From Kiritimatiellia bacterium (GTDB lineage: Bacteria > Verrucomicrobiota > Kiritimatiellia > RFP12 > UBA1067), in contig JAFSMR010000032.1 in assembly GCA_017447805.1 (NCBI GenBank), positions 1-64,000 of the forward strand: a DNA stretch of 64,000 bases, read 5' to 3'. Position 1 is the first letter of the stretch. Every line of letters begins with the position of its first letter. The notes below the pieces were generated by a model, which saw nothing but the letters and a program-made list of their open reading frames with translations, did not search any database and was not told the origin of the DNA. Positions 1 through 64,000 of this stretch are shown here, one piece after another. Both the position numbers and the translations under genes were made by a program.

Positions 1-1
1 C

Positions 2-3000
2 ACCATTTCCGGCGTCGTCGTCACGAACGGCAGCACCAAGTCGACCTTCGCGCTCTTCTCCTCGGCGTCGTCCGGCGCGGAGATTCGCGACCTCACGGTC
101 GAGTCGTCGACCGTGACGAACCGCAACAACGCGATCTACATCGCGGGTCTCGTGAACGAGGTCGGGAGCGGCGTGCTGATCTCCAACTGCCACGCGCGGG
201 CGGACTGGCACGGCTGCTACACCGATTGGCTCTTCAGCGGCGCGTATCCGGCCTGCCAGTTCTACGGCCTCGCCGCCAGCGTGAGCGGCTCTGGGATCCG
301 CATCGTGGACTGCTCGGTCGAGGGCACGCTCGCGGGGATGACCGAGGCGTGCGGGTTCGTCGGCAGCGCGGAGATGAACGGCGGCGAGATCGCGCGCTGC
401 GCGGTCTACGCGAACGTCTCCGCGTCCACGAACCGCACGAACGGCGCGGCCTCCGGCTTCGCGGGCTCCCTCACGCTCGAGGGCGGCGCGACTATCGCTG
501 AGTGCTTCGCGGCGGGCTCGGTGCGCGCCTCCTCCACCGGCTCCGGCTTCGCGAACACGATCACGTTCCGCGATTCGGCCTCCTCGATCCGCGACTGCTA
601 CTCGGGCGTCGAGGTCTCGACCATCGGCAACCGCTACAGCGGCGGCTACAACGTGAGCGGCTTCGCCAACACCATTAGCGGCGCCTACGACGACGCCGGC
701 GCGCTCGTCACGAACTGCTGGTTTGGCGGTTCGTTGCGCGGCGGCTACCTGCAAAGCGCCTTCGCGCGCGAAGTAAACTATGCCACGCTTGCGAACTGCC
801 GCGCGGTGGGAGGGTCGCAGTCCTCTGCGACCGCCGGCGTCACGGCGCTCGATTCCGCCGCGGCGCGCGCCGCCGCCTCGTGGACAGGCTTCGACTTCGC
901 GGACACCTGGTCGCTGACCGAGGGCTCCACCACGCCCTACTTCGCGTGGTCGCTCACGACGAACGGCTGCTTCCGCGTCCTCGCGGAGGAGGACGAGGGC
1001 ACGGCCATCGCGCACCCCTACGACGCCGCCCCCGGCTCCAACGCCGCCATCTCCGCCGCCGCGGACGACGCCGACCTCTTCTTCTGCCAGTGGGTGGGCG
1101 GCGCGACCTACACCAACGCCGCCGTGAACCCGTCGGCGGTCCTCGCGGACAACCACCGCGCCGTGCGCGCCGTCTGGGGCAAGGCGATCTCCACGCCCGA
1201 GCAGCTCGCCGCCATCGCGGACGACCCCGCCGGCGTCTATGCGCTCGCGGCAGACATCGACCTTGCGGGCCTAGACTGGACGCCCATCTGCCAGGACGAA
1301 TACACGCCGTTCACCGGCACGCTCTACGGCAACGGCCACACGATCTCGAACCTCACGGTGAACACGGAGACCGCCCGCGCCGGTCTCTTCGGAGGACTTG
1401 GCACGGGCGCGGCGATCACCGACCTCGCGCTCGCGGACCCCGTCGTCCGGGGCGCGAACTGCGTCGGCACGCTCGCGGGATACGTAAGCGGCGCGACCAT
1501 CGCCGGCTGCGCCGTCGCGGGTGCGGACGTCGCGGCGACGTCCGAGCGGGCGGGTTGCTTCATCGGGCAGATCGAGGGCGAAACCTCGGTCTCGCGCTGC
1601 TCCGCCGCGGGCGACATCGAGGGCGCTGGCCGCTACGTCGGCGGGTTCGTCGGTTCCGCGGAGGGCTCCGCCGCGATCGAGAAGTGCTACGCGCTCGGCT
1701 CCGTGACGGGGACGGGCGGCGAGTGCTTCGGCGGGTTCGTCGGCTACGCCTACGGTGATTCGGTCTCGTTCTCCGAGTGCTTCGCGTGCGGCGCCGTCGC
1801 GGCGTCCGGACGCAGCAGCGTCGGCGGCTTCGCCGGCTACATCGGCTCCAGCCCCGCGATCTCCGACTGCTACGCGCTCGCGGACGCCCGAGGCTCCAGC
1901 TACGTCGGCGGCTTCGCCGGGCAGATCTACTACAGCGACACGACGTTCGCGCGCTGCTACGCCGCCGGCGCGTCGGTCGGCTCGTCCGACGTCGGCGGCT
2001 TCGCCGGGCGCCAATACCGCGGCTCGCCGTCCTTCACGGACTGCTTCCGCCCGGCGAACGCCCCCGGCGACGTCGGCTCGGCCGACCTCGTCGGCATCGC
2101 CGCGCTCGACGCGGCAGGCTTCCTCGACGCGGACAACTTTGCGGCCTACCACGTTCTGCGTGACGCCGGAAACGGCGTCGTCTGGTCGCAGATCGACGGC
2201 CGGACGCAGCCCTACTTCGCGTGGGGGCTCGTGGACGGCAAGATGATGCTCTCCGGCGCCATCTCGGGCACCGGCGGCGGCGCGATCACGGGACTCGGCG
2301 CCTACGCGCCCGGCACGGACGTCGCGATCGCCGCCGTCCCGGACGGCTCCGTGTTCCTCGGCTGGCTCGGCAACGCGCCCTACGCGGACGCCTCCGAAGA
2401 GGCGACCACGGTGAGGCTCGACAACTTCCGCATCGTGACCGCCGAGTTCGGCGCGCTCATCATGAACGTCGACCAGCTCGCCAATGTAACGAACGCGCTC
2501 TCCGGCTCCTACGCGCTCGGCGCGAACATCGACCTCGCCAACCAGACCTGGACGGCCATCGGCAACAACTCGACGCCGTTCAAGGGTTCGCTCTACGGAC
2601 GCGGCTACAAGATCTCGGGACTCAATCTCACCTCGTCGAGCGACTACGCAGGACTCTTCGGCGTCGTGCAGGACGCGACGCTTGACGGCATCGTAATCGA
2701 GGACGCGGATGTGGGCGGCTACCGCTATACCGGCGCGCTCGCGGGCGATGTGCGCGGCACGACGGCCATCCGCAACTGCTCCGCCTCCGGCATCGTCACG
2801 AACTCCAACGCCTACGCCGGGCTTCTCGTCGGGCGCGTGTACGGCCAGGGCGGCACGACATTCGAGAACTGCGCCGCCACCGGAACGGTCGTTTCCGCCG
2901 GAGAGAACACGGGCGGCCTCGTCGGCGGCATCTACCACTACAGCGCCACGTTCACGGACTGCTCCGCAGATGTCGCCGTCTCCGGCACGGGCGGCGGCAG

Positions 3001-6000
3001 CAAGGGCGGCTTCATCGGCGCCGTCCGCGATGGCTCGGCGACGGCTTCGTTCACGTGCTGCATCGCCGAAGGGGATGTGACGGCCACGAACGACTCCTCC
3101 AATGTCGGAGGCTTCATTGGCTATTCGAACAAGTCCTTGTCCTTCACCGACTGCGCCGCAACGGGCGACGTTGGCGGGAAGGGCGCGACGGGCGGCTTCA
3201 TAGGCAAAACGGAAAGCCAACCCTCCACCTTCGTACGCTCAACTGCATCGGGCGACGTGACGAATGTCTCGTCCTCGCAGTCGGGCGGATTCGTGGGGGC
3301 TTCAAGCTGCGCGGGGACGGTGTTCATTGACTGCGAGGCGGCGGGCGATGTGCGTTCCACCTCGTCCGAGACGGGCGGCTTCATCGGCTACACCTCCGCA
3401 TCCAACGAGTTTACGCGGTGCGTCGCGCAGGGCGCGGCGAGCGGCACCGGCAATGGCGGCGGGTTCGTCGGCAGCACGACGGGCGGCAATACGCAATACA
3501 TCTCCTGTGAGGCGCGCGGCTCCGTCAAGGCGACGGGAACGAATGCGGGTGGCTTCGCGGGCCAGACGACCGGTGGCGGCACGCGCTACGCCGAATGCCG
3601 CGCGCTCGGCAGCGCCGCCACGACGTCCAACCGCGCGGGCGGCTTCGCGGGCTATGTCTCGAACGCCAACGCCTTCTGGCGCTGCTTCTCCGCCGGCTCC
3701 GCCACCGCGAGCTACGAGGTCGGCGGCTTCCTCGGCTACAACAACGGCAGCGGCACGAGCGCGACCGAGTGCTTCGCGCTCGGCGACGCCACCGCAACGC
3801 GCACCGGCAACGATGCGATCGCCGGCGGCTTCCTCGGCTACGGCTACTACGGCATGGCGTGCACGGACTGCTACTGCCTCGGCACCGTCAAGGGCGAGCG
3901 GGCCGTCGGCGGCTTTGCGGGCCGCGTCTACGACTCCGGCAACACGTTCACGCGCTGCTACTCGGCGGGCGCGCTCGAGTGTTCCAGCACCTGGGCCGGC
4001 GCCTTTATTGGCTACCCGAGTCAATACGGCGACATCGCCGACTGCTTCGCCCTCTGCTCCGGCGACCTGCACGCCTTCGGCACCTCCACCGCCGGAACCT
4101 CGGAAGCGAAGGACGGCATCGCCGAGCTCGACGAGGCGGGCTTCAAGGATGCGGGCAACTTCGACGCCTTCCTCCTGACCGAATCCACGCCCTGGACGCA
4201 GGCCGACGGCCTCTCGCAGCCCTTCCTCGCGTGGAGCGCGCCGGACGGGCTCCTCGTCTACGCCTCCGTCGGCGGCAGCGCCCCGGGCACCGTGACCGGC
4301 GCGGGCGTCGCCTACGACCCCGGCGACGTGGCGACCGTGACCGCCTCGTCCGACATCGGCTTCTTCCTGCGCTGGACCGGCTCTACGCCCTACGCGAGCC
4401 GCACGAGCCCGACGACCACGATCAAGATGGACAACCACCGCGTCGCGGCCGTCGTCTTCGGCAAGCTCGTCACGACGCCCCAGGAGCTGGACGATGTCCG
4501 CAACGACCTCGCGGGCATCTACGGACTAAAGCGCGACATCGACCTCGCGGGCCGCGAGTGGACGCCACTCGGCTTCAACGGCGCCAAGTTCACGGGCGAA
4601 TTCTACGGGCGCGGCTACGCCATCGAGAACATGGTCTGCACAAACAGCCCCGGAACCCAACGCCACGGCCTTTTCGGCTTGACTGAGGGCGCGACGCTCG
4701 ACGGCATCGCCGTCTCCGGTATCGTGAAGGCCACCTCCTACTACACTGGCGGACTCGTCGGCTGCGCGAACGCGACGACCATAACCAACTGCAGCGCGGA
4801 CGTGACGGTCACCTCCACCTCGCAATATGTGGGCGGCCTCGTCGGCGCGATAGGGGAAGGCTCTACCATTGCCGGATGCCGCTCAGACGGCTTTGTCTCC
4901 GGCGCGGGCAATGTCGGCGGGTTCGTGGGCTACGTCAACAGCGCGAGCGTGACGGTATCCGATTGCGCGGCGCGCGGCGACGTGCGCTCCACTGGCAGCT
5001 ACTACGGTGGCTTCATCGGGCAGCTCTGCAACTCGAGCGCCACGTTGGACGGGTGCTGGAGCTCCGGCGCCGTCTGGGGCACGGGAGGAACCATTGGCTC
5101 GTTCATCGGCTACTACCGCAGCGGCGCCGTCCAGGATTGCGCTGTTTCGGCGGACGCGAACGGTCTGCGCCCTTTCTGCGGCAGCGGCTCGGCAACGGGC
5201 GAGACGCTTACGGCTGCGCAGGTGCAGGAACTTTCCGCTCTTTGGCCGTCCGTGAAAGACCGCGCCAGCGACGCAAAGCCGATTACGACCGCCGAGGAGC
5301 TTTTCGACGTCACGAATCACCTCGACGGCGTCTATGCGCTTGCGGCGGACATCGATCTCGACGGCGCGGCGTGGACGCCCATCGGCAACTCCTCCACCGG
5401 CTTCACCGGCGAGTTCTACGGGCAGAACCACAAGGTCACGGGCTTTGCTGTGAACCATGCGGCCTACGACGCCGGTTTCTTCGGCCGGATCGCCGGCGGG
5501 CGCGTGAGCGGCCTTTCGGTCTCCGGATCCGTCGAGAACACGAGCCGCTACACCGGCGGCTTCGCGGGCGAGATCGGCTCGTATTCGCTGGTGGACGGCT
5601 GCTCATTCACGGGGACTGTGACTGGCGCACAGCAGGATGTCGGCGGCTTCGTCGGCTACCTCCATGATAATCCCGTCGTCACGCGCTGCTGCGCTACGGA
5701 CGCGACGGTGACGCAGACTGGAAGCTCCGCCTCCTACACGGGCGGCTTCGCGGGCGAATGCTCGGGCTACGTCTCGGACTGCTACGCCATCGCGAGCGTG
5801 ACTTCGCCATACCGCTACGTCGGCGGCTTCGCGGGGTCTGCGGGCAACACAATCGCCATGTGCTATTGCTCTGCAACCATTGATGCCTCGAACTCGTATC
5901 GCGGCGCGTTCGCGGGGAACGGCGGCACGATGACCGGTTGCTACTACGACTCCGGCAAGACGGAACTCCTCGCCGTGAACAACGCCGCAAAGGACGGTGT

Positions 6001-6514
6001 CACGGCGGTCTCTTCCGATGCGATGAAGAACGCGACCTCCTTCCCGGCCTTTGACTTCGACAAGACATGGCGAATCGACGAAGGGGAGACAATGCCGTAT
6101 CTGCGGACATTCCTTGTGCAGCTCACGGGCTTCCAGTCCTTCCTTGAGGAATATGGGCTTGATGCGAATACCGACCCGCTGACCGTTACGAATGGCATCC
6201 CGCTCATTGCGCGCTATGTTTACGGCATCGTGCCGATGACCGCGACGACGGATGTCAACGGGCGGCCGCTTGTGGATTTCACCGTGAGCGATGGAGTGCC
6301 GACATTCACCCTTGCCCCGCAGAAGAACGCCGACGAATACGGTCTCGTATTCTCGGTCAAATGGTCGCGGACTCTCTCGCCATGGCAGACCATCGACGAA
6401 ATTCGCTTCGATGCAGATAACGACGGCGACGACAGTGCCTGCCATCCACTAGTCAACACCGCCGACGACCCGCACATGTTCTTCAAGTACCGTCTTGCCA
6501 TCAAAAACGAATAG
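2..6514 (+). CDS. Giant GLUG-repeat surface/secreted protein, 5' end outside window
   Basis: The reading frame is open from base 2 and reads through typical repeat sequence, so the first GTG (113) is internal and the gene begins upstream of the window; about 2170 codons are visible. Dozens of short repeats of the form GGFVGY/GGFAGQ followed by a Cys-containing strand (SxCYA, DCYAL) are GLUG motifs, expected to build a long beta-solenoid. Super-modules each begin with a DIDLAG...W(T)PI..FTG.LYG block (near nt 1190, 2460, 4470, 5280); three of the module ends resemble InlB B-repeats (SVFLGWLG-like). The last ~130 residues (from FLEEYGLDANTDP) form a distinct C-terminal module, perhaps for sorting. 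Likely an adhesin or polysaccharide-binding exoprotein (family inference). G+C and NNC/NNG codon use are far higher than in argB onward. Confidence 0.85.
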   Translation, partial: TISGVVVTNGSTKSTFALFSSASSGAEIRDLTVESSTVTNRNNAIYIAGLVNEVGSGVLISNCHARADWHGCYTDWLFSGAYPACQFYGLAASVSGSGIRIVDCSVEGTLAGMTEACGFVGSAEMNGGEIARCAVYANVSASTNRTNGAASGFAGSLTLEGGATIAECFAAGSVRASSTGSGFANTITFRDSASSIRDCYSGVEVSTIGNRYSGGYNVSGFANTISGAYDDAGALVTNCWFGGSLRGGYLQSAFAREVNYATLANCRAVGGSQSSATAGVTALDSAAARAAASWTGFDFADTWSLTEGSTTPYFAWSLTTNGCFRVLAEEDEGTAIAHPYDAAPGSNAAISAAADDADLFFCQWVGGATYTNAAVNPSAVLADNHRAVRAVWGKAISTPEQLAAIADDPAGVYALAADIDLAGLDWTPICQDEYTPFTGTLYGNGHTISNLTVNTETARAGLFGGLGTGAAITDLALADPVVRGANCVGTLAGYVSGATIAGCAVAGADVAATSERAGCFIGQIEGETSVSRCSAAGDIEGAGRYVGGFVGSAEGSAAIEKCYALGSVTGTGGECFGGFVGYAYGDSVSFSECFACGAVAASGRSSVGGFAGYIGSSPAISDCYALADARGSSYVGGFAGQIYYSDTTFARCYAAGASVGSSDVGGFAGRQYRGSPSFTDCFRPANAPGDVGSADLVGIAALDAAGFLDADNFAAYHVLRDAGNGVVWSQIDGRTQPYFAWGLVDGKMMLSGAISGTGGGAITGLGAYAPGTDVAIAAVPDGSVFLGWLGNAPYADASEEATTVRLDNFRIVTAEFGALIMNVDQLANVTNALSGSYALGANIDLANQTWTAIGNNSTPFKGSLYGRGYKISGLNLTSSSDYAGLFGVVQDATLDGIVIEDADVGGYRYTGALAGDVRGTTAIRNCSASGIVTNSNAYAGLLVGRVYGQGGTTFENCAATGTVVSAGENTGGLVGGIYHYSATFTDCSADVAVSGTGGGSKGGFIGAVRDGSATASFTCCIAEGDVTATNDSSNVGGFIGYSNKSLSFTDCAATGDVGGKGATGGFIGKTESQPSTFVRSTASGDVTNVSSSQSGGFVGASSCAGTVFIDCEAAGDVRSTSSETGGFIGYTSASNEFTRCVAQGAASGTGNGGGFVGSTTGGNTQYISCEARGSVKATGTNAGGFAGQTTGGGTRYAECRALGSAATTSNRAGGFAGYVSNANAFWRCFSAGSATASYEVGGFLGYNNGSGTSATECFALGDATATRTGNDAIAGGFLGYGYYGMACTDCYCLGTVKGERAVGGFAGRVYDSGNTFTRCYSAGALECSSTWAGAFIGYPSQYGDIADCFALCSGDLHAFGTSTAGTSEAKDGIAELDEAGFKDAGNFDAFLLTESTPWTQADGLSQPFLAWSAPDGLLVYASVGGSAPGTVTGAGVAYDPGDVATVTASSDIGFFLRWTGSTPYASRTSPTTTIKMDNHRVAAVVFGKLVTTPQELDDVRNDLAGIYGLKRDIDLAGREWTPLGFNGAKFTGEFYGRGYAIENMVCTNSPGTQRHGLFGLTEGATLDGIAVSGIVKATSYYTGGLVGCANATTITNCSADVTVTSTSQYVGGLVGAIGEGSTIAGCRSDGFVSGAGNVGGFVGYVNSASVTVSDCAARGDVRSTGSYYGGFIGQLCNSSATLDGCWSSGAVWGTGGTIGSFIGYYRSGAVQDCAVSADANGLRPFCGSGSATGETLTAAQVQELSALWPSVKDRASDAKPITTAEELFDVTNHLDGVYALAADIDLDGAAWTPIGNSSTGFTGEFYGQNHKVTGFAVNHAAYDAGFFGRIAGGRVSGLSVSGSVENTSRYTGGFAGEIGSYSLVDGCSFTGTVTGAQQDVGGFVGYLHDNPVVTRCCATDATVTQTGSSASYTGGFAGECSGYVSDCYAIASVTSPYRYVGGFAGSAGNTIAMCYCSATIDASNSYRGAFAGNGGTMTGCYYDSGKTELLAVNNAAKDGVTAVSSDAMKNATSFPAFDFDKTWRIDEGETMPYLRTFLVQLTGFQSFLEEYGLDANTDPLTVTNGIPLIARYVYGIVPMTATTDVNGRPLVDFTVSDGVPTFTLAPQKNADEYGLVFSVKWSRTLSPWQTIDEIRFDADNDGDDSACHPLVNTADDPHMFFKYRLAIKNE

Positions 6515-6903
6515 TCGAGTCTTGCATCCACACGGTTTGGCAAGTGCAGAACCCGCTTGGGTCGTCCTGTAGGCTTGCCGACAACAACGAGTGTCTTCAA
6601 GAGAGAATTAGCTGCGAACAGGAATGTTTTGCTGTTCGTTTGCGCAAAGACGCTCTTTACGAGCGATTTGCATGTGCGATCCACAACGGGATTTTGTATT
6701 AATATGCTCCATGGCGCAACCTTTTCTTGGTTTCCAACTGCATATTAAAGCAGATTTGGGAAAGTCTCGCCACCCTAGTTCTCGGAAGAAATTACTTTTG
6801 GCTTTTAGCAAGAATGGGATGCATCGGCAACTCAAGAACAATGCGAATCACACATTGAAAACCTTAAAAAAGCACATCAATAAGTTGCACTTGGTCGCAA
6901 TGT
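6515..6903. other. Non-coding spacer, no feature recognised
   Basis: This stretch follows the GLUG gene stop. Short open frames exist on both strands but none has a family-like sequence or a credible ribosome site. Base composition falls abruptly here from very G+C-rich to A+T-rich. No terminator hairpin with a T-run was seen. Confidence 0.5.
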
Positions 6904-7113
6904 GTTGATTTCCGGTATTTTGTTTTGATTATTGGAAATCAACAGGTTGTTTTTCGTCGTTGGGTTTTCATTATCGAAAAATTACCGGTTGATTTCCGTC
7001 GTTGAGTTTTGAATATCGGAAAACAACTGGTCGTTTTCCTTCGACTGATTTCAAATGATGTAAAACAACCAGTTGTTTTGGGTTGTTTAGTTTTCATTAT
7101 CGAAAAGCAAATG
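6904..7113. repeat. Five tandem 42-bp units, each an imperfect hairpin
   Basis: Units start at 6904, 6946, 6988, 7030 and 7072, each exactly 42 bp, with a truncated sixth start (GTTGCAAAT) at 7114. Each begins GTTGATTTCC/GTTGTTTT and most end in GGAAA(T/A)CAAC or a degenerate form of it. Ends within a unit are therefore complementary: unit 1 has perfect 10-bp arms, unit 3 near-perfect 11-bp arms. The middle (GTCGTTGAGTTTTGAATATC-like) is less palindromic. The array ends about 115 bp before the argB promoter. It is not protein-coding in any convincing way. It could act in DNA bending (42 bp is four helical turns), protein binding or transcript termination; function unknown. Confidence 0.9.
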
Positions 7114-7206
7114 GTTGCAAATAGGGCATTGCAAACCAGAGATAGTATTGTTATACGGGGAAAAGTTGGTGCAGTGGGCGCCGCGCGGTTTTTTACCTGG
7201 ACCCCC

Positions 7207-7235
7207 TAGACTATACTGGGGAAATATGGTAAAAT
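7207..7235 (+). promoter_or_regulatory. Predicted promoter of the argB operon
   Basis: A TAAAAT -10 box lies at 7230-7235 in the context TGGTAAAATA, with a weak TAGACT -35 box at 7207-7212 and 17-bp spacing. Initiation would fall at about 7242, only a few bases before the argB ATG, so the transcript would be essentially leaderless. Confidence 0.55.
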
Positions 7236-7244
7236 ATGCGGCCC

Positions 7245-8105
7245 ATGGACAAATTTCAGATAGCGGTGGCAAAAGCGGCGGTTTTAACCGAGGCTCTGCC
7301 TTATATTATCGATTTTAGAGGGTCGGTCGTTCTCGTCAAGATTGGCGGAAGCGTAATGGAGGTAGAAGAAAATCTCGACTCCATAATCGCCGATATAACA
7401 TTCATGAATTCAGTCGGCATGAAGGTTGTAATTGTTCATGGCGGCGGCAAGGCAATTTCTAAAGCGATAAAAGAATCTGGCCACGAGGTGAAGTTCGTCG
7501 GCGGGCTTAGGGTAACCGATGAAAACACAATCGAGACAGTCCGAAAGACGCTCAATAATGTAGTGAATCCCGATTTGGTGAGGCGTCTTTTGGCGCGCGG
7601 GATAAATGCGCGGCCGATTCATGGCAATTGGATATTCGGTGCAGTCAAGATAACCGAGCCCGATCGAGGGTATGTAGGGCGAATCGTAAGCGTGGATGCG
7701 CGGCCGGTGCAGCAGATGCTCGATGCGGGAATCATACCTGTAGTAACTCCGCTTGGCACAGGCGTAGAAGACCAGCATCTCTACAACATAAACGCCGATG
7801 TCGCGGCGGCCGCGCTTGCCAAAGAGCTCAAGGTGAGGAAGTTCGCGCTCGTGAGCGATATGCCGGGGCTCTTGAGAGACCCGAGCGACGAGACGACGCT
7901 GCTTTCTACGCTGCATATTTCTTCAGTCGCTCGTCTCAAGTCGGATGGGGTGATTTCCGGCGGGATGCTCCCGAAAATCGATAGCTGCGTAGAAGCGATT
8001 GAAAACGGCGTAAGAAAAGTCCATCTTGTCGACGGCAGGATGGCGCATTCACTTTTATTGGAAATATTCACGCACGATGGCGTGGGAACGGAGATAATAG
8101 AATGA
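7245..8105 (+). CDS. argB: Acetylglutamate kinase
   Basis: Phosphorylates N-acetyl-L-glutamate with ATP, the second step of arginine biosynthesis, in the cytoplasm. The 286-residue product has the amino-acid-kinase motifs: VKIGGSVM near the N-terminus, VHGGGKAIS, and a C-terminal SGGMLPKI. The start at 7245 (MDKFQIAVAKAAVL) matches the usual N-terminal helix of the family; the in-frame ATG at 7236 would lie on top of the predicted transcription start and add three residues. There is no Shine-Dalgarno sequence, consistent with leaderless initiation. The long N-terminal helix is typical of hexameric, arginine-inhibited enzymes (family knowledge). Its stop overlaps the argD start by 4 bp, and it heads the 7245-15102 gene run. 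Confidence 0.96.
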   Translation: MDKFQIAVAKAAVLTEALPYIIDFRGSVVLVKIGGSVMEVEENLDSIIADITFMNSVGMKVVIVHGGGKAISKAIKESGHEVKFVGGLRVTDENTIETVRKTLNNVVNPDLVRRLLARGINARPIHGNWIFGAVKITEPDRGYVGRIVSVDARPVQQMLDAGIIPVVTPLGTGVEDQHLYNINADVAAAALAKELKVRKFALVSDMPGLLRDPSDETTLLSTLHISSVARLKSDGVISGGMLPKIDSCVEAIENGVRKVHLVDGRMAHSLLLEIFTHDGVGTEIIE

Positions 8106-9319
8106 GCAACAATTCACAGGAAATACTCGAGACATACCGCAAGTCGATTATGCCTACATACGCGCCCTCGATTGCGTTGTCGAGCGGCAGGGGCGTAACG
8201 GTTCGCGATGTAGACGGGCTTATTCTCTATGATTTCACGAGCGGAATCGGTATTCACAATGTCGGCCATTCCAATCCGAAGGTAGTAAAGGCTGTTCAAG
8301 ATCAGGCGGCGCAATTGATGCATTCTTCGAATCTTTTCGTGAACGAACCTTCCACGAGACTCGCGGCGAAGCTCGTTCAGCTATCCGGTCTTGGCGGCAA
8401 GGTGTTTTTCTGCAATTCCGGCGCGGAAGCGAATGAAGCGGCGATCAAGCTCGCGCGCAAGTGGGGCAATGCGAATGGCGGGAGATACGAAATCGTCACG
8501 ATGCGCCAGGGCTTCCACGGCAGGACGCTCGCGACTGTTACAGCTACAGGGCAGGGATGGTGCCAAGATGGCTACGACCCTCTTCCGGTCGGTTTTGTCT
8601 ATGCCGATTTCAACGATATCGAATCGGTAAAGGCGGCGGTTAACGAAAAGACTGTCGCGATTATGCTAGAAGCCGTTCAGGGCGAAGGCGGCGTGATGCC
8701 GGCGAGCGAAGAATTCATGCGTGGCGTGAGAGCGCTTTGCGATGAAAAGAATCTTTTGATGATTTGCGATGAAGTGCAGTCTGGCATGGGCCGCACGGGA
8801 ACATGGTTTGCTTGGCAGGGTTATGACATAAAGCCAGATCTTTTTACTCTAGCGAAATCTCTCGCTGGCGGAATTCCGATGGGTGCGCTTGTTTCCAACG
8901 AGCGCTTCGCGGATGTCTTTACGCCTTCGAGCCACGCATCTACTTTCGGCGGCAATCCAGTTGCAGCTGCGGCGGCGCTCGCGGTAATCGACATAATCGA
9001 ATCTGATGGGCTTTTAGCGAAGGCGACCGAACTCGGCACGCTTCTCATGGAAGCGCTCAAGGCGGAAGTCGACAAATACGACAAGCTCCTCGAAGTTCGC
9101 GGAAAAGGCTTGATGATCGGCCTCGTCGTAGATGGCGAGGCAAAGCCTATCGTGCAGGCGTTGCAAGATCAAGGCTTGCTCGCGCTTACGGCAGGGCCGA
9201 ACGTCGTCAGATTCTTGCCGCCGCTCGTTTTGAAGCAGGAAGATCTCGAAGAAGCGGTCGATATGATTTCCGATGCGCTGGATTGCGTTTATGGCGACGA
9301 GGAAGGAAGTGAGGACTGA
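8102..9319 (+). CDS. argD: Acetylornithine aminotransferase
   Basis: A 405-residue class III PLP-dependent aminotransferase. It converts N-acetylglutamate semialdehyde to N-acetylornithine (arginine route) and may also serve lysine biosynthesis. Visible motifs: NSGAEANEAAIKLARKW, the MICDEVQSGMGRTG loop, and the PLP lysine in TLAKSLAGGIPMGA. The length is normal for the family. The ATG lies inside the argB stop (ATGA), indicating translational coupling, and lysS follows after 6 bp. ArgD, GabT and RocD enzymes look alike, but pairing with argB supports ArgD. Confidence 0.95.
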   Translation: MSNNSQEILETYRKSIMPTYAPSIALSSGRGVTVRDVDGLILYDFTSGIGIHNVGHSNPKVVKAVQDQAAQLMHSSNLFVNEPSTRLAAKLVQLSGLGGKVFFCNSGAEANEAAIKLARKWGNANGGRYEIVTMRQGFHGRTLATVTATGQGWCQDGYDPLPVGFVYADFNDIESVKAAVNEKTVAIMLEAVQGEGGVMPASEEFMRGVRALCDEKNLLMICDEVQSGMGRTGTWFAWQGYDIKPDLFTLAKSLAGGIPMGALVSNERFADVFTPSSHASTFGGNPVAAAAALAVIDIIESDGLLAKATELGTLLMEALKAEVDKYDKLLEVRGKGLMIGLVVDGEAKPIVQALQDQGLLALTAGPNVVRFLPPLVLKQEDLEEAVDMISDALDCVYGDEEGSED

Positions 9320-9325
9320 TTAGCG

Positions 9326-10777
9326 ATGGCCGAGACGAACGAATATCGCGAGCAGCGCCTGCAGAATATGGCGGCGTTGAAAGATTTGGGCTTCGAGCCT
9401 TTCGGCATGAAGTTCGATCATGCTGATATTGCTACAGCGCGTGAAAATTTCGCCGATGAAGCCGATTCTACTCTCGCCGGGCGGTTGATGACAATTCGCC
9501 GCATGGGCAAGATGAATTTCGCCACGATTAACGATGGCACCGGCAAATTTCAGCTGATTTTCAAGAGAGATGAACTTACCGAAACGCTGTTTGCCGGATT
9601 CAAACTTCTGAATCTCGGCGATATAATCGGCGCTAAAGGCAAATTCTTCACGACCCAGAAGGGCGAGAAATCGCTAATCGTAAAAGAATGGGTGCTTTTG
9701 GCCAAAGCCCTCGAGCAGCCGCCGGAAAAATTCCACGGCCTCGCCGATCAGGAAGAGCGCTATCGCCGCAGATACGTGGATTTGATGACGAATGATGAAT
9801 CGCGCGAGCGTTTCTTCACGCGCTCACGCCTCATCATGGAGGCGCGCAAATATCTATGGTCTAAAGGGTTCGTGGAGGTAGAAACGCCGATTTTGCAATC
9901 TCAAGCAGGGGGTGCGGCCGCAAAACCTTTCGAGACGCGCTTTAACGCGCTCGATCAGAAAATGGTGCTTCGCATTGCGCCAGAACTCTATCTCAAGCGC
10001 CTTCTCGTCGGCGGAATGAACAAAGTTTTCGAACTCGGCAAAGATTTTCGCAATGAAGGTATAGATCGCAGCCACAACCCTGAATTTACAGTGCTCGAAG
10101 TTTATGAAGCATATGGCGATAGAACTTCGATGGAAGCGATTATCGAAGGGCTCATTCCCCATCTTTGCGATACTGTAATAGGCAAGCGCGTAATAGAATA
10201 CGGTGAAGCAAAGGAGCGTATCGATTTCACGCCGCCTTACAGGAGAGTAGCCTATAACGACCTCGTCAAGGAGACCCTTGGCGACGATTGGTATAGCCTG
10301 TCTTTCGCCGAACAACTCGAAAGGGCTAAAGCGAAGGGCGCCGAAACTTCCACAAACCTCGAACTCGATGGAATCGAAGATCCCCTGATGCTCACGCACG
10401 AGGTATACGACAAGCTAATCGAAAAGAATTTGCGCCAGCCGACTTTCGTAACACGCCTGCCGCATGAATTCGTGCCGCTCGCCAAGGCCTGCAAGGACGA
10501 CCCTGCGCTTGTCGACGTATTCGAATTCGTAGTCGGCGGCAGAGAGCTTTGCCCTGGCTACACAGAGCAGAACGACCCGATCGAGCAACGCAAGGCGCTC
10601 GAGCATCAGGCTGGCGAAGATACAGAGAAGGTAGATGAAGATTTTATTTCGGCTCTAGAATGCGGCATGCCGCCGACTGGCGGACTTGGCATTGGCGTAG
10701 ATAGGCTTGTAATGCTGCTTACAGGGGTAGATGGAATACGCGATGTAGTCCTCTTCCCGCAAATGAAAAAATCGTAA
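9326..10777 (+). CDS. lysS: Lysyl-tRNA synthetase, class II
   Basis: Charges tRNA-Lys. The 483-residue product has an N-terminal OB-fold anticodon-binding domain (GRLMTIRRMGKMNFATINDG at about residues 53-72) and a class II catalytic core. The core shows motif 2 (DFRNEGIDRSHNPEFTVLEVY) and motif 3 (GGLGIGVDRLVMLLTG) near the C-terminus. Length and order match bacterial LysS. The gene sits 6 bp after argD and probably shares its transcript. Confidence 0.97.
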   Translation: MAETNEYREQRLQNMAALKDLGFEPFGMKFDHADIATARENFADEADSTLAGRLMTIRRMGKMNFATINDGTGKFQLIFKRDELTETLFAGFKLLNLGDIIGAKGKFFTTQKGEKSLIVKEWVLLAKALEQPPEKFHGLADQEERYRRRYVDLMTNDESRERFFTRSRLIMEARKYLWSKGFVEVETPILQSQAGGAAAKPFETRFNALDQKMVLRIAPELYLKRLLVGGMNKVFELGKDFRNEGIDRSHNPEFTVLEVYEAYGDRTSMEAIIEGLIPHLCDTVIGKRVIEYGEAKERIDFTPPYRRVAYNDLVKETLGDDWYSLSFAEQLERAKAKGAETSTNLELDGIEDPLMLTHEVYDKLIEKNLRQPTFVTRLPHEFVPLAKACKDDPALVDVFEFVVGGRELCPGYTEQNDPIEQRKALEHQAGEDTEKVDEDFISALECGMPPTGGLGIGVDRLVMLLTGVDGIRDVVLFPQMKKS

Positions 10778-10794
10778 TTGGTGTTTTGATAGGG

Positions 10795-11985
10795 ATGTCA
10801 GAAAAAGTGGTATATTTAGATAACAACGCAACTTCTCAGGTTGCCCCCGAGGTCGTTGAAGCGATGATGCCATTCTTCGGACCTCTTTACGGCAACCCTA
10901 GCTCGATGCATGCTTTCGGCGGGAATGTCGCGAAATTCCTGCAAAAGGCGCGCGAGGATGTTGCGGCGTTTCTCAATGCTTCGCCGGAAGAAATAATTTT
11001 CACCGGCTGTGCAACCGAGAGCGACAATGCCGCGATTCGCGGCAGTGCCGAATTCTTTGGCCGCGAGATGAAAATAATCACGACTAAAGTGGAGCATCCG
11101 GCCGTATTGCAACCTTGCCGAAGACTCAAGCGCGAGGGGTTTGATGTAGTCGAGCTAGGCGTAAACGGCGTCGGCCAGATTGATCTAGAAGAACTTCGCA
11201 AAGAGCTTTCGCAGAATAAAAAAGCGCTCGTTTCGGCAATGTGGGCAAACAATGAAACCGGCACAGTTTTCCCTATTGCGCAAATCGCCGAAATCTGCCG
11301 CGAATTCGGGGCGGTGTTTCACACCGATGCCGTGCAGGCAGCCGGCAAAATCGCGATTGACGTAAAGAAGATTCCGCTCGATATGCTATCGATTTCAGGG
11401 CATAAATTCCATGCTCCCAAAGGAATCGGAATTCTTTATGTTAGAAGAGGCACTCGCCTCAAGCCCTTCATGCTCGGCGGGCATCAAGAATCGGGCCGCC
11501 GCGCCGGCACGGAAAACGTTCCTTATATCGTCGGCTTTGCAAAAGCTTGCGAGCTGGCATCGGAATCACTCGCGCAAGGAGAAGCGCCTCGCCTCGCGGC
11601 GATGCGCGATAGGCTTCAAGCAGGGCTCTTGGCCAAATGCCCCGATGCAATTGTCAACGGCGATATCGAAAATCGTCTTTCGAATACCCTCAACATAAGC
11701 TTCAAATATATCGAAGGTGAAGCGATAGCGTATCATCTTTCGGATCTAGGGATTTGCGTCTCGACCGGCTCTGCTTGCGCTTCTGGTTCGCTCGAGCCCA
11801 GCCATGTCATAAGAGCGATGGGCGTTCCCTTTACGGCAGTCCACGGTTCGGTGCGTTTTTCGCTTTCGCGCTACAATACAGATGAAGATATCGATATCGC
11901 GCTGGAAAAAATTCCGCCGGTAATCAAGCGCTTGAGAGATTTGTCGCCGTTTGGCCCAGATTCCGACCCGACTACATTTTCGTAA
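10795..11985 (+). CDS. Cysteine desulfurase, NifS/IscS family
   Basis: A 396-residue aminotransferase class V enzyme that takes sulfur from cysteine as a persulfide for Fe-S clusters or thiolation. Visible are the N-terminal VYLDNNATSQVAPEV, the PLP lysine in SGHKFHAPKGIGILYVRRG, RRAGTENVPYIVGFAKA, and the active-site cysteine in STGSACASGSLEPSHV. The first in-frame start is a TTG at 10786; ATG at 10795 (MSEKVVYLDN) gives the normal family N-terminus. No iscU, iscR or suf gene is adjacent, so the sulfur acceptor cannot be told from context; supply for tRNA thiolation is equally possible. Confidence 0.93.
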   Translation: MSEKVVYLDNNATSQVAPEVVEAMMPFFGPLYGNPSSMHAFGGNVAKFLQKAREDVAAFLNASPEEIIFTGCATESDNAAIRGSAEFFGREMKIITTKVEHPAVLQPCRRLKREGFDVVELGVNGVGQIDLEELRKELSQNKKALVSAMWANNETGTVFPIAQIAEICREFGAVFHTDAVQAAGKIAIDVKKIPLDMLSISGHKFHAPKGIGILYVRRGTRLKPFMLGGHQESGRRAGTENVPYIVGFAKACELASESLAQGEAPRLAAMRDRLQAGLLAKCPDAIVNGDIENRLSNTLNISFKYIEGEAIAYHLSDLGICVSTGSACASGSLEPSHVIRAMGVPFTAVHGSVRFSLSRYNTDEDIDIALEKIPPVIKRLRDLSPFGPDSDPTTFS

Positions 11986-11988
11986 TAA

Positions 11989-12996
11989 ATGCCGATGACG
12001 AGAGAAAATTACATAAAAGCCAGCGAGCTGATCAAGAGCGCCAAGAGAATATTGATTTCTGGTCACTTGAGCCCTGACGGCGATTCTCTCGGGTCGATGA
12101 TCGCCATGTCGAGAATGCTTACGAAAATCGGCAAGGAAGCTTATGCCTCGGCAGATATCAACGCGTTCGGCAAACTTTCGTTTCTCAAAGGCACAGGCGA
12201 TATAATTCCCGTAAGGAAGCTGAAGAAAGAAAAGAAATTCGATCTGTTCATCGCCGTAGATTGTTCGAGCTTCGAAAGAATGCCGCCGGAAATCAAGCCT
12301 GCGGCGGCGAATTTGCCGAAGATTTGCATCGATCACCATGTAACGAACGATGGCACTTTCGGGGATGTGCAGATTGTCGATTCTCAAGCGTCCAGCGCCG
12401 CGGAAATTTGCTGGAGCTTCGCGAAATGGATGGAGTTGCCGATAGACGAGGTATCGGCTGAAGCTCTGTGGGTTGGCCTAATTACAGATACTGGACGCTT
12501 CGCGTATGATTCTGTTCGCCCGGAAACATTCCATGCCGCCGCGGACCTCGTGAAAAAAAGCGTCCGCACGGCCCTGATCAACGATATCATCTACAATACC
12601 TTCCCGCGCAAATCGATGGAGCTAAAGAGACTCGCGTGGCGAACATTGCATATTTGGAAAAATCGCCGTGTCGCCGAGGTTACTCTCGCTAGAGACGATT
12701 TCCGTCGCGTGCGCGGCACAAAGGCAGATGCCGAAGACATAATCGAAATTCCTCGCTCGGTCGCGCACAATGAAATCGCGTTGTTTTTCTATCAGATTCC
12801 CGATAGGACGAAAGAAACGCGCTGCTCGATACGTACTCGCGGGGACTGGGATGCGACAGTTTTAGCGGCTAAATTCGGCGGCGGCGGCCATCGCAAAGCC
12901 GCTGGTTGCACAATCAAAGCGCCGCTCGGCATAGCCAAGCGCCAAATGCGCAAAGCAGTCAAGGATATGCTTTATCCACCAAAATCCTCTAATTAG
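11989..12996 (+). CDS. nrnA: DHH/DHHA1 phosphoesterase, NrnA-like
   Basis: A 335-residue DHH-superfamily protein. The motifs run in order: SGHLSPDGDSLGSM (near residue 24), a VDCSSFERMP segment, the signature IDHHVTND, and the C-terminal DHHA1 motif GGGGHRKAAGC. NrnA-type enzymes degrade nanoRNA (2-5 nt) and dephosphorylate pAp; some members cleave c-di-AMP products (family knowledge). Length and domain order fit NrnA rather than RecJ. It starts 3 bp after the cysteine desulfurase stop, so it belongs to the same transcript. pAp hydrolysis would link loosely to sulfur metabolism. Confidence 0.88.
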   Translation: MPMTRENYIKASELIKSAKRILISGHLSPDGDSLGSMIAMSRMLTKIGKEAYASADINAFGKLSFLKGTGDIIPVRKLKKEKKFDLFIAVDCSSFERMPPEIKPAAANLPKICIDHHVTNDGTFGDVQIVDSQASSAAEICWSFAKWMELPIDEVSAEALWVGLITDTGRFAYDSVRPETFHAAADLVKKSVRTALINDIIYNTFPRKSMELKRLAWRTLHIWKNRRVAEVTLARDDFRRVRGTKADAEDIIEIPRSVAHNEIALFFYQIPDRTKETRCSIRTRGDWDATVLAAKFGGGGHRKAAGCTIKAPLGIAKRQMRKAVKDMLYPPKSSN

Positions 12997-13003
12997 TATT
13001 GCT

Positions 13004-13936
13004 ATGACCAAAGCTATAATTCTAACAGATGGCAAGGCTGGTCACGAAAATCAATCTAAGGCTTTCGCCCGTTCCATAGGTTGCGATTATACAATCGTGC
13101 CAATCGAATTCAAATCGAAATTCCACAAATCGCTTTCGTATCTTTTCGATAAGATTGGCATACGCAGCTTGAAGCTATTCAAGCCGATTCTAAATTGCCC
13201 CGCGACCAGCGATATCAAGGTCGTAATCGGGACTGGCTCAGGCACATTTTACGGCGCGAAAGCGCTGGCGAAAAAGCTAGGCGCGAAAGATGCCGTCATA
13301 CTTTTCCCGCGCGGCTATAATCTAGCTTCGTTCGACTGCATCCTCGCCCCATCATTCGATAATCCGCCGGAAAAAGAAAACATTATCGCTATTCCCGTCA
13401 ATCTCGTCGCGAGCTATGAATCTTTCTATGCTGCGGGCGTTGAGGCATTTAAATCGAGATATACGCCCAGCGCGAAAGATGCCGTTGCGGTAATTATCGG
13501 CGGACCGAACAAATGCTCTACAATGAGCGCCGATTGGATGGCGAAAGAATTGAATGAAATCTTCGATTCCACGAGCGAATGCGAGCACTGGGTAACGACT
13601 AGCCGCCGGACGCCGAAAGATGTCGAAGAGGTAGTGGATTCTTTTCCTTTCGATTTCAAGCTCATTTATTCGCGCGATAAATTCAACCCGATTCCTGCCT
13701 TCGTGAAGATGGCGAAAAAGCTGTATGTAACGGCGGAATCTACAGGCATGCTTTCGGAAGCTTGCTCTTTTGGTGCGTCGCAAGTATACGCACTCGATAA
13801 TCTCAACAAGGGCAACCACAAATTCCGCCGTTTTGTTCAGAATTTGAAAGAAGCCGGTTTCCTCGGCGATAGCGGGAGAAAGGCAGATCTTTCACCTATG
13901 TTCAAACGAGCGCTTGCGCTTCTCGGTTTGGAATGA
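13004..13936 (+). CDS. ELM1/GtrOC1-family protein (formerly DUF1022)
   Basis: A 310-residue protein recognised from its N-terminus (ILTDGKAGHENQSKAFARS), a VIGTGSGTFYGAKALAKKL segment, a central VIIGGPNK, and the C-terminal VTAESTGMLSEACSFG. These define the family of plant ELM1 and bacterial GtrOC1-like proteins, with a fold related to GT-B glycosyltransferases. In bacteria the role is poorly established; involvement in envelope glycan or lipid A-type modification has been suggested for relatives. It starts 7 bp after nrnA and overlaps the next gene by 4 bp. No signal peptide or TM segment, so probably cytoplasmic. Confidence 0.8.
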   Translation: MTKAIILTDGKAGHENQSKAFARSIGCDYTIVPIEFKSKFHKSLSYLFDKIGIRSLKLFKPILNCPATSDIKVVIGTGSGTFYGAKALAKKLGAKDAVILFPRGYNLASFDCILAPSFDNPPEKENIIAIPVNLVASYESFYAAGVEAFKSRYTPSAKDAVAVIIGGPNKCSTMSADWMAKELNEIFDSTSECEHWVTTSRRTPKDVEEVVDSFPFDFKLIYSRDKFNPIPAFVKMAKKLYVTAESTGMLSEACSFGASQVYALDNLNKGNHKFRRFVQNLKEAGFLGDSGRKADLSPMFKRALALLGLE

Positions 13937-15102
13937 GGGAGACTCGAAAATATCTGCTGAATGCCGCGGCGCTAGTATTGCCTTCGCTTGCTTTTTCGGC
14001 GCTCGTGGTTTTTATTTTGCACGCGGCAATACCTAGATTCAAAGAATACGAATCGAAAAGAATCGAGAGCCTTTCGAAAGAAACGAGCGATTCCTTGAAG
14101 AAAGGGGGAATCGAAAGCGATTTCGTCTGGGAATATGGCAAGGGTGTAATCGAGGGGGATGAAAAATTTGCCGCTCTCTTTCCCAAGAGCATGATGTGGA
14201 AGCAGTGGCAGCCGCGCGAAGGCACAAAGAGAGCCGAGAAAATGTGGGGATATTTAGAGCTTGAAGGTACGAAGAATATCCTCGGCGGCGGTCAAAGGAT
14301 TATTTGGGCGCGCGATAAAAAACTAGTCCGCGGCAAAATCTGCGAAATAGGCGAATTGAATTATGCGCTTCTCTTCTGGCTTGCGGGTGGAGGTGCGATT
14401 TTTATCGTTGTAGGGCTATCGCTTTTCGCCGCGCTGAAACTCGTAATCTACTCGAAATCTCGCGATGAATTCATGATGGCAACAGCTCACGATTTGAATA
14501 TGCCGTTGATGGGGCTTCGTTTTACGATCGGCAAGAACGATGACGAGGCGAAAAACCTTTGCGAGCGAATCTTCAGGCTCGCCGAAAATATTCGCGAGTT
14601 TATGCACATGGGCGGCAGGAAAATCTTTAAGCTTGCCGAAGTAGATCTTTTCAAAGCCTATCTTGAAGCATACAAAATATTCGAGCTTGATTTCCAAGAT
14701 GTCTATGACGGCAAAGACGTCGAGGTATCAGGCGATAAAGAGCTCGTCGTCAAAGCGGATGAAACGGCGCTAGTCCAGATTTTCTGGAATATTTTGGCAA
14801 ATGAGCTAAAGTATGCCTCGCAATATGGCAAGGTCAAAGTCGAAATCAAAAAGTACGAAAAATTAGCGCATATTGCGATTTCGGATGAAGGACCTGGAAT
14901 GACGAAACACGAGATGCGCCTGGCGTTTCGCCGTTATTGGCGTGGCGCCAAGGGGTTTTCGAAAGGCGGATTCGGTATTGGCCTATGTGTAGCGCGCCAA
15001 TTCGCAGTCGGTATGGGCGGAGGACTTTGCGCAAAGCCTTCCAAAGAAGGCGGCACGACATTTTGTTTGACTTTGCCGCTAGCAAATGCGGCCAAAATAT
15101 GA
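13933..15102 (+). CDS. Membrane sensor histidine kinase with divergent H-box
   Basis: The 389-residue protein has TM1 (about residues 9-32), a periplasmic region of about 110 residues, TM2 (about 146-172), then a kinase core. The phospho-acceptor is probably His186 in TAHDLNMPLMGL, which lacks the usual HELRTPL context. The ATP-binding N-box (FWNILANELKYAS), G1 (DEGPGM) and G2 (GFGIGLCVARQFA) are intact. No response regulator is adjacent, so its partner is elsewhere. Start overlaps the ELM1 gene by ATGA coupling. It is the last gene before the secreted GH27/esterase gene, but nothing ties it to that gene's regulation. Confidence 0.85.
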   Translation: MRETRKYLLNAAALVLPSLAFSALVVFILHAAIPRFKEYESKRIESLSKETSDSLKKGGIESDFVWEYGKGVIEGDEKFAALFPKSMMWKQWQPREGTKRAEKMWGYLELEGTKNILGGGQRIIWARDKKLVRGKICEIGELNYALLFWLAGGGAIFIVVGLSLFAALKLVIYSKSRDEFMMATAHDLNMPLMGLRFTIGKNDDEAKNLCERIFRLAENIREFMHMGGRKIFKLAEVDLFKAYLEAYKIFELDFQDVYDGKDVEVSGDKELVVKADETALVQIFWNILANELKYASQYGKVKVEIKKYEKLAHIAISDEGPGMTKHEMRLAFRRYWRGAKGFSKGGFGIGLCVARQFAVGMGGGLCAKPSKEGGTTFCLTLPLANAAKI

Positions 15103-15108
15103 TACAAT
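15103..15108 (+). promoter_or_regulatory. Predicted -10 box for the GH27 fusion gene
   Basis: TACAAT directly follows the stop codon of the upstream kinase, 31 bp before the start codon. A strong GGAGG ribosome site lies at about 15126-15130. No good -35 match is visible at 17 bp, so the promoter may need an activator. Confidence 0.45.
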
Positions 15109-15139
15109 ATCTCTGAACAATGTTTGGAGGTTTATTTCG

Positions 15140-17848
15140 ATGTTTGTAGATTCTAGGTTACGGAAATTCGTCCTTTCAGGGGTTATTGCCGCTTCAGGCG
15201 CGCTTTGGGGTAATGGGGAAAAAGTTTTGCCGCCGATGATGGGCTGGGCGAGCTGGAATACCTACAGAGTAAATATTTCGGAAGATTTAATCAAGCATCA
15301 AGCCGATTTGATGAAAGAGCTTAAGCTCGATGAATACGGGTATAACTATATCAACATCGATGATGGGTGGTTTGGCGGACGCGATGAAAACGGTAAGTTG
15401 ATTGTCCACCCTGCAAGATTCCCCAATGGCCTAAAGTGCGTTGCAGATTACATTCATTCGCTCGGTCTGAAGGCGGGAATATATTCTGATGCCGGCGCAA
15501 ATACCTGCGGCAGTTTCTATGATAAGGACGAATCTGGTATTGGAGTAGGCCTACTCGGGCATGAAGATGAAGATTGCAGATTCCTCTTCGGCACGAATTC
15601 TTCCCAGGAGTGCGGATTTGATTTTATCAAAGTCGATTTTTGCGGCGGTGTAGCGCGAAGCAATTTCGACAAAGTGAATCTCGACGAAAAATCGCGCTAT
15701 ACGGAAATTCGTTTGGCAATGGATAAGGTTCGCCAAGGGCTCGGCCTCAATATCTGCCGATGGGATTTCCCCGGCACTTGGGCTGATGCTATCGCAAATA
15801 GCGCCAGAATGAGTCATGATATTTCAGCGAGGTGGTCGAGCGTATCAGATATAATCGCGCAAGACATGTATCTCGGCGCGTATGCGAAACCTGGCTTTTA
15901 CAATGATATGGATATGCTCGAAATAGGTCGCGGCTTAAGCGAAGAAGAAGACCATACTCAATTTGCGGTATGGTGCTTTCAATCTTCGCCGCTGATGATT
16001 GGTTGCGATTTGGAGAGACTGAAGAAGAAGCCGAAAGTGTTCGAACTTTTGACAAAACGCGATTACATTAAGCTTAATCAAGATATTGCTTCGCCTCAAG
16101 GCTGTGTCGTAAATCGTCAAGGTGCGAGATACATTCTTCTAAGAGATATCGAAACGCCATTCGGGCTTAAAAAAGCCGTCCTTTTCGTGAATCTCGAGGA
16201 TGAAGATGCCGAAATGCGCCTTGATGAGCGCGACATAGGGCTAGAAAACGTCGAAGATTGCCAAGCCTTCATCCCCGCGCATGGCGCAAGAATATTTTTC
16301 CGCGAAGGCACGCGCAGACTCGAACAAAAACGCTATGAAGCCGAAAACGCATTTATTCCAGACTATCAGGAAATCAGCGATCCTGAAAGAGCTTCAACGG
16401 GATATCATAAAAAAGTAGATTCCGCATCTTGCGCAATGGTCGCCGCGAATTGCAGAGAAATAGATTTCGAGCGTGTATGGAGTGAAGAAGGCGGTTGGTA
16501 TAAATTATCTCTTGCAACGATTGATGAATCGCGGGATAATGACGCTAGCGAGATAGAGCTGCAGGTCAACTGCGAGATTGCCAATCTCGATTCGCCGATT
16601 TATCTTGTAAAAGGCGTAAACAAAATTCGCATATATGTTCGCGACGGCAAATTGCCGTTTGTGGATTATATGGAGCTTGAGAAAATCGATACAATGCAAG
16701 AAATCGAAACGATGCCCGCCGCGGCTAGGCGCGGCCTTAGGACATTTACGGATACTGTTAAGCTGGATGTCGGCAATTATGATGTAAAATTGAAATTCGG
16801 TAGTGTAGATAAAGCGACCGAATCTTGGGTGAAATTCGAAGGCCGCAGGGTTGCGCTCGAAAAAATAACAACCGCGCCCGGCGAGATGAAAGAAGTCGTT
16901 TTCACTGCGCGCGTGAAAGGCCCGATAGCGAAAAAAGACGAGCCAACCGGCGAGGCGCCGTTCCCATATTCGCTTAACCTTACGGTGCTGACTACGCAGG
17001 AATTTTTCCCTAAGCCGCAAATTACGCCAAATCCCGATTCGCGCACTATCTACCTCTGCGGCGATTCTACAGTAACAGATCAGCAAGGCGAGCCATGGGG
17101 TAGCTGGGGCCAGACTTTGCCGCTCTTTTTCCGCGAAGGGACGGCAGTTTCGAATTTCGCGAGGAGCGGACTAAATACGCAATCTTTCCTTCAGCAAGGT
17201 AGACTGGATAGAATTCTCGCCAATCTCAAGGCTAATGATATCGTCCTTATCCAGTTCGGGCATAACGACCAGAAGAATGATCGTCTTGCGCCTAATACAG
17301 GCTATAAAGAGAATATTCGTTACTATATCGATAAAATTCGCGAGAAGGGCGCTTTTCCCGTAGTTATATCCCCGATGGAGCGTCTAAGATTCGACTCTAA
17401 GACTCATGCTCAGCAACCAAAAACTCTCGCGAATTATGCCGCTGCAGCAAAGGAAGTAGCTAATGAGAAGGGCGTGGCATTTATCGATTTGAATGAGGCG
17501 AGCTACAATATTTATGGCGTAATGGGCTATAAAGATTCGCCAAAACTCTTCTGCACATATTCTATCGAAGACCAAATACGCGATTTTCACGGTAAAACAC
17601 CAAATCCCGGCGATGGCAAAGGATTGCGTGAGCTTAAAGATAAAACCCATCATTCGATTTTCGGGGCATATATCTTATCGCGATATATCGCCGATGAGCT
17701 AGAGAAAATCTTCCCTGAGCTGAAAGATGCCCGGCGTGAAGGATATGAAAAACTCGATATTTCGCTTTCTCCACAAGACCCGGAAATTCCGCCATCGGGA
17801 TTCGTCGATACGACAAGACCTGAAGGGGATGTCGGCAATAAAGAGTAA
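15140..17848 (+). CDS. Secreted GH27 alpha-galactosidase / CE12-type acetylesterase fusion
   Basis: The 902-residue exoenzyme has a probable signal peptide (residues 1 to about 24), then a GH27 catalytic domain (about 28-400). Its nucleophile is probably D166 (FIKVDFCGG) and the acid/base D227 (SARMSHDISARW). A beta-sandwich, carbohydrate-binding-like region follows (about 420-620, starting YEAENAFIPDYQE). An SGNH hydrolase of the rhamnogalacturonan acetylesterase (CE12) type closes it (about 635-880). There the catalytic Ser643 lies in CGDSTVTDQ, block III in FGHNDQKND (H708-D710), and the His in THHSIFGAY (838). ATG 15140 follows GGAGG by 9 bp. Together the domains could remove galactose and acetyl groups from pectin side chains (inference). 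Confidence 0.88.
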   Translation: MFVDSRLRKFVLSGVIAASGALWGNGEKVLPPMMGWASWNTYRVNISEDLIKHQADLMKELKLDEYGYNYINIDDGWFGGRDENGKLIVHPARFPNGLKCVADYIHSLGLKAGIYSDAGANTCGSFYDKDESGIGVGLLGHEDEDCRFLFGTNSSQECGFDFIKVDFCGGVARSNFDKVNLDEKSRYTEIRLAMDKVRQGLGLNICRWDFPGTWADAIANSARMSHDISARWSSVSDIIAQDMYLGAYAKPGFYNDMDMLEIGRGLSEEEDHTQFAVWCFQSSPLMIGCDLERLKKKPKVFELLTKRDYIKLNQDIASPQGCVVNRQGARYILLRDIETPFGLKKAVLFVNLEDEDAEMRLDERDIGLENVEDCQAFIPAHGARIFFREGTRRLEQKRYEAENAFIPDYQEISDPERASTGYHKKVDSASCAMVAANCREIDFERVWSEEGGWYKLSLATIDESRDNDASEIELQVNCEIANLDSPIYLVKGVNKIRIYVRDGKLPFVDYMELEKIDTMQEIETMPAAARRGLRTFTDTVKLDVGNYDVKLKFGSVDKATESWVKFEGRRVALEKITTAPGEMKEVVFTARVKGPIAKKDEPTGEAPFPYSLNLTVLTTQEFFPKPQITPNPDSRTIYLCGDSTVTDQQGEPWGSWGQTLPLFFREGTAVSNFARSGLNTQSFLQQGRLDRILANLKANDIVLIQFGHNDQKNDRLAPNTGYKENIRYYIDKIREKGAFPVVISPMERLRFDSKTHAQQPKTLANYAAAAKEVANEKGVAFIDLNEASYNIYGVMGYKDSPKLFCTYSIEDQIRDFHGKTPNPGDGKGLRELKDKTHHSIFGAYILSRYIADELEKIFPELKDARREGYEKLDISLSPQDPEIPPSGFVDTTRPEGDVGNKE

Positions 17849-17926
17849 ACGGCGAAAATCATCAAAATTTTTGAACCTTTCTTTTGTCTGTGGCGTTAAC
17901 ATATTTAGAAAGGCAATATTCGATAT

Positions 17927-19000
17927 ATGAAAAGCGCTGTTAAAAATGGTTTTACTCTAATCGAGCTTATACTCGTAGTTGCGATTATCGCGATAATTTC
18001 TGTAATAGCAGTCGGTAAATTCATGGATATTCGCAAAGAATCGGCGAGAAAAGTAAATGTAGCGAACATCAAGAGTATTACGCATACGATCAATGCCGCA
18101 ATTGTCGCAAAAGATGGCGCCTCGCTTAGAGGAATGTTCGACTATGCCGAATCTCTCATCGATTGCGCCGAGGGCGGCGGCGATGTAATCGGCGCGGAGG
18201 GGACATATCTTTGCCAGGATTCGTGGTATGATGGCAATGGCGGCGTAGTGCCGGGTATTTATTGTGGCATTAAGAGAACGGGCCTAGTAACGAATGCCGC
18301 CGGGGTTGGCACAAGCGATATCGCAACGATTGCCGATGCTCACGAAAATAATGTAGGCCTGGAAGCGCTCGCAAAAGCTACTACATCCAGAGGCGCGACT
18401 ACCCCGGCGAAGCTTTGCATGTATTACCTGACCGCCAAGGATGTAGAAGCGCTGAAAGATGCTGGCGTAAGTATCGTATCTCGTCACAATTATTCTAATC
18501 AACAATCTTCTACCCTTGGCTGGAATTCCAGTAAATATTACACTGAAATGGGGCTCCACGCTGTTGGGGGCGGACCTGGCCAGCGGCCTGATTTGAGCGC
18601 TTGCTATCCGGTTGTTCTAACCAATGGCTCCGCAGTTGCTATACTCAACCCCAAGAGCTGCGAGACGATTTATCGCGACCTCGGAATCGATTATGCTTCA
18701 ACTTACGGCAAGTCGGGCCTTGATGGCAACAGCCCGGATACATATTTTAACAATAATATCTGCCCGCGCATTTATGCTTTTGGCCTCGGACGAGAAACAG
18801 TAACATCACAGAAACTCTTCGAAAATGCGCCGCGTTGTCCAACGCTAGATGAAAAGCATTATCGTAACTATATATTGCTTTTCAAGCAGAATAGCGGATT
18901 TGGCAATTCCGGCAGCGCAGTATCGTTCGTCGGCGTTATCGACCCCGAAGGCAACACGATAAAAGGCGCGCAATACAATGCCGATTGGGCGGCAAATTAA
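17927..19000 (+). CDS. Type IV pilin-like / type II secretion pseudopilin
   Basis: A 357-residue protein with a class III prepilin signal: MKSAVKNG, then FTLIELILVVAIIAIISVI. Cleavage after Gly8 by prepilin peptidase would leave Phe at +1 and Glu at +5. The rest is a long globular domain with many Gly/Asn stretches and several Cys (for example LIDCAEGGG, NICPRIY). It resembles the numerous stand-alone PulG-like proteins of PVC bacteria more than a structural pilin, being roughly twice usual length. It follows the GH27 gene by 78 bp on the same strand; no secretion machinery is nearby. Confidence 0.85.
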   Translation: MKSAVKNGFTLIELILVVAIIAIISVIAVGKFMDIRKESARKVNVANIKSITHTINAAIVAKDGASLRGMFDYAESLIDCAEGGGDVIGAEGTYLCQDSWYDGNGGVVPGIYCGIKRTGLVTNAAGVGTSDIATIADAHENNVGLEALAKATTSRGATTPAKLCMYYLTAKDVEALKDAGVSIVSRHNYSNQQSSTLGWNSSKYYTEMGLHAVGGGPGQRPDLSACYPVVLTNGSAVAILNPKSCETIYRDLGIDYASTYGKSGLDGNSPDTYFNNNICPRIYAFGLGRETVTSQKLFENAPRCPTLDEKHYRNYILLFKQNSGFGNSGSAVSFVGVIDPEGNTIKGAQYNADWAAN

Positions 19001-19018
19001 ACACTGGAACGTCTGAAC

Positions 19019-19049
19019 GGCGCGAAGCGCCCTGAACACGCCGCAGGCG
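19019..19049. terminator. Two GC-rich hairpins between convergent genes
   Basis: GGCGC-GAA-GCGCC (19019-19031) and CGCC-GCA-GGCG (19039-19049) lie in the 50-bp gap between the pseudopilin stop and the regulator stop. There is no T-run, so intrinsic termination is uncertain; they may act as a bidirectional block. Confidence 0.4.
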
Positions 19050-19050
19050 C

Positions 19051-19743
19051 CTAATCAACCTTATATCCGATAGAACGAATTGTTTTTATCGCATCAGGCG
19101 AAAGGGCGAGTTTCTTTCTCAGTGCGCTCATGAAAACATCGAGCGTACGTGAAATCGGGCGGTGTCCTTCAGGCCAGCAAGCGAGGAACATGTCTTCTTT
19201 GGGAACGACTTCGCCTTTTCTTGCCGCAAGATAGCAAAGGAGTTTTGTTTCGATTCGCGAAAGTTCCGTCTCGCTGCCATCTGGCGCGATGAGGGCATGC
19301 CTATCTCGTCTTACGCTATATACGCCGATTTTGCATTCATTTGTCTCGGGGGCCGATTTTGCGCTGGCGATTGCAACGGCCTTTTCGCGTCTAAGCGCGG
19401 CGTTGATTCTAGCGAGGAATTCCGATAGCGTGAAAGGTTTTACGATATAGTCGTCTGCTCCAGATTCAAAACCTATTACTTTATCGTTCGCCTCTCCCTT
19501 GGCGGTGAGCATAATTATAGGAAGAAGGGGATCCGAGGCGCGGATTTCTTTCGCTACATCCCAGCCGGATTTCTTCGGCATCATTACATCGAGTATTATC
19601 AGCTGTGGACGCTTTTTGCGCCATTCGTTCAGCGCTTCTTCTCCGTCCTTCGCCAGGCGTATATTGTGATGTTCGCTTGAAAGAAACATCTCAAGCGCAG
19701 AGCGAATAGATTCATCGTCGTCAGCAGCAATAATATCGGCCAT
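19051..19743 (-). CDS. OmpR/PhoB-type response regulator
   Basis: A 230-residue regulator with a receiver domain (residues 1-120) and a winged-helix DNA-binding domain (about 135-230). The acidic pocket is in AADDDE, the phospho-acceptor is Asp52 (LIILDVMMPKKSG), the switch Thr is in MLTAKGE, and the conserved Lys is in YIVKPF. The C-terminus (SRTLDVFMSALRKKL ... TIRSIGYKV) is the recognition helix and wing. It is the third gene of a Cys-rich protein-kinase-regulator operon, 13 bp after the kinase, so it is surely its partner. Confidence 0.95.
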   Translation of the reverse strand: MADIIAADDDESIRSALEMFLSSEHHNIRLAKDGEEALNEWRKKRPQLIILDVMMPKKSGWDVAKEIRASDPLLPIIMLTAKGEANDKVIGFESGADDYIVKPFTLSEFLARINAALRREKAVAIASAKSAPETNECKIGVYSVRRDRHALIAPDGSETELSRIETKLLCYLAARKGEVVPKEDMFLACWPEGHRPISRTLDVFMSALRKKLALSPDAIKTIRSIGYKVD

Positions 19744-19756
19744 ATATCATCATCCT

Positions 19757-21061
19757 TTATTGTTGTCCTTTTGGCGTTGAATTAAGAGTAAGAATAAATA
19801 TTGCGCCGCGTGGCGAATTTTCTTCGACTCGCAAATCGGCGCCCATTCCCTGCGCGAGCTCTTTGGCTATGGCAAGGCCAATCCCGGCGCCACCTGTCGA
19901 GCGAGTGAGCGAATTATCGGCACGCCAAAAGCGCTCGAAGATGTGCTTTCTATCCGATTTTGATATTCCTTCGCCTTTATCGATTACCGATATGGAGATA
20001 TGCGAGGGGTCGTCTTTCGACGCAACAAGCTCGACTTCTCCGTATTGAGCGGCATATTTAGCGGCGTTTTCGACTAGGCAATCGAGGATTCGCCGCGTTT
20101 TTTCGCGATCGCTCCTCGCGCTCAAGTCTTCGATATTCGCTTCTTTGACGATTAGCCCATTCGGGAAGGATGGCGCGTAAGCTTCGGCGATTTCCTTTAA
20201 CAGCGTCTTGATATCGAAATCGCTTAATGTATAATTGATTTTATTCTTCTCGAGCCTCGCGCAATCAAGTAAAGTTTCTATGAGGCTGCGAAGGCGTTTT
20301 GATTCTTTGAATATAGTCGATGCGGCCTTTGTCGAGCTTTCATTATCGAGCTTTCCCAACGAGAGCATTTCGGAAAATAGCGCTATACTCGTTAAGGGCG
20401 TTTTTAACTCGTGACTGATATTGGATATGAAATCTGTTTTTCTTCTCGCTTCTTCCCGCGCGCGCTTTTCTGCGCGAAGAAGAAGGGCGATCCCGGCGGC
20501 TAGCGTGGAAAGCAGCAGCAAAAGTAAAATGCCCGTGAATGCTGCCTTGGACCAAATACCTAGCGCTAAAGCGTCATCGCCATCTTCCGGCGAGGCTATT
20601 ACGGCCCAATCGCCGAAGAATGGTTTTATCGGCGCCATGGCAAAAATCGAACAGCGATTCTTTTTGTTTTCTTCAATTATCGCACAGCCGCAATTATGCC
20701 TGATTTCAAATGCGATTTTCATCTCGCTGTTTTCGCGCTCGCTCTCGATTGCATCATTGAAAATTTTTAAGATATCATCTGGGATATCATGATGCCGGCA
20801 ATCATGCCTTCCCATGGGTGGCGGCTCGCGGAATTTTTTGTGATGCGGCAAATTCTGACGCTTTGGGAAATAGCGATACCCTGAAGACTTTAGATCGGCA
20901 GAAATTCTGCGTGCTACCAAGTTTGCGCGGTCTTGAAGACTTTCGCGCAATACTTCGCAAGAACGCTCGCTTTCTAGCTGAACGAGTCTAATGCCGCCTG
21001 CGACGAGTAATATCGCAGGCAGCACTACTATCAATAGATATATCTTTATATCTCTCGACAT
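19757..21061 (-). CDS. Sensor histidine kinase with His/Cys-rich periplasmic domain
   Basis: The 434-residue protein has TM1 (about residues 6-28), a periplasmic domain (about 29-168), TM2 (about 172-196), then HisKA with His217 in FISNISHELKTPLTS. The ATP-binding domain shows LVENAAKYA, DKGEGIS and GAGIGLAIAKEL. The periplasmic domain is unusually rich in metal ligands: H73, H74, H86, C88, H90, H91, then H122, C124, C126 and C137. This suggests sensing of a metal or redox state (inference). It is encoded 6 bp after a secreted Cys-rich protein and just before its regulator. Confidence 0.93.
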   Translation of the reverse strand: MSRDIKIYLLIVVLPAILLVAGGIRLVQLESERSCEVLRESLQDRANLVARRISADLKSSGYRYFPKRQNLPHHKKFREPPPMGRHDCRHHDIPDDILKIFNDAIESERENSEMKIAFEIRHNCGCAIIEENKKNRCSIFAMAPIKPFFGDWAVIASPEDGDDALALGIWSKAAFTGILLLLLLSTLAAGIALLLRAEKRAREEARRKTDFISNISHELKTPLTSIALFSEMLSLGKLDNESSTKAASTIFKESKRLRSLIETLLDCARLEKNKINYTLSDFDIKTLLKEIAEAYAPSFPNGLIVKEANIEDLSARSDREKTRRILDCLVENAAKYAAQYGEVELVASKDDPSHISISVIDKGEGISKSDRKHIFERFWRADNSLTRSTGGAGIGLAIAKELAQGMGADLRVEENSPRGAIFILTLNSTPKGQQ

Positions 21062-21067
21062 ATCCTA

Positions 21068-21625
21068 TTATTCTGCAACGGGTGCCTCTGGAGCCGGGGC
21101 TTCAGGTGCCGGAACCGTGGCTTGCTCGCCGCCCTCAGGGGAGGTCGGCATGGCCGGTGGCGGCGGAGGGAGCTTGTTGCATTCCTGCCTCGCGCCAGGG
21201 CAAGGACCATTCATGCGAGGGCAGCCGGGCCTAGGACCGCGGCGAAAGCCTTCCTTGCGCTCGCATGGCACCATCTGGGCATCCTTGAAAAGAGGCTCGC
21301 CCTCAGTGGAGTTCGCGGGGAGGATTATGACTCCTTTACAGTCGGGCGAGCAATCGCATTTCTTTATGCGCGGCAATGCAGGAGCTGGACGCTGTGCGCC
21401 ACATTCTGCCTTTGGCCCGCATTTAGGGGGGAATCCTTCTTTTTGCGGGCACTGCATCCCACGGCGGCATCCTTCTGCCTTCGCGCACGGCGGCGGCGGG
21501 AGCTTCTTTGCGCTGCATCCGCATTTGCATTCTGGCGCCGCTTCTGGAGCGTTAGACTGTTCTTGCTGTTGTGCGAACACGAGAGTGGTCGCGCAAATCA
21601 CGCTCATCATCATTAGTTTCTTCAT
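21068..21625 (-). CDS. Secreted Cys- and Pro-rich protein upstream of a two-component pair
   Basis: A 185-residue protein with a clear signal peptide (MKKLMMMSVICATTLVFA). The mature part holds 15 cysteines in clusters such as CKCGCSAKK, CDCSPDCKG and CPRMNGPCPG, interspersed with Pro-rich runs, and ends in a low-complexity Pro/Ala/Glu tail (TVPAPEAPAPEAP). No family is recognised. Many paired Cys without a repeated fold suggest a periplasmic metal-binding or thiol-buffering protein (inference). First gene of the operon with the His/Cys-rich sensor kinase, so it may present or compete for the sensor's ligand. An AAAGGA ribosome site precedes the ATG. Confidence 0.8.
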   Translation of the reverse strand: MKKLMMMSVICATTLVFAQQQEQSNAPEAAPECKCGCSAKKLPPPPCAKAEGCRRGMQCPQKEGFPPKCGPKAECGAQRPAPALPRIKKCDCSPDCKGVIILPANSTEGEPLFKDAQMVPCERKEGFRRGPRPGCPRMNGPCPGARQECNKLPPPPPAMPTSPEGGEQATVPAPEAPAPEAPVAE

Positions 21626-21705
21626 AAGTATAGTTCCTTTCCTTTCAAGTATTAGCTTTTAGTTTCGCCGCCCGCTCGGGATCCTTCTCGCAGTCGACGC
21701 CGCAT

Positions 21706-21711
21706 ATTGTA
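21706..21711 (-). promoter_or_regulatory. Predicted -10 box of the Cys-rich/two-component operon
   Basis: Minus-strand TACAAT in the context GATACAATATGCGG, about 80 bp upstream of the start codon at 21625. The leader of roughly 75 nt is long enough for regulation. The -35 side is not convincing. Confidence 0.45.
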
Positions 21712-21854
21712 TCATTTTTTCCGGCCCCTTGGGTTAAAATAATGTTATGTTTTAAAAAATATTTCTTTTTTTACCCCAAGTTGCCTCTCCAACCGATTGA
21801 AAACACCATTCTACAACTACGGCTACAACTACAACTAAACTCTCCTTTCCCTAA

Positions 21855-21902
21855 TTGGTCATTGGTATTGGTTATTGGCAACATTTCCACATTGGCAACA
21901 TT
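21855..21902. repeat. Dispersed intergenic repeat, copy 1
   Basis: The 28 bases at 21875-21902 are identical to 25835-25862, and the preceding ATTGGTATTGG is shared with slight change. Internally it repeats TTGGCAACATT twice. It lies at the left edge of the accessory island; copy 2 lies inside it. Confidence 0.8.
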
Positions 21903-21906
21903 AAAC

Positions 21907-22124
21907 AACCTTCAACTTTGGTCGAAAGCACCGTCAAAATTTTGACGCTACCTTCTACCACGGTCGCAAGTACCGTCAAAATTTTGACGCTACCTTCTAC
22001 CACGGTCGCAAGTACCGTCAGAATTTTGATGCTACCTTCGTCCACGGTCGCAAGTACCGTCAGAATTTTGACGCTACCTTCGTCCACGGACGCAAGTATC
22101 GTCAGAATTTTGACGCTACCTTCT
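21907..22124. repeat. Tandem 42-bp array with palindromic core
   Basis: Full units start at 21930, 21972, 22014 and 22056. A partial unit follows at 22098 and a degenerate half unit lies at 21907-21929. Each unit contains the palindrome CGTCAAAATTTTGACG (or its A-to-G variant) followed by GCTACCTTCTACCACGGTCGCAAGTAC-like sequence (unit text partly degenerate). Because 42 is a multiple of 3, both strands stay open and read as 14-residue repeats (VKILTLPSTTVAST on plus, EGSVKILTVLATVV on minus). On the minus strand the frame runs on from a decayed small membrane gene. Confidence 0.9.
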
Positions 22125-22305
22125 AATGCGCAGATGCCCATGATGAACGAAATCGGGTAATCCCAGTCCACGGTGTGACATGCGAACCAACGCAGAGAAG
22201 CGCCAAGCCCGCCGCGAGAAGGCAAAGCCGCCAAGGTGCGATCAGCGCCCGCGAAAACAGCGGGCAATCCTCCTTGAGAAAGGCAAATAGGATTTTCTTC
22301 TTCAT
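22123..22305 (-). pseudogene. Frameshifted small membrane protein remnant
   Basis: A good ribosome site (AAAGGAGCGGGAAC) precedes ATG 22305. The frame encodes MKKKILFAFLKEDCPLFSR, then a hydrophobic segment (WRLCLLAAGLALLCVGS), and soon turns into unlikely sequence (TGITRFRSSWASAH). In the next frame the same DNA reads VDWDYPISFIMGICAL, a plausible continuation as a second membrane segment, and that frame runs into the 42-bp array. I infer a one-base frameshift near 22170 and truncation of the 3' end by the repeat expansion. Family unknown. Confidence 0.5.
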
Positions 22306-22330
22306 GTTCCCGCTCCTTTCGTTTTGTCTG

Positions 22331-22368
22331 CGACGGCCCGCGCTTGCCCTCATCCGCGTATTCATTTC
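22331..22368 (-). repeat. Gene-end module, copy A (fic stop)
   Basis: On the minus strand the fic stop TGA lies inside ATGAATACGCGGATGA, followed by GCGCGGGCCGTCGC and then an AAAACGAAAGGAGCGGGA block with the next ribosome site. The same module recurs at the 3' ends of the other island genes. Confidence 0.75.
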
Positions 22369-23336
22369 TTTGCCTCGGTGACGAGGTCGAGGGTGGCCTG
22401 CCACCAACTACGGATAAGGCGGCGAAGGTTGTCGAGGCGCGGCGTCTCCGGCAAAAGCTCGCGGTTCGCAAGATTTATCACGCCGACAGCGCGCTGGTAG
22501 TCCCAAAGTTCGCGGATATAGTCGAGCCGCGCCTCGGACGGAATCACAATCGGCGGGAAGCCAGCGTAAAGGACGGGCAGATTGGCAAGAAGCCGTGCAA
22601 TTCTGCCATTGCCATCGAAGAACGGATGTATTCGCACGAACGCGACATGCGCGAACAAATACGACTCCAAGGCCGAATCCTCGTCCTTGATGCCGCCAAA
22701 CCGCGCGTTGAACGCCTTTATCCAGTCCCGCATCAGCTCCGGCGTTTCGTCGGCCGCAGCGTAAGGCATGTAGACGCTCCTCGCGCCCTCGGCCCCGTAA
22801 GTGCCGTTGTCCTCGCGCTTCCATGCGCCAATGGGCTTGTAGATGTCGCGCGTCTCGTCCGGCACGACAATGCGATGCAACGCAAGGACATCCTCCTCGG
22901 CAATGCGTCCCTTGTCGATAAGCGAGCGCACGAAATCGACGCCCCTCGCGTGGGCGACGACATCCTGATGATCCTTGAGCGGCTTTCCCTTTACCGTAAG
23001 CCCATACTCCAACACCGCCATCGTGTCGCCTAGCGTAAGCGTATTGCCCTCGATGGCCGTGGAATCATGCGTCCAAAGCGCCCGGATCGCCTTGAGTAGT
23101 TCCCTCCGCCTCGACTCGCCAATCCCGTCCAGGAAATTGCGCCGCCTCGCGCCATGCGTCCGCAAGAAAGAAGCGACTGCATTGTGAGATATTGCGAGGT
23201 TGTGCCGAACACGCATTTCTTCGGCAATCGCCCTCACGCTTATGCCATTAGCTTTAAGTTCCTTTACTTCGGCCTCGTAAGGCGCGAGCTTGGACTGAAA
23301 CGGCTTACCGCCCTTTGTAACAACCTTTCCAATCAT
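22362..23336 (-). CDS. fic: Fic-domain protein with N-terminal HTH
   Basis: A 324-residue protein. An N-terminal recombinase-like HTH (about 25-62: GISVRAIAEEMRVR ... ISHNAVASFLRTHG) is followed by a Fic domain. The active loop is complete: HPFFDGNGRIAR (H237-R248). An inhibitory-helix motif STAIEGN (S92-E96-G97) fits class II Fic proteins, which autoinhibit their own AMPylation (family knowledge). ATG 23336 is chosen because a consensus promoter ends 10 bp upstream; upstream in-frame starts overlap the promoter. There is no ribosome site, so the message is probably leaderless. No antitoxin partner gene is adjacent. Direct repeats behind the promoter may be its own operator. Confidence 0.9.
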   Translation of the reverse strand: MIGKVVTKGGKPFQSKLAPYEAEVKELKANGISVRAIAEEMRVRHNLAISHNAVASFLRTHGARRRNFLDGIGESRRRELLKAIRALWTHDSTAIEGNTLTLGDTMAVLEYGLTVKGKPLKDHQDVVAHARGVDFVRSLIDKGRIAEEDVLALHRIVVPDETRDIYKPIGAWKREDNGTYGAEGARSVYMPYAAADETPELMRDWIKAFNARFGGIKDEDSALESYLFAHVAFVRIHPFFDGNGRIARLLANLPVLYAGFPPIVIPSEARLDYIRELWDYQRAVGVINLANRELLPETPRLDNLRRLIRSWWQATLDLVTEAKK

Positions 23337-23345
23337 GATACGCAT

Positions 23346-23374
23346 ATTGTAACAACTTTTTTTCGTTTTGTCAA
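23346..23374 (-). promoter_or_regulatory. Consensus promoter of fic
   Basis: Minus strand: perfect TTGACA -35 (23369-23374), 17-bp spacer, TACAAT -10 (23346-23351). Initiation is expected at about 23339, three or four bases before ATG 23336. It is the best promoter match in the window. Confidence 0.8.
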
Positions 23375-23385
23375 CACGGAAGCTG

Positions 23386-23411
23386 TTACAAGTCACCTTT
23401 TACAAGTCACC
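23386..23411. promoter_or_regulatory. Direct repeats upstream of fic promoter, candidate operator
   Basis: TTACAAGTCACC occurs at 23386-23397 and again at 23400-23411, a 14-bp period, 12 bp behind the -35 box. The core TTACAA also occurs on the minus strand overlapping the -10 box. The Fic protein's own HTH is an obvious candidate binder (inference). Confidence 0.5.
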
Positions 23412-23420
23412 ATTTTCTTC

Positions 23421-23487
23421 TCCCGCTCCTTTCGTTTTGTCCGCGACGGCCCGCGCATACATCATCCGCGTATTCATTTCGTGGCCT
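23421..23487 (-). repeat. Gene-end module, copy B
   Basis: Minus strand: the stop of the 617-residue gene is embedded in ACGAAATGAATACGCGGATGA, then GCGCGGGCCGTCGCGGAC and AAAACGAAAGGAGCGGGA. It is homologous to copy A over about 65 bp. The module opens a 25-codon frame (MNTRMMYARAVADKTKG...) that looks like the start of a signal peptide gone astray. Confidence 0.75.
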
Positions 23488-25327
23488 CCGTTTCAGTTTG
23501 GTTTTGATCCGGCAAGACGGCGATTAGGATGTCGAGCTTCCAATGATTCTTCTCGCGAAAGCGGTAGATATGCCCGGACGTGAGCGCGACCCCTCGCTCG
23601 TCACTTTCCCATTCCCGCTTCACTCTTTCCGGTTGCGGAAGTTTCCCTGCCGTCTCAAGCCGCAAGAACTCATCAAGCGTCAACACGCCGAAATCGTCCC
23701 ATCTAGTTGGCGCCCATCCAAAACTCGCCCCAATACATCCTTCGCCATCGCAATAAGGATCAAGCCTCAACGTACACGTATTGCCCAGGCTGTCGCGCTT
23801 ATCCTGCAACAGCAGTTCCTCTTTTCCCGGCACGACCGACTTCTCCTGCCACGCCGAGTCTTTCGCGGCAAACGGCCTGAGAGCAAAGCGGCGCGGTTCT
23901 TCGCGGACAAGCGCAACGTCGCCCAAGTCAAGCGAGCGGTCGCGCGAAAGGTCTATCTCCCGCGGCAGGCCGGGGCAGCCGGGAGCCGACAACTTGAAGC
24001 GGTATGCCATAGGCGAACAGCCCTGCACCGCGACCGCAACGCCATTCGTGACCGCGAACGAACAAGCGGCGGCTTGCGGCCTTTCGCGTCCGCCCTTTAT
24101 GGTTCCCCAATCTTCGCCGACGGGGAAGCGGTTGTCCACCTCCAGCGTCGCCGTTGCGGTGTCGATGCCGTCCGGGAGCCGAGGCGTGAAAGCGAGCGTC
24201 GCTGTCTTGTCGGGCGCAAGGCGGCGCATCCGCAGCGTTCCGAAGTCGAGAGCCGTCTTGCCCTTCGTTGAACGCATTTTCTGCGGCATCCGCACGGCAA
24301 GTGGCGCATAGCCGTGCTTCTCGAACACGATGTAGTCGCGCGTCCTGTAAACCACCGCGATGAAAGTGCCGTCTTCATAGACCCAAGCCCATGTAGCAAT
24401 ATCCGCAATGTCGGAATCTTCCGCTTCGAGGCGACCGAATACGAGCGTCCCTTTGGCGTATGTCATCCGCCACAAACGCTTAAGCTTCTCGGCTATGTCC
24501 GGCGGCGCATCTGCCAACGCGACCTCGCGCACGGACGGAACACCTTCGTTTGCCTTCAAGAACGCCTCGCGCAACTCGTATTCCGTCAACTCCTTGCGCT
24601 CCGCAACGCCACACGAAACGATTCGCGCCACGGCTGTCGGCGAAAGCACCGCCCGTGCAGCATCGTTCAGCGCTGGCCCGAAGAAGGTGCGAACGCTTTT
24701 TTCATCCGCTGTCAGCGCGAATGCCTCCAGTTCCGCCGCAACCGCCGGATGATCCTTCGCAAGCGACACCGACGACCATTGCGCCGCCCGCGCAGTCAGA
24801 TCGACCACGCCATGACGGTCGGGAACCGTCATTCCGCCACGCCGAATCACGCGGCGCGGCGCCTCCGCATCGCCAGTCGCCAAGAAATAGCCCCACAGGA
24901 AATCAAGAATCCCCGGCGCATAGTCCTCCAAGTCCTGCGGCACCATGTCGTCAAGAGACTTCCCTTCCAAGGCCGCGTCGATTCCGACTGCAACCTCCTT
25001 GCCACCGCGCTTCTTCGCCGCTTCCCAGTTCCCACGCCACGCTTCCCCCGACGACTTCGCCACGCCGAAGTAGAACCCAATCATCGGCGGAATTCCGCCC
25101 GGCTTCGCTTTGTTTATCTTCTTGACAGATGGCAAAACGGCGATGGCAGACTCCACATCCGGGGCTTTGTAATAGCCGTTGAAGAGCGTATCCATCTTCT
25201 CCATTTCTGCTTTTGTCGGCTCCGACTCGAACAGCCCAAGAATCGCAAATGCATCTCCCGGCATCAAAATCGCTACCGCCATCGCCGCTCCCGCGACGGC
25301 CCGCGCAAATGTCATCCGTGTATTCAT
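23474..25327 (-). CDS. Secreted protein of unknown function
   Basis: A 617-residue product with a signal peptide (MNTRMTFARAVAGAAMAVAILMPGDAFA). The mature part starts with a helical region (ESEPTKAEMEKMDTLFNGYYKAP) and has a GIPPMIGFYFGVAKSS segment. The C-terminal half looks beta-rich (WAWVYEDGTFIAVVYRTRDYIVFEK; TATLAFTPRLPDG). Scattered Cys occur late (DPYCDGEGC). I recognise no domain. Start overlaps the preceding gene's stop (ATGA), so the two are translationally coupled. The 5' end is the intact version of the module that recurs as a fragment after other island genes. G+C is higher than in the core genes. Confidence 0.75.
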   Translation of the reverse strand: MNTRMTFARAVAGAAMAVAILMPGDAFAILGLFESEPTKAEMEKMDTLFNGYYKAPDVESAIAVLPSVKKINKAKPGGIPPMIGFYFGVAKSSGEAWRGNWEAAKKRGGKEVAVGIDAALEGKSLDDMVPQDLEDYAPGILDFLWGYFLATGDAEAPRRVIRRGGMTVPDRHGVVDLTARAAQWSSVSLAKDHPAVAAELEAFALTADEKSVRTFFGPALNDAARAVLSPTAVARIVSCGVAERKELTEYELREAFLKANEGVPSVREVALADAPPDIAEKLKRLWRMTYAKGTLVFGRLEAEDSDIADIATWAWVYEDGTFIAVVYRTRDYIVFEKHGYAPLAVRMPQKMRSTKGKTALDFGTLRMRRLAPDKTATLAFTPRLPDGIDTATATLEVDNRFPVGEDWGTIKGGRERPQAAACSFAVTNGVAVAVQGCSPMAYRFKLSAPGCPGLPREIDLSRDRSLDLGDVALVREEPRRFALRPFAAKDSAWQEKSVVPGKEELLLQDKRDSLGNTCTLRLDPYCDGEGCIGASFGWAPTRWDDFGVLTLDEFLRLETAGKLPQPERVKREWESDERGVALTSGHIYRFREKNHWKLDILIAVLPDQNQTETEATK

Positions 25328-25345
25328 TTCGTGGCCTCCGTTGTG
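25276..25345 (-). repeat. Gene-end module, copy C (intact gene start)
   Basis: Here the module (ACGAAATGAATACACGGATGA...GCGCGGGCCGTCGCGGGA) is both the stop of the 157-residue gene and the real start and signal peptide of the 617-residue gene. This is probably the ancestral arrangement. Confidence 0.7.
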
Positions 25346-25797
25346 GCTTCAGTGCATTGACGGAATTTGCGGCACTCTTCCAGGAGCATCGCACGAACAG
25401 CCTTGTCGCTAGGTGTCGCCTTGCGGCAATACTGCTTCCAAATCTCTCCTTCCCGCTTATCCATCACTACGATGGAATCTTCATAGCAATACGTCCGTAC
25501 ATTTCCGAAATCAACCGTTATGCTAGGCACATATGTCACAAATGTAATGGAAAGCCCTTCGTTCAAATGCGCGATCCAGTCCTTCAAAGTCGCAATTGCT
25601 TCCGCCGGAAACACCTTTACGGAAAGCGTTGTCGGCGGCTGACAGTCAGGAAAGGAAACGCACCCTGCTTCAATTTCCACATCGTCTACGACAAAAGATT
25701 CCGGTCCGCAGAAACTTTGAAAAACAAAACATCCGCCCGCCATCGCCGCAAGACACACCATCGCCGTTCCCGCGACAAATATCATTTTCTTATTCAT
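25324..25797 (-). CDS. Secreted, possibly lipid-anchored protein of unknown function
   Basis: A 157-residue product with a signal peptide (MNKKMIFVAGTAMVCLAAMAGGC). The AGGC could serve as a weak lipobox with Cys at position 23. The mature part has seven further Cys and no recognised domain; it ends in a TEATTEATK tail shared in part with the neighbour's TETEATK. An AAAGGAG ribosome site precedes the ATG. It is coupled by a 4-bp overlap to the 617-residue secreted protein, suggesting a joint envelope role. Confidence 0.7.
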   Translation of the reverse strand: MNKKMIFVAGTAMVCLAAMAGGCFVFQSFCGPESFVVDDVEIEAGCVSFPDCQPPTTLSVKVFPAEAIATLKDWIAHLNEGLSITFVTYVPSITVDFGNVRTYCYEDSIVVMDKREGEIWKQYCRKATPSDKAVRAMLLEECRKFRQCTEATTEATK

Positions 25798-25814
25798 TTG
25801 TTTCGACTCCTTTC

Positions 25815-25862
25815 ATTGGAAATTGGTATTGGACTTGGCAACATTTCCACATTGGCAACATT
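25815..25862. repeat. Dispersed intergenic repeat, copy 2
   Basis: Contains 28 bases (25835-25862) identical to 21875-21902, in the same orientation and preceded by the same ATTGGTATTGG. It sits between the 157-residue gene and the ATPase gene and abuts copy E of the gene-end module. Confidence 0.8.
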
Positions 25863-25865
25863 CTC

Positions 25866-25902
25866 CCCCGGCCCGCTCTTGCCCTCATCCGCGTAGTCAT
25901 AG
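25866..25902 (-). repeat. Gene-end module, copy E (ATPase stop)
   Basis: Minus strand: the ATPase stop TGA lies in CCTATGACTACGCGGATGA, followed by GGGCAAGAGCGGGCCG. This is nearly the sequence after fic (GGGCAAGCGCGGGCCG), so copies A and E form one subtype. Confidence 0.7.
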
Positions 25903-27315
25903 GTTCGCTACGCCAGGTTTGAAAGGAGCAATCTTGCCATCGAGCGCAGCTTCGGCAAGACGATGCAACTCTCCGATCATGTAGAACGGCAGCGAAAGAA
26001 GCTCGAATGGATGAGCCCGGCCATTGCCGTCAACGATCGTAGTCTCAAGGTACGAAGGCTTGTCGCCATTGATCCTTACGCCAAAAGACCGATTCTTCTC
26101 CAGCAGGAATTGGTGAAGCGATTTCATTGTACCGGCAGCTCCGGCCTTGACTTCCACCGGCACCACCGCCGAGCCTACCTGCACGAGGAAATCCACTTCC
26201 GCATCAGATCCGTTTTTCTCCCGCACCCAATGATGCAGAATGTGTTCGCAGTATTCGGCCTCGGCACATTTCAGGTTCTCGGCCACAAACTGCTCGCAGA
26301 ATCCGCCCCGCTCGGCAATGTCGTGCGGGGCGAGCGGCAGCCTTATGGACGCGATCGAAAGGCCCAGCTGTCTTGCGCAAAGCCCGATGTCCAATGTATA
26401 CGCCTTGAAATTCCTCCTGTCCTCGCCCGCGCCGATGGGAACCCCCTCCGCCCGCGACCTGTTTACCCGCGTCAGCACCATCGCCTTGTCCAGCAAGTCC
26501 ACCGCAACCCCCAACTCGCGAGACCTCACCTCGCGGCTCACCGTCACATACGAAAACTTTTTGCCCATCTGCTGCGGCAGCGACCTGAAAACCGACTCCA
26601 GCATCTCCTGCGGAACTTTCCGCCGGTATTTGGCGAAGTCTTCGATATACGTTCCGATCAGCGTCTCCTGGACGCGCTCGACCTCAAGAAACGAGTTCGT
26701 CTCGGCAAAAACTTTCACCGCTTCCGGCAAGCCCCCGACCATCCAATACAAAAGCACCTTTTCCATGCACTCACGGTGAATGGCATCCGGTACCTCGTCG
26801 CCGGGCGCATAGGCGCTTATCCAAGAAGCAAGCCCCGCGCCGCCTACGGCCGGCAGGAACTCTGCAAACGACAACGGCTCCAGAAACAGGTACTCGATCC
26901 GTCCGACCGGTATGGAATACTCGAACTTCTCAAGCGCGAACTCCAAAAGCGACCCCGCTGCAATGACATGGAGCGAAGGACGCTTCTCATAGAAGTATCT
27001 CAGCGTCGCCAAAACCTGCGGCTGAGCCTGAATCTCATCAAGAAACAGGAGCGTCCTGCCGTCGATTATGCGCTGACCGGTCGCAGCCTCCAGCAAGGGA
27101 ACTATCTTGTCAGGATCCTTCGAGCGGAAGTAATCCCCTGCGCCTTCCATTTCTTCAAAATCGATTTTTACCACCGACTCGAATTCGCTTTCTCCGAATA
27201 AATCCATCACCAGCGAGGTCTTTCCCACCTGCCTTGCACCGCGAATGACAAGCGGCTTGCGGGTGGCACGATTCTTCCACTCCTTCAAATAGCCTAAAGC
27301 CTTGCGATTTATCAT
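25897..27315 (-). CDS. AAA ATPase with DUF4143 domain
   Basis: A 472-residue protein of the AAA_14/DUF4143 family. The Walker A motif is VIRGARQVGKTSLVMDLF (near residue 28), Walker B is TLLFLDEIQAQP, and a sensor-like segment is VIAAGSLLEFAL. The C-terminal DUF4143 domain contains a PD-(D/E)XK-like segment (DAEVDFLVQVGSAVVPVEVKAG). These proteins are abundant and mobile in anaerobes; some may be nucleases or toxin-like, but the function is not settled. ATG 27315 is preferred over 27321 because an AGGAG site lies 6 bp upstream of it. It has its own promoter and is probably a separate acquisition. Confidence 0.9.
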   Translation of the reverse strand: MINRKALGYLKEWKNRATRKPLVIRGARQVGKTSLVMDLFGESEFESVVKIDFEEMEGAGDYFRSKDPDKIVPLLEAATGQRIIDGRTLLFLDEIQAQPQVLATLRYFYEKRPSLHVIAAGSLLEFALEKFEYSIPVGRIEYLFLEPLSFAEFLPAVGGAGLASWISAYAPGDEVPDAIHRECMEKVLLYWMVGGLPEAVKVFAETNSFLEVERVQETLIGTYIEDFAKYRRKVPQEMLESVFRSLPQQMGKKFSYVTVSREVRSRELGVAVDLLDKAMVLTRVNRSRAEGVPIGAGEDRRNFKAYTLDIGLCARQLGLSIASIRLPLAPHDIAERGGFCEQFVAENLKCAEAEYCEHILHHWVREKNGSDAEVDFLVQVGSAVVPVEVKAGAAGTMKSLHQFLLEKNRSFGVRINGDKPSYLETTIVDGNGRAHPFELLSLPFYMIGELHRLAEAALDGKIAPFKPGVANL

Positions 27316-27348
27316 GTCCATCTCCTGTCTTTGGATGTTTCATACGGT

Positions 27349-27377
27349 ATTATAACATATTCAATGGCGAAAATCAA
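27349..27377 (-). promoter_or_regulatory. Predicted promoter of the ATPase gene
   Basis: Minus strand TATAAT at 27349-27354 with TTGATT at 27372-27377 and 17-bp spacing. The leader of about 30 nt includes the AGGAG site. The 27378-27584 stretch beyond it holds only copy D of the gene-end module. Confidence 0.6.
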
Positions 27378-27534
27378 CGGTGATGGTATAGATATATTGG
27401 CTTTTTAAGACGGTAACCCTTCCTCAAAGTGGAAATATCGCCAAGTTTTAGCTTCAGAAATATCAATAAATCACGAGCCGCCACCTATAACCGCATCGAA
27501 CCTCGCTCTTCTTCGTGCGACACACTTCAATGGT

Positions 27535-27583
27535 CCACGACGGCCCGCGCAAACACCATCCGCGTATTCATTTCGTGGCCTCC
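27535..27583 (-). repeat. Gene-end module, copy D
   Basis: Minus strand: right after the stop of the 294-residue membrane gene comes GGAGGCCACGAAATGAATACGCGGATGG...GCGCGGGCCGTCG. It includes the ribosome site and a 14-codon stub, MNTRMVFARAVVDH, that stops at once. It is a start-of-gene remnant without a gene. Confidence 0.75.
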
Positions 27584-27584
27584 G

Positions 27585-28469
27585 TTAGTTGCTTGACCAT
27601 ACGGCGTAGAGGGTTGCGTTTGCAACATCATAGAGGAACGAATACCCGCCGCATGTCGCATAGCAATAGTTGTAGGCTAGGAAATCGGCCGGATATGGGT
27701 CGTAGCCGTTGTATTTGCGCCAAACCTGCCCGACGAAAGCGCAGTCGCCGCAACCGTTTGTACATGCGTTGCGCTCGATGGACTCTGACTGGAATTCGTA
27801 GCCGCGAGTCTTGGCAAACGCAAGAAGATCGTCCCTTTCGACCTTGCAGCGAAGTTCGGCATAACCTCCGAGAGGTAGCAGCCCTGTAATCGGCGTGAAA
27901 CGGAGTTCGATGTCCGTTGCATCCCATGGGATAATGTCTGGCGCGATGCTTGCCATACGGAACTCCCACGGATTCCACTTGGCGGCGCGTATCTCGATCA
28001 TATTCGATCCAGATTCCACATTGCGGAATGGGACGATTATGCGCGAGACGAGAAACACCACCGAAAACACGAAGAAGAGGAGAATTGCTAGAGCTGTCCA
28101 CGAACGGGCTCGGCCATTCTTCACGCGCTCTGCGCCATCGGTGTATGTTCGCGGCAGCACGAAACCCCATACGAACGCCGCAATGCCAATCGCGACCATG
28201 AGAAAATAGTGGCAGTTGGCGGGAAGCCAGCGCACGTCGTAAAACCCGAATCCGGCGTATGTGACGGCGCAAAACGCCATTTCCGCCACCCACGCCAGAG
28301 TCGCCCGTTTCGATGCGGAGTAAAGGCGGCACGACCATGGCGACGCCGTCTCACTCGCCGCCGAGCGCCCATCGCCGATGGTGCGGCACAAGCAAATTAT
28401 GCACCCAATCGTCGCAAGCGGCACCGCAAGCATTATTCCAATCACCAGCAAATCAATCACCATCACCAT
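27585..28469 (-). CDS. Membrane protein of unknown function
   Basis: A 294-residue protein with about four hydrophobic segments: near residues 5-27, 58-78, 88-106 and 125-147. A soluble C-terminal domain (about 150-294) contains NACTNGCGDCAFVGQ and two further Cys. The N-terminal half resembles a small four-helix membrane module; the C-terminal part probably faces the periplasm. No family recognised. An AAAGGA site precedes the ATG, and a TAAAAT box at 28500-28505 is a possible -10. Confidence 0.65.
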   Translation of the reverse strand: MVMVIDLLVIGIMLAVPLATIGCIICLCRTIGDGRSAASETASPWSCRLYSASKRATLAWVAEMAFCAVTYAGFGFYDVRWLPANCHYFLMVAIGIAAFVWGFVLPRTYTDGAERVKNGRARSWTALAILLFFVFSVVFLVSRIIVPFRNVESGSNMIEIRAAKWNPWEFRMASIAPDIIPWDATDIELRFTPITGLLPLGGYAELRCKVERDDLLAFAKTRGYEFQSESIERNACTNGCGDCAFVGQVWRKYNGYDPYPADFLAYNYCYATCGGYSFLYDVANATLYAVWSSN

Positions 28470-28540
28470 ATCGAAACATCCTTTCTTGTTTCCATCGGTA
28501 TTTTACCATTTCCCGCGCCGGGGGTTGAACCCGGCGAACA

Positions 28541-28730
28541 TGCAAAAACTCTTTGCAAGTTGCCTAATGCAACCATTTTCTGCTAAATATGCATTTTTTG
28601 CATATACCACTCCAACCAGAAAGGGATCCTTACCAGTTGACCTTGTGTGCAAATCTTGCATATATGATGAATCTTGCCTATTCATGCGTGGGCTCTCCTT
28701 TCCGAGTGGTATGTGCAAAATCTGCACATA
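28541..28730. repeat. Cluster of dyad-symmetric TGCA elements
   Basis: Four inverted repeats, each with a 5-nt loop: TGCAAA/TTTGCA (28541-28557), ATATGCA/TGCATAT (28587-28605), TGTGCA/TGCATA with one mismatch (28646-28662) and TATGTGCA/TGCACATA (28710-28730). Three share the core TGCA-N5-TGCA. They occupy the otherwise empty stretch between the membrane gene and tRNA-Ala. They could be operator sites or RNA hairpins; nothing shows which. Confidence 0.6.
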
Positions 28731-28903
28731 TCACTCTGCCAGTCCTTCGCCTCAAAAAGCACTATCTCGTTGTTCACGCTCCAGCTCCTTCCATTTGAAG
28801 TTCGCGCATATTGTATCATTGTTTGAACATTTTTCACTACCATGCAACAGGATTTCAAAACTATGCGAAAGGATAAAATCAAGGGTGAAACACACTTTTG
28901 GAA
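28731..28903. other. Spacer downstream of tRNA-Ala, nothing recognised
   Basis: Region on the 3' side of the tRNA gene. It has no coding signal. No copy of the tRNA 3' end, which would mark an island attachment site, was found here or elsewhere in the window. Confidence 0.5.
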
Positions 28904-28979
28904 TGGTGGAGAAGAGGAGATTCGAACTCCCGACCCCCACGTTGCGAACGTGATGCTCTACCAACTGAGCTACTTCCCC
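28904..28979 (-). tRNA. tRNA-Ala (anticodon CGC)
   Basis: A 76-nt cloverleaf read on the minus strand. Acceptor GGGGAAG/CTTCTCC has the G3-U70 pair that marks alanine tRNAs; D-stem GCTC/GAGC; anticodon stem TCACG/CGTGG with loop TTCGCAA, giving CGC (codon GCG). The T-arm is GGGAG-TTCGAAT-CTCCT, and the CCA end is encoded. The accessory island lies on its 3' side, a common place for integration, but no duplicated tRNA end was found. Confidence 0.95.
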
Positions 28980-29000
28980 ATCCGTGCGAAAGCAACGCAT

Positions 29001-29030
29001 ATTATACCATATTTTGCCGGTTCGTTGCAA
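29001..29030 (-). promoter_or_regulatory. Promoter of tRNA-Ala
   Basis: Minus strand TATAAT at 29001-29006 and TTGCAA at 29025-29030 with 18-bp spacing. The mature tRNA starts 22 bp after the -10 box. Confidence 0.7.
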
Positions 29031-29128
29031 GGGGGTATTTGAAAAAAGGTAAAAAAAAGGTAAAAATAGGTTTTGGGTGAAAAGGCTGAATATTACTCTG
29101 CCCCCTAGTCACGGAGAGCAAAAAATGG

Positions 29129-29134
29129 TATAAT
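29129..29134 (+). promoter_or_regulatory. Predicted -10 box of the prs operon
   Basis: TATAAT in the context TGGTATAATACGC, followed by a short leader with GGAGG 8 bp before the prs ATG. It is divergent from the tRNA-Ala promoter about 100 bp away. Confidence 0.65.
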
Positions 29135-29162
29135 ACGCACATCTTTTTTGGAGGAACAAGAA

Positions 29163-30131
29163 ATGAGCGAATTCAATAGCGATTTTATGGTGTTTTCCGG
29201 TTCGGCGAATTTGCCGCTAGCGGAAAAGGTTGCTACATATTTAGGCAAGCCACTGAATAAAATCGACATCAAACATTTCCCTGATGGCGAGACGTTCTGT
29301 CAGATACTCGAGCCCGTGCGCGGAAAAGATGTGTTCGTCATACAGTCGGGCAGTCCTGCGCCGAACGAGGCTTATATGGAGCTTTTCGTGATCATGGATG
29401 CATTGAGGCGCGGGAGCGCGGCGAGAATTACGGCGGTATTGCCTTATTACGGCTATGCGCGTCAAGATCGCAAAGACCAACCGAGAGTTCCGATTACCGC
29501 GCGCCTTATCGCAAACCTTCTCGAGTGCGCGGGCGCAAACAGAGTGTTGACCATGGACCTTCACGCGAATCAGATTCAGGGCTTTTTCGATATTCCTCTC
29601 GATCACTTGAAGGCAGAGCCAGTGATTCTGAAATATATTCGCGACCAGCACTTCACGCGTCCTATCGTAGTTGCGCCTGATACCGGCGGCGCAAAGACTG
29701 CGTATGGCTATAGCCGCAAGCTCGGGACGGGCCTGGCGATAGTAGCAAAGCAGCGCACGGGAGATTCGACGGTCGATGCATTTTCGATTGTAGGCGATGT
29801 GAAAGATTGCGATGTGATAATGATCGACGATATGACGGCGACAGGCGGAACGCTTTCCGCCGCGGCAAAGCTTTGCCGTGATAATGGCGCCAAGAGCGTC
29901 CACGCATTCGTCTCGCACTTTCCGCTTACGGCGAAGGGTGAAGAGAGATTGATGGGCGAGACGCAGCTTGACGAGCTAGTCGTGACCGATTCTATTCCTC
30001 TCAGGGCGGGGTTCGATCCGGCGAAATTGCCGTTCAAGTTGACTGAGCTTTCTGTCGCGCCGCTTATTGGCGAGGCGATGAAGCGCATTCATCTTGATGC
30101 GAGCGTCAACGATCTCTTCAACCACGAATGA
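29163..30131 (+). CDS. prs: Ribose-phosphate pyrophosphokinase (PRPP synthetase)
   Basis: A 322-residue enzyme making PRPP from ribose 5-phosphate and ATP, for nucleotides, His and Trp. Signatures: FSGSANLPLAEKVA at the N-terminus, the YYGYARQDRKDQPR loop, the MDLHANQIQGFFDIPLDHL block, and the PRPP-binding DVIMIDDMTATGGTL. Length is normal for class I enzymes. ATG 29163 is preferred over the in-frame TTG 29148, which lies within the ribosome site. Its stop overlaps pth. PRPP is also the substrate of the UbiA-family enzyme encoded at 61574. Confidence 0.97.
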   Translation: MSEFNSDFMVFSGSANLPLAEKVATYLGKPLNKIDIKHFPDGETFCQILEPVRGKDVFVIQSGSPAPNEAYMELFVIMDALRRGSAARITAVLPYYGYARQDRKDQPRVPITARLIANLLECAGANRVLTMDLHANQIQGFFDIPLDHLKAEPVILKYIRDQHFTRPIVVAPDTGGAKTAYGYSRKLGTGLAIVAKQRTGDSTVDAFSIVGDVKDCDVIMIDDMTATGGTLSAAAKLCRDNGAKSVHAFVSHFPLTAKGEERLMGETQLDELVVTDSIPLRAGFDPAKLPFKLTELSVAPLIGEAMKRIHLDASVNDLFNHE

Positions 30132-30721
30132 CGAGTGGGGTGAAGATTATAGCGGGGCTCGGAAACCCCGGCGCGCAATATGCTAACACTCCGCATTCAA
30201 TCGGGTTTGAGGTAGTCGAGCATATTGCGCAGGAAATCGGCGCCAGCTGGGAAGAGAAGCGTTCGTTCCGTTGCCGCTGGGCGAGGGGGAATTTCGCCGG
30301 ATGCAGAGTTTTGCTCGTCGAGCCGCTTACGTTCATGAATCTATCAGGCGAATCGATTGCGGATATAGTAAGATATTCCAATTGCACATCGAATGATCTA
30401 CTCGTAATTCACGATGATATAGATTTGCCGGTAGGCAAGCTTCGCGTGAAGAAGGGCGGCAGCTCCGGCGGGCATAATGGCATAAAGAATATAATCGAGC
30501 GTCTAGGGACGAGCGATTTTGTTCGCCTTAAACTCGGCGTCGGCAAAGAAAAGGGCAATGTCATCGGCTATGTGCTAGGTAAATTCGATTCTGAATCGCG
30601 AAAGATCATGGATTTGGTTGTTGAAAAAGCACACGAGGCTGCAGGGGCGATTATCGCCAATGGTTGCGATAAGGCGATGAATCTTTATAACGGGTGGTCT
30701 GCGACCGAAGCGGGGAAATAA
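30128..30721 (+). CDS. pth: Peptidyl-tRNA hydrolase
   Basis: A 197-residue hydrolase that releases peptides from prematurely dropped peptidyl-tRNAs. Motifs: AGLGNPGAQYANTPHSIGFEVV with the catalytic His20-type residue, LVEPLTFMNLSGESI, LVIHDDIDLPVGKLRVKKGG, and GGHNGIKNIIERLGT. Start overlaps prs by 4 bp. The usual bacterial partner rplY (50S L25) between prs and pth is missing here. Confidence 0.97.
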   Translation: MTSGVKIIAGLGNPGAQYANTPHSIGFEVVEHIAQEIGASWEEKRSFRCRWARGNFAGCRVLLVEPLTFMNLSGESIADIVRYSNCTSNDLLVIHDDIDLPVGKLRVKKGGSSGGHNGIKNIIERLGTSDFVRLKLGVGKEKGNVIGYVLGKFDSESRKIMDLVVEKAHEAAGAIIANGCDKAMNLYNGWSATEAGK

Positions 30722-31482
30722 TGAGAATAGTAAGCCTTGCGAGCGGTAGTGGTGGTAATGCCTATGTAGTCGATAGCAAATATGAAACGCTATTGATCGA
30801 TTGCGGGCTTAGCTATGCGGAACTTGCAAGACGCGCTTATCGTGCAGGTATAGCTTTAGCGAATGTCATCGGCGTTTTGTTTACCCACGAACATACCGAC
30901 CACACGAGAGGCGCAAGTATGTTCGAAAAACGCCATCCCGAGGTTCCTTTCTTCGCGAACTTATCCACGGCCGAAGCAATCGGCTCTAAGAATTTCGTCG
31001 TTTTTGAAAACGACCAGCCTTTTGAATTCGGGCCTTTTGAAATAACCGCATTTTCGATTCCGCACGATGTCTCTGACCCTGTGGGGTATTTGGTCAAGGC
31101 GGAAGGCAAGACGTATTTCCACGCTACCGATTTTGGCGCGCCGCTTGAATCCATCGGCAGAAAATTCTTCGAGGCAAATGTAGCGACTCTCGAATCGAAT
31201 CACGATTCCATGTTGCTCGAGCGTTCCAATAGGCCGGAATACCTCAAGCAAAGAATACGAGGCGATAGAGGACATCTCTCCAACGATGATGCGGCGAGGT
31301 TTGTCGAAATATATTCTTCCTACAAGCTCGAGTATCTCGCGCTTGCACATTTATCGAGAGAATGCAACGAGCCGCATCTAGTCTTGAAAACGATGCGCGA
31401 TATGCTGTATAGTACTCAGCGCGAAGATATAACGCTCGAGATACTTTCGCAGGATGAGCCAAGCGAGGGGTGGGTATGTTAG
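30721..31482 (+). CDS. MBL-fold metallohydrolase, YycJ/WalJ-like
   Basis: A 253-residue metallo-beta-lactamase-fold protein. The metal motif THEHTDHTRGA is near residue 57, with further ligands expected in the HATDFGAP and LAHLSRECNEP segments. The N-terminus (MRIVSLASGSGGNAYVVDS) is typical of the YycJ/WalJ group, thought to be a 5'-3' DNA exonuclease in firmicutes (family knowledge). ATG 30721 overlaps the pth stop by one base. It overlaps the ABC-F gene by 7 bp, so the operon is translationally linked. Confidence 0.88.
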   Translation: MRIVSLASGSGGNAYVVDSKYETLLIDCGLSYAELARRAYRAGIALANVIGVLFTHEHTDHTRGASMFEKRHPEVPFFANLSTAEAIGSKNFVVFENDQPFEFGPFEITAFSIPHDVSDPVGYLVKAEGKTYFHATDFGAPLESIGRKFFEANVATLESNHDSMLLERSNRPEYLKQRIRGDRGHLSNDDAARFVEIYSSYKLEYLALAHLSRECNEPHLVLKTMRDMLYSTQREDITLEILSQDEPSEGWVC

Positions 31483-33458
31483 ATTTCAAAGGCGTAAGAG
31501 TGCATTATGGACGGCAGGATGTGCTCGAAAACGTCACCTTCCGCGTGAATAAAGGCGAGCGGATAGGAATCGTCGGGCCGAACGGCAGCGGAAAATCGAC
31601 GCTGTTCAAAATAATCCTAGGCGAAATTTCGAGCGATTCGGGCGACCTCATAATAGAAGGCAATCCTAGAATCGGCTGGACGCGTCAAAATCCCGAGCCC
31701 GAGAGCGATAGCGAAACTCTGCTCGAATATTCGCTTCGCGCAATACCGGCCCTCGCGGATATCGAAAACGAAATGAAGAGCCTCGAAAACGATTTGGCGG
31801 ATTCTGCAAAGATGAAACGCTACGGCGAATTGCAATCGCGCTTCGAACATCTCGGCGGCTATGATATCGATTCGAGGGTCAAGATCGCCTTAGGGGGCTT
31901 GGGGTTCGCGGTCGAAGAATTTTCCCGTCCATTCAAATCTTTTTCCGGCGGATGGCGAATGAGGGCGGAACTTTCGAGGGTGCTTGCTTCCAAGCCGGAT
32001 TTGCTGCTCCTTGACGAACCGAGCAACTACCTAGATTTGCCGGCAGTGGATTGGCTGCAGAAATTCCTGAAGAATTACGATGGGACATTGATGCTGATTT
32101 CTCACGATAGGTTTCTGTTGAGGAATCTTACCAATACGATTGTCGAGATAGATGCGAATACGGCGACGAGGTATGAAGGCGGCCTAGATTATTATCTCGA
32201 AGAAAGAGAAGTAAGATACCGTCATTTAGTTCAGGCGAAAGAAAATCAAGATCGCCATCGCGAGCAACTACAGCGTTTCGTAGATCGTTTTCGCGCGCAG
32301 GCGACAAAGGCCGCACAGGCGCAGAGTCGTCAAAAACTAATCGATAAAATCGACGAAGAAAAGATCGTCTTGCCCAAGCGGCATATCAATTCAGGACGGC
32401 TTAGGCTAGCCGAACCTCCGTCGAGCGGCATAGAAATGTTTAGGTGCGAAGATTTGGTGTTTTCGTACGACGGCAAGAAGAATGTCCTCGATGGAGTATC
32501 TTTCAATATAGACCGGGGCGAAAAAATCGCACTAATCGGCTATAATGGGCTCGGCAAGACGACGCTCATGAGAATTATCGCCGGGACGAAAAGCCCCACT
32601 GGCGGCAAGGCGATTCTCGGGCATAATGTAAAGGTCGGTTATTTAAGCCAAGAATTCGCGGAAACCATTCCGCCGGATTTGTCGGTATACCGCAATGCGA
32701 AGAATGTATGGGATGCATCGGGAGGGGGCCCGGAAAAGAATTTCCGCAATCAGCTTGGCGCATTTGGATTTGATGAAAACGATGTGGAAAAACCTGCGGG
32801 AGTTCTTTCGGGCGGCGAAAAGATTCGTCTTGCGTTCTTGCGTCTATTCCTCGCGGCGCCGAATTTTCTTCTTCTCGACGAACCGACTACCCACCTAGAC
32901 CTTGATGGCCGGCGAATGCTGCAGGATGTGTTGAAAGCATATAAAGGCACGATTCTTTTGGTATCTCACGATATCGAGTTCGTAAGGGAAGTTGCGACTG
33001 GGGTTTTGGAAATTTCGCGCTCCGGCATAAGGCAATATCCAGGCGGGTATGATTATTACGAAGAGAAAAAGGCTCGCGATCAAGCTGAAGGAATAATCGC
33101 GCGCGACGAAACGAAAAAAGATAATCGTGAAATAGAAGTAGCCGTGCCGCTCGAGAAGCTAAGCGCAAAAGACCTCCGAAGGCTTAGAGCCGAAGCGAGG
33201 GCGAAATTGGCGCCGAAAATCCGCGAGCTCAAGAAAAAGGTAGAGCTCGCCGAAAAAAAGCTAGAGGAGTGCGAGAAGGGGCTTGAGGAAGCAAGTGCCG
33301 AGCTTTTCAATCCAAAGCCCGATACGGATTTTGCCGAAGCGAACAAGAAAGTCAGATATTTTCAAGTCGAAATCGATCGCTGGACCAAAGAGTGGGAAGA
33401 TGCGGCAACAGAGCTAGAGGAAATATCGAATTCCAAAGACGAGGATGGCGTATCATGA
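31476..33458 (+). CDS. ABC-F family ribosome-associated ATPase
   Basis: A 660-residue soluble protein with two ABC domains and no membrane segments. Walker A motifs are GIVGPNGSGKSTLF and ALIGYNGLGKTTLM. Signatures are SFSGGWRMRAELSRVLA and VLSGGEKIRLAFLRLFL; Walker B segments are LLLLDEPSNYLD and FLLLDEPTTHLD. Between the domains lies the positively charged linker of ABC-F proteins (about 240-310). The last ~100 residues form a Lys/Glu-rich coiled coil as in Uup/YdiF-type members. ABC-F proteins act on stalled or antibiotic-bound ribosomes. The exact subfamily cannot be set by eye. Confidence 0.93.
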   Translation: MLDFKGVRVHYGRQDVLENVTFRVNKGERIGIVGPNGSGKSTLFKIILGEISSDSGDLIIEGNPRIGWTRQNPEPESDSETLLEYSLRAIPALADIENEMKSLENDLADSAKMKRYGELQSRFEHLGGYDIDSRVKIALGGLGFAVEEFSRPFKSFSGGWRMRAELSRVLASKPDLLLLDEPSNYLDLPAVDWLQKFLKNYDGTLMLISHDRFLLRNLTNTIVEIDANTATRYEGGLDYYLEEREVRYRHLVQAKENQDRHREQLQRFVDRFRAQATKAAQAQSRQKLIDKIDEEKIVLPKRHINSGRLRLAEPPSSGIEMFRCEDLVFSYDGKKNVLDGVSFNIDRGEKIALIGYNGLGKTTLMRIIAGTKSPTGGKAILGHNVKVGYLSQEFAETIPPDLSVYRNAKNVWDASGGGPEKNFRNQLGAFGFDENDVEKPAGVLSGGEKIRLAFLRLFLAAPNFLLLDEPTTHLDLDGRRMLQDVLKAYKGTILLVSHDIEFVREVATGVLEISRSGIRQYPGGYDYYEEKKARDQAEGIIARDETKKDNREIEVAVPLEKLSAKDLRRLRAEARAKLAPKIRELKKKVELAEKKLEECEKGLEEASAELFNPKPDTDFAEANKKVRYFQVEIDRWTKEWEDAATELEEISNSKDEDGVS

Positions 33459-34225
33459 AGAAGATCGATTGCAAGGTAATGGGGATAGTGAATGTAACGC
33501 CGGATTCGTTTTCAGATGGAGGCAAATATTTTGCGCCGGAAGAAGCCGTCAAGAGGGCGTGCAATTTGATTCGCGAAGGCGCCGATATTATCGATTTAGG
33601 CGGCGAATCTACGAGGCCGGGCGCCGAAAGACTAGATTGGCAAAGCGAATGGGCGCGGCTTGAGCCGGTAATCAAGAATTTAATCGATTCTCTTTCTTCG
33701 CCGCGGCAGAAATTAAGGCGCGTTCCAATTTCGATTGATACTTATCACCCTGAAACGGCGCAAAAGGCAATCGAGCTAGGCGCAGATATAATAAATTGCG
33801 TTTATGAAGAGCCTATTAGCGAAATGTGCCGCGTAATCAAAAACTCCAATAAGTCTATCGAACTCGTAATGCCCGCAAAGAGTTATTTGAAAGCAGATAT
33901 TTTTGCGCTCGATAAATCTCAAGTCTATATCGACCCCATGATAGGTTTTGGAACTACGAGAGAAGAAGACCTAGAACTTTTGAGATCGATTAAAGATTTA
34001 TCCCTAAAAGCGAGAGTTCTCGTAGGTGCGAGTAGAAAAAGAATCGTAAAGAAATTGACAGGCGAAAAAAATCTAGGCAAGAATCTAGGCGGGAATATCG
34101 CAATCGCTCTATGGGCGGCGTTATCCGGGGCGAGCGCGGTTAGGGTTCACGATGTTTTTGAAACGGTGCAGGCGATCAAGACGGCAACAATCCTTGCAGA
34201 CGAAAGCTGTATTTTGGAGGAGTAA
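33455..34225 (+). CDS. folP: Dihydropteroate synthase
   Basis: A 256-residue enzyme condensing p-aminobenzoate with hydroxymethyl-dihydropterin pyrophosphate in folate synthesis. Signatures: MGIVNVTPDSFSDGGKYFAPEEA, DIIDLGGESTRPGAERLD, RVPISIDTYHPETAQKAIELGADIIN (read in parts), and VLVGASRKRI. ATG 33455 lies in the ABC-F stop (ATGA) and gives the family N-terminus. It is slightly shorter than most DHPS, mainly in the loop after ELVMPAK. The folC gene is at the other end of the window. Confidence 0.95.
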   Translation: MKKIDCKVMGIVNVTPDSFSDGGKYFAPEEAVKRACNLIREGADIIDLGGESTRPGAERLDWQSEWARLEPVIKNLIDSLSSPRQKLRRVPISIDTYHPETAQKAIELGADIINCVYEEPISEMCRVIKNSNKSIELVMPAKSYLKADIFALDKSQVYIDPMIGFGTTREEDLELLRSIKDLSLKARVLVGASRKRIVKKLTGEKNLGKNLGGNIAIALWAALSGASAVRVHDVFETVQAIKTATILADESCILEE

Positions 34226-34227
34226 AG

Positions 34228-34743
34228 ATGAGAATACTATTCTTAAGCGATATTCATGGCGTACCATCGACTTTGGATGCTGCTCTCAAGGCTGGCGAGG
34301 CGCTAGGGTTCGATCGTATCGTTTTACTGGGCGATTTGCTTTATCACGGTCCGAGGAATGGCGTGCCGAATTTTTACGATCCCGTCAAGGTTTGCGAAAT
34401 GTTGAATGCTTACGCCGAAAAAATAGTCGCCGTCAGGGGGAATTGCGATGCCGAAGTAGATCAGATGATGTTTAAATTCCCTATGATGGCCGATTATTCC
34501 ATACTTGACGCCGGCAAAGAAATATTCTTTTTGACCCACGGCCATCTTTGGAATGAATTCCATATTCCACCAGTCGGAATCGGGACAGTCTTAGCGCACG
34601 GGCATACTCATATACCCGAATTGAAGCAGCTAGAATGCGGAATGAAGATTTTCAATCCAGGTTCCGTATCTTTGCCCAAGGGCGGGAGTAGCCGCTCGTT
34701 CGGATATTTTGATGGTGAAAACCTGAAGCACTTTACGATTTGA
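34228..34743 (+). CDS. yfcE: Metallophosphoesterase, YfcE family
   Basis: A 171-residue calcineurin-like phosphodiesterase. The metal motifs are complete: FLSDIHG (D-x-H), VLLGDLLYHG (GD), VRGNCD (GN), FLTHGHLW (H) and LAHGHTHIPE (GHxH). Small stand-alone members hydrolyse model phosphodiesters; the true substrate is unknown. Last gene of the prs operon; its end overlaps the convergent kinase-like gene by 11 bp. Confidence 0.92.
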   Translation: MRILFLSDIHGVPSTLDAALKAGEALGFDRIVLLGDLLYHGPRNGVPNFYDPVKVCEMLNAYAEKIVAVRGNCDAEVDQMMFKFPMMADYSILDAGKEIFFLTHGHLWNEFHIPPVGIGTVLAHGHTHIPELKQLECGMKIFNPGSVSLPKGGSSRSFGYFDGENLKHFTI

Positions 34744-35542
34744 TGATTCTTTCGAGGCTTCTGTAAATCTTTGTGCGAAAGTAATTTTCGATTGCGAATA
34801 AAATCCTAGAGCGCGATTTCGCCTTGCGACGGGCGATTTTGTGGCGTTCGTAAAGTTTGAGTGAAGCGAGAAACGATTCCCGCGGATAAGTGGATTTCGC
34901 GACGAGCTTCGCAAAATTTTCTTTTATCTTCTGGTGTTTTCGAGTTTTGTAGAATGGCGTTCTTTCGAGGGCGTGGATAAAAATCCTGAGTAAATCGTCG
35001 GTTTCCAGTCCTCTTCGGATACACTCCAAATCAAAGACGGCGGAAACTTTGCCATTGCGAAAGAAGAAATTTTTATAGTGAAAATCGCCATGAATCGTTT
35101 TTGGCGTTATCGAAAGTTTTCGAGCTTCTTCTAGGCCATCCCAAGCGCCGAGGCAATCCGGGTCAATCGCTTGCAAAGCCGCGGATAGCGACGAATAGGC
35201 TTCGAGAATTGACGAGATATTTTCTTCGGTAAATTCGTCTGGAGGAATGCTTTTGCCTTCAGCGGCCCAATTTGTAGCGAAAAATCCGACGCTTGCGAAT
35301 TTGCCGGATTTCCCGCCGAAAGCCAAGGTCGGGATAAGGGGAGAGGAAATTTTACTTAGTTTCTCGATGGCGCGCTCGATATCGCGCTCGGGCGCGAATT
35401 TAACGAAATAGCATTTGCCATTTTGAGTAACGGCACGAAAATTGCGCGAAGAATTGCCGGCCGAGAGGCGTTCGAAAGAAATGAAATTCACGCCGAAAGT
35501 CGCTGCGGCAGCAAGTCGTTCTTCTTCGCAAGCAGAGGTCAT
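34733..35542 (-). CDS. APH-fold small-molecule kinase
   Basis: A 269-residue protein of the aminoglycoside/choline kinase-like superfamily. Visible are an ATP-site lysine in KCYFVKFAPE, the catalytic loop HGDFHYKNFFFRNG (H-G-D-F-H-x-x-N) and the metal Asp in AVFDLECIRRGLE. The C-terminal 60 residues are strongly basic. The substrate cannot be read from sequence; sugar or choline-like groups are usual. ATG overlaps the preceding membrane gene by 4 bp (ATGA), and its 3' end overlaps the convergent yfcE. Last gene of the minus-strand envelope cluster. Confidence 0.8.
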   Translation of the reverse strand: MTSACEEERLAAAATFGVNFISFERLSAGNSSRNFRAVTQNGKCYFVKFAPERDIERAIEKLSKISSPLIPTLAFGGKSGKFASVGFFATNWAAEGKSIPPDEFTEENISSILEAYSSLSAALQAIDPDCLGAWDGLEEARKLSITPKTIHGDFHYKNFFFRNGKVSAVFDLECIRRGLETDDLLRIFIHALERTPFYKTRKHQKIKENFAKLVAKSTYPRESFLASLKLYERHKIARRKAKSRSRILFAIENYFRTKIYRSLERIIKS

Positions 35543-36285
35543 TTCGCTTCAAGATATCTTTCTTCGCGCAAGAAGAGGTGGGCTTGCAAAATTCCCATGA
35601 GAGCGAAGAGCGCCATCATCATTTCGCCGCCTTCTTCAAAAGCCTTCAGGAGAGCTGCAATCGAGCCGGTGTGCTTATCGAGGAGCGGGCCGTCGAAGCC
35701 ATGGTGCCTGAGAAATGCGGGCAGTCTATCGACAAAAAGGACCATGGTTGCGCAACCGCCGAATACCGCCCATGTCCAGGCGACTGGATGGAGAGAAAAT
35801 ATTCCTTTGAATAGAGCTCGCGCGAAATATGCGAATGTCGCAACCGTGAATATGAAGAATACGATGAAAAATGCAAGAACAAACAACTTAGGCGCGATTG
35901 GTATATCGGAGGCTTTCAAGAATTTCATTTTGAACACCGTGCCTGTAAACGAAGCGTTGATTGCAGGCCAGATTTTTGCGAAAAGCATTTTGTGAAGATC
36001 TGTTTCGCGAATAATCGCCATAACGGCAAGAACCGATACATCGAAATTCAACAAAGCCTTCCTCCTTGACGTGCCGCCGAAGGGCGACGCAAGAAATGTA
36101 AGGGGCACGAGAAGGGCGAAAAAGCCGAGCGTCGCGATTTCTACAGGCGATGCACCTTTGCGGTCAAAGAGATTTATCAGCCTTTCGGGTGGCAGTATCG
36201 CCCAGATCGCGACAAGCATTGCCGACATTATAAAGAAAAGTATTGGCGCCGTGAGCCAAGATTTTTTCGATGTCAGTGGATCCAT
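35539..36285 (-). CDS. Polytopic membrane protein of unknown function
   Basis: The 248-residue protein has about six hydrophobic helices (near residues 12-32, 48-66, 80-98, 128-150, 164-182 and 222-240) and no soluble domain or recognised family. A conserved-looking segment DGPLLDKHTGSIAALLKAFEEGGEM lies before the last helix (given in one piece only to locate it: residues ~198-222). It is coupled to the APH-fold kinase downstream and follows the LolD-like gene by 19 bp, so an envelope role is likely. Confidence 0.7.
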   Translation of the reverse strand: MDPLTSKKSWLTAPILFFIMSAMLVAIWAILPPERLINLFDRKGASPVEIATLGFFALLVPLTFLASPFGGTSRRKALLNFDVSVLAVMAIIRETDLHKMLFAKIWPAINASFTGTVFKMKFLKASDIPIAPKLFVLAFFIVFFIFTVATFAYFARALFKGIFSLHPVAWTWAVFGGCATMVLFVDRLPAFLRHHGFDGPLLDKHTGSIAALLKAFEEGGEMMMALFALMGILQAHLFLREERYLEAK

Positions 36286-36304
36286 GATATTTTCGCCTTT
36301 CTTG

Positions 36305-36958
36305 TTATTGAATAGCTTTGCCTAGGTTAAGCTTGCCGTTTTCGAGCAGCAAAACGCGATTGCAGATTGCTGCCGCGGAAGGGGAATGGGTAACTAGGAC
36401 GAGAGCGGTTTTTCCGCCCGATAGTTCCGATAGAATTTTCAATATGTCCGCGCCTGTAAGAGCATCCAGGTTCCCGGTCGGCTCGTCTGCAAGCACGAGT
36501 TCGGGGTCGGTAATAAGCGAGCGTGCGATTGCGACTCTTTGACGCTCGCCGCCTGAAAGTTCGCTTGGAAGATGCTTCAGGCGCTCGCCTAACCCCATTT
36601 CGCGAAGTAAAGCTTCTGCTCGCTTTTTCAATTCTTGGGAAGATTTTTTCAGGTGCTTTTTTACGCGGCTCGCCGAGCAGGGGAGAAGCACGTTTTCGAG
36701 AACAGTCAGCTCCGGCATCAGGTGGTAGCTTTGAAACACAAAACCAAAATTATCGGGCCTTGAAACTTTGCCGGATGTCGGTGCGAGGAGGCCGCCGAGA
36801 ATATGCAAGAGAGTCGATTTGCCCGCACCTGAGCGACCGATTATCGCGACCCTCTCGCCTGCTTCGACTTTCAAATCTACGCCCCTCAAGACTTCTATCG
36901 GCTTTTTGCCGGAAAGTTTGAAGCTTTTGCATAGATTGGATGTTTCGAGAATAATCAT
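36305..36958 (-). CDS. lolD: ABC transporter ATPase, LolD-like
   Basis: A 217-residue ATPase of the LolD/MacB group. Walker A is AIIGRSGAGKSTLLHILGG, the Q-loop FVFQSYHLMPELTVLENVLLP, the signature LSGGERQRVAIARSL, and Walker B LVLADEPTGNLD. ATG 36958 (MIILETSNLC) is chosen because it overlaps the permease stop by ATGA and gives the family N-terminus; the 32-residue upstream extension does not look like protein. With the permease it should release mature lipoproteins from the inner membrane. Two lipoproteins are encoded nearby. Confidence 0.92.
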   Translation of the reverse strand: MIILETSNLCKSFKLSGKKPIEVLRGVDLKVEAGERVAIIGRSGAGKSTLLHILGGLLAPTSGKVSRPDNFGFVFQSYHLMPELTVLENVLLPCSASRVKKHLKKSSQELKKRAEALLREMGLGERLKHLPSELSGGERQRVAIARSLITDPELVLADEPTGNLDALTGADILKILSELSGGKTALVLVTHSPSAAAICNRVLLLENGKLNLGKAIQ

Positions 36959-38178
36959 TCGTTTAATGCCTTTACGGGGTCTTTGGTTGCCGCGAGAAGC
37001 GCTGGAATCAATGAGGCGAGAATTCCAAAGAAATATACGAACAAAACTGCCCATATAATATCAAGCGGAATAATCCTGTGGGGTATTTCAGGTAGACCAT
37101 ATACCGCCTCCGGGAATACGCTTACGCCAAGCGTTGCGAGCCATTCGACGATATTTTGAAGATTCGTCAATACAAGGTAGCTTGCCAGTAACCCAAGCAA
37201 TATGCCTAAAGTGCACTGGATCAAGCCATGAATCATAAATACGCCCATGATTTGGATTTTCGAGAAACCTAGCGATTTAAGTAGACCGATTTCCGGCGTT
37301 TTTTGCACTGTCAAGACGAGAAGGGTATTCATTACGCAAAATAGCGCAACAAGGGAAATCAGAAGGAGTAGAATTGCCGTTACATTCTTTTCGACAGCAA
37401 GAGCGCTGAATATTTCACGGTCGGCTTCTTGCCATGAAAGCGCTTTTAGATGAGGGCGCAGATTTTCGCATTTTTCGAAAATCGCCGAGAAACATTTGGG
37501 GTCTGTCGGACAGTTCGTCTTTACATGAATCGCAAAAACTCCTTTTTCCATGCCCATCAAATCTCTTACATTAGGGAGCGAGGCGACTACATAGCCGGAA
37601 TCATACTCATACTGTCCGCAAGAAAATATTCCGACGACTTGCCATTTTATCGGCAAAAACACTTCATCGCGCGAAGCTAAGGTCTTCGGTGAATAAACTG
37701 TTACTTCATCGCCGACATCGACACCTAAACTTGATGCTACATGTTTGCCGATTACAATCGAATCTCCATCGAGTTCGAAAGTGCCGCGAACCGGTTCGCC
37801 GACTTTATAGGCTTTGGCGAAATCTAGGCCTTCCACGCCGATAATTACAGGCGCAAGGACCCTGCCTTTATATTCGAGTAGAATTCTTGTATCTATTTCC
37901 GGCGTAACGCATTCTACGCCTGGGAGGGCTTCGATTTCCGAAGATAAGCGATATTCATCGTTGATCACATTGCCGGCTTGGGGGAGAATCGAGATATGTG
38001 GTTTGAAATCGAGGATTTTCTTTTCCCAAATATCGCCAAAGCCCGTCATTACACTTCTGACGATAATAACTGCGGCGATGCCGAGCATTACGCCCAGCAC
38101 CGACACACATGTTATAACCGAAGCGACAGAGCGCTTCGGTTTTAGGTATTTTAGAGCTAATTTAATCCAAAATCCCAT
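36955..38178 (-). CDS. lolE: Lipoprotein-releasing permease, LolC/LolE type
   Basis: The 407-residue permease has one TM helix near residues 20-45 (SVASVITCVSVLGVMLGIAAVIIV), a periplasmic domain of about 220 residues, and three C-terminal helices (about 268-292, 315-340, 375-400) in the FtsX-like fold. The segment after TM1 (SVMTGFGDIWEKKIL) matches LolC/E. Only one permease gene is present, so the transporter is probably a homodimer (LolF-type) rather than LolC plus LolE. It follows the cyclase-like envelope protein by 13 bp. Confidence 0.9.
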   Translation of the reverse strand: MGFWIKLALKYLKPKRSVASVITCVSVLGVMLGIAAVIIVRSVMTGFGDIWEKKILDFKPHISILPQAGNVINDEYRLSSEIEALPGVECVTPEIDTRILLEYKGRVLAPVIIGVEGLDFAKAYKVGEPVRGTFELDGDSIVIGKHVASSLGVDVGDEVTVYSPKTLASRDEVFLPIKWQVVGIFSCGQYEYDSGYVVASLPNVRDLMGMEKGVFAIHVKTNCPTDPKCFSAIFEKCENLRPHLKALSWQEADREIFSALAVEKNVTAILLLLISLVALFCVMNTLLVLTVQKTPEIGLLKSLGFSKIQIMGVFMIHGLIQCTLGILLGLLASYLVLTNLQNIVEWLATLGVSVFPEAVYGLPEIPHRIIPLDIIWAVLFVYFFGILASLIPALLAATKDPVKALNE

Positions 38179-38191
38179 TGTGAGTTACTTG

Positions 38192-39922
38192 TTAGATATC
38201 GACATCTACAGAAACATCACCTTTGTCGGTTGCTGCCGCGGCTCCATCGCTCTTTTCTTCCTTGGCTTTCAAGGTTGCCTGAGGGAGGTAGCGATAGTAT
38301 ACCATCAGCTGCAATGCGGCTAGACACGTATCCATCACGGGACGCGCCGAGTGGCGATCGTTATTCTGCCAATACGCGCATTCGCGCGGCTTGCCGTCAG
38401 GGCCCGGAATAGTGCCATCGGCTTTCATCTGGTTAGGATAGAAAGCTTTCATCGCCTTATTCCATTCCGCCCAGGCTTCTTTATCGGCGGCAGATGCGCC
38501 TTCCGCCATGCCAGCCTGGAATTTGCACTGCGAAGCATAGTAGTAGTAATACTGCGGGCTGTGCCAATGACCTTTCGGGTGTTCGTGAGTAAAGGGGCCT
38601 GCGTCGCCGACATCGAAGTTCGGCCTCCAGCCTTTCATTACTTCAAGAGCATCGCGAACTTTTTGGTCTTTGCCGTAGCCAAGAAGTTGCATCGCGAGGC
38701 ATCCTACACCGGCAAGACCGGCGTATGCTTCGTAATATCGCTTTCCTGGTCGGTATGCAAAGCCAGTGCGCTTATTGGCGTTTCGCGTGCGCAAGCAGTT
38801 GATCGCTTTGGCAATGCATTCTTCCATGCCATCGACATGTATGCCAGCTAGCTTACCTGCCTTGATTGCCTGAATGCACCAACCGCCATAGGAAATATCG
38901 TCCGGTTCGGCCGCTTCACTCTTCAATCCGTAGTTCCAACCGCCTGTAGGAGATTGGTTTTTGACCATACGAGTAAGGCCATGGAGGGCTGCTTCCTTAA
39001 CATTGGGATTCTTTGTCATACCATACGCTTCGCAAAGGGCGTAGGTGGAAATCAAGAAACCATATTCTTCTGCGCCGGCTCCATCGATTGTCCATGTTCC
39101 GCCTTTCGTCTGCTTTTGGTGGGTAGTAATCCACTCGATCGCGTTTTTGACGGTCTCGCCGAATTCTTTCGATTTTGGCGTCTCGCCGTGCGCGAGGAAT
39201 GTGAGAAGGGCTAGGCCCGTGCAAGCTGCGCGCGATTTATAATGGCAATTCGGCGCGGCTTCCCAGCTGCCTTTTTGGTCGCCATCCTTCACCTGAGTCT
39301 TCTTAAGCCAACGGAGGGCTTTATAGACGGCTCTTTCGGTCTCCTGGTCGCCATACATCGCACCGCCTCGTGTAGCTACGCCGATCGAGCCGGGCGTTCT
39401 AGAGCCGACCATCGACTTCATCTTGACTGGCGAGTTGACGAATGCTACGGTATCTTGCGTCGCCGGCTTTACCGAAACTTGCGTCGCGGGAGGCGCGGCG
39501 ATTGGCGCGAGATTCGAGACTGGGCCGGGGGTAGGATTATCGATTTGAATTTCGACATCTTCCATCGGCGGCGGTTCTGACGGAGGTTCATCCGGCGGCT
39601 CTTCCTGTTCTTGCTCTTCCGGCGCTTCCTCGACTTCTTCGGCCGTAGCTACGGTTACTTCGATAGTCTTAGAACTCTTGCCGGAAATTGCCGTTACGAC
39701 AATCAAGATTACAACGAACAGGACAACTGCGATAATCGCAATCAGCGGGGCCATGAGGCGCTGCATTTCGATTCTCGCTTCTTTATATTCGCGCGTATTG
39801 TGTGGCTTGCCGAGACCCGACATCATCGTAATAAGACGGGAGAAAAATCCTTTCGTCTCGTAACGTTTGCCGAGTTCTTCAATATCAATACCTTCGTCTA
39901 GTGTTTCAACTTCTTCGCTCAT
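38192..39922 (-). CDS. TonB-positioned membrane protein with periplasmic squalene-cyclase-like domain
   Basis: The 576-residue protein has a cytoplasmic N-terminus (1-55), one TM helix (about 56-80), a Glu/Pro-rich linker (about 94-123, EEPPDEPPSEPPP), and a large periplasmic domain (about 190-560). The domain carries repeated alpha/alpha-barrel motifs of the prenyltransferase/squalene-cyclase type (ALRWLKKTQ, SWEAAPN, GGWNYGLKS, YGGWCIQAI). This is the architecture of TonB, but with a toroid in place of the TonB C-terminal fold. It directly follows ExbB and two ExbD genes. The cyclase aspartate motifs are not evident, so a binding rather than catalytic role is likely (inference). Confidence 0.82.
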   Translation of the reverse strand: MSEEVETLDEGIDIEELGKRYETKGFFSRLITMMSGLGKPHNTREYKEARIEMQRLMAPLIAIIAVVLFVVILIVVTAISGKSSKTIEVTVATAEEVEEAPEEQEQEEPPDEPPSEPPPMEDVEIQIDNPTPGPVSNLAPIAAPPATQVSVKPATQDTVAFVNSPVKMKSMVGSRTPGSIGVATRGGAMYGDQETERAVYKALRWLKKTQVKDGDQKGSWEAAPNCHYKSRAACTGLALLTFLAHGETPKSKEFGETVKNAIEWITTHQKQTKGGTWTIDGAGAEEYGFLISTYALCEAYGMTKNPNVKEAALHGLTRMVKNQSPTGGWNYGLKSEAAEPDDISYGGWCIQAIKAGKLAGIHVDGMEECIAKAINCLRTRNANKRTGFAYRPGKRYYEAYAGLAGVGCLAMQLLGYGKDQKVRDALEVMKGWRPNFDVGDAGPFTHEHPKGHWHSPQYYYYYASQCKFQAGMAEGASAADKEAWAEWNKAMKAFYPNQMKADGTIPGPDGKPRECAYWQNNDRHSARPVMDTCLAALQLMVYYRYLPQATLKAKEEKSDGAAAATDKGDVSVDVDI

Positions 39923-39939
39923 GATATATTACTCCCCTA

Positions 39940-40383
39940 TTACATAGTGAACACACTAACGCTGTAAAGTTCGTTTTTGTAGCAAATATCGAGAACATCT
40001 ATAAGCGCTTTATGGGGACTATCCGTCGCACATTTAACGATTATAGGTGTTTTCTTCGAGGTCTTTGCAATATCTTTAAGATATCTATCGAGCTCTTCTC
40101 TTGCTACTTTAGCCGAACCCGAAGGCCCGCCAAGAGCCTTCTTGTTATAGACTATAACGCCATGCGGGCTATTATCATAGCGGCGGCCGATTTCGATGTT
40201 CACCGTGATATCGTCAGATGCATCAGATGAACTCGAAGAGGCGGGCGCAGGACGGTTGACATTGAGTTTAGAAAGCACATCCTCCGTCTTGATCGTTACG
40301 ACGAAGAAGATGATGAGTTCGAACACGACGTCAATCATCGGCGTCATATCAAGAGCAGGGTTTTCTTGAGGTCTCTTGCCCAT
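39940..40383 (-). CDS. exbD: ExbD/TolR-family protein, second copy
   Basis: A 147-residue proton-channel subunit. The short cytoplasmic N-terminus (MGKRPQENPALDMTPMIDVV) leads to one TM helix (FELIIFFVVTI); the conserved Asp is in PMIDVVFELIIFF. The periplasmic domain (about 58-147) contains GVIVYNKKALGG, ELDRYLKDIAKTSKK and SPHKALIDVLDICYKN. It works with ExbB to turn proton flow into movement of a TonB-like partner. The periplasmic part is closely mirrored in the lipoprotein at 47006-48427. The first 31 residues are almost identical to those of the upstream copy. Confidence 0.93.
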   Translation of the reverse strand: MGKRPQENPALDMTPMIDVVFELIIFFVVTIKTEDVLSKLNVNRPAPASSSSSDASDDITVNIEIGRRYDNSPHGVIVYNKKALGGPSGSAKVAREELDRYLKDIAKTSKKTPIIVKCATDSPHKALIDVLDICYKNELYSVSVFTM

Positions 40384-40386
40384 AGA

Positions 40387-40881
40387 TTACTTCCTCCTCT
40401 TCCATTTGTCGAGATGTGGACGGCTAGGCGTCTTTTCACTAGTTCTATCTTCATAAATCGCCATGAAGGAAATCTTCCAAATGCCTGCGGAAGTGCAAGC
40501 ATTCATGACTTTGGCGATTTCGGAGTGTGGCGTATCGTAGTCGGCGCGGATGAGTATCGGGAATTCGCCGATTCTCTTCTTTTTATCCTCTACGCGACGC
40601 TGCAGTTCGCTAGTAGAAATTTCACGATCTGCCATTGATATGCGGGCGTGACGAAGGCGGTTGCCTTTTGTATCACGAATCGCTACATCAATTTGCATGT
40701 GGGTGGGCGGAAGTTCTTCTGGCGTAAGCACTATGCCATTCGTTCCGTCCTCTAGCTCAATCGTCTCATCCTTCTTCTGCGATTCGGTAAGAGTAACGAC
40801 GAAGAAGATGATGAGCTCGAATACGACGTCGATCATCGGCGTCATATCAAGAGCTGGATTTTCTTGAGGTCTCCTTCCCAT
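40387..40881 (-). CDS. exbD: ExbD/TolR-family protein, first copy
   Basis: The 164-residue protein has an N-terminus and TM helix nearly identical to the following copy (NPALDMTPMIDVVFELIIFF) but a different periplasmic domain. That domain shows VDVAIRDTKG-like strands, ISTSELQRRVEDKKKR and ILIRADYDTPHSEIAKVMNA (two parts of one helix-strand unit). A basic tail (DKWKRRK) follows. The near-identity of the TM parts with divergent heads suggests a duplication with head specialisation, perhaps a heterodimeric ExbD pair. It lies 3 bp before the second exbD. Confidence 0.93.
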   Translation of the reverse strand: MGRRPQENPALDMTPMIDVVFELIIFFVVTLTESQKKDETIELEDGTNGIVLTPEELPPTHMQIDVAIRDTKGNRLRHARISMADREISTSELQRRVEDKKKRIGEFPILIRADYDTPHSEIAKVMNACTSAGIWKISFMAIYEDRTSEKTPSRPHLDKWKRRK

Positions 40882-40913
40882 TGTGGGATTCTCCGTTTCC
40901 GGTTCTTGGGAAA

Positions 40914-41732
40914 TTAACCTTCTACAGGGGCTTCTTCACCTGCGACTTCGACATTTCTGAGGCCGTTCAAGAATTCCATCGTTGTCGCGGTCATTCTGAG
41001 AATCAAGCGGTTGGCATTGTTTCTGAGCGAGTAGAACGCGGTAATAGAAGGAATCGAGACGATTAGACCGCCAGCAGTTGTCCAAAGCGCCTGACCGATT
41101 GATTTAGCGAGTTCCGCAGCACCTACGTTACCGGTAGCGAGCGTTTGGAACGTCAAAATCATGCCTTGCACCGTACCGAGAAGGCCGAGCGACGGGCCGA
41201 GGTTACCGCAGACCGAAACCCAGTTGAGGCGCTGCATCATCTTTTCCTGTTCGAGGTCGGAGGCCGCAGTAACGGCTTCCTGAATTACATCGAAACCTTC
41301 TTCTACATGCTGGAAGGCGGCAAGAAGAATATTCGACATTGCAGAAGGGGTATTCTGGCAAGCTTCCATAGCAGCAACGATATCGCCTTGCGACATGGCG
41401 GCCTGAACCTTATCGATAAGACGAGCAGGCATGAGTTTTTCGGGCTTGATCATGATCATGCAGTCCACCGAGAAGTAAATAGCAAGCATGCCATCGCCGA
41501 AAAGTGCGAACCAGAGGAGCATACCGACGATACCTGAACCAAACACGATTTCGTAGAAACCACCCGCATCTTGAGGCTTCGCGGCCGCGTTGTCGTCGAC
41601 TTTTTGGCCATCTGCGCCTTCGAGCTGGCCGGCTTCGCCTTCCTGAGCCAAAGATTGGATGGCAACGATTGGCGCAGCACATGTGCCTACGGCAATCATC
41701 AGTGCGAGTAGTGATTTCTTGATCTTATTCAT
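40914..41732 (-). CDS. exbB: ExbB/TolQ/MotA-family proton channel subunit with signal peptide
   Basis: A 272-residue protein. An N-terminal signal-like segment (KKSLLALMIAVGTCAAPIVAI) and a linker rich in Gln/Gly/Asp precede TM1 (about 70-90). The conserved MotA/TolQ/ExbB domain (about 110-260) has NLGPSLGLLGTVQGMILTFQ and AELAKSIGQALWTTAGGLIVSIPSI (in two helices). Periplasmic extensions of this kind occur in many PVC and Bacteroidota ExbB proteins. Strong AGGAAGG ribosome site. It forms the motor with the two ExbDs just downstream. Confidence 0.95.
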   Translation of the reverse strand: MNKIKKSLLALMIAVGTCAAPIVAIQSLAQEGEAGQLEGADGQKVDDNAAAKPQDAGGFYEIVFGSGIVGMLLWFALFGDGMLAIYFSVDCMIMIKPEKLMPARLIDKVQAAMSQGDIVAAMEACQNTPSAMSNILLAAFQHVEEGFDVIQEAVTAASDLEQEKMMQRLNWVSVCGNLGPSLGLLGTVQGMILTFQTLATGNVGAAELAKSIGQALWTTAGGLIVSIPSITAFYSLRNNANRLILRMTATTMEFLNGLRNVEVAGEEAPVEG

Positions 41733-41792
41733 TTTGTTAGGTTCCTTCCTGTTTGTTATAATTTTGAAAAATTAGGTTTGTTTTAGGGTTTA

Positions 41793-42566
41793 TTAAAGCT
41801 GCTTTGCCTTTGCTTCCATATCGTTGGCTCGCGAGGCCTGATTGAGTTTTCTAAAGCAATCGGCTGCCTTCATATACGCTTCGCGTCTGGCGTTTTTGCA
41901 AGGATCGTCGCCATACATAAGCGCGACTCTGAGATAGCCATCGGTAAGCGCCTTCGTATAGCTTTCATTCGAACCGCCGCCCTGCGCTAGGATTATATCG
42001 CCACGCATATTGAGCGCCGCAGCGCTGGAAGCCCTATCGCCGCTTGTCGCGGCTTTCTTGAGGCAGTTTTCGAGCTGTGGAATTTTGCCGAGCTTGAGAA
42101 GCACTTGCCAGTAGGCAGGTGCGAATTCGCCGGTGAACGCCGCATCTTTATTATCGTTTAGGATGCTCTGCGCTACCTTATTCGCCTCATTCGCATCTCC
42201 CGAATCAAGATAGGCGCTAACAAGCCATCTTGCGGCGGGCTTATCCCAATTCAGCATCTTGTAATCGGCAACAATCTGCTTGAGAAGGGGAATGGCCTGC
42301 CTGCCTTGTTTGTTGCCGACCATTTCAATCGCCTTGCCGAGGTTCGCCGGCTCCGGGATTTCCAGCGAATCGACTTCGTTCTCCTTGAAATTACCGTTGA
42401 CTACGGTATTGCCTTTCTTATAGGCAACCGTATATTCTTTAGATGCAACTTTCCACTTGATGTCGCCCTGAACAGGCGCGCCTACCTTGGGGTAGATCGT
42501 TCCTTGTATTGCCCACGCTGATGAAATCGCGGCGATCGCAAGTGCAGAGAGTACTAGCTTTTTCAT
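41793..42566 (-). CDS. Secreted TPR-like protein
   Basis: A 257-residue protein with a signal peptide (MKKLVLSALAIAAISSAWA). A short N-terminal beta region (KWKVASKEYTVAYKKGNTVVNG) is followed by helical TPR-like repeats (QAIPLLKQIVADYKMLN; ARWLVSAYLDSGDANEANK; GEFAPAYWQVLLKLGKI). It lies directly between the large TPR protein and exbB, so it is a probable periplasmic adaptor for the motor complex, in the place where Tol systems have CpoB/YbgF (positional analogy, inference). Confidence 0.8.
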   Translation of the reverse strand: MKKLVLSALAIAAISSAWAIQGTIYPKVGAPVQGDIKWKVASKEYTVAYKKGNTVVNGNFKENEVDSLEIPEPANLGKAIEMVGNKQGRQAIPLLKQIVADYKMLNWDKPAARWLVSAYLDSGDANEANKVAQSILNDNKDAAFTGEFAPAYWQVLLKLGKIPQLENCLKKAATSGDRASSAAALNMRGDIILAQGGGSNESYTKALTDGYLRVALMYGDDPCKNARREAYMKAADCFRKLNQASRANDMEAKAKQL

Positions 42567-42571
42567 TTTTA

Positions 42572-45500
42572 TTATTCTCCTTCAGATTGGTTTTCTTCAG
42601 AATCCTGGGGTTCTTCCTGGACTTCTATTGTTTCGACTGGTGTAGAATTTTCTTGTTTATTGGTTTCTTGTGCGGCAGATTCGGCTGCTGCTTTTTCTTC
42701 TTCTTCGCTAGGCATTACGGCGCCTGCGGCTTCAGCTTGCTGCATTGCATTTCGAATTTCCGTTCTCGCACTTCCGTTCGGGAAGGTTGCGAGGTAATCG
42801 GAACCGAACTTCAACACAAAGCCGCCTTTTTCCGGCCCGAGCTTTGCAAGAAGAGGAACGAGAAGGGTATAGGCTCTCTCGAGGTTCTTTACTTCCTGTG
42901 CCGATAGTTCGTCAAATGTCTTTTCTTGGGAATTCTTAGCAACTTCCGCGAGCGCTTTCGCTTCTTCTTCGCTTAGCCCCTCGGTTGATACTTGCGCCTT
43001 TTCTTTGACCGGCTGATGCGCCTGGAGGAACGCCTGCAATGTCGCTGCGGCCTGCTCGCCGGTTTCTTTCGATTCTTCCTTGAATCCCATATCGGCTTCT
43101 GCGTTCATGCGTCGAATACGGATTTCAGCGCTCATGAGGTCAAGCGAATCGCGCTCAGCCTGCGGTTTCTTGGCCCAGTATTGCGTTCTTAGACGCTTCA
43201 AAGCGCCCATAGCCGCAGCAAAATGCTTCTTTCTGAGATTCGTATCTTTTTCGGTCAAGCCCTGTGCAGAGGCGACATCGACCAAAAGGAAGTTTGCATC
43301 TGCCGCTGCGGAAAGATTCTTCAGCTTGGGATCTTCGAGAATTTTATCGATATATTCGCGCGAAGAAATATAATCCTTTTGGTTATAGTAAGATTTCGCC
43401 TGTCCGATTCTTGCGCGAGCTACGGCAGTTGGTAGGTTTGTGCTGGCAAGATTAATCGCTTTGTTGAATGCTTCGTCAGCCAAGAGCCAGCTCTTTGCGT
43501 TGATAAGCGATTCGCCTGCTCTTACGAAGTCCCATGCGGTGTAGTTGCCATCTGTCTTGAGCATATCGCGATAGATTTCGGTCGCCTCTTTGTTCATACC
43601 CATTTCGATCAAGCTCTTGGCGAGGCGCGGCATGGCGTCTTTCGCTTCAGGCGAATCCGGGAAGCGTTGAGCAAGGCGCGCGAGGGCATCCTTGGATTTC
43701 TCGACATCTCCCATCGCCGTATAGAGCGTTCCGAGAAGGACATAGGATTTCGCCGCATATTTGCCCTGGGGGAACTGTTTTACATATTCCTCTAGGTTGT
43801 CGGCGGCATTCTTACGGAAAAGTTCAACCTTGGCAGCAGGCTTCTTCAGACGGCGCCAGCTATCGCCGGTTAGGAATAGCGCGCCTTCCTTAAGATCGGA
43901 ATATTTCGCTTTGTCATTTGCGGTGATTCCAGGGTCTGCGAGCTTCTTGTCGGCATCTGCTGCAAAAGCGCGGAAATCTTTGATGCCTTGAATAATCTGT
44001 GCGCAGCCTTTTGCTTCCTGCTCGGCCGCGACTTGTTCGTTTTCATTCGTCTTAGCGCCGTCGATCATCGCAAAACCGGTCTTTTGGTAGGTCATTGCAC
44101 GGTTCATTTGAGCTTGCGCTTTGCGGAGGGGGTTTTCTTCGGCTTCGATATATTTCGTCAATGTCTGAATCGCATTGGCGGTATCGCCGATCTTATCATA
44201 GCAATACGCGAGGCTCGATAGGGAAGTCGCGTAATAGTGGTTCTTGCTATAATACTTGCCGAAGAGTTCCCAGAGCGCGATGGCGTCTTCCCACTTTTCT
44301 GCCGTCTGCAATTCGCCAGCCATAGATGCAGCCATTACAGGAGCGTTTGAGTGGCGACGATAATTCATAAAGAAGGCTTTTTGGAGCTGATCGGCCCTCG
44401 TCAAATCGCCGCGACTCTTTTCGAGACCTGCCGCACGAATTACTGCGTCGCCCGCGAGAGTCATTACCGTATCGTTTTGATTGCCGGCAAAGCGTTCGGC
44501 AAGATACCCCTCGATTGCGTCGAGATCCATTCTCCAATCAGCTTTCTTCGGGCTGTCTTTTGTGCGCGGGTCGCGCATGAGGGTATTATAGCTATTAATG
44601 ATAGATTCGATAGCCTGAATCGATTCTTTGCCTTCCGGGTAGGAGCCGAGGGTCGTAAGAAGATCATTGATCGATTCTTCGTAATTACCTTCGGCCGCCA
44701 TTGAATATGCCGCTGCGAATTGCATCTGGCGCACGCGCTGCATCTGCTCTGGCGTTACTTTACTCTTTACCGTCGCGCCGAATTTTTCGGTGGCGAATTC
44801 GGCGATCGCCTTTTCCATATCGCCGGCTTTTGCGGCCCACGCAGATTCCGGATACTGCACGAATACGTTCAGCGCATGGTTGTAGGCGCCTTGTCCATTG
44901 CGCTTCTTGCCCGAGACAATTGCGCCGAAGAGGAGGCTCTTTACTTTTTCGTTGTCTTTAGTAGGCTTGGCTTTGTATTCTTTCTGGGCTTCATCCCAAA
45001 GGATTTGCGCCAGCATGAATCGGCATTGTGGCATTGGCGACTGCTTAAGGAGGCCGTAAATGCCATCTGGATCGACTTCTTTGATCTGCGCGTGGAGCTC
45101 GGCGAGCTGATCCATATAGTCGTCAATCGTGCTCTGGGCTTTTTCGACGCTGCCCCTCAAGAGCTCAATGTGGGCGAGCATCGCAATTGCACGGCCGAAA
45201 AAGACGGGGCGATCTTGCTCCCACAAAAGCTGGTCGACGATGACCTTGGCTTTATTGAGCAAATCGGTGCGATCTTTCGGCGTAGGCTTTTCTGCGGCGA
45301 GGCGCAGATAGATTTCCGCCGTTTCGCTTGCGACATTGCACCAAGTATTGGCGTCATCGTCGCTCGCGCCCTTATCGATCTGTTTCAAAAGCCCCTCGTA
45401 ACGTTCGGCGGCCTTTGCGAGCTGCTTATCGCCGAGAAGAATTTGCCCGTATGCGTAAGAAGCTTCATGATAGAATTTCTTGAGTTCTTTTGGCGGGGTC

Positions 45501-45925
45501 GGGAACTTTTTGAAGAACTCGTTATAGATATTCGAGCACTCGGTCTTTTTACCCTGCTGGTTGAAGCTGTTTGCGACTTCCAATCGAGCAGCCCAATATT
45601 TAGAGCCATTTCGATCTGGGAGTGCGGCAATGCGCTTTTCGGCTTCCTCCTGTTTACCGAGCGAGATCATCGCGCGTATTTCAATAGCAAAGAAGCTTGT
45701 GTCGGCTTCCGGCCCAGGCCATTTCTGCTTCGCCGCCTCGATTACGGGCTGCGCAAAATCAGGTAGCGCGGCGTCTACAAGAGCTTCGGCATACCTGATT
45801 TCATCTTGAAGCGCGGTATCTAGCTGTGGGGCAGATCCGCTTTCACCTTCTTGCGAAAATGCGCTCATCGCGGCCGTGCAAACCGCTGCTAGCGCAACAC
45901 ATACTTTCAAATTCTTTGAACTCAT
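42572..45925 (-). CDS. Large periplasmic TPR protein heading the ExbBD operon
   Basis: A 1117-residue protein with a signal peptide (MSSKNLKVCVALAAVCTAAMSAFS), then TPR repeats along nearly its whole length (for example KSYVLLGTLYTAMGDVEKSK, SPEAKDAMPRLAKSLIEMGM, AIQTLTKYIEAEENPLRKAQ). The C-terminal 60 residues are Glu/Gln-rich and disordered-looking (ESAAQETNKQENSTPVE). ATG 45925 is chosen over the upstream GTG (45943), which overlaps the -10 box. First gene of the operon; divergent from the lipoprotein genes. It probably acts as a scaffold for the motor in the periplasm (inference). Confidence 0.85.
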   Translation of the reverse strand: MSSKNLKVCVALAAVCTAAMSAFSQEGESGSAPQLDTALQDEIRYAEALVDAALPDFAQPVIEAAKQKWPGPEADTSFFAIEIRAMISLGKQEEAEKRIAALPDRNGSKYWAARLEVANSFNQQGKKTECSNIYNEFFKKFPTPPKELKKFYHEASYAYGQILLGDKQLAKAAERYEGLLKQIDKGASDDDANTWCNVASETAEIYLRLAAEKPTPKDRTDLLNKAKVIVDQLLWEQDRPVFFGRAIAMLAHIELLRGSVEKAQSTIDDYMDQLAELHAQIKEVDPDGIYGLLKQSPMPQCRFMLAQILWDEAQKEYKAKPTKDNEKVKSLLFGAIVSGKKRNGQGAYNHALNVFVQYPESAWAAKAGDMEKAIAEFATEKFGATVKSKVTPEQMQRVRQMQFAAAYSMAAEGNYEESINDLLTTLGSYPEGKESIQAIESIINSYNTLMRDPRTKDSPKKADWRMDLDAIEGYLAERFAGNQNDTVMTLAGDAVIRAAGLEKSRGDLTRADQLQKAFFMNYRRHSNAPVMAASMAGELQTAEKWEDAIALWELFGKYYSKNHYYATSLSSLAYCYDKIGDTANAIQTLTKYIEAEENPLRKAQAQMNRAMTYQKTGFAMIDGAKTNENEQVAAEQEAKGCAQIIQGIKDFRAFAADADKKLADPGITANDKAKYSDLKEGALFLTGDSWRRLKKPAAKVELFRKNAADNLEEYVKQFPQGKYAAKSYVLLGTLYTAMGDVEKSKDALARLAQRFPDSPEAKDAMPRLAKSLIEMGMNKEATEIYRDMLKTDGNYTAWDFVRAGESLINAKSWLLADEAFNKAINLASTNLPTAVARARIGQAKSYYNQKDYISSREYIDKILEDPKLKNLSAAADANFLLVDVASAQGLTEKDTNLRKKHFAAAMGALKRLRTQYWAKKPQAERDSLDLMSAEIRIRRMNAEADMGFKEESKETGEQAAATLQAFLQAHQPVKEKAQVSTEGLSEEEAKALAEVAKNSQEKTFDELSAQEVKNLERAYTLLVPLLAKLGPEKGGFVLKFGSDYLATFPNGSARTEIRNAMQQAEAAGAVMPSEEEEKAAAESAAQETNKQENSTPVETIEVQEEPQDSEENQSEGE

Positions 45926-45934
45926 GATGTTGGT

Positions 45935-45940
45935 ATTATA
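45935..45940 (-). promoter_or_regulatory. Predicted -10 box of the TPR-ExbBD operon
   Basis: Minus strand TATAAT in GTGTATAATACC, 9 bp before the ATG. The leader would be very short and lacks a ribosome site, so this start may be near-leaderless as well. Confidence 0.55.
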
Positions 45941-46050
45941 CACTTTATCCCTGTTTGACGCAAGGGGGGAGACGCAAAAATCTTATTTTGATTTTTTCGC
46001 TTCTTTTAGACTTTTTTCGTCCCCTACTAGCCATTTTGCCGCAAATTTGC

Positions 46051-46056
46051 TATAAT
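46051..46056 (+). promoter_or_regulatory. Predicted -10 box of the divergent lipoprotein operon
   Basis: TATAAT in GCTATAATATGAAG, 29 bp before ATG 46086, with a GGAGAT ribosome site between. About 110 bp separate it from the opposing -10 box of the TPR-ExbBD operon, so the two units could be co-regulated. Confidence 0.6.
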
Positions 46057-46085
46057 ATGAAGAAAATAGTGGAGATTTTAAGCTT

Positions 46086-46979
46086 ATGAACAAGATAATT
46101 TGCGCCGATCGTCGTATTTCAAGATGCGCTAATTTTGCGATTTCGCTTGCTTTAGCGGCAATTTTGGCAGGTTGCGGCGATTCTGGCGATGAAGCGAGCA
46201 ACTCGAGCGAAGGGGAGATCACTCTAGCTCAAGAAGCCGATACGCCCCTAGATAGCGACGCTGCGCTCGATGCGATTTCAGATATTTCTAGCATGCGAGG
46301 GATGGAATATTCTCGCCGCGCGCCGATACTCAGCGCGCAAGATCAACAGGTTGCGCTATTGCCTTGCTCAAATAAAGTCGCCGAGCGCTTAGTCGAGTTT
46401 CATGCCTCGCGCGGCGGCAAAACCAACCTTCTTGTCTGGGAGGCGTGCACCCTAATCGGGAAAGACAAAGAAGTTATCAAAGGCAAGGGGCCTTTATTAT
46501 ATAGAGTAGAAAAGTTGAACGACACCCTATATATGCTCTACTCAACTCTCAGCGACAGCCCTAAAGACGAAAAGAAATTCTCTTTTGTCATTACCGACGG
46601 CAAAACCATTCGCCGGGTTGTAGAATTTTCGGCGATGCCTAGCAATCGCGTGATTATGAGGATTATGGAAGCGACTAAAGATTCTGTCGCACTAAACGAT
46701 TTAGCTGCGATGATTTTCAACGGAGATGAAAATTGCCGGACTGCTGATAAGGAATATTGCGAAAAGCTCCTCCAAAATGCCGCCTTGGATGGAGAATGGA
46801 TGGCTTGCCGCAATTTAGCATTCCTTTATAAACTAGATCGTGAAAAAGATCATAGTCACTATTGGGCAGATTTGGCAGAAAAAGTATTTCAGCGCTCAAT
46901 ACCAGGCGAAATCAGAAAGCCCATGAAGAAAATACCTGTTTCTGCATGGCCGATAATGAGTGAAGCTCTTGGTTTTTAA
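46086..46979 (+). CDS. Lipoprotein with Sel1-like C-terminus
   Basis: A 297-residue product. Lipoprotein signal with lipobox LAGC (Cys30; ISLALAAILAGCGDSGDE). A Glu/Asp-rich tether (about 31-70) follows, then a domain of unknown type (SRRAPILSAQDQQVALLPC ... FSFVITDGKTIRRVVEF). The C-terminal ~80 residues resemble Sel1/TPR helices (LQNAALDGEWMACRNLAFLY). First gene of the operon divergent from the ExbBD cluster and 26 bp upstream of the ExbD-like lipoprotein. Function unknown; envelope localisation is clear. Confidence 0.8.
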   Translation: MNKIICADRRISRCANFAISLALAAILAGCGDSGDEASNSSEGEITLAQEADTPLDSDAALDAISDISSMRGMEYSRRAPILSAQDQQVALLPCSNKVAERLVEFHASRGGKTNLLVWEACTLIGKDKEVIKGKGPLLYRVEKLNDTLYMLYSTLSDSPKDEKKFSFVITDGKTIRRVVEFSAMPSNRVIMRIMEATKDSVALNDLAAMIFNGDENCRTADKEYCEKLLQNAALDGEWMACRNLAFLYKLDREKDHSHYWADLAEKVFQRSIPGEIRKPMKKIPVSAWPIMSEALGF

Positions 46980-47005
46980 TAATTAATAAAGATAGGAAGC
47001 TGAAT

Positions 47006-48427
47006 ATGATGAATCATATTATCTTGAGCACTATTGCAATCTTGCTTGTTGGTTGCAGCAAGCAGGAACAACCACCTGCAAGACCAGCAGCTGAAGATGT
47101 TGCACTTGCTGCGGCGGAGGCAATGGTCAATCTTGATGAGCAGTCGTTTGTCGCATTGCTGGATTCTCCAGACGAAAAAGATAGACAAGATTATAAATGG
47201 CTTTTTTCAGAAGAGAGCTTTATCTATTTGGGGATGAAGAACCTTCAAAAAGAGAACCCGAAGTTTGCGGTAGTGTATCGCGGTTCTACTTGGCCTACAT
47301 CTTCTGATGAAGCGCCGGAAGGTGTAGCGGCTGTAAAGGCTTCAGCCGAAATATTATCTTCTGGCGAAGGCGAACTCGTGGATTCGGATGGAAATGCGTG
47401 CTTGGCAGTAATCCCAACGGAACCTGGCAAAGGAAAATACGAGGATAGATATTTCGATACCTATTGCTTTGTAGATGGCAAGATGGGGTTGTTAATACCG
47501 CTAAAAATCGTAAAAAAGGATGGCGCGTGGTTTGTTGATAAAGAAACGATGCGAGATTTGTGCAATGGTGAAACGATAATTCCGCCAAACCTATACAAGG
47601 ATAGTTCTATTCACCGGCCGGCTCGTCTCATGAACAGCCCCGAGCAGATATTTGCCGAAAAATCTGCTATGTGGTGTGAGGAAGTGGAACTCGCCGATGT
47701 AAATTATGGAATGCAATTCACTCCAGATATGTACGATGAACGTAGCATCGTCGTAGATGTTCGCTCGGTCGATAAACAAGGTCGCCATCTTCGATCGGGC
47801 TTGATATGCAGCGTGGACGAATTGCACGATACAATCCGCAATCTAATGCGCAACCCAGCCTCGCAAGAGCCTAAAATCATAATTCGCGCCGATTTTGAAG
47901 CCAAGCACATAGATATCGCGAAAGTAATGAATGCGGCAACCTCGGCCGGAGTATGGAAATTTTATATAATGGGTCTCGAGGAAAGCGCTCAAGCACGCCA
48001 GCGCCTTAATCGAGCTGGTCGCAGTTATCGTTTTATGGTCAAAGAGAACACCACATCTTTTGATAAATTTTCTCTTCTAGTTGTAGTTCGCCCAGCCCCT
48101 TCAAGTTGCGCAATGTTTGAGGACGAAGACGAAGAAGGCGTGCCGTTGATGGGCTATAGCGCGCAAAATTATGTTCGTATAGATATCGGACGCCGCAACG
48201 ACTCGAATCCGCAAGGCGCAATAGTATACAACAAGAAAGCCCTTGGCGGCGATTCCCAGACTATGTTGACGGAACTCGATGGATGCTTGGAAGAACTCGC
48301 CAAGACATCGAAGGATGTTCAAATTGAAATTTCTTGCACTTGCGATAGCCCGCATAAAGCGCTGGTCGACGTTCTCGATCTCTGCTACAAGCATGGCCTA
48401 AAGAATATAAGTTTATTTACAATGTAA
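47006..48427 (+). CDS. Lipoprotein carrying two ExbD periplasmic-domain copies without TM helices
   Basis: A 473-residue protein. Lipobox LVGC gives lipid-modified Cys17; there are no other membrane segments. Residues about 40-200 form an unrecognised domain. Residues about 246-325 match the periplasmic head of the first ExbD (40387-40881): both have IRAD, then IAKVMNA-x-TSAG-x-WK. Residues about 388-473 match the head of the second ExbD (39940-40383): IDIGRRND, then IVYNKKALGG, LAKTSK, SPHKAL(V/I)DVLD(L/I)CYK and a C-terminal FTM. The two heads are fused in operon order but lack the proton-channel helix. A decoy, cap or anchoring partner of the ExbD heads is likely (inference). Confidence 0.9.
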   Translation: MMNHIILSTIAILLVGCSKQEQPPARPAAEDVALAAAEAMVNLDEQSFVALLDSPDEKDRQDYKWLFSEESFIYLGMKNLQKENPKFAVVYRGSTWPTSSDEAPEGVAAVKASAEILSSGEGELVDSDGNACLAVIPTEPGKGKYEDRYFDTYCFVDGKMGLLIPLKIVKKDGAWFVDKETMRDLCNGETIIPPNLYKDSSIHRPARLMNSPEQIFAEKSAMWCEEVELADVNYGMQFTPDMYDERSIVVDVRSVDKQGRHLRSGLICSVDELHDTIRNLMRNPASQEPKIIIRADFEAKHIDIAKVMNAATSAGVWKFYIMGLEESAQARQRLNRAGRSYRFMVKENTTSFDKFSLLVVVRPAPSSCAMFEDEDEEGVPLMGYSAQNYVRIDIGRRNDSNPQGAIVYNKKALGGDSQTMLTELDGCLEELAKTSKDVQIEISCTCDSPHKALVDVLDLCYKHGLKNISLFTM

Positions 48428-48433
48428 CGGAAT

Positions 48434-49687
48434 ATGCCAAAGAAAAAAGCAGTCGGAACCGAAAAGAAAAAGACCCTCGCGCTAGTTTCGCTAGGATGCG
48501 CGAAGAATGCCGTGGATTTGCAAAATCGCGTCGGTGCGCTTTTGAAGAATGAATATATTCTTTCGCGCGACCCGGATCGTGCCGATACGGTATTAATCAA
48601 TACTTGCGCATTTATAGAATCTGCGCGAAAAGAAGCCGAGGCCGAAATCGTCCGTGCGATTCAATTAAAATCGAAGGGTAATTACAATAAGATAATTGTC
48701 GCGGGCTGCTATCCACAGCGCTATCCGGCAGCGCTAGCGCGTTTCCCCGGCGTAGATGAATGGTTAGGTGTTCCAAAAGATTGGCAAAAGCCGTCGATAC
48801 CAGGGCTTCGTTTCACCGGCAAAGCCTATGCATATTTGAAAATTGCCGAGGGCTGCTCGCACCGTTGCGCATATTGCGCTATCCCGGCGATTCGCGGACG
48901 CTTTCGCTCGCGACCTGAGGCAGATATAATTGCCGAAGCTCGAGCATTGTTGAAAAGCGGCTGCCGCGAGCTTAATATCGTAGCGCAAGATCCTATGCTT
49001 TGGCGCGGCGAAAATAAACGCAAACTCCCGGACCTACTTTGGAAACTCGATTCTCTAAAAGGAGATTTTTGGATACGCGTACTTTATTCATACCCGAATG
49101 AAATAACAGAAGAGTTTGTCGAGTGGATGAATTTAGCTCGTCACGCAGTAAAATATATAGATGTTCCACTTCAACATACCGTGCCGGAAGTTCTTGAGAA
49201 GATGAATCGCGCGCGCGCAATCGCGGCATCGCGCGAGGCACCTTTCGTTTTGCGCGAAGTAATACCTGGTGTTACCTTAAGAACTACAATCATGGTCGGT
49301 TTCCCCGGCGAAACGGAAGCTCGTTTCAAATGGCTTTTAAGCGATTTAAGGCGTATGCAATTCGATCGCCTTGGCGTTTTTGCCTATAGCCCCGAGGAAG
49401 GGACAATTGGAGCGCAGATGCGCGGCCGACCTTCAAAAGCAATTGCCCTCAAGCGCGAAAAAGCCGTTGCGCGCCTCGCGAGCGATATATGGGAAAAGAA
49501 AGCCTTGCGACTAGTCGGCTCTCGCTTTAAGGCGCTTGTAATCGCCTCTGGTGTCGCAAGAATGGAATCGCAGGCGCCGGAAGTAGATGGTGTAGTTTAT
49601 CTTGATTCTGATGCGGTAGGTGAATTTGTGGAGGTGGAACTTGTTTCGGTAAAAGGTTGTGATTTCGATGGAAGGGTGGTTTCATGA
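48434..49687 (+). CDS. rimO: Ribosomal protein S12 methylthiotransferase RimO
   Basis: A 417-residue radical-SAM methylthiotransferase that modifies Asp of S12. The N-terminal cluster motif is SLGCAKNAVDLQNRVG, with further Cys in INTCAFIES and VAGCYPQRYP. The radical SAM motif is GCSHRCAYCAIPAIRG (CxxxCxxC), and a C-terminal TRAM-like domain ends the protein. RimO is favoured over MiaB by GCAKN (RimO: GCPKN) and length. It starts 7 bp after the ExbD-like lipoprotein gene. The next gene overlaps by ATGA. Confidence 0.92.
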   Translation: MPKKKAVGTEKKKTLALVSLGCAKNAVDLQNRVGALLKNEYILSRDPDRADTVLINTCAFIESARKEAEAEIVRAIQLKSKGNYNKIIVAGCYPQRYPAALARFPGVDEWLGVPKDWQKPSIPGLRFTGKAYAYLKIAEGCSHRCAYCAIPAIRGRFRSRPEADIIAEARALLKSGCRELNIVAQDPMLWRGENKRKLPDLLWKLDSLKGDFWIRVLYSYPNEITEEFVEWMNLARHAVKYIDVPLQHTVPEVLEKMNRARAIAASREAPFVLREVIPGVTLRTTIMVGFPGETEARFKWLLSDLRRMQFDRLGVFAYSPEEGTIGAQMRGRPSKAIALKREKAVARLASDIWEKKALRLVGSRFKALVIASGVARMESQAPEVDGVVYLDSDAVGEFVEVELVSVKGCDFDGRVVS

Positions 49688-50751
49688 TTAGAGAAATCGA
49701 ATTTGATTTTCTCTCGCCTGAATCTAGCGATGGCGCATGCAGGACTATCCGGGAAATTCTCGATAAACCTTTTTCGTTTGCGCCGCATGATCAAGATAGT
49801 TCTCACATCACTAAAGATTTTTCCAAAAGCGCTCAAGGAGTCCTCGTAAACGATGGTGTCCGTTCTCGCGATTTCAAGTATTACATATTCGACTGGGATG
49901 ATAACATTCTCCACATGCCTACTAAAATTCGCATGGAAAGAAAGGGCGACGATGGAGTATGGCGCGAGGTAGAAGTCTCTACGTCCACTTTTGCGCTTGT
50001 TAGAGCCGATATCGAACATTATCGTGCGCCGAAAGGCGGCTGGGCAGAAGCTTTTCGCGATTTTCAAGATAATCCTTCGAGAGATAATTTTCTTGAAGAT
50101 ACGATTGCGGCGCTCGAACGTATTGCGCATGGCGAGACTCCTGGCCCTAGCTATAACGCGCTAAAAAAAACTCTCCGCGAGGGCAGGCTTTTCGCTATCG
50201 TAACGGCGCGTGGCCACGCCCCCGAGACGATAGAAAACGCCGTGAGAATTTTTATACGCTATGCTCTAAGCGAAGAAGAGCGTGAGGAAATGCTCGCAAA
50301 TCTCCGCGGCTACAGAAGATGGATCGATAAAGTCGAAGTATTCGGAACAGATGCCGAAGAAATAGATTATTATCTTTCGCTTTGCCGTTATTCGGCAGTG
50401 ACAAACGATTCCTTCAAGGAACGCATGGCAAACGATCCTATTTATCGCGAAAAACTCGCGACGGCTTCTACTGCCGCGCGTCCGGAATTGGCGAAAGAAT
50501 TCGCAATCCGCGATTTCGTGGAACATGTCTTCCACATGCTGGAACGCAATAATGGCTTCGATCGCTCAGTCTCTATTGGCTTTTCCGACGATGATATTGG
50601 CAATGTGAAAAGTGTTTCGAATTTCATCAAGCGTGAACTTTCCCGTCGTTTTGAAGGAATAAAATTTGTCGTCTATGATACATCCGATGCGACGCTAGCG
50701 AAGGGCAGAAAGGTTTGTGTTTCGGGCCAGCTTAATCTTCCGGGGTTTTAA
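49684..50751 (+). CDS. HAD-superfamily-like protein of unknown function
   Basis: A 355-residue protein with a HAD motif I-like segment, YYIFDWDDNILHMPTKI (DxD at about residues 70-72), a motif II-like FAIVTARGHAPET (Thr in TARG) and a late acidic segment SIGFSDDDIGNVKSV consistent with motif IV. These fit a phosphatase/phosphotransferase fold, but no characterised family is recognised. There is no signal peptide. Translation is coupled to rimO by a 4-bp overlap; the umuD remnant follows at once. A nucleic-acid-end or nucleotide phosphatase is possible but unsupported. Confidence 0.65.
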   Translation: MIREIEFDFLSPESSDGACRTIREILDKPFSFAPHDQDSSHITKDFSKSAQGVLVNDGVRSRDFKYYIFDWDDNILHMPTKIRMERKGDDGVWREVEVSTSTFALVRADIEHYRAPKGGWAEAFRDFQDNPSRDNFLEDTIAALERIAHGETPGPSYNALKKTLREGRLFAIVTARGHAPETIENAVRIFIRYALSEEEREEMLANLRGYRRWIDKVEVFGTDAEEIDYYLSLCRYSAVTNDSFKERMANDPIYREKLATASTAARPELAKEFAIRDFVEHVFHMLERNNGFDRSVSIGFSDDDIGNVKSVSNFIKRELSRRFEGIKFVVYDTSDATLAKGRKVCVSGQLNLPGF

Positions 50752-50753
50752 TC

Positions 50754-51089
50754 ATGGAAAAATCGAATGCGAGAATTTCCGGCGCAGTGGCGGCAGGGTT
50801 CCCTTCTCCTGCAGAGCAATACCTCGAGCTGTCGCTTGATTTGAATGAATTTCTCGTCAAACGCCCGGCAGCGACTTTCTTTGTTCACGTTCAAGGCGAT
50901 TCAATGATTGGTGAAGGAATTCAGAATGGTGATTTATTGGTTGTCGATCGCTCGATTATTCCTGCATCCGGCGATATTATCATTGCTTGTGTAAACGGCG
51001 AATTTACTGTAAAAACATATAAGCGCTTATTATCAGCTAAAGGCTCGCGAAAAATCAGGCGAACTAATCTTTCGGTCTTCCAACTATGA
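50754..51089 (+). pseudogene. umuD: umuD-like S24 peptidase, C-terminally truncated
   Basis: The N-terminal part is well preserved: cleavage-site-like AAGFPSPAEQY, catalytic Ser in VQGDSMIGEGI, and the Lys in VNGEFTVKTYKRL. After residue ~92 the sequence leaves the family (SAKGSRKIRRTNLSVFQL) and lacks the last strand (normally ending near VVTHVI). UmuD cleaves itself after RecA contact and becomes the accessory subunit of Pol V. The truncation joins directly to umuC fragments in other frames, so the pair is decayed; leftover peptidase function cannot be excluded. Confidence 0.8.
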
Positions 51090-51367
51090 ACTATATGGCG
51101 ATATGTCGCGCAGGTTTATTTCGATTCTACGCTTCTACGCTCCGAAACGCTCGATGTCGAGCAATATTCTATCGACGAAGCCTTTTTTTGCCGCCGAATT
51201 TCGATTCGAAAGGACTTTTCGATTTTGGCAAACATCTGCGAGCTAAAATCTTGCGCTGGATAGGCTTGCCATGCGGAATTGGTTTCGCGCCAACCAAAAC
51301 ACTCGCGAAAATTGCAAATCATATCGCAAAAAAAAAATCTTACAATCTTCCAGAAAGTTTTGGTTAG
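51040..51367 (+). pseudogene. umuC: umuC (Y-family DNA polymerase) remnant, multiple frameshifts
   Basis: Three segments of UmuC are found in three different frames: SSNYELYGDMSRRFIS (from 51076), ETLDVEQYSIDEAFF (from 51144) and ILRWIGLPCGIGFAPTKTLA followed by KIANHIAKK (from 51248). They are in the right order for UmuC residues of roughly 75-165. The first part is missing (deleted together with the end of umuD), and the remaining ~250 C-terminal residues are absent, ending at a TAG. Error-prone Pol V is thus lost at this locus. Confidence 0.88.
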
Positions 51368-51394
51368 GTACTAGTATTCTACACGGGAATATGC

Positions 51395-51400
51395 TATAAT
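51395..51400 (+). promoter_or_regulatory. Predicted -10 box of the phosphofructokinase gene
   Basis: TATAAT in ATGCTATAATATCAGC, 43 bp before ATG 51444; an AGAGGAG ribosome site lies 8 bp before the ATG. Confidence 0.6.
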
Positions 51401-51443
51401 ATCAGCATGAAAACCGCGATGGTTTGATAAAGAGGAGTCTGAT

Positions 51444-52814
51444 ATGTCGAGTACGCTAGATAAAATCGCCGCGAACCAGCAGGAATATTCCTGTCGAGTG
51501 GAAACTCTAGGGGAATGCAAAATTGATTCTCCAGTCCGTCATCACGAATTCATTCGCGATGGAGAGAGGATACTCGTCACCGAAAACGAGATGTTCATGA
51601 AATATCTCGAAGGGCGTCTCGGGCATACTCCGACATTCGAAAGGGCGGGCCCATTGCCGAAAATCTTTCATCAGCCATCATGGACGAGAGTCGGCATAGT
51701 TACGGCGGGCGGGCTTTGTCCAGGGCTAAACAATGTAATCAAGGGGCTTGTCGAAATTCTTTCCTACGATTACGGCGTAAAGACGATTTTTGGAATCAAG
51801 TACGGCTACGCCGGGCTTTCATCGAAGTTCAACTATCAGCCGATTATGTTGAACCCGGATGTCGTCGATACAATCCACGAACTCGGTGGGACGATTCTCG
51901 GCTCTTCGCGCGGCCAGCAGCCGACCGAGGAGATTGTCGATACCCTGGAGAGAATGAATATCAACATCCTCTTTTGCATCGGCGGCGATGGGTCGCTAAG
52001 ATGCGCGCGCGATGTTGCCGAGGAAGTAAAGAAGCGCAACTTAAAAATTTCCATTGTCGGCATTCCAAAGACGATCGATAACGATTTGCAATTCGTAGGC
52101 CGCTCGTTTGGTTTCGAGACGGCGGTAGCCGAGGCCGCGAATATAATCCGCAATGCGCATGTCGAGGCGAAGGGCACGGCAGGCGGCATCGGCCTCATCA
52201 AGGTAATGGGACGCGATTCCGGCTTTATCGCGGCTTACGCTTCTATAGCGAACCCGGTCGTCAATTTCTGTCTAGTGCCGGAAAGTCCGTTCACGCTGGA
52301 TGGCCCAAACGGCTTGTTCGCCGCGCTCGAAAATCGTTTCGCGGCAGGCAAAGACCACGCGGTAATCGTAGTCGCGGAAGGTGCGGGGCAAGAGCTTTTC
52401 AAGGATATGCCAGACGTGCGAGATGCATCCGGCAATATCTTGAAGAAAGATATCGGCGAATTCCTGAAGAGGGCGATAGAATGCCACATGAAGAGCCGCA
52501 ATATCAAGAGCAGCGTAAAGTATTTTGACCCGAGCTACACGATTCGCTCCGTCCCGGCGCGCGGCACAGATGCGATTCGTTGCTATATGCTCGCGAGAAA
52601 CGCCGTGCACGCCGCGATGGCCGGTCGCACGAATTGCGTCGTCGGCAATCTCGGCGAAAGCTATTGCCTTGTGCCGATTAAACTCGCGACAATCGAGCGT
52701 CAGAAGATTTCGCTCAAGAGCGATTTGTGGCGTTCGGTGATGGATGCTACAGGCCAAGCATATTATTTCGATTCTACTCCCAAGGCTCCTTCTGAACATA
52801 TCATGGCGCCGTGA
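51444..52814 (+). CDS. pfkA: 6-phosphofructokinase, group II / long-type
   Basis: A 456-residue enzyme phosphorylating fructose 6-phosphate in glycolysis. It has a ~75-residue N-terminal extension, then GIVTAGGLCPGLNNVIKGLV, GGDGSLRCA (180-188) and the catalytic PKTIDND (208-214), with KVMGRDSGFIAAYAS later. Gly in GGDG favours ATP as donor, as in trypanosome- and plant-type enzymes that also have Lys in PKTIDND; PPi-dependent enzymes usually have GGDD (family knowledge). It is transcribed alone, with its own promoter. Confidence 0.93.
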   Translation: MSSTLDKIAANQQEYSCRVETLGECKIDSPVRHHEFIRDGERILVTENEMFMKYLEGRLGHTPTFERAGPLPKIFHQPSWTRVGIVTAGGLCPGLNNVIKGLVEILSYDYGVKTIFGIKYGYAGLSSKFNYQPIMLNPDVVDTIHELGGTILGSSRGQQPTEEIVDTLERMNINILFCIGGDGSLRCARDVAEEVKKRNLKISIVGIPKTIDNDLQFVGRSFGFETAVAEAANIIRNAHVEAKGTAGGIGLIKVMGRDSGFIAAYASIANPVVNFCLVPESPFTLDGPNGLFAALENRFAAGKDHAVIVVAEGAGQELFKDMPDVRDASGNILKKDIGEFLKRAIECHMKSRNIKSSVKYFDPSYTIRSVPARGTDAIRCYMLARNAVHAAMAGRTNCVVGNLGESYCLVPIKLATIERQKISLKSDLWRSVMDATGQAYYFDSTPKAPSEHIMAP

Positions 52815-52850
52815 GGAATTAGGAATTGGGAATTGGAAGTTTGGAGTTTG
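52815..52850. repeat. Short AATTGGG-type microsatellite
   Basis: The spacer between the phosphofructokinase stop and the protease start consists of degenerate 7-8-bp repeats (GGAATTA, GGAATTGG, GAATTGGAA, GTTTGGA, GTTTGG). The ribosome site of the next gene (GGAG) lies within it. Confidence 0.6.
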
Positions 52851-52854
52851 GTGT

Positions 52855-54930
52855 ATGAAAAAAACGATTAGTTGTTGTATCGCGGCCTTGGTCGCTAGCG
52901 TCGCCGCATTTTCTTATGCCCTGGAAACAGGCGAGAGTCTGGAATTTGCGGCAGATGGATACTTGAGGATGGTTACCGTTTTGGGTCGCTCAAGCCAAAA
53001 CGCTTACTACGGCACGCTAGATAGTTACAACGGAACAGCAAATGCCACGATCCTCGAAACTGCGGATGGCTTTCGTCTTGATATCGACGATTGGCGAAAT
53101 GGTCGTAATATCAGCGTTGTAAAGACGGCCGCCGGAACGAATGTCGCGTTCAATTCAAAGGCGCGCAGGACGAGCGCGAGCTGCAAGGCGCTAACGACTA
53201 AAGATGTGTTTGGCGATTCAGCCCATGAGAGTGAAAAAGAAGAAAATGGAACGCTGCAATTTGCCACTCGCGCTTCAGACCCTCTCGCCTCCGGCTTGAA
53301 CAAAGACCCCGTAGATAATGAGATCGATGTTTTGGTAGCTTTCGACAAGACGGCGATCGAATATCTTAATAGCAAAGGTGAAACGCCGCAAGAAGCCGCC
53401 GAAAAGCAGATCGCGAAGATGAATGCCGCGCTCGTCAACAGCGGACTGGGCGACGACTTCAAAATGAATCTTGCCGGAACATATAATGTAGACCTCGATA
53501 TCGTCAAAGATTTCCCTGATAAAGACGACCCCAAAAGAGGGGATATCACTTCGGCAATACTATCAATCGAAAAGGCTAGCAAATATCCTTTTTGGAAGGC
53601 GCTTTTCGATTACCGCAATTCTTATGGCGCGGATATCGTGATGATCCTTACGAACCCCGACCCTGAAGCCGATTATGATCATATCCAGGGCGTTGTCGGC
53701 ATTGCAATAGGGCTTGAGAATGACACTGACGGCAAATATGGTCTTTCAGCAGCTCTTTTGAGAGATAATAAAGAATCGGCGTACGGTTTTTGCGACCTTA
53801 GAGTCTGCGAACAAGATCATACATTTGCGCATGAAGCAGGGCACTTGATGGGTGCCGGGCATTCGGAATTGCTCGACCCCGGTTATTCTGATCCAGGACC
53901 GCAGCTCTTCGAGTATTCTACTGCCATGATGTATTTCGATGTCAACTACGGGGATGAAGGCGAATTCTTCTATACGGTAATGGGTTACAATTATACCGGC
54001 GTTCCCGGTTCGCCGATATACACCGAAATCCCGTATTATTCTTCGCCGAATCTGAAACATCCCGATTCAGGCACGCCGCTCGGCGATGAAAAGCATGATA
54101 ATGTAAGAACTCTTCGCGAGACTTACAAATATATATCGCAGTATCGCGTAAGGAAAAATCCAGATGCAATCGTCCTGCCATTTTGGAAAAAGTCTCGCAC
54201 CTTGACCGGGCCAGCCACAAGAGCAGTGCCGGAGCCTTTCAATCTTCAAGGAATTTTCGAACTCAAGCTCGGCAAGGCTAATGCCAAGACGGGTATTGCG
54301 AAGATTTCCGCAACTCTAACCGGGCTAGACGGGAAAAAGAAGAAATTCCCGACAAAAGCGCTAAATGTCTCCGGCGATGTAGTTACGGTAGAGTGGGATG
54401 GTTTGACAGTGTTTATTCAAGGCGATGAATTTTTTGGCACTACTGGTGACGCCGGGTCTCTTGGCGTGCAAAAGGGCGTAGTCGGTGGCGAGATGTCCGG
54501 CAAGGGCAAGGTATATGTTCTTGGTATTGATGAATATGCGCCGGGCGGCGAAGTAGTAGTCGAACTTTTGCCGACAGATTCTACTCCGGAGCCAGTGACC
54601 TTCAGCGGCAAAAAATGGAATTTCGCGAAAGCTGCCGCCGTGAAACTGAAATTCGACAAGAAAGCGAAGCTCTATTCTCTCGTTGTTGACGAGACCAAGG
54701 GTCGTACGAACAAGAGCAGCATGAAGCTCAACTATTCCTACAAGAAAGGCACATTCAGCGGCAGTTTCAAGGTCTATAGTATCTTAACATCCGCCAAGGG
54801 CAAGCAGTCGCTCAAGAAATTCACGATTAAAGCTACTGGCGTAGTGGCCGATGGTCAAGGCGCTGGTGAGGCTTCGATCAAGAAGCCCAAAGGCGGTCCG
54901 TGGACGATTGGCGTCACAAGCGTGCCATAA
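52855..54930 (+). CDS. Secreted metzincin-type zinc protease
   Basis: A 691-residue protein with a signal peptide (MKKTISCCIAALVASVAAFSYA). A propeptide-like region follows, then a catalytic domain starting near IDVLVAFDKTAIEYL (about 155). The zinc motif HEAGHLMGAGH (326-336) is complete and a Met (MMYFD) follows about 25 residues later, as in metzincins of the reprolysin-like M12/M84 type. The C-terminal third (about 460-691) holds two lysine-rich beta-repeat modules (KISATLTGLDGKKKKFPTK; LNYSYKKGTFSGSFKVYS), perhaps for substrate or surface binding. ATG 52855 is the only start that gives a signal peptide. Confidence 0.85.
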   Translation: MKKTISCCIAALVASVAAFSYALETGESLEFAADGYLRMVTVLGRSSQNAYYGTLDSYNGTANATILETADGFRLDIDDWRNGRNISVVKTAAGTNVAFNSKARRTSASCKALTTKDVFGDSAHESEKEENGTLQFATRASDPLASGLNKDPVDNEIDVLVAFDKTAIEYLNSKGETPQEAAEKQIAKMNAALVNSGLGDDFKMNLAGTYNVDLDIVKDFPDKDDPKRGDITSAILSIEKASKYPFWKALFDYRNSYGADIVMILTNPDPEADYDHIQGVVGIAIGLENDTDGKYGLSAALLRDNKESAYGFCDLRVCEQDHTFAHEAGHLMGAGHSELLDPGYSDPGPQLFEYSTAMMYFDVNYGDEGEFFYTVMGYNYTGVPGSPIYTEIPYYSSPNLKHPDSGTPLGDEKHDNVRTLRETYKYISQYRVRKNPDAIVLPFWKKSRTLTGPATRAVPEPFNLQGIFELKLGKANAKTGIAKISATLTGLDGKKKKFPTKALNVSGDVVTVEWDGLTVFIQGDEFFGTTGDAGSLGVQKGVVGGEMSGKGKVYVLGIDEYAPGGEVVVELLPTDSTPEPVTFSGKKWNFAKAAAVKLKFDKKAKLYSLVVDETKGRTNKSSMKLNYSYKKGTFSGSFKVYSILTSAKGKQSLKKFTIKATGVVADGQGAGEASIKKPKGGPWTIGVTSVP

Positions 54931-54934
54931 TTGT

Positions 54935-55804
54935 ATGGAAGGAAAAACAGAAAAAGAATATTTGGGTATAGATGCACATGTGCATCTATACCCAAACGGC
55001 ATAGCTGAAAAAGTCGTAAAAACTCTTTCTGAAAGATTTGGCAACGCGCCGAGTTTCGATGGCACGGTAGAAGGGTGCAAGACGAAAGACGCTGCGGCAA
55101 AAATCGCAATTTCCATAAATCTGCCTGTCGCGACAAAGCCAGATAGCGTTGGCCACACAAATGAATTTTGGGCGCCTTACGCGCCGCGGCGCGCGAGCGC
55201 GGCTTTGAGCGCGCGCGACGGCGCGCAATTAGAAAGCTCCCCGCGCGTAGTATCGCTCGCCTGCTTCCATCCTCTCGTCAAGAACAAAAAAGAGGAGCTA
55301 GCAAGAATCGTCGATTTGGGTTTCACGGGAATAAAGTTTCATCCCGAATATCAGCTTTTCAGATTCAACGATTCGGCGATGGATGAAGTTTGGTCGTTTA
55401 TGAGCGAGCGGAAGATAGTCGCCTATCTTCATGCCGGCGGCGAGAGAGTATTCCAGCCGCCGTATCATTCCTCGCCAAAAGAAATATTGCGCCTGAAAGA
55501 GCGTTTCCCCAAGCTTGAAATCGTTGCGGCGCATCTCGGCGGCTTCGGCATGTGGGATGAAGCCGAGGAAGTCTTGGCCGGGAGCGATGTGTATCTTGAT
55601 TTGTCGCATACATTCTTCTGGATGAAAGACGAGCAGATTATGCGCTTTATCGGAAAACATGGCGCACGGAAGATTCTCTTTGGCTCCGATGCCCCGTGGC
55701 AAGACCCCGGATCGGTGTTAAAGGCATTCCTTAAGCTAGATTTGGCGCCGGAAAATAAAAAGATGATACTTTACGAAAACGCGTTGCGTCTCTTTAGCCT
55801 ATAG
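54935..55804 (+). CDS. Metal-dependent amidohydrolase, TIM-barrel (ACMSD-like)
   Basis: A 289-residue amidohydrolase_2-family hydrolase. Metal ligands: the HxH of GIDAHVHLYP (near residue 17), His in IKFHPEY, His in VAAHLGGFG and Asp in LFGSDAPWQDP. The reaction is a hydrolysis or decarboxylation that cannot be specified. ATG 54935 is the only start after the protease stop; weak ribosome site. Two oddities: the HxH codons lie in a perfect 36-bp palindrome, and residues ~82-98 (RRASAALSARDGAQ) are encoded by a very G+C-rich, palindromic insert. Confidence 0.85.
   Translation: MEGKTEKEYLGIDAHVHLYPNGIAEKVVKTLSERFGNAPSFDGTVEGCKTKDAAAKIAISINLPVATKPDSVGHTNEFWAPYAPRRASAALSARDGAQLESSPRVVSLACFHPLVKNKKEELARIVDLGFTGIKFHPEYQLFRFNDSAMDEVWSFMSERKIVAYLHAGGERVFQPPYHSSPKEILRLKERFPKLEIVAAHLGGFGMWDEAEEVLAGSDVYLDLSHTFFWMKDEQIMRFIGKHGARKILFGSDAPWQDPGSVLKAFLKLDLAPENKKMILYENALRLFSL
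54961..54996. repeat. Perfect 36-bp palindrome inside the amidohydrolase gene
   Basis: The 36 bases from TTTGGGTATAGATGCACA onward are identical to their own reverse complement, with no loop. Both strands therefore encode LGIDAHVHLYP in the matching frame. It lies 26 bp after the start codon. Confidence 0.95.
55180..55226. repeat. G+C-rich palindromic in-frame insert
   Basis: About 47 bp made almost only of GC steps, with a perfect 14-bp palindrome CGCGCCGCGGCGCG (55180-55193) and a second GCGCGC-rich part. It interrupts the amidohydrolase in frame between FWAPYAP and SSPRVVSLACF. It looks like a small inserted palindromic element or a replication-slippage product. Confidence 0.55.
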
Positions 55805-55824
55805 ACCCGCGAAGCAAAATTTGG

Positions 55825-55830
55825 TATAAT
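55825..55830 (+). promoter_or_regulatory. Predicted -10 box of metY
   Basis: TATAAT in TTGGTATAATACAC, with about 45 nt of leader and an AGGAG ribosome site at about 55862-55866. The leader shows no recognisable SAM riboswitch. Confidence 0.6.
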
Positions 55831-55879
55831 ACACACAATTAAACGGCATATATTGCAAAATACAGGAGATACAGATAGC

Positions 55880-57154
55880 ATGAATATCGATACGTTATGT
55901 GTTCAGGGCGGATGGCAACCAAAGTGCGGCGAGCCTCGTCAAGTCCCGATTTATTCTTCTACGACTTTCAAATACGATACGACTCAGCACATGGCCGACC
56001 TCTTCGACCTCAAGGCCAGCGGGTATTTTTATACAAGACTCGCGAATCCGACAAATGATCAGGTAGCGAAAAAGATTGCCGCGTTGGAAGGGGGCGTTGC
56101 TGCAATTTTGACCTCGTCGGGCCAAGCCGCGAGCACTTACTCTGTTCTCAATCTTTGCAATGCGGGCGACCATGTTGTTTGCTCGGCGCAAATCTATGGC
56201 GGAACATTCAACCTCTTCGCCGTGAGCATGAAGAAACTTGGAATCGAATTCACTTTCGTAGACCCCGATGCGCCAATCGAAACAATCATGAAGGCGTTTA
56301 AGCCGAATACGAAGTGCGTGTTCGCGGAAACAGTCGCCAATCCTTCGGGATGCGTCCTCGATATCGCGAAATGGTCCAAGGCGGCGCACAAATTCGGCGC
56401 CCCGCTTATCGTCGATAACACTTTCCCGACTCCGATCCTTTGCCGTCCTTTCGAACATGGCGCAGATATCGTAGTCCATGCCACAACGAAATACATGGAT
56501 GGTCACTCTTCGCAGGTCGGCGGTTGTATCGTCGATTCCGGCAATTTCGATTGGACGAAATACCCCGAGCGCTTCACCGGACTCGTCGAGCCCGATGAAT
56601 CTTATCACGGCTTGAGCTACACGAAGTCGTTCGGCAAGATGGCCTATATAGTAAAGTGCACTGCGCATTTGATGCGCGACTTTGGTTCTATTCCTTCACC
56701 GTTCAATGCGTTTCTCGTGAACTTGGGGCTTGAGAGCTTGCACTTGAGAATTCGCCGTCACGCAGAATCTGCGCTTAAGATCGCGAAATGGCTTAAGACC
56801 CAAAAGAAAGTCGCGTGGGTGAATTTCGCGGGTCTAGCCGATAACAAGTATAACAAACTCGTCAAGAAGCAATTCGATGGTCCTAGCCCATGCGGCGTAA
56901 TGACATTCGGTATCAAGGGCGGCAGAGAAGCTTCCATTAAGTTCATGGATTCGCTCAAGCTCATTGGTATCGTTACTCACGTCGCCGATGCGTGGAGCTG
57001 TGTGTTGCATCCTGCCTCCCACACCCATCGTCAGCTTACCGATGAACAGCTCAAGGCGGCTGGAATTCCGCCGGACCTTATTCGTTTCTCTGTCGGTCTC
57101 GAAGACCCTAAGGACCTTATTGCCGACCTCAAGCAAGCCCTGGCGAAAATCTAA
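55880..57154 (+). CDS. metY: O-acetylhomoserine sulfhydrylase (Cys/Met PLP enzyme)
   Basis: A 424-residue PLP enzyme making homocysteine from O-acetylhomoserine and sulfide. Motifs: YSSTTFKYDTTQHMADLF, YTRLANPTNDQVAKKIAALEGG, IVDNTFPTPILCRPFEHGADIV and the PLP lysine in HATTKYMDGHSSQVGG. The length and the long insert after the lysine are typical of MetY rather than MetB/MetC. The nearest ATG to the ribosome site (55880) gives the family N-terminus; the preceding in-frame start 55853 adds nine unrelated residues. Single gene with its own promoter. Confidence 0.94.
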   Translation: MNIDTLCVQGGWQPKCGEPRQVPIYSSTTFKYDTTQHMADLFDLKASGYFYTRLANPTNDQVAKKIAALEGGVAAILTSSGQAASTYSVLNLCNAGDHVVCSAQIYGGTFNLFAVSMKKLGIEFTFVDPDAPIETIMKAFKPNTKCVFAETVANPSGCVLDIAKWSKAAHKFGAPLIVDNTFPTPILCRPFEHGADIVVHATTKYMDGHSSQVGGCIVDSGNFDWTKYPERFTGLVEPDESYHGLSYTKSFGKMAYIVKCTAHLMRDFGSIPSPFNAFLVNLGLESLHLRIRRHAESALKIAKWLKTQKKVAWVNFAGLADNKYNKLVKKQFDGPSPCGVMTFGIKGGREASIKFMDSLKLIGIVTHVADAWSCVLHPASHTHRQLTDEQLKAAGIPPDLIRFSVGLEDPKDLIADLKQALAKI

Positions 57155-57190
57155 TATCGCGATTGAATAAAAAACGAAAGATAAACCTAT

Positions 57191-60100
57191 ATGTCCGAGA
57201 AGAAGAGCATAAAATGGTTTGATGCAATAGCGGCGTTTATACTTGCCGCTATTGCGCTAATCATCTATTATTCAACAACATCCGGCTATGCATTCCCGAA
57301 TATAGTCGACTATGTTCCGAAGAATAGCGCTGCGAAGGCGGGCGAGGGCGCGCTTGTTCTTTCATCTTCGAAATTAATCGCGGCGTGGCGAGGCTTTGCC
57401 GGCGCGAGCCAGGATATAGGTTTTCCGCTAACGGGGTGGTTTGCGCGTCGCATGGGCGCCGGCAATTATATGATGCCGTTATTCGGTGCGCTCGCGACGG
57501 TATTCGTTTATCTATATAGCGTATTTTTCTTCCGGCGTTGCATGGGTAGCGCTCAGGAATCCGGGCGTGTAGCTTGGGCTAGCCGTATCGGCGGCTTTGT
57601 AGCTACGGCGGTATTTATGGTTTCTCCGGCGCTTAGAGCCGCAGCGACTCATCTCGAGCCTCGCCTAATCGACCTCGTTTGGGCGTTTGGCGTTATCCTT
57701 GTAATTTTGCCATTCGGCATATTGCCGAAATATATTTCGTGGATTCTGCCGCTCATCGCGGGCTTTATGGTCGGCGTAGGGCTTTGCGATTCTGCACTCT
57801 TCCTCGTCGCGCTGCCGCTATTTGTCATTGAACTTATGGTCGTCGCGAAGCGTTCGCATCGTCGCCCGTGGGTAGCTTTGGCGCTTCTCGTAATCTTGGC
57901 GCTTTCTGTATATTTCATCGCGGCCGCGAATACTCAGCTCGGCTTTAAGGAAACTCTCGTAAATCTCAAGACCGAAGTCCTTAAATATTTCCGCCCTGAA
58001 GGCTGGCGCTTTGTCCTTTACTTTACAACTCTGCCTTTCATCATTTCGCTGTTTGCCGCCAAGAGATCGCTACGTGAATTCGGCTCTTGGACGCAGTGGA
58101 TTTACCATTCCGTTTTGGTCGTTGTTACGATTCTCGCGATTGCGACGCCCCTCGCGCCTAGCGCGCTCATGGCGTCTTATCCGATTTTCCCTGTCGTCGC
58201 TTGCGCTTTCGCGGCGCTGACTTCGGGCTACATCGTAGCGTTTTGGTGGGTTAAAGTTTTTCAGACTCCACCGCCATATGGCGACCAGGAATCAAAAGCG
58301 AAAATCGAAAAGACCGCAAAGATTTCGCGCTTCTTCGGCTACTCTGCGGGCGGAATTTTCGCAGCTGTCGCTTTGGTCGTTGTTATCGTAAATCTCTTTT
58401 CGTTCGATACCCACCGTGGCGATTTCGCAGACCTCGTCGCCGAAAAGGCTGTTTCCGATCTTGATGGCAGGAAATGGCTTATAACCGATGGGTCGATTGA
58501 CGAGCATTTGCTCATCGCGATAAACCGCCTTGGTTCGGATGCCCACATAATTTCGCTCGCTCGCGAAAACGACCCCGTATACATCGAATATCTCAGGAAG
58601 GTAGTAGAGGAAGAAAAGCTCGGCGGCGCTAACAATGCGAGCCTTTTGATGTCCCTCGAACTCGGCATTTTGCCGTTTATCCAAGATTGGCTTGAGAGCG
58701 ACCCAGATATCAAGCGCGAAGTTGCCGTGTGGGGCGCTGCCGATTTGCTCCTCAAGGCGGGCCTCGAGGCCGTCCCGGAATTCCTCTTCTTCGGCGCCGA
58801 TTCTTCGCGTGAAGTCGATATCAAGCGCGAATGGCAGGCGTATTCCAAATTGCTCGATGTCACGCCCGGCAAGGGCAGTTTGAGAAATAAAAATGTCGAA
58901 GATCCTCTCGAGCGCTCGAAAATCGCTCTTCGCCGTCACATTGGGCTCATCGCAAACAACCGCGGCGTGTGGCTTGCCGACAAAGGCCGCAAGGATGAAG
59001 CGTTCGACCTTTTCGAGCTTGTCCTGAACGAAATCGACCCCGATAACGTCTGCGCGCTGTTCAACGAGTGCGAACTAGTGAGGCTTGGCGAACGACGCGC
59101 CGTCGCGAAATCTAAAGCGCTTGATGCGAAAGTTTCCGCGCTCGTTAAAGATAAGATGCGCTATAGAGGAATTCCTCTTTCTATTCACTACGGCTATATC
59201 CGCTCGCCGGAAATCTTTGTGCGTCTTGGTATCGATTGGGTTCGCTCCGGCAGACCCGGCGAAGCTTTGCTTCAGTTCGGCCGGGCCATGGATTTGATTC
59301 CGAACGACCGCCGCACGTCTCTAATGAACCTCATGGCTTCACTCTACGCCGTCGATAACGACCGCGAGAAGAGTCGCAAAACCTACGAAATGGTGCTTTC
59401 GCGCGATTCTACAAACCACGAAGCGCTCATCGGCATGATGCGCCTCGAGCTAATCGAAGGCAATATCGATAAGGCGATCGAACTTCTCGAAAAGGCCAAT
59501 GCCGCGAGCGGCGACGACCCGCGCGCTCTCGCCGACAAGGCGCTACTTTTCTTGCTCAAGAAGGACTACGCGCAAGCTCGCGAACTTCTGCGGAAAGCTA
59601 CGGAAATCGATTCGAGCGATATGAATGCGTGGAGCTTGTTCGCCGCGACATATATTCAGCAGATTGATGACGAGAAAGACTCTGCCGTGCGCTCAAAGTT
59701 GATGGATGAACTTGAAAACAGCGTCGTCCCTTCGATGGAAAAGCATTCCAAAGGAACGAATAATTATCAAGTTCAAAACACCAAGGCGTTTATCTTGCTA
59801 AAGAAGGGCGCCGAGCGCCGCAAAGAAGCGCGCGATGCGTTCCTCGTCGCGGCGCGCACTCGTCCTGAAGTCGCCGCTACGGGCGATATGATTCTTGGGC
59901 TTGATATTTCGCTCAACGATACTGTCGACGCCGAACGTCAAGCGCGCGAAATGCTTCGCCGCGATCGCAAAGCGCCGCTCGCAAACTATGTAATGGGTTC
60001 TTTGAAACTGCAAAAAGGCGAATATGCCGAAGCCGAGGCATACTTGAGAATCAGTGCATCGGCGGCAAAGCCAGTGCCGCTCGCGTTGAACGACCTCGCG

Positions 60101-60475
60101 GAAGTTTTGCGCCGCTCGAATAGGTTGCAGGAAGCCGAGGGGTTTGCGCGCAAGGCGGTCGAAGCCGCGCCGAATCTTTATGTCGCTTGGGATACCCTAG
60201 CTACGATTATCTTGCAGCGCGATGGCGATTTGGATGAGGCGGAGCGTTGCGTAACAAAGGCTTGCGAACTTTCGAAGGGTGCGCAAGGCAAAGATGTCGC
60301 AGATATCAGAATGCTCATGACGCTCGCGAAAGTTCAGCTTGCAAAAGGACGAAAAGGCGAAGCGGCGGAAATCCTTCGCGCTAAAGCGAATATCCGCAAA
60401 GTAAAGGAAAATTCCTCTTTGCTTTCGGAATTCGAGAAGCGCGAATTAGAGGAGCTCGAAAAGAGTGTTCAGTAG
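57191..60475 (+). CDS. Large membrane protein with C-terminal TPR domain
   Basis: A 1094-residue protein. About ten TM helices occupy the first ~400 residues (first near 10-27; then 95-113, 135-155, 168-185 and others). A periplasmic region follows (about 410-560) and then TPR repeats to the end (for example NEALIGMM-like helices, AKGRKGEAAEILRAKANI). The N-terminal half has the look of GT-C glycosyltransferases or DUF2723-type proteins, with TM1 followed by a loop that could hold the catalytic acid, but no diagnostic motif is certain. The next gene overlaps by 11 bp. It is in an operon with a UbiA-type prenyl-phosphate enzyme, which supports a lipid-linked sugar role (inference). Confidence 0.75.
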   Translation: MSEKKSIKWFDAIAAFILAAIALIIYYSTTSGYAFPNIVDYVPKNSAAKAGEGALVLSSSKLIAAWRGFAGASQDIGFPLTGWFARRMGAGNYMMPLFGALATVFVYLYSVFFFRRCMGSAQESGRVAWASRIGGFVATAVFMVSPALRAAATHLEPRLIDLVWAFGVILVILPFGILPKYISWILPLIAGFMVGVGLCDSALFLVALPLFVIELMVVAKRSHRRPWVALALLVILALSVYFIAAANTQLGFKETLVNLKTEVLKYFRPEGWRFVLYFTTLPFIISLFAAKRSLREFGSWTQWIYHSVLVVVTILAIATPLAPSALMASYPIFPVVACAFAALTSGYIVAFWWVKVFQTPPPYGDQESKAKIEKTAKISRFFGYSAGGIFAAVALVVVIVNLFSFDTHRGDFADLVAEKAVSDLDGRKWLITDGSIDEHLLIAINRLGSDAHIISLARENDPVYIEYLRKVVEEEKLGGANNASLLMSLELGILPFIQDWLESDPDIKREVAVWGAADLLLKAGLEAVPEFLFFGADSSREVDIKREWQAYSKLLDVTPGKGSLRNKNVEDPLERSKIALRRHIGLIANNRGVWLADKGRKDEAFDLFELVLNEIDPDNVCALFNECELVRLGERRAVAKSKALDAKVSALVKDKMRYRGIPLSIHYGYIRSPEIFVRLGIDWVRSGRPGEALLQFGRAMDLIPNDRRTSLMNLMASLYAVDNDREKSRKTYEMVLSRDSTNHEALIGMMRLELIEGNIDKAIELLEKANAASGDDPRALADKALLFLLKKDYAQARELLRKATEIDSSDMNAWSLFAATYIQQIDDEKDSAVRSKLMDELENSVVPSMEKHSKGTNNYQVQNTKAFILLKKGAERRKEARDAFLVAARTRPEVAATGDMILGLDISLNDTVDAERQAREMLRRDRKAPLANYVMGSLKLQKGEYAEAEAYLRISASAAKPVPLALNDLAEVLRRSNRLQEAEGFARKAVEAAPNLYVAWDTLATIILQRDGDLDEAERCVTKACELSKGAQGKDVADIRMLMTLAKVQLAKGRKGEAAEILRAKANIRKVKENSSLLSEFEKRELEELEKSVQ

Positions 60476-61577
60476 TATACTCCTCGCGGCGGCCACATTC
60501 CAAATCGGGCCTTTCTATCAGCAAAAGCAAGATTATTTTGCACTGCGCCCGATTGTCGCTTATGAAGAAGGCGAGACGGATATACTTTGGCCGCTGTTTA
60601 CTTGCCATAGGGATTGGTGGCGCTTTGCCTATATCGTAAACTACCAAAGCTATCCGCAAGATACCGGCTATCAATTTTCCATTTTGCCGATTTGGTTTAA
60701 TGGACGCGACGAAGAGACTGGCGCTTATGCCGGGCTATTCCCGATTTATGGTCACCATCCTCATTTTTTGATGATGTATGATCTCGATTTCGCTCTGTGG
60801 CCGCTGTGGACGCATTATAAAATGCCGCGTGGCAGAGAATGGCTGGAGACGAATTCCATACTTTTCCCGTTCTTTTCGTGGCGTAGTGATGGCGCATGGA
60901 GTTTTTGGCCGGTCTATGGCGTTAATTATCAGCGAGAATCCGACCACCGCTATTTCCTTTGGCCGATTGTGACATGGGCGAGCTACAGGCAAGACCGCGA
61001 TACTGCGGGCGAGGGGTATTCGTGGATGTTTTGGCCGATTTACGGTCAAGTTTCGCGCGAGCGCGAACAGCAATATATGTTCTTGCCGCCATTCTTTTCT
61101 TTCGCTCAAACTTGGTCTCGCCCGTGGGCCGAAAGAGGCAATTCGGGACCCGAAATCAGAATTCGCGCGCCTTGGCCTTTCTTCGAATATGAATCTTCCC
61201 TTCATCGCGAGCGACTTTCTGTTTGGCCAATTTACGAATCGAGCGAAATTCGCGATTATAAAACAGGCGAACTTGAATCTAGCGTAATGAGATTTGGTTG
61301 GAAGCTAGTCGAGATCTACGATGACGAGACGAGAGTCTTCCCTTTTTACGCATCAGGTCGCGACCATATGCGAATCTGGCCGTTTTACGAATCGGAAGAA
61401 AATGTAAATGGCTTTGAGGAATCGCGATTCCTTGCGTTGATTCCTATCCGTTGGATTCCGGCAGTCGATAGGAACTGGGCGAAATTCTGGACTTTCTATG
61501 AATCGAGAAGCTGCCCTCTTTATACAGACCACTCTCTTTTTTGGGGTATTATAAGATGGAGGACGGATAACGAATGA
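60465..61577 (+). CDS. Aromatic WPxY-repeat protein of unknown function
   Basis: A 370-residue product starting with GTG inside the end of the preceding gene. It contains 16 copies of a short motif, hydrophobic-(W/F/L)-P-hydrophobic-(Y/F/W): for example LWPLF (41), LFPIY (91), LWPLW (111), FWPVY (147), FWPIY (189), VWPIY (253) and IWPFY (304), spaced 13-38 residues apart. Trp, Phe and Tyr are extremely frequent. There is a weak hydrophobic N-terminus (FSSILLAAATFQI) that may be a signal peptide. The pattern suggests a repeated beta-hairpin structure such as a propeller or barrel. No family is recognised. Confidence 0.8.
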   Translation: MFSSILLAAATFQIGPFYQQKQDYFALRPIVAYEEGETDILWPLFTCHRDWWRFAYIVNYQSYPQDTGYQFSILPIWFNGRDEETGAYAGLFPIYGHHPHFLMMYDLDFALWPLWTHYKMPRGREWLETNSILFPFFSWRSDGAWSFWPVYGVNYQRESDHRYFLWPIVTWASYRQDRDTAGEGYSWMFWPIYGQVSREREQQYMFLPPFFSFAQTWSRPWAERGNSGPEIRIRAPWPFFEYESSLHRERLSVWPIYESSEIRDYKTGELESSVMRFGWKLVEIYDDETRVFPFYASGRDHMRIWPFYESEENVNGFEESRFLALIPIRWIPAVDRNWAKFWTFYESRSCPLYTDHSLFWGIIRWRTDNE

Positions 61578-62485
61578 AGCCAATTAATCAAGTTCGGCTT
61601 TGGATGAAAGCCATTCGTCTAGACCAATGGACGAAGAATGGCGTCGTCATGCTGGCTTGGTTTTTTTCTGTCGCCGACTCTAGCCAAAAGACCCTTGAGC
61701 GCGGATTTGTCTCGTTTCTTATGGCGTTTGCGATGGCGGCCTCATTTTCGCTTCTATCGAGCGCATTTTATCTTCTTAACGATGTTTCGGATTATGAAGC
61801 GGATAGGCGTCATCCGGTAAAGCGTCATCGTCCAATCGCCTCTCGTCTTATTTCTCGCATTACTGCTGTTAGAGTAGCTCTTGTGTTATTCGCTTTGGGC
61901 TTTGCGTATCCCGCATTGGTCGTAATTTATCTTCCATCTCGCACGATTGCTTTCGGCACGGTTTTGGCCTACACTGTTATGCAATGTTTTTACACAGGCT
62001 TTCTCAAGCGCATTGCCTATGTAGATGTCATTACGCTCGCCGCGGGTTTTGTTTTAAGGGCTGTCGCCGGTGCCGCGATTATCGCCGCATATATTTCGCC
62101 GTGGTTGCTCGTTTGCACATTTACGCTTTCGATGTTTCTAGCATTTTGCAAGCGTCTGCACGAGAGGGAAATCGCGCTTGAATCTCGCGCCGCACTTAAA
62201 AATTATCATCCTCGGCTTCTTGCGACATGCATTATACTTGCGGCGATTGCTTCTTTCGCAGAATATTTTGCCTACACTGTTACATCGAAAATGGGCGAGC
62301 GTTTCCCACTGTTGTGGATAACTTCGATATTCGTCGCGCTCGGAATTTTGCGTTACATGTATCTAGCGTGGCGCAAGGAAGATGTCGGTAGGCCCGAAAA
62401 GGTTCTCCTTTCCGACCGCATCCTCTGGCTTGCAATCGGCGGCTATGCCGCGAGCGCGATTTTCGCGGTCCTCTATAGATCATGA
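61574..62485 (+). CDS. UbiA-family polyprenyl transferase, DPPR-synthase-like
   Basis: A 303-residue integral membrane enzyme with about eight helices. The N-terminal RLDQWTKN and the first Asp-rich motif NDVSDYEADRRHPVKRHRPIAS match decaprenyl-phosphate 5-phosphoribosyltransferases (DPPR synthases; PRPP as donor) better than menaquinone or heme UbiA enzymes. The second motif region is YTGFLKRIAYVDVITLAAGF. The product would be a lipid-linked pentose for envelope glycan synthesis. It overlaps both neighbours by 4 bp (ATGA), indicating tight coupling to the WPxY protein and folC. Confidence 0.83.
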   Translation: MKPINQVRLWMKAIRLDQWTKNGVVMLAWFFSVADSSQKTLERGFVSFLMAFAMAASFSLLSSAFYLLNDVSDYEADRRHPVKRHRPIASRLISRITAVRVALVLFALGFAYPALVVIYLPSRTIAFGTVLAYTVMQCFYTGFLKRIAYVDVITLAAGFVLRAVAGAAIIAAYISPWLLVCTFTLSMFLAFCKRLHEREIALESRAALKNYHPRLLATCIILAAIASFAEYFAYTVTSKMGERFPLLWITSIFVALGILRYMYLAWRKEDVGRPEKVLLSDRILWLAIGGYAASAIFAVLYRS

Positions 62486-63765
62486 AATTCCTCGAAGAAA
62501 TTTTCGCCTCTCGCAGATTTGGCATGAAGCCAGGCCTTGAGACAATTCGCGCCATTGCTTCGGCTCTCGGCGATCCGCAGCTTGAATTTCCTTCTATTCA
62601 TATCGCAGGAACAAACGGGAAGGGCGCGGTTTCTGCGATGTTGGATGGGGCGCTCCGTTCGCTCGGATTAAAAATCGCACGCTATACTTCGCCTCATCTC
62701 GTAGCGATAAACGAGCGCTTTTTTATAGACGGCATGCCAGTCACCGACGAAAAGCTGGAAAATGGCGCGAAGAAAATAGCGGCTTTATCTAAAAATCTGG
62801 AATCTTCCTTTTTCGAATCTCTTACTGCGCTTGCATTTTCTATCTTTGCAGAAGAGAAAGTCGATTTCGCCGTGCTCGAAACAGGCCTCGGCGGACGACT
62901 TGATGCTACGAATATCTGCCGGCCGAGTCTAACAATTATTACACGCATTGGCCTAGACCACTGTGATTGGCTTGGCGATACTCTTGAAGCCATCGCAAAG
63001 GAGAAGGGTGGTATCATTAAAAAGGGCGTGCCGGTAATCTTGGGTGAAAATGCTCCGGAGGTTGTAGAGATAATAAAAACGATTGCCGCCGAAAACGCCG
63101 CGCCGTTTATCTACGCGCCGGATATCGCTTGCGCGCAAATGATTCCCGATGGCTTTTCTCTCCCCGGCGCATTCAATCGCGAAAATGCCGTAACGGCAAT
63201 CGCAGCGTTGATTGCGATGAAGGATTTTCGAATTCTCCCGCCCAAAATCCTTGAGTCTTTTGCATCCGGCGCCGAAGATATTATTCCCGGCATCGGTGCT
63301 TTTACGAATATCGTTTGGCCAGGACGCTTCCAGCGTATAGGCAGATTTATTGTCGATGGCGCGCATAATCCGCCAGCCGCTCTAGCTCTAGCTCGCGCTC
63401 TTTCGGAAGAAAACTTGCGCGACCTCGTCCTCGTCGCAGGCTTTTGTGGCGATAAAGATATAGATTCGACTTTGAATATCTTGAAACCTTTCGTTTCCAA
63501 AGCTTTGGCGATAAAAACCAATAATCCCCGCGCCCTCGAAGCTGAAGCGCTTGCCGAAAAAATGCGCTCTTGCGGTATTGATGCCAAAAGCTCCCCAAGT
63601 CTTCATTCCGCGCTTGAAAGCGCAAAAGCTTTAGCGTCATCGGATATTCTCATTTGCGGCTCGCTCTTCCTCGTCGGCGAAGCGCTCATCGAACTCGATG
63701 CCTACCCTTGGCCCTTAAATCGCTTCGACCCCTCCGAGCTCCTCTCCTCCTCCCCCGCTAGATAA
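62482..63765 (+). CDS. folC: Folylpolyglutamate/dihydrofolate synthase
   Basis: A 427-residue Mur-ligase-family enzyme adding glutamate to dihydropteroate and folates. Motifs: P-loop HIAGTNGKGAVSAMLDGAL, SPHLVAINERFFIDG, LETGLGGRLDATNI, DHCDWLGDTLEAIAKEKGGI and VDGAHNPPAALALARAL. Length and order are normal. ATGA overlap with the UbiA-family gene. It is the last gene of the 57191-63765 operon and of the window. Confidence 0.96.
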   Translation: MKFLEEIFASRRFGMKPGLETIRAIASALGDPQLEFPSIHIAGTNGKGAVSAMLDGALRSLGLKIARYTSPHLVAINERFFIDGMPVTDEKLENGAKKIAALSKNLESSFFESLTALAFSIFAEEKVDFAVLETGLGGRLDATNICRPSLTIITRIGLDHCDWLGDTLEAIAKEKGGIIKKGVPVILGENAPEVVEIIKTIAAENAAPFIYAPDIACAQMIPDGFSLPGAFNRENAVTAIAALIAMKDFRILPPKILESFASGAEDIIPGIGAFTNIVWPGRFQRIGRFIVDGAHNPPAALALARALSEENLRDLVLVAGFCGDKDIDSTLNILKPFVSKALAIKTNNPRALEAEALAEKMRSCGIDAKSSPSLHSALESAKALASSDILICGSLFLVGEALIELDAYPWPLNRFDPSELLSSSPAR

Positions 63766-64000
63766 ATCCGGCGCATGGGTTAATTAACCATGTAGATCAT
63801 GTAGAATCATGTAGATTGATTATGGTTTTTATCTCGCGCAGAGGCGCAGAGGCGCTGAGGTTGTTCGGTAGGGCTCATCGCCCTGCTCACCGCTGAACCA
63901 AAAATACGACTACGACTACAACTACAACTGAACACCTGAACTTCTGAACACCTGAACAACTGAACGATGCCGGAGGCGCCCAATTTTTATAAATTTTCCC
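63766..64000. repeat. Repeat-rich spacer at window end
   Basis: No gene is visible. The stretch holds a 12-bp palindrome GGTTAATTAACC (63778-63789), three ATGTAGAT(C/T)-type repeats (63790-63818), three GCGCAGAG-type repeats (63836-63860) and four CGACTA/CAACTA hexamers (63907-63930). Five 8-mers of the TGAACNNC type follow (63929-63970). Similar hexamers occur at about 21795-21835, and TGAAC/GGCGCC strings at 19005-19050. Confidence 0.75.

Follow-up and report, generated by a model that had tools for sequence, protein, structure and literature searches.

Ton and Tol motors are powered membrane assemblies in which the periplasmic heads of ExbD or TolR are tied to a proton channel. In ExbD of Serratia and Escherichia coli, the strand that follows the transmembrane (TM) helix forms a closed dimer and is displaced on TonB binding (PMC10771500), and a single TonB D-box strand, in which hydrophobic and polar residues alternate between flanking prolines, is captured by one ExbD dimer (PMC10907165). 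The heads of TolR and ExbD are also known to bind peptidoglycan in one of their states (PMC4646322, PMC10771500), which strand-swapped TolR dimers do not (PMC4646322). A further relevant protein is SanA, which resides in the inner membrane and has its DUF218 domain (PF02698, PRK10834) in the periplasm; in E. coli, septal peptidoglycan synthesis becomes unbalanced when SanA is lost (PMC13251401).

The window analysed here, a stretch of 64,000 nucleotides from a gut bacterium of the Kiritimatiellia, carries at 47006-48427 (+ strand) a gene for a putative lipoprotein of 473 residues with an ExbD1-type and an ExbD2-type head in tandem, as recognised from its open reading frame, Pfam and a scan of its own genome. 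With the ExbD/TolR family (PF02472), the protein shares the head fold, the strand order, the post-TM dimer strand and the conserved motifs RAD...H...GxWK and SPHKAL...LD; it differs in the absence of the Asp-bearing TM stem and in joining two unlike heads in one chain, and head pairs of this kind are found on putative lipid or other anchors. The canonical ExbD1 and ExbD2 of the neighbouring operon are direct paralogues of its first and second head, in the same order, but they are encoded by separate genes, act as motor subunits with TM stems, and are conserved through the genus and the order. The described capture of the TonB D-box by an ExbD dimer (PMC10907165, PMC10771500) has a counterpart in a head pair and a partner strand of matching pattern, which here also lies directly behind the TM helix of the partner; however, the captor there is a motor-bound homodimer, whereas here it would be an unpowered single-chain heterodimer, whose binding of the strand is presumed. 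Known SanA proteins have no ExbD heads, in contrast to two relatives in which a SanA-like domain bears an ExbD1-ExbD2 head pair, while the window protein lacks a SanA domain. A literature search of partial coverage found no description of such a head-pair protein.

Two ExbD-type heads in a putative lipoprotein

The gene is preceded by a ribosome-binding-like AGGAAG (46995-47000), and its in-frame codon score of 0.051 per codon, against -0.079 and -0.048 in other frames, is weaker than those of the exb operon genes. Direct reading of the sequence places a putative signal peptide at 47006-47056 (+), with a lipobox L-V-G-C at residues 14-17 and Ser at position +2. The first-pass annotation had pointed out this lipobox, which is indeed present with its Cys as in bacterial lipoproteins, but the n-region, MMNH, contains no Lys or Arg and thus departs from the positively charged n-region of such proteins; for this reason, a lipid anchor is likely rather than certain, and anchoring in the outer or inner membrane is plausible. 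The following domain (residues 18-224; 47057-47677, +) was assigned to no family by Pfam, genus search or predicted structure: no convincing homologue was found in 61 genomes of the genus, AlphaFold gave no confident model, and residues 1-210 scored z of about -0.7 against ExbD1 or ExbD2 in Smith-Waterman alignments with 500 shuffles. An NTF2-like fold was considered for this domain and dropped, as it had no profile support in Pfam. The real function of the protein could reside in these N-terminal 200 or so residues. A profile search with the window protein gave no DUF218 match, unlike the SanA-type head-pair proteins of relatives.

The remainder of the protein is ExbD-derived. The Pfam ExbD model (PF02472) matched it in two stretches with 43.2 bits (cut-off 25.4; E-value 4.8e-11), and both halves were recovered as ExbD matches when its own genome was scanned. 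Using head HMMs built from 46 ExbD1 and 49 ExbD2 heads, with the ExbDs of its own operon included and the window protein excluded, head 1, delimited by these models as residues 225-336, scored 58.9 bits with the ExbD1 model against 8.5 bits with the ExbD2 model, and head 2 scored 97.9 bits with the ExbD2 model against 19.7 bits with the ExbD1 model. Alignment to both ExbDs, as proposed by the first-pass annotation, agreed with this assignment (Smith-Waterman, 500 shuffles): head 1 reached z=27.9 with ExbD1 and z=0.5 with ExbD2, and head 2 reached z=54 with ExbD2 and z=8.2 with ExbD1. By tblastn, head 1 is 37% identical to the ExbD1 of its own genome (match 224-331), and head 2 is 55% identical to its ExbD2. 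The fusion of two periplasmic ExbD heads in operon order, both put forward by that annotation, is thereby borne out, on firmer ground than first claimed; its placement of the heads at residues ~246-325 and ~388-473 was right in location and too short in length, since the homologous stretches also take in the strand after the TM position and the linker (EEVELAD; LLVVVRPAPSS) and span about residues 225-337 and 353-473.

Head 1 (residues 225-337; 47678-48016, +; HMM, tblastn) starts with the strand EEVELAD, which aligns with ETIELED of the own ExbD1, and head 2 (residues 353-473; 48062-48424, +; HMM, tblastn, trees) with LLVVVRPAP, aligned with SKLNVNRPAP of the own ExbD2, and carries a subclade-specific KKALGG insertion. 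Judged from sequence, the dimer-forming post-TM strand (NIBS) is thus present in both heads, and ExbD homology begins immediately after the missing TM helix. No 19-residue window of the protein reaches a hydropathy of 1.6 and no TPMID-like Asp stem is found, in agreement with the earlier claim that the helix with the proton-carrying Asp is absent, whereas both ExbDs of its own genome carry the stem TPMIDVVF. As the single TM helix with this Asp, the defining feature of ExbD, is missing, the protein is ExbD-derived yet not classed as an ExbD, and because it has no TM stem, its insertion into ExbB is not expected.

Predicted structures are consistent with this picture. In a Foldseek search with the full model, the sole PDB matches at E<=0.001 were ExbD and TolR heads (probability 1.00), including ExbD bound to a D-box peptide. 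In the AlphaFold model, the strands and helices of both heads resemble those of ExbD and follow its order, with pLDDT values mostly of 83-96 in head 2 and about 75 in head 1; the pTM of the two-head region, 0.63, leaves the packing of the heads unsettled. ExbD1 heads were left out of the alignment for structure prediction, as a mixed alignment had put them on head 2. Sequence, fold and paralogue assignment together support the earlier description of a pseudo-ExbD that has lost its stem and kept both heads.

The head-pair gene lies outside the exb operon. It comes second in a short, divergently oriented unit, and 142 bp separate the start of this unit from the first operon gene. The unit begins with a putative lipoprotein gene (LAGC; 46086-46979, +), which ends 26 nt before the head-pair gene and is probably co-transcribed with it, and continues 6 nt downstream with a rimO-like gene (48434-49687, +), named by sequence likeness and probably part of the same transcription unit. 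Diverged homologues (34%) of the 46086-46979 lipoprotein occur in G029 and G005, relatives from the same subclade. The G+C content drops to 0.43-0.46 over 46000-48500, compared with about 0.51 in the exb operon, and the strand bias changes at 45943/46086. On the minus strand, the operon comprises, in order, a long TPR protein (42572-45943) and a short one (41793-42566), both recognised from open reading frames, profiles and synteny; an ExbB/TolQ-type proton channel protein (40914-41732; PF01618, 1.1e-23; TIGR02796 tolQ, 5.2e-18, under the model cut-off); canonical ExbD1 (40387-40881; PF02472, 2.7e-20) and ExbD2 (39940-40383; PF02472, 5.4e-19), the donor types of heads 1 and 2, respectively; a TonB-like protein (38192-39922); and a LolC/E-like gene. 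The same arrangement is kept throughout the genus and, minus the last gene, at a more distant locus (L100); pairs of ExbD1 and ExbD2 can also be recognised in further families of the order (L023, L029).

Profiles and motif comparison give the TonB-like protein one TM helix and a squalene-cyclase-like C-terminal domain. Right after the helix lies the strand IEVTVAT, recognisable across the genus, which resembles the E. coli D-box ISVTMVT in what is a short pattern match. Its Pro-rich linker holds a second beta-strand motif, EVEIxVD(N/T)P, recognisable across relatives; it reads EVEIQIDNP in this protein and is more conserved than IEVTVAT. The peptide of the TonB-like protein taken as candidate ligand of the head pair is KTIEVTVATAEE.

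Head pairs in related genomes and their origin

The window protein is not a singleton, as six further single-chain ExbD1-ExbD2 head pairs were found in rumen and gut Kiritimatiellae, uncultured bacteria mostly from ruminant guts. In all seven proteins an ExbD1-type head precedes an ExbD2-type head, with different anchors in front: one TM helix in G009, three hydrophobic stretches in G065 and G058, and a SanA/DUF218 domain in G078 (L078, 5490-6911) and G099 (L128, 70-1464), while the protein of G076 is cut by a contig end. The SanA domain was identified in G078 (PF02698, 3.7e-20; PRK10834, 1.7e-46) and assigned in G099 by likeness to it; G099 belongs to a sister genus in the same family as the window genome. 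The head pairs of these relatives lie on contigs other than those of the exb operon, and their genomes also carry canonical exb-operon ExbDs elsewhere. As the profile matches to ExbD are significant too, neither of the two outcomes that the first-pass annotation had named as counting against it was seen. A phylum-wide sample of 388 genomes yielded no further head pair, although absence from incomplete metagenome-assembled genomes is weak evidence, and none appeared among the viral contigs and plasmids searched. A scan of genome contigs with the full window protein returned no relatives, its patterns lying mostly outside the heads, and in the Pfam scan of the genus for head-only ExbDs, canonical ExbDs crowd out weaker ones among the matches listed.

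Two other proteins were noted during these searches. In G003 and G077, a lipoprotein (GGC) with one clear ExbD1-type head is encoded at L051 1986-2927 and L079 4347-4904, with 97.9% identity over 710 bp; the first half of the G003 protein was tried as a second head, was not significant by HMM, and the protein was therefore counted as one-headed. The G065 head-pair gene is followed immediately by a gene of similar layout for a 303-residue protein with three TM helices (L075, 582-1493), in which hidden heads were suspected but not supported (HMM E-value of about 4).

The trees bear on whether the head pairs share one origin. When other head pairs were left out and columns filled in fewer than 30% of rows were removed, which should include KKALGG, head 2 of the window protein was sister to the ExbD2 of its own genome (87/72), within a group of four (86/87) to all of which the KKALGG insertion is common. 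At the DNA level, two stretches of 47 and 41 bp are left at 83% identity to its own exbD2. The TM and SanA head pairs are without the insertion and form a clade of their own (100/99). With all head pairs included, the window protein joined the others weakly (79/87), which we read as long-branch attraction, because the insertion is shared with its own group and the tree without the other head pairs places it there. The insertion, the sister position and the separate clade of the other pairs therefore suggest that the window protein is probably a separate, later product of its own operon and that ExbD1 and ExbD2 heads were fused on two or more occasions. A single origin of all head pairs is a conceivable alternative, favoured by the union in the all-row tree and opposed by the insertion and by the position of head 2 beside its own ExbD2. 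Head 1 was too diverged for placement in a tree.

The window protein occurs in one genome and has evolved very fast, with branches of 1.36 and 3.64 changes per site, and for these reasons no orthologue shows selection on it. In relatives, the head-pair module is under purifying selection: dN/dS over the heads of the TM-type proteins was 0.30-0.36 for most pairs and 0.59 for the closest pair, which has few changes, and it was 0.36 for G078 against G099. Furthermore, a head-pair segment of 842 bp is shared between two distant species (G009 and G065; L117 9701-10542 and L118 9950-10791), with 94.4% DNA identity over essentially its whole length, from just after the TM anchor to about 8 bp beyond the stop codon, behind N-terminal anchors that differ. 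Its dS is 0.07, compared with 0.59-0.82 in the genes for ExbB, ExbD1, ExbD2 and the TonB-like protein of these two genomes, and this contrast, together with the differing anchors, points to a horizontal transfer in the recent past in which the anchor was exchanged.

Possible roles of the head pair

The heads belong to the right paralogues in the right order, keep their dimer strands, have lost the stem and are borne on varied envelope anchors. On this basis, the reading we favour, although we put it at somewhat less than an even chance, is that the window protein is a single-chain, unpowered ExbD1:ExbD2 head dimer, anchored in the envelope and passively binding a strand of the TonB-like partner. 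The motor itself would use an ExbD1:ExbD2 heterodimer, and the window protein would be a one-chain copy of its heads, detached from the proton channel and held at a membrane in the periplasm, probably by lipid. Its two heads may fold onto each other as those of the motor would, and the resulting intrachain dimer would passively bind the ligands of motor heads, most likely the D-box-like strand behind the TM helix of the TonB-like partner, with peptidoglycan as an alternative ligand. Without power of its own, such a protein could limit or position the transfer of force by serving as a holder, a competitor or a sink. More tentatively, the head pairs may represent a mobile module, repeatedly made and exchanged in gut Kiritimatiellae, that catches the transducer or the wall from lipid, TM or SanA anchors.

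Other explanations place the function elsewhere. The fused heads might serve as a peptidoglycan-binding anchor that ties its carrier, whether lipoprotein, membrane protein or SanA, to the wall and leaves the motor untouched; this is unlikely, despite the peptidoglycan binding known for TolR and ExbD heads, the variety of anchors and the fusion to SanA with its tie to the balance of septal peptidoglycan synthesis, given that the head pair keeps the dimer strands, that strand-swapped TolR is the form without such binding, and that an ordered ExbD1 and ExbD2 pair suggests selection for a heterodimer, for which a wall anchor would have no use. The model of the first-pass annotation, in which the real heads are capped, blocked or received, would here mean that the anchored heads swap strands with the real ExbD1 or ExbD2 heads and cap the motor or regulate it; it appears rather improbable. 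Although the heads derive from the paralogues of the same genome with their dimer strands kept, and the divergent start 142 bp away allows joint control with the operon, one head of each type in the chain means that the interface can be self-satisfied, the head pairs of relatives lie apart from the operon, and the heads are far diverged from their own ExbDs (the 37% and 55% above). The dimer strands and the D-box-like strand point at least as strongly to pairing within the chain and to binding of the partner or peptidoglycan as to capping.

Two further explanations concern the spread and the retention of these genes. A decoy against parasites of Ton/Tol systems, such as phages or bacteriocins at entry, spread as an accessory gene, would account for the patchy distribution, for the near-identical 842-bp segment moved between genomes and for the similar pattern of the one-head lipoprotein of G003 and G077; we consider it very unlikely, as the searches of viral contigs and plasmids gave no phage or plasmid link and the SanA fusion common to two genera looks like housekeeping. 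There is a similarly slim likelihood that the protein is a recent by-product, decaying or neutral, of a duplication that joined exbD1 to exbD2 after a lipoprotein gene: its presence in one genome, its long branches and its codon score below those of the operon genes would fit, but 473 codons run without a stop, the head motifs are kept, the fold is still recognised, and other lineages keep this architecture at a dN/dS of about 0.3-0.36.

Taken together, our results suggest that such head pairs constitute a Ton/Tol-type binding module, unpowered and so far undescribed. If the favoured reading of a passive single-chain head dimer is true, a retained and horizontally exchanged head pair would be the first known sign of the use of these heads apart from the channel, as well as evidence from nature for an ExbD1:ExbD2 heterodimer at work in motors that have two exbD genes. 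As a ready-made single chain, the fused head pair could serve both to solve the structure of the dimer and to test partner capture, and the proteins that carry it would represent a class of passive Ton/Tol partners that is new to description.
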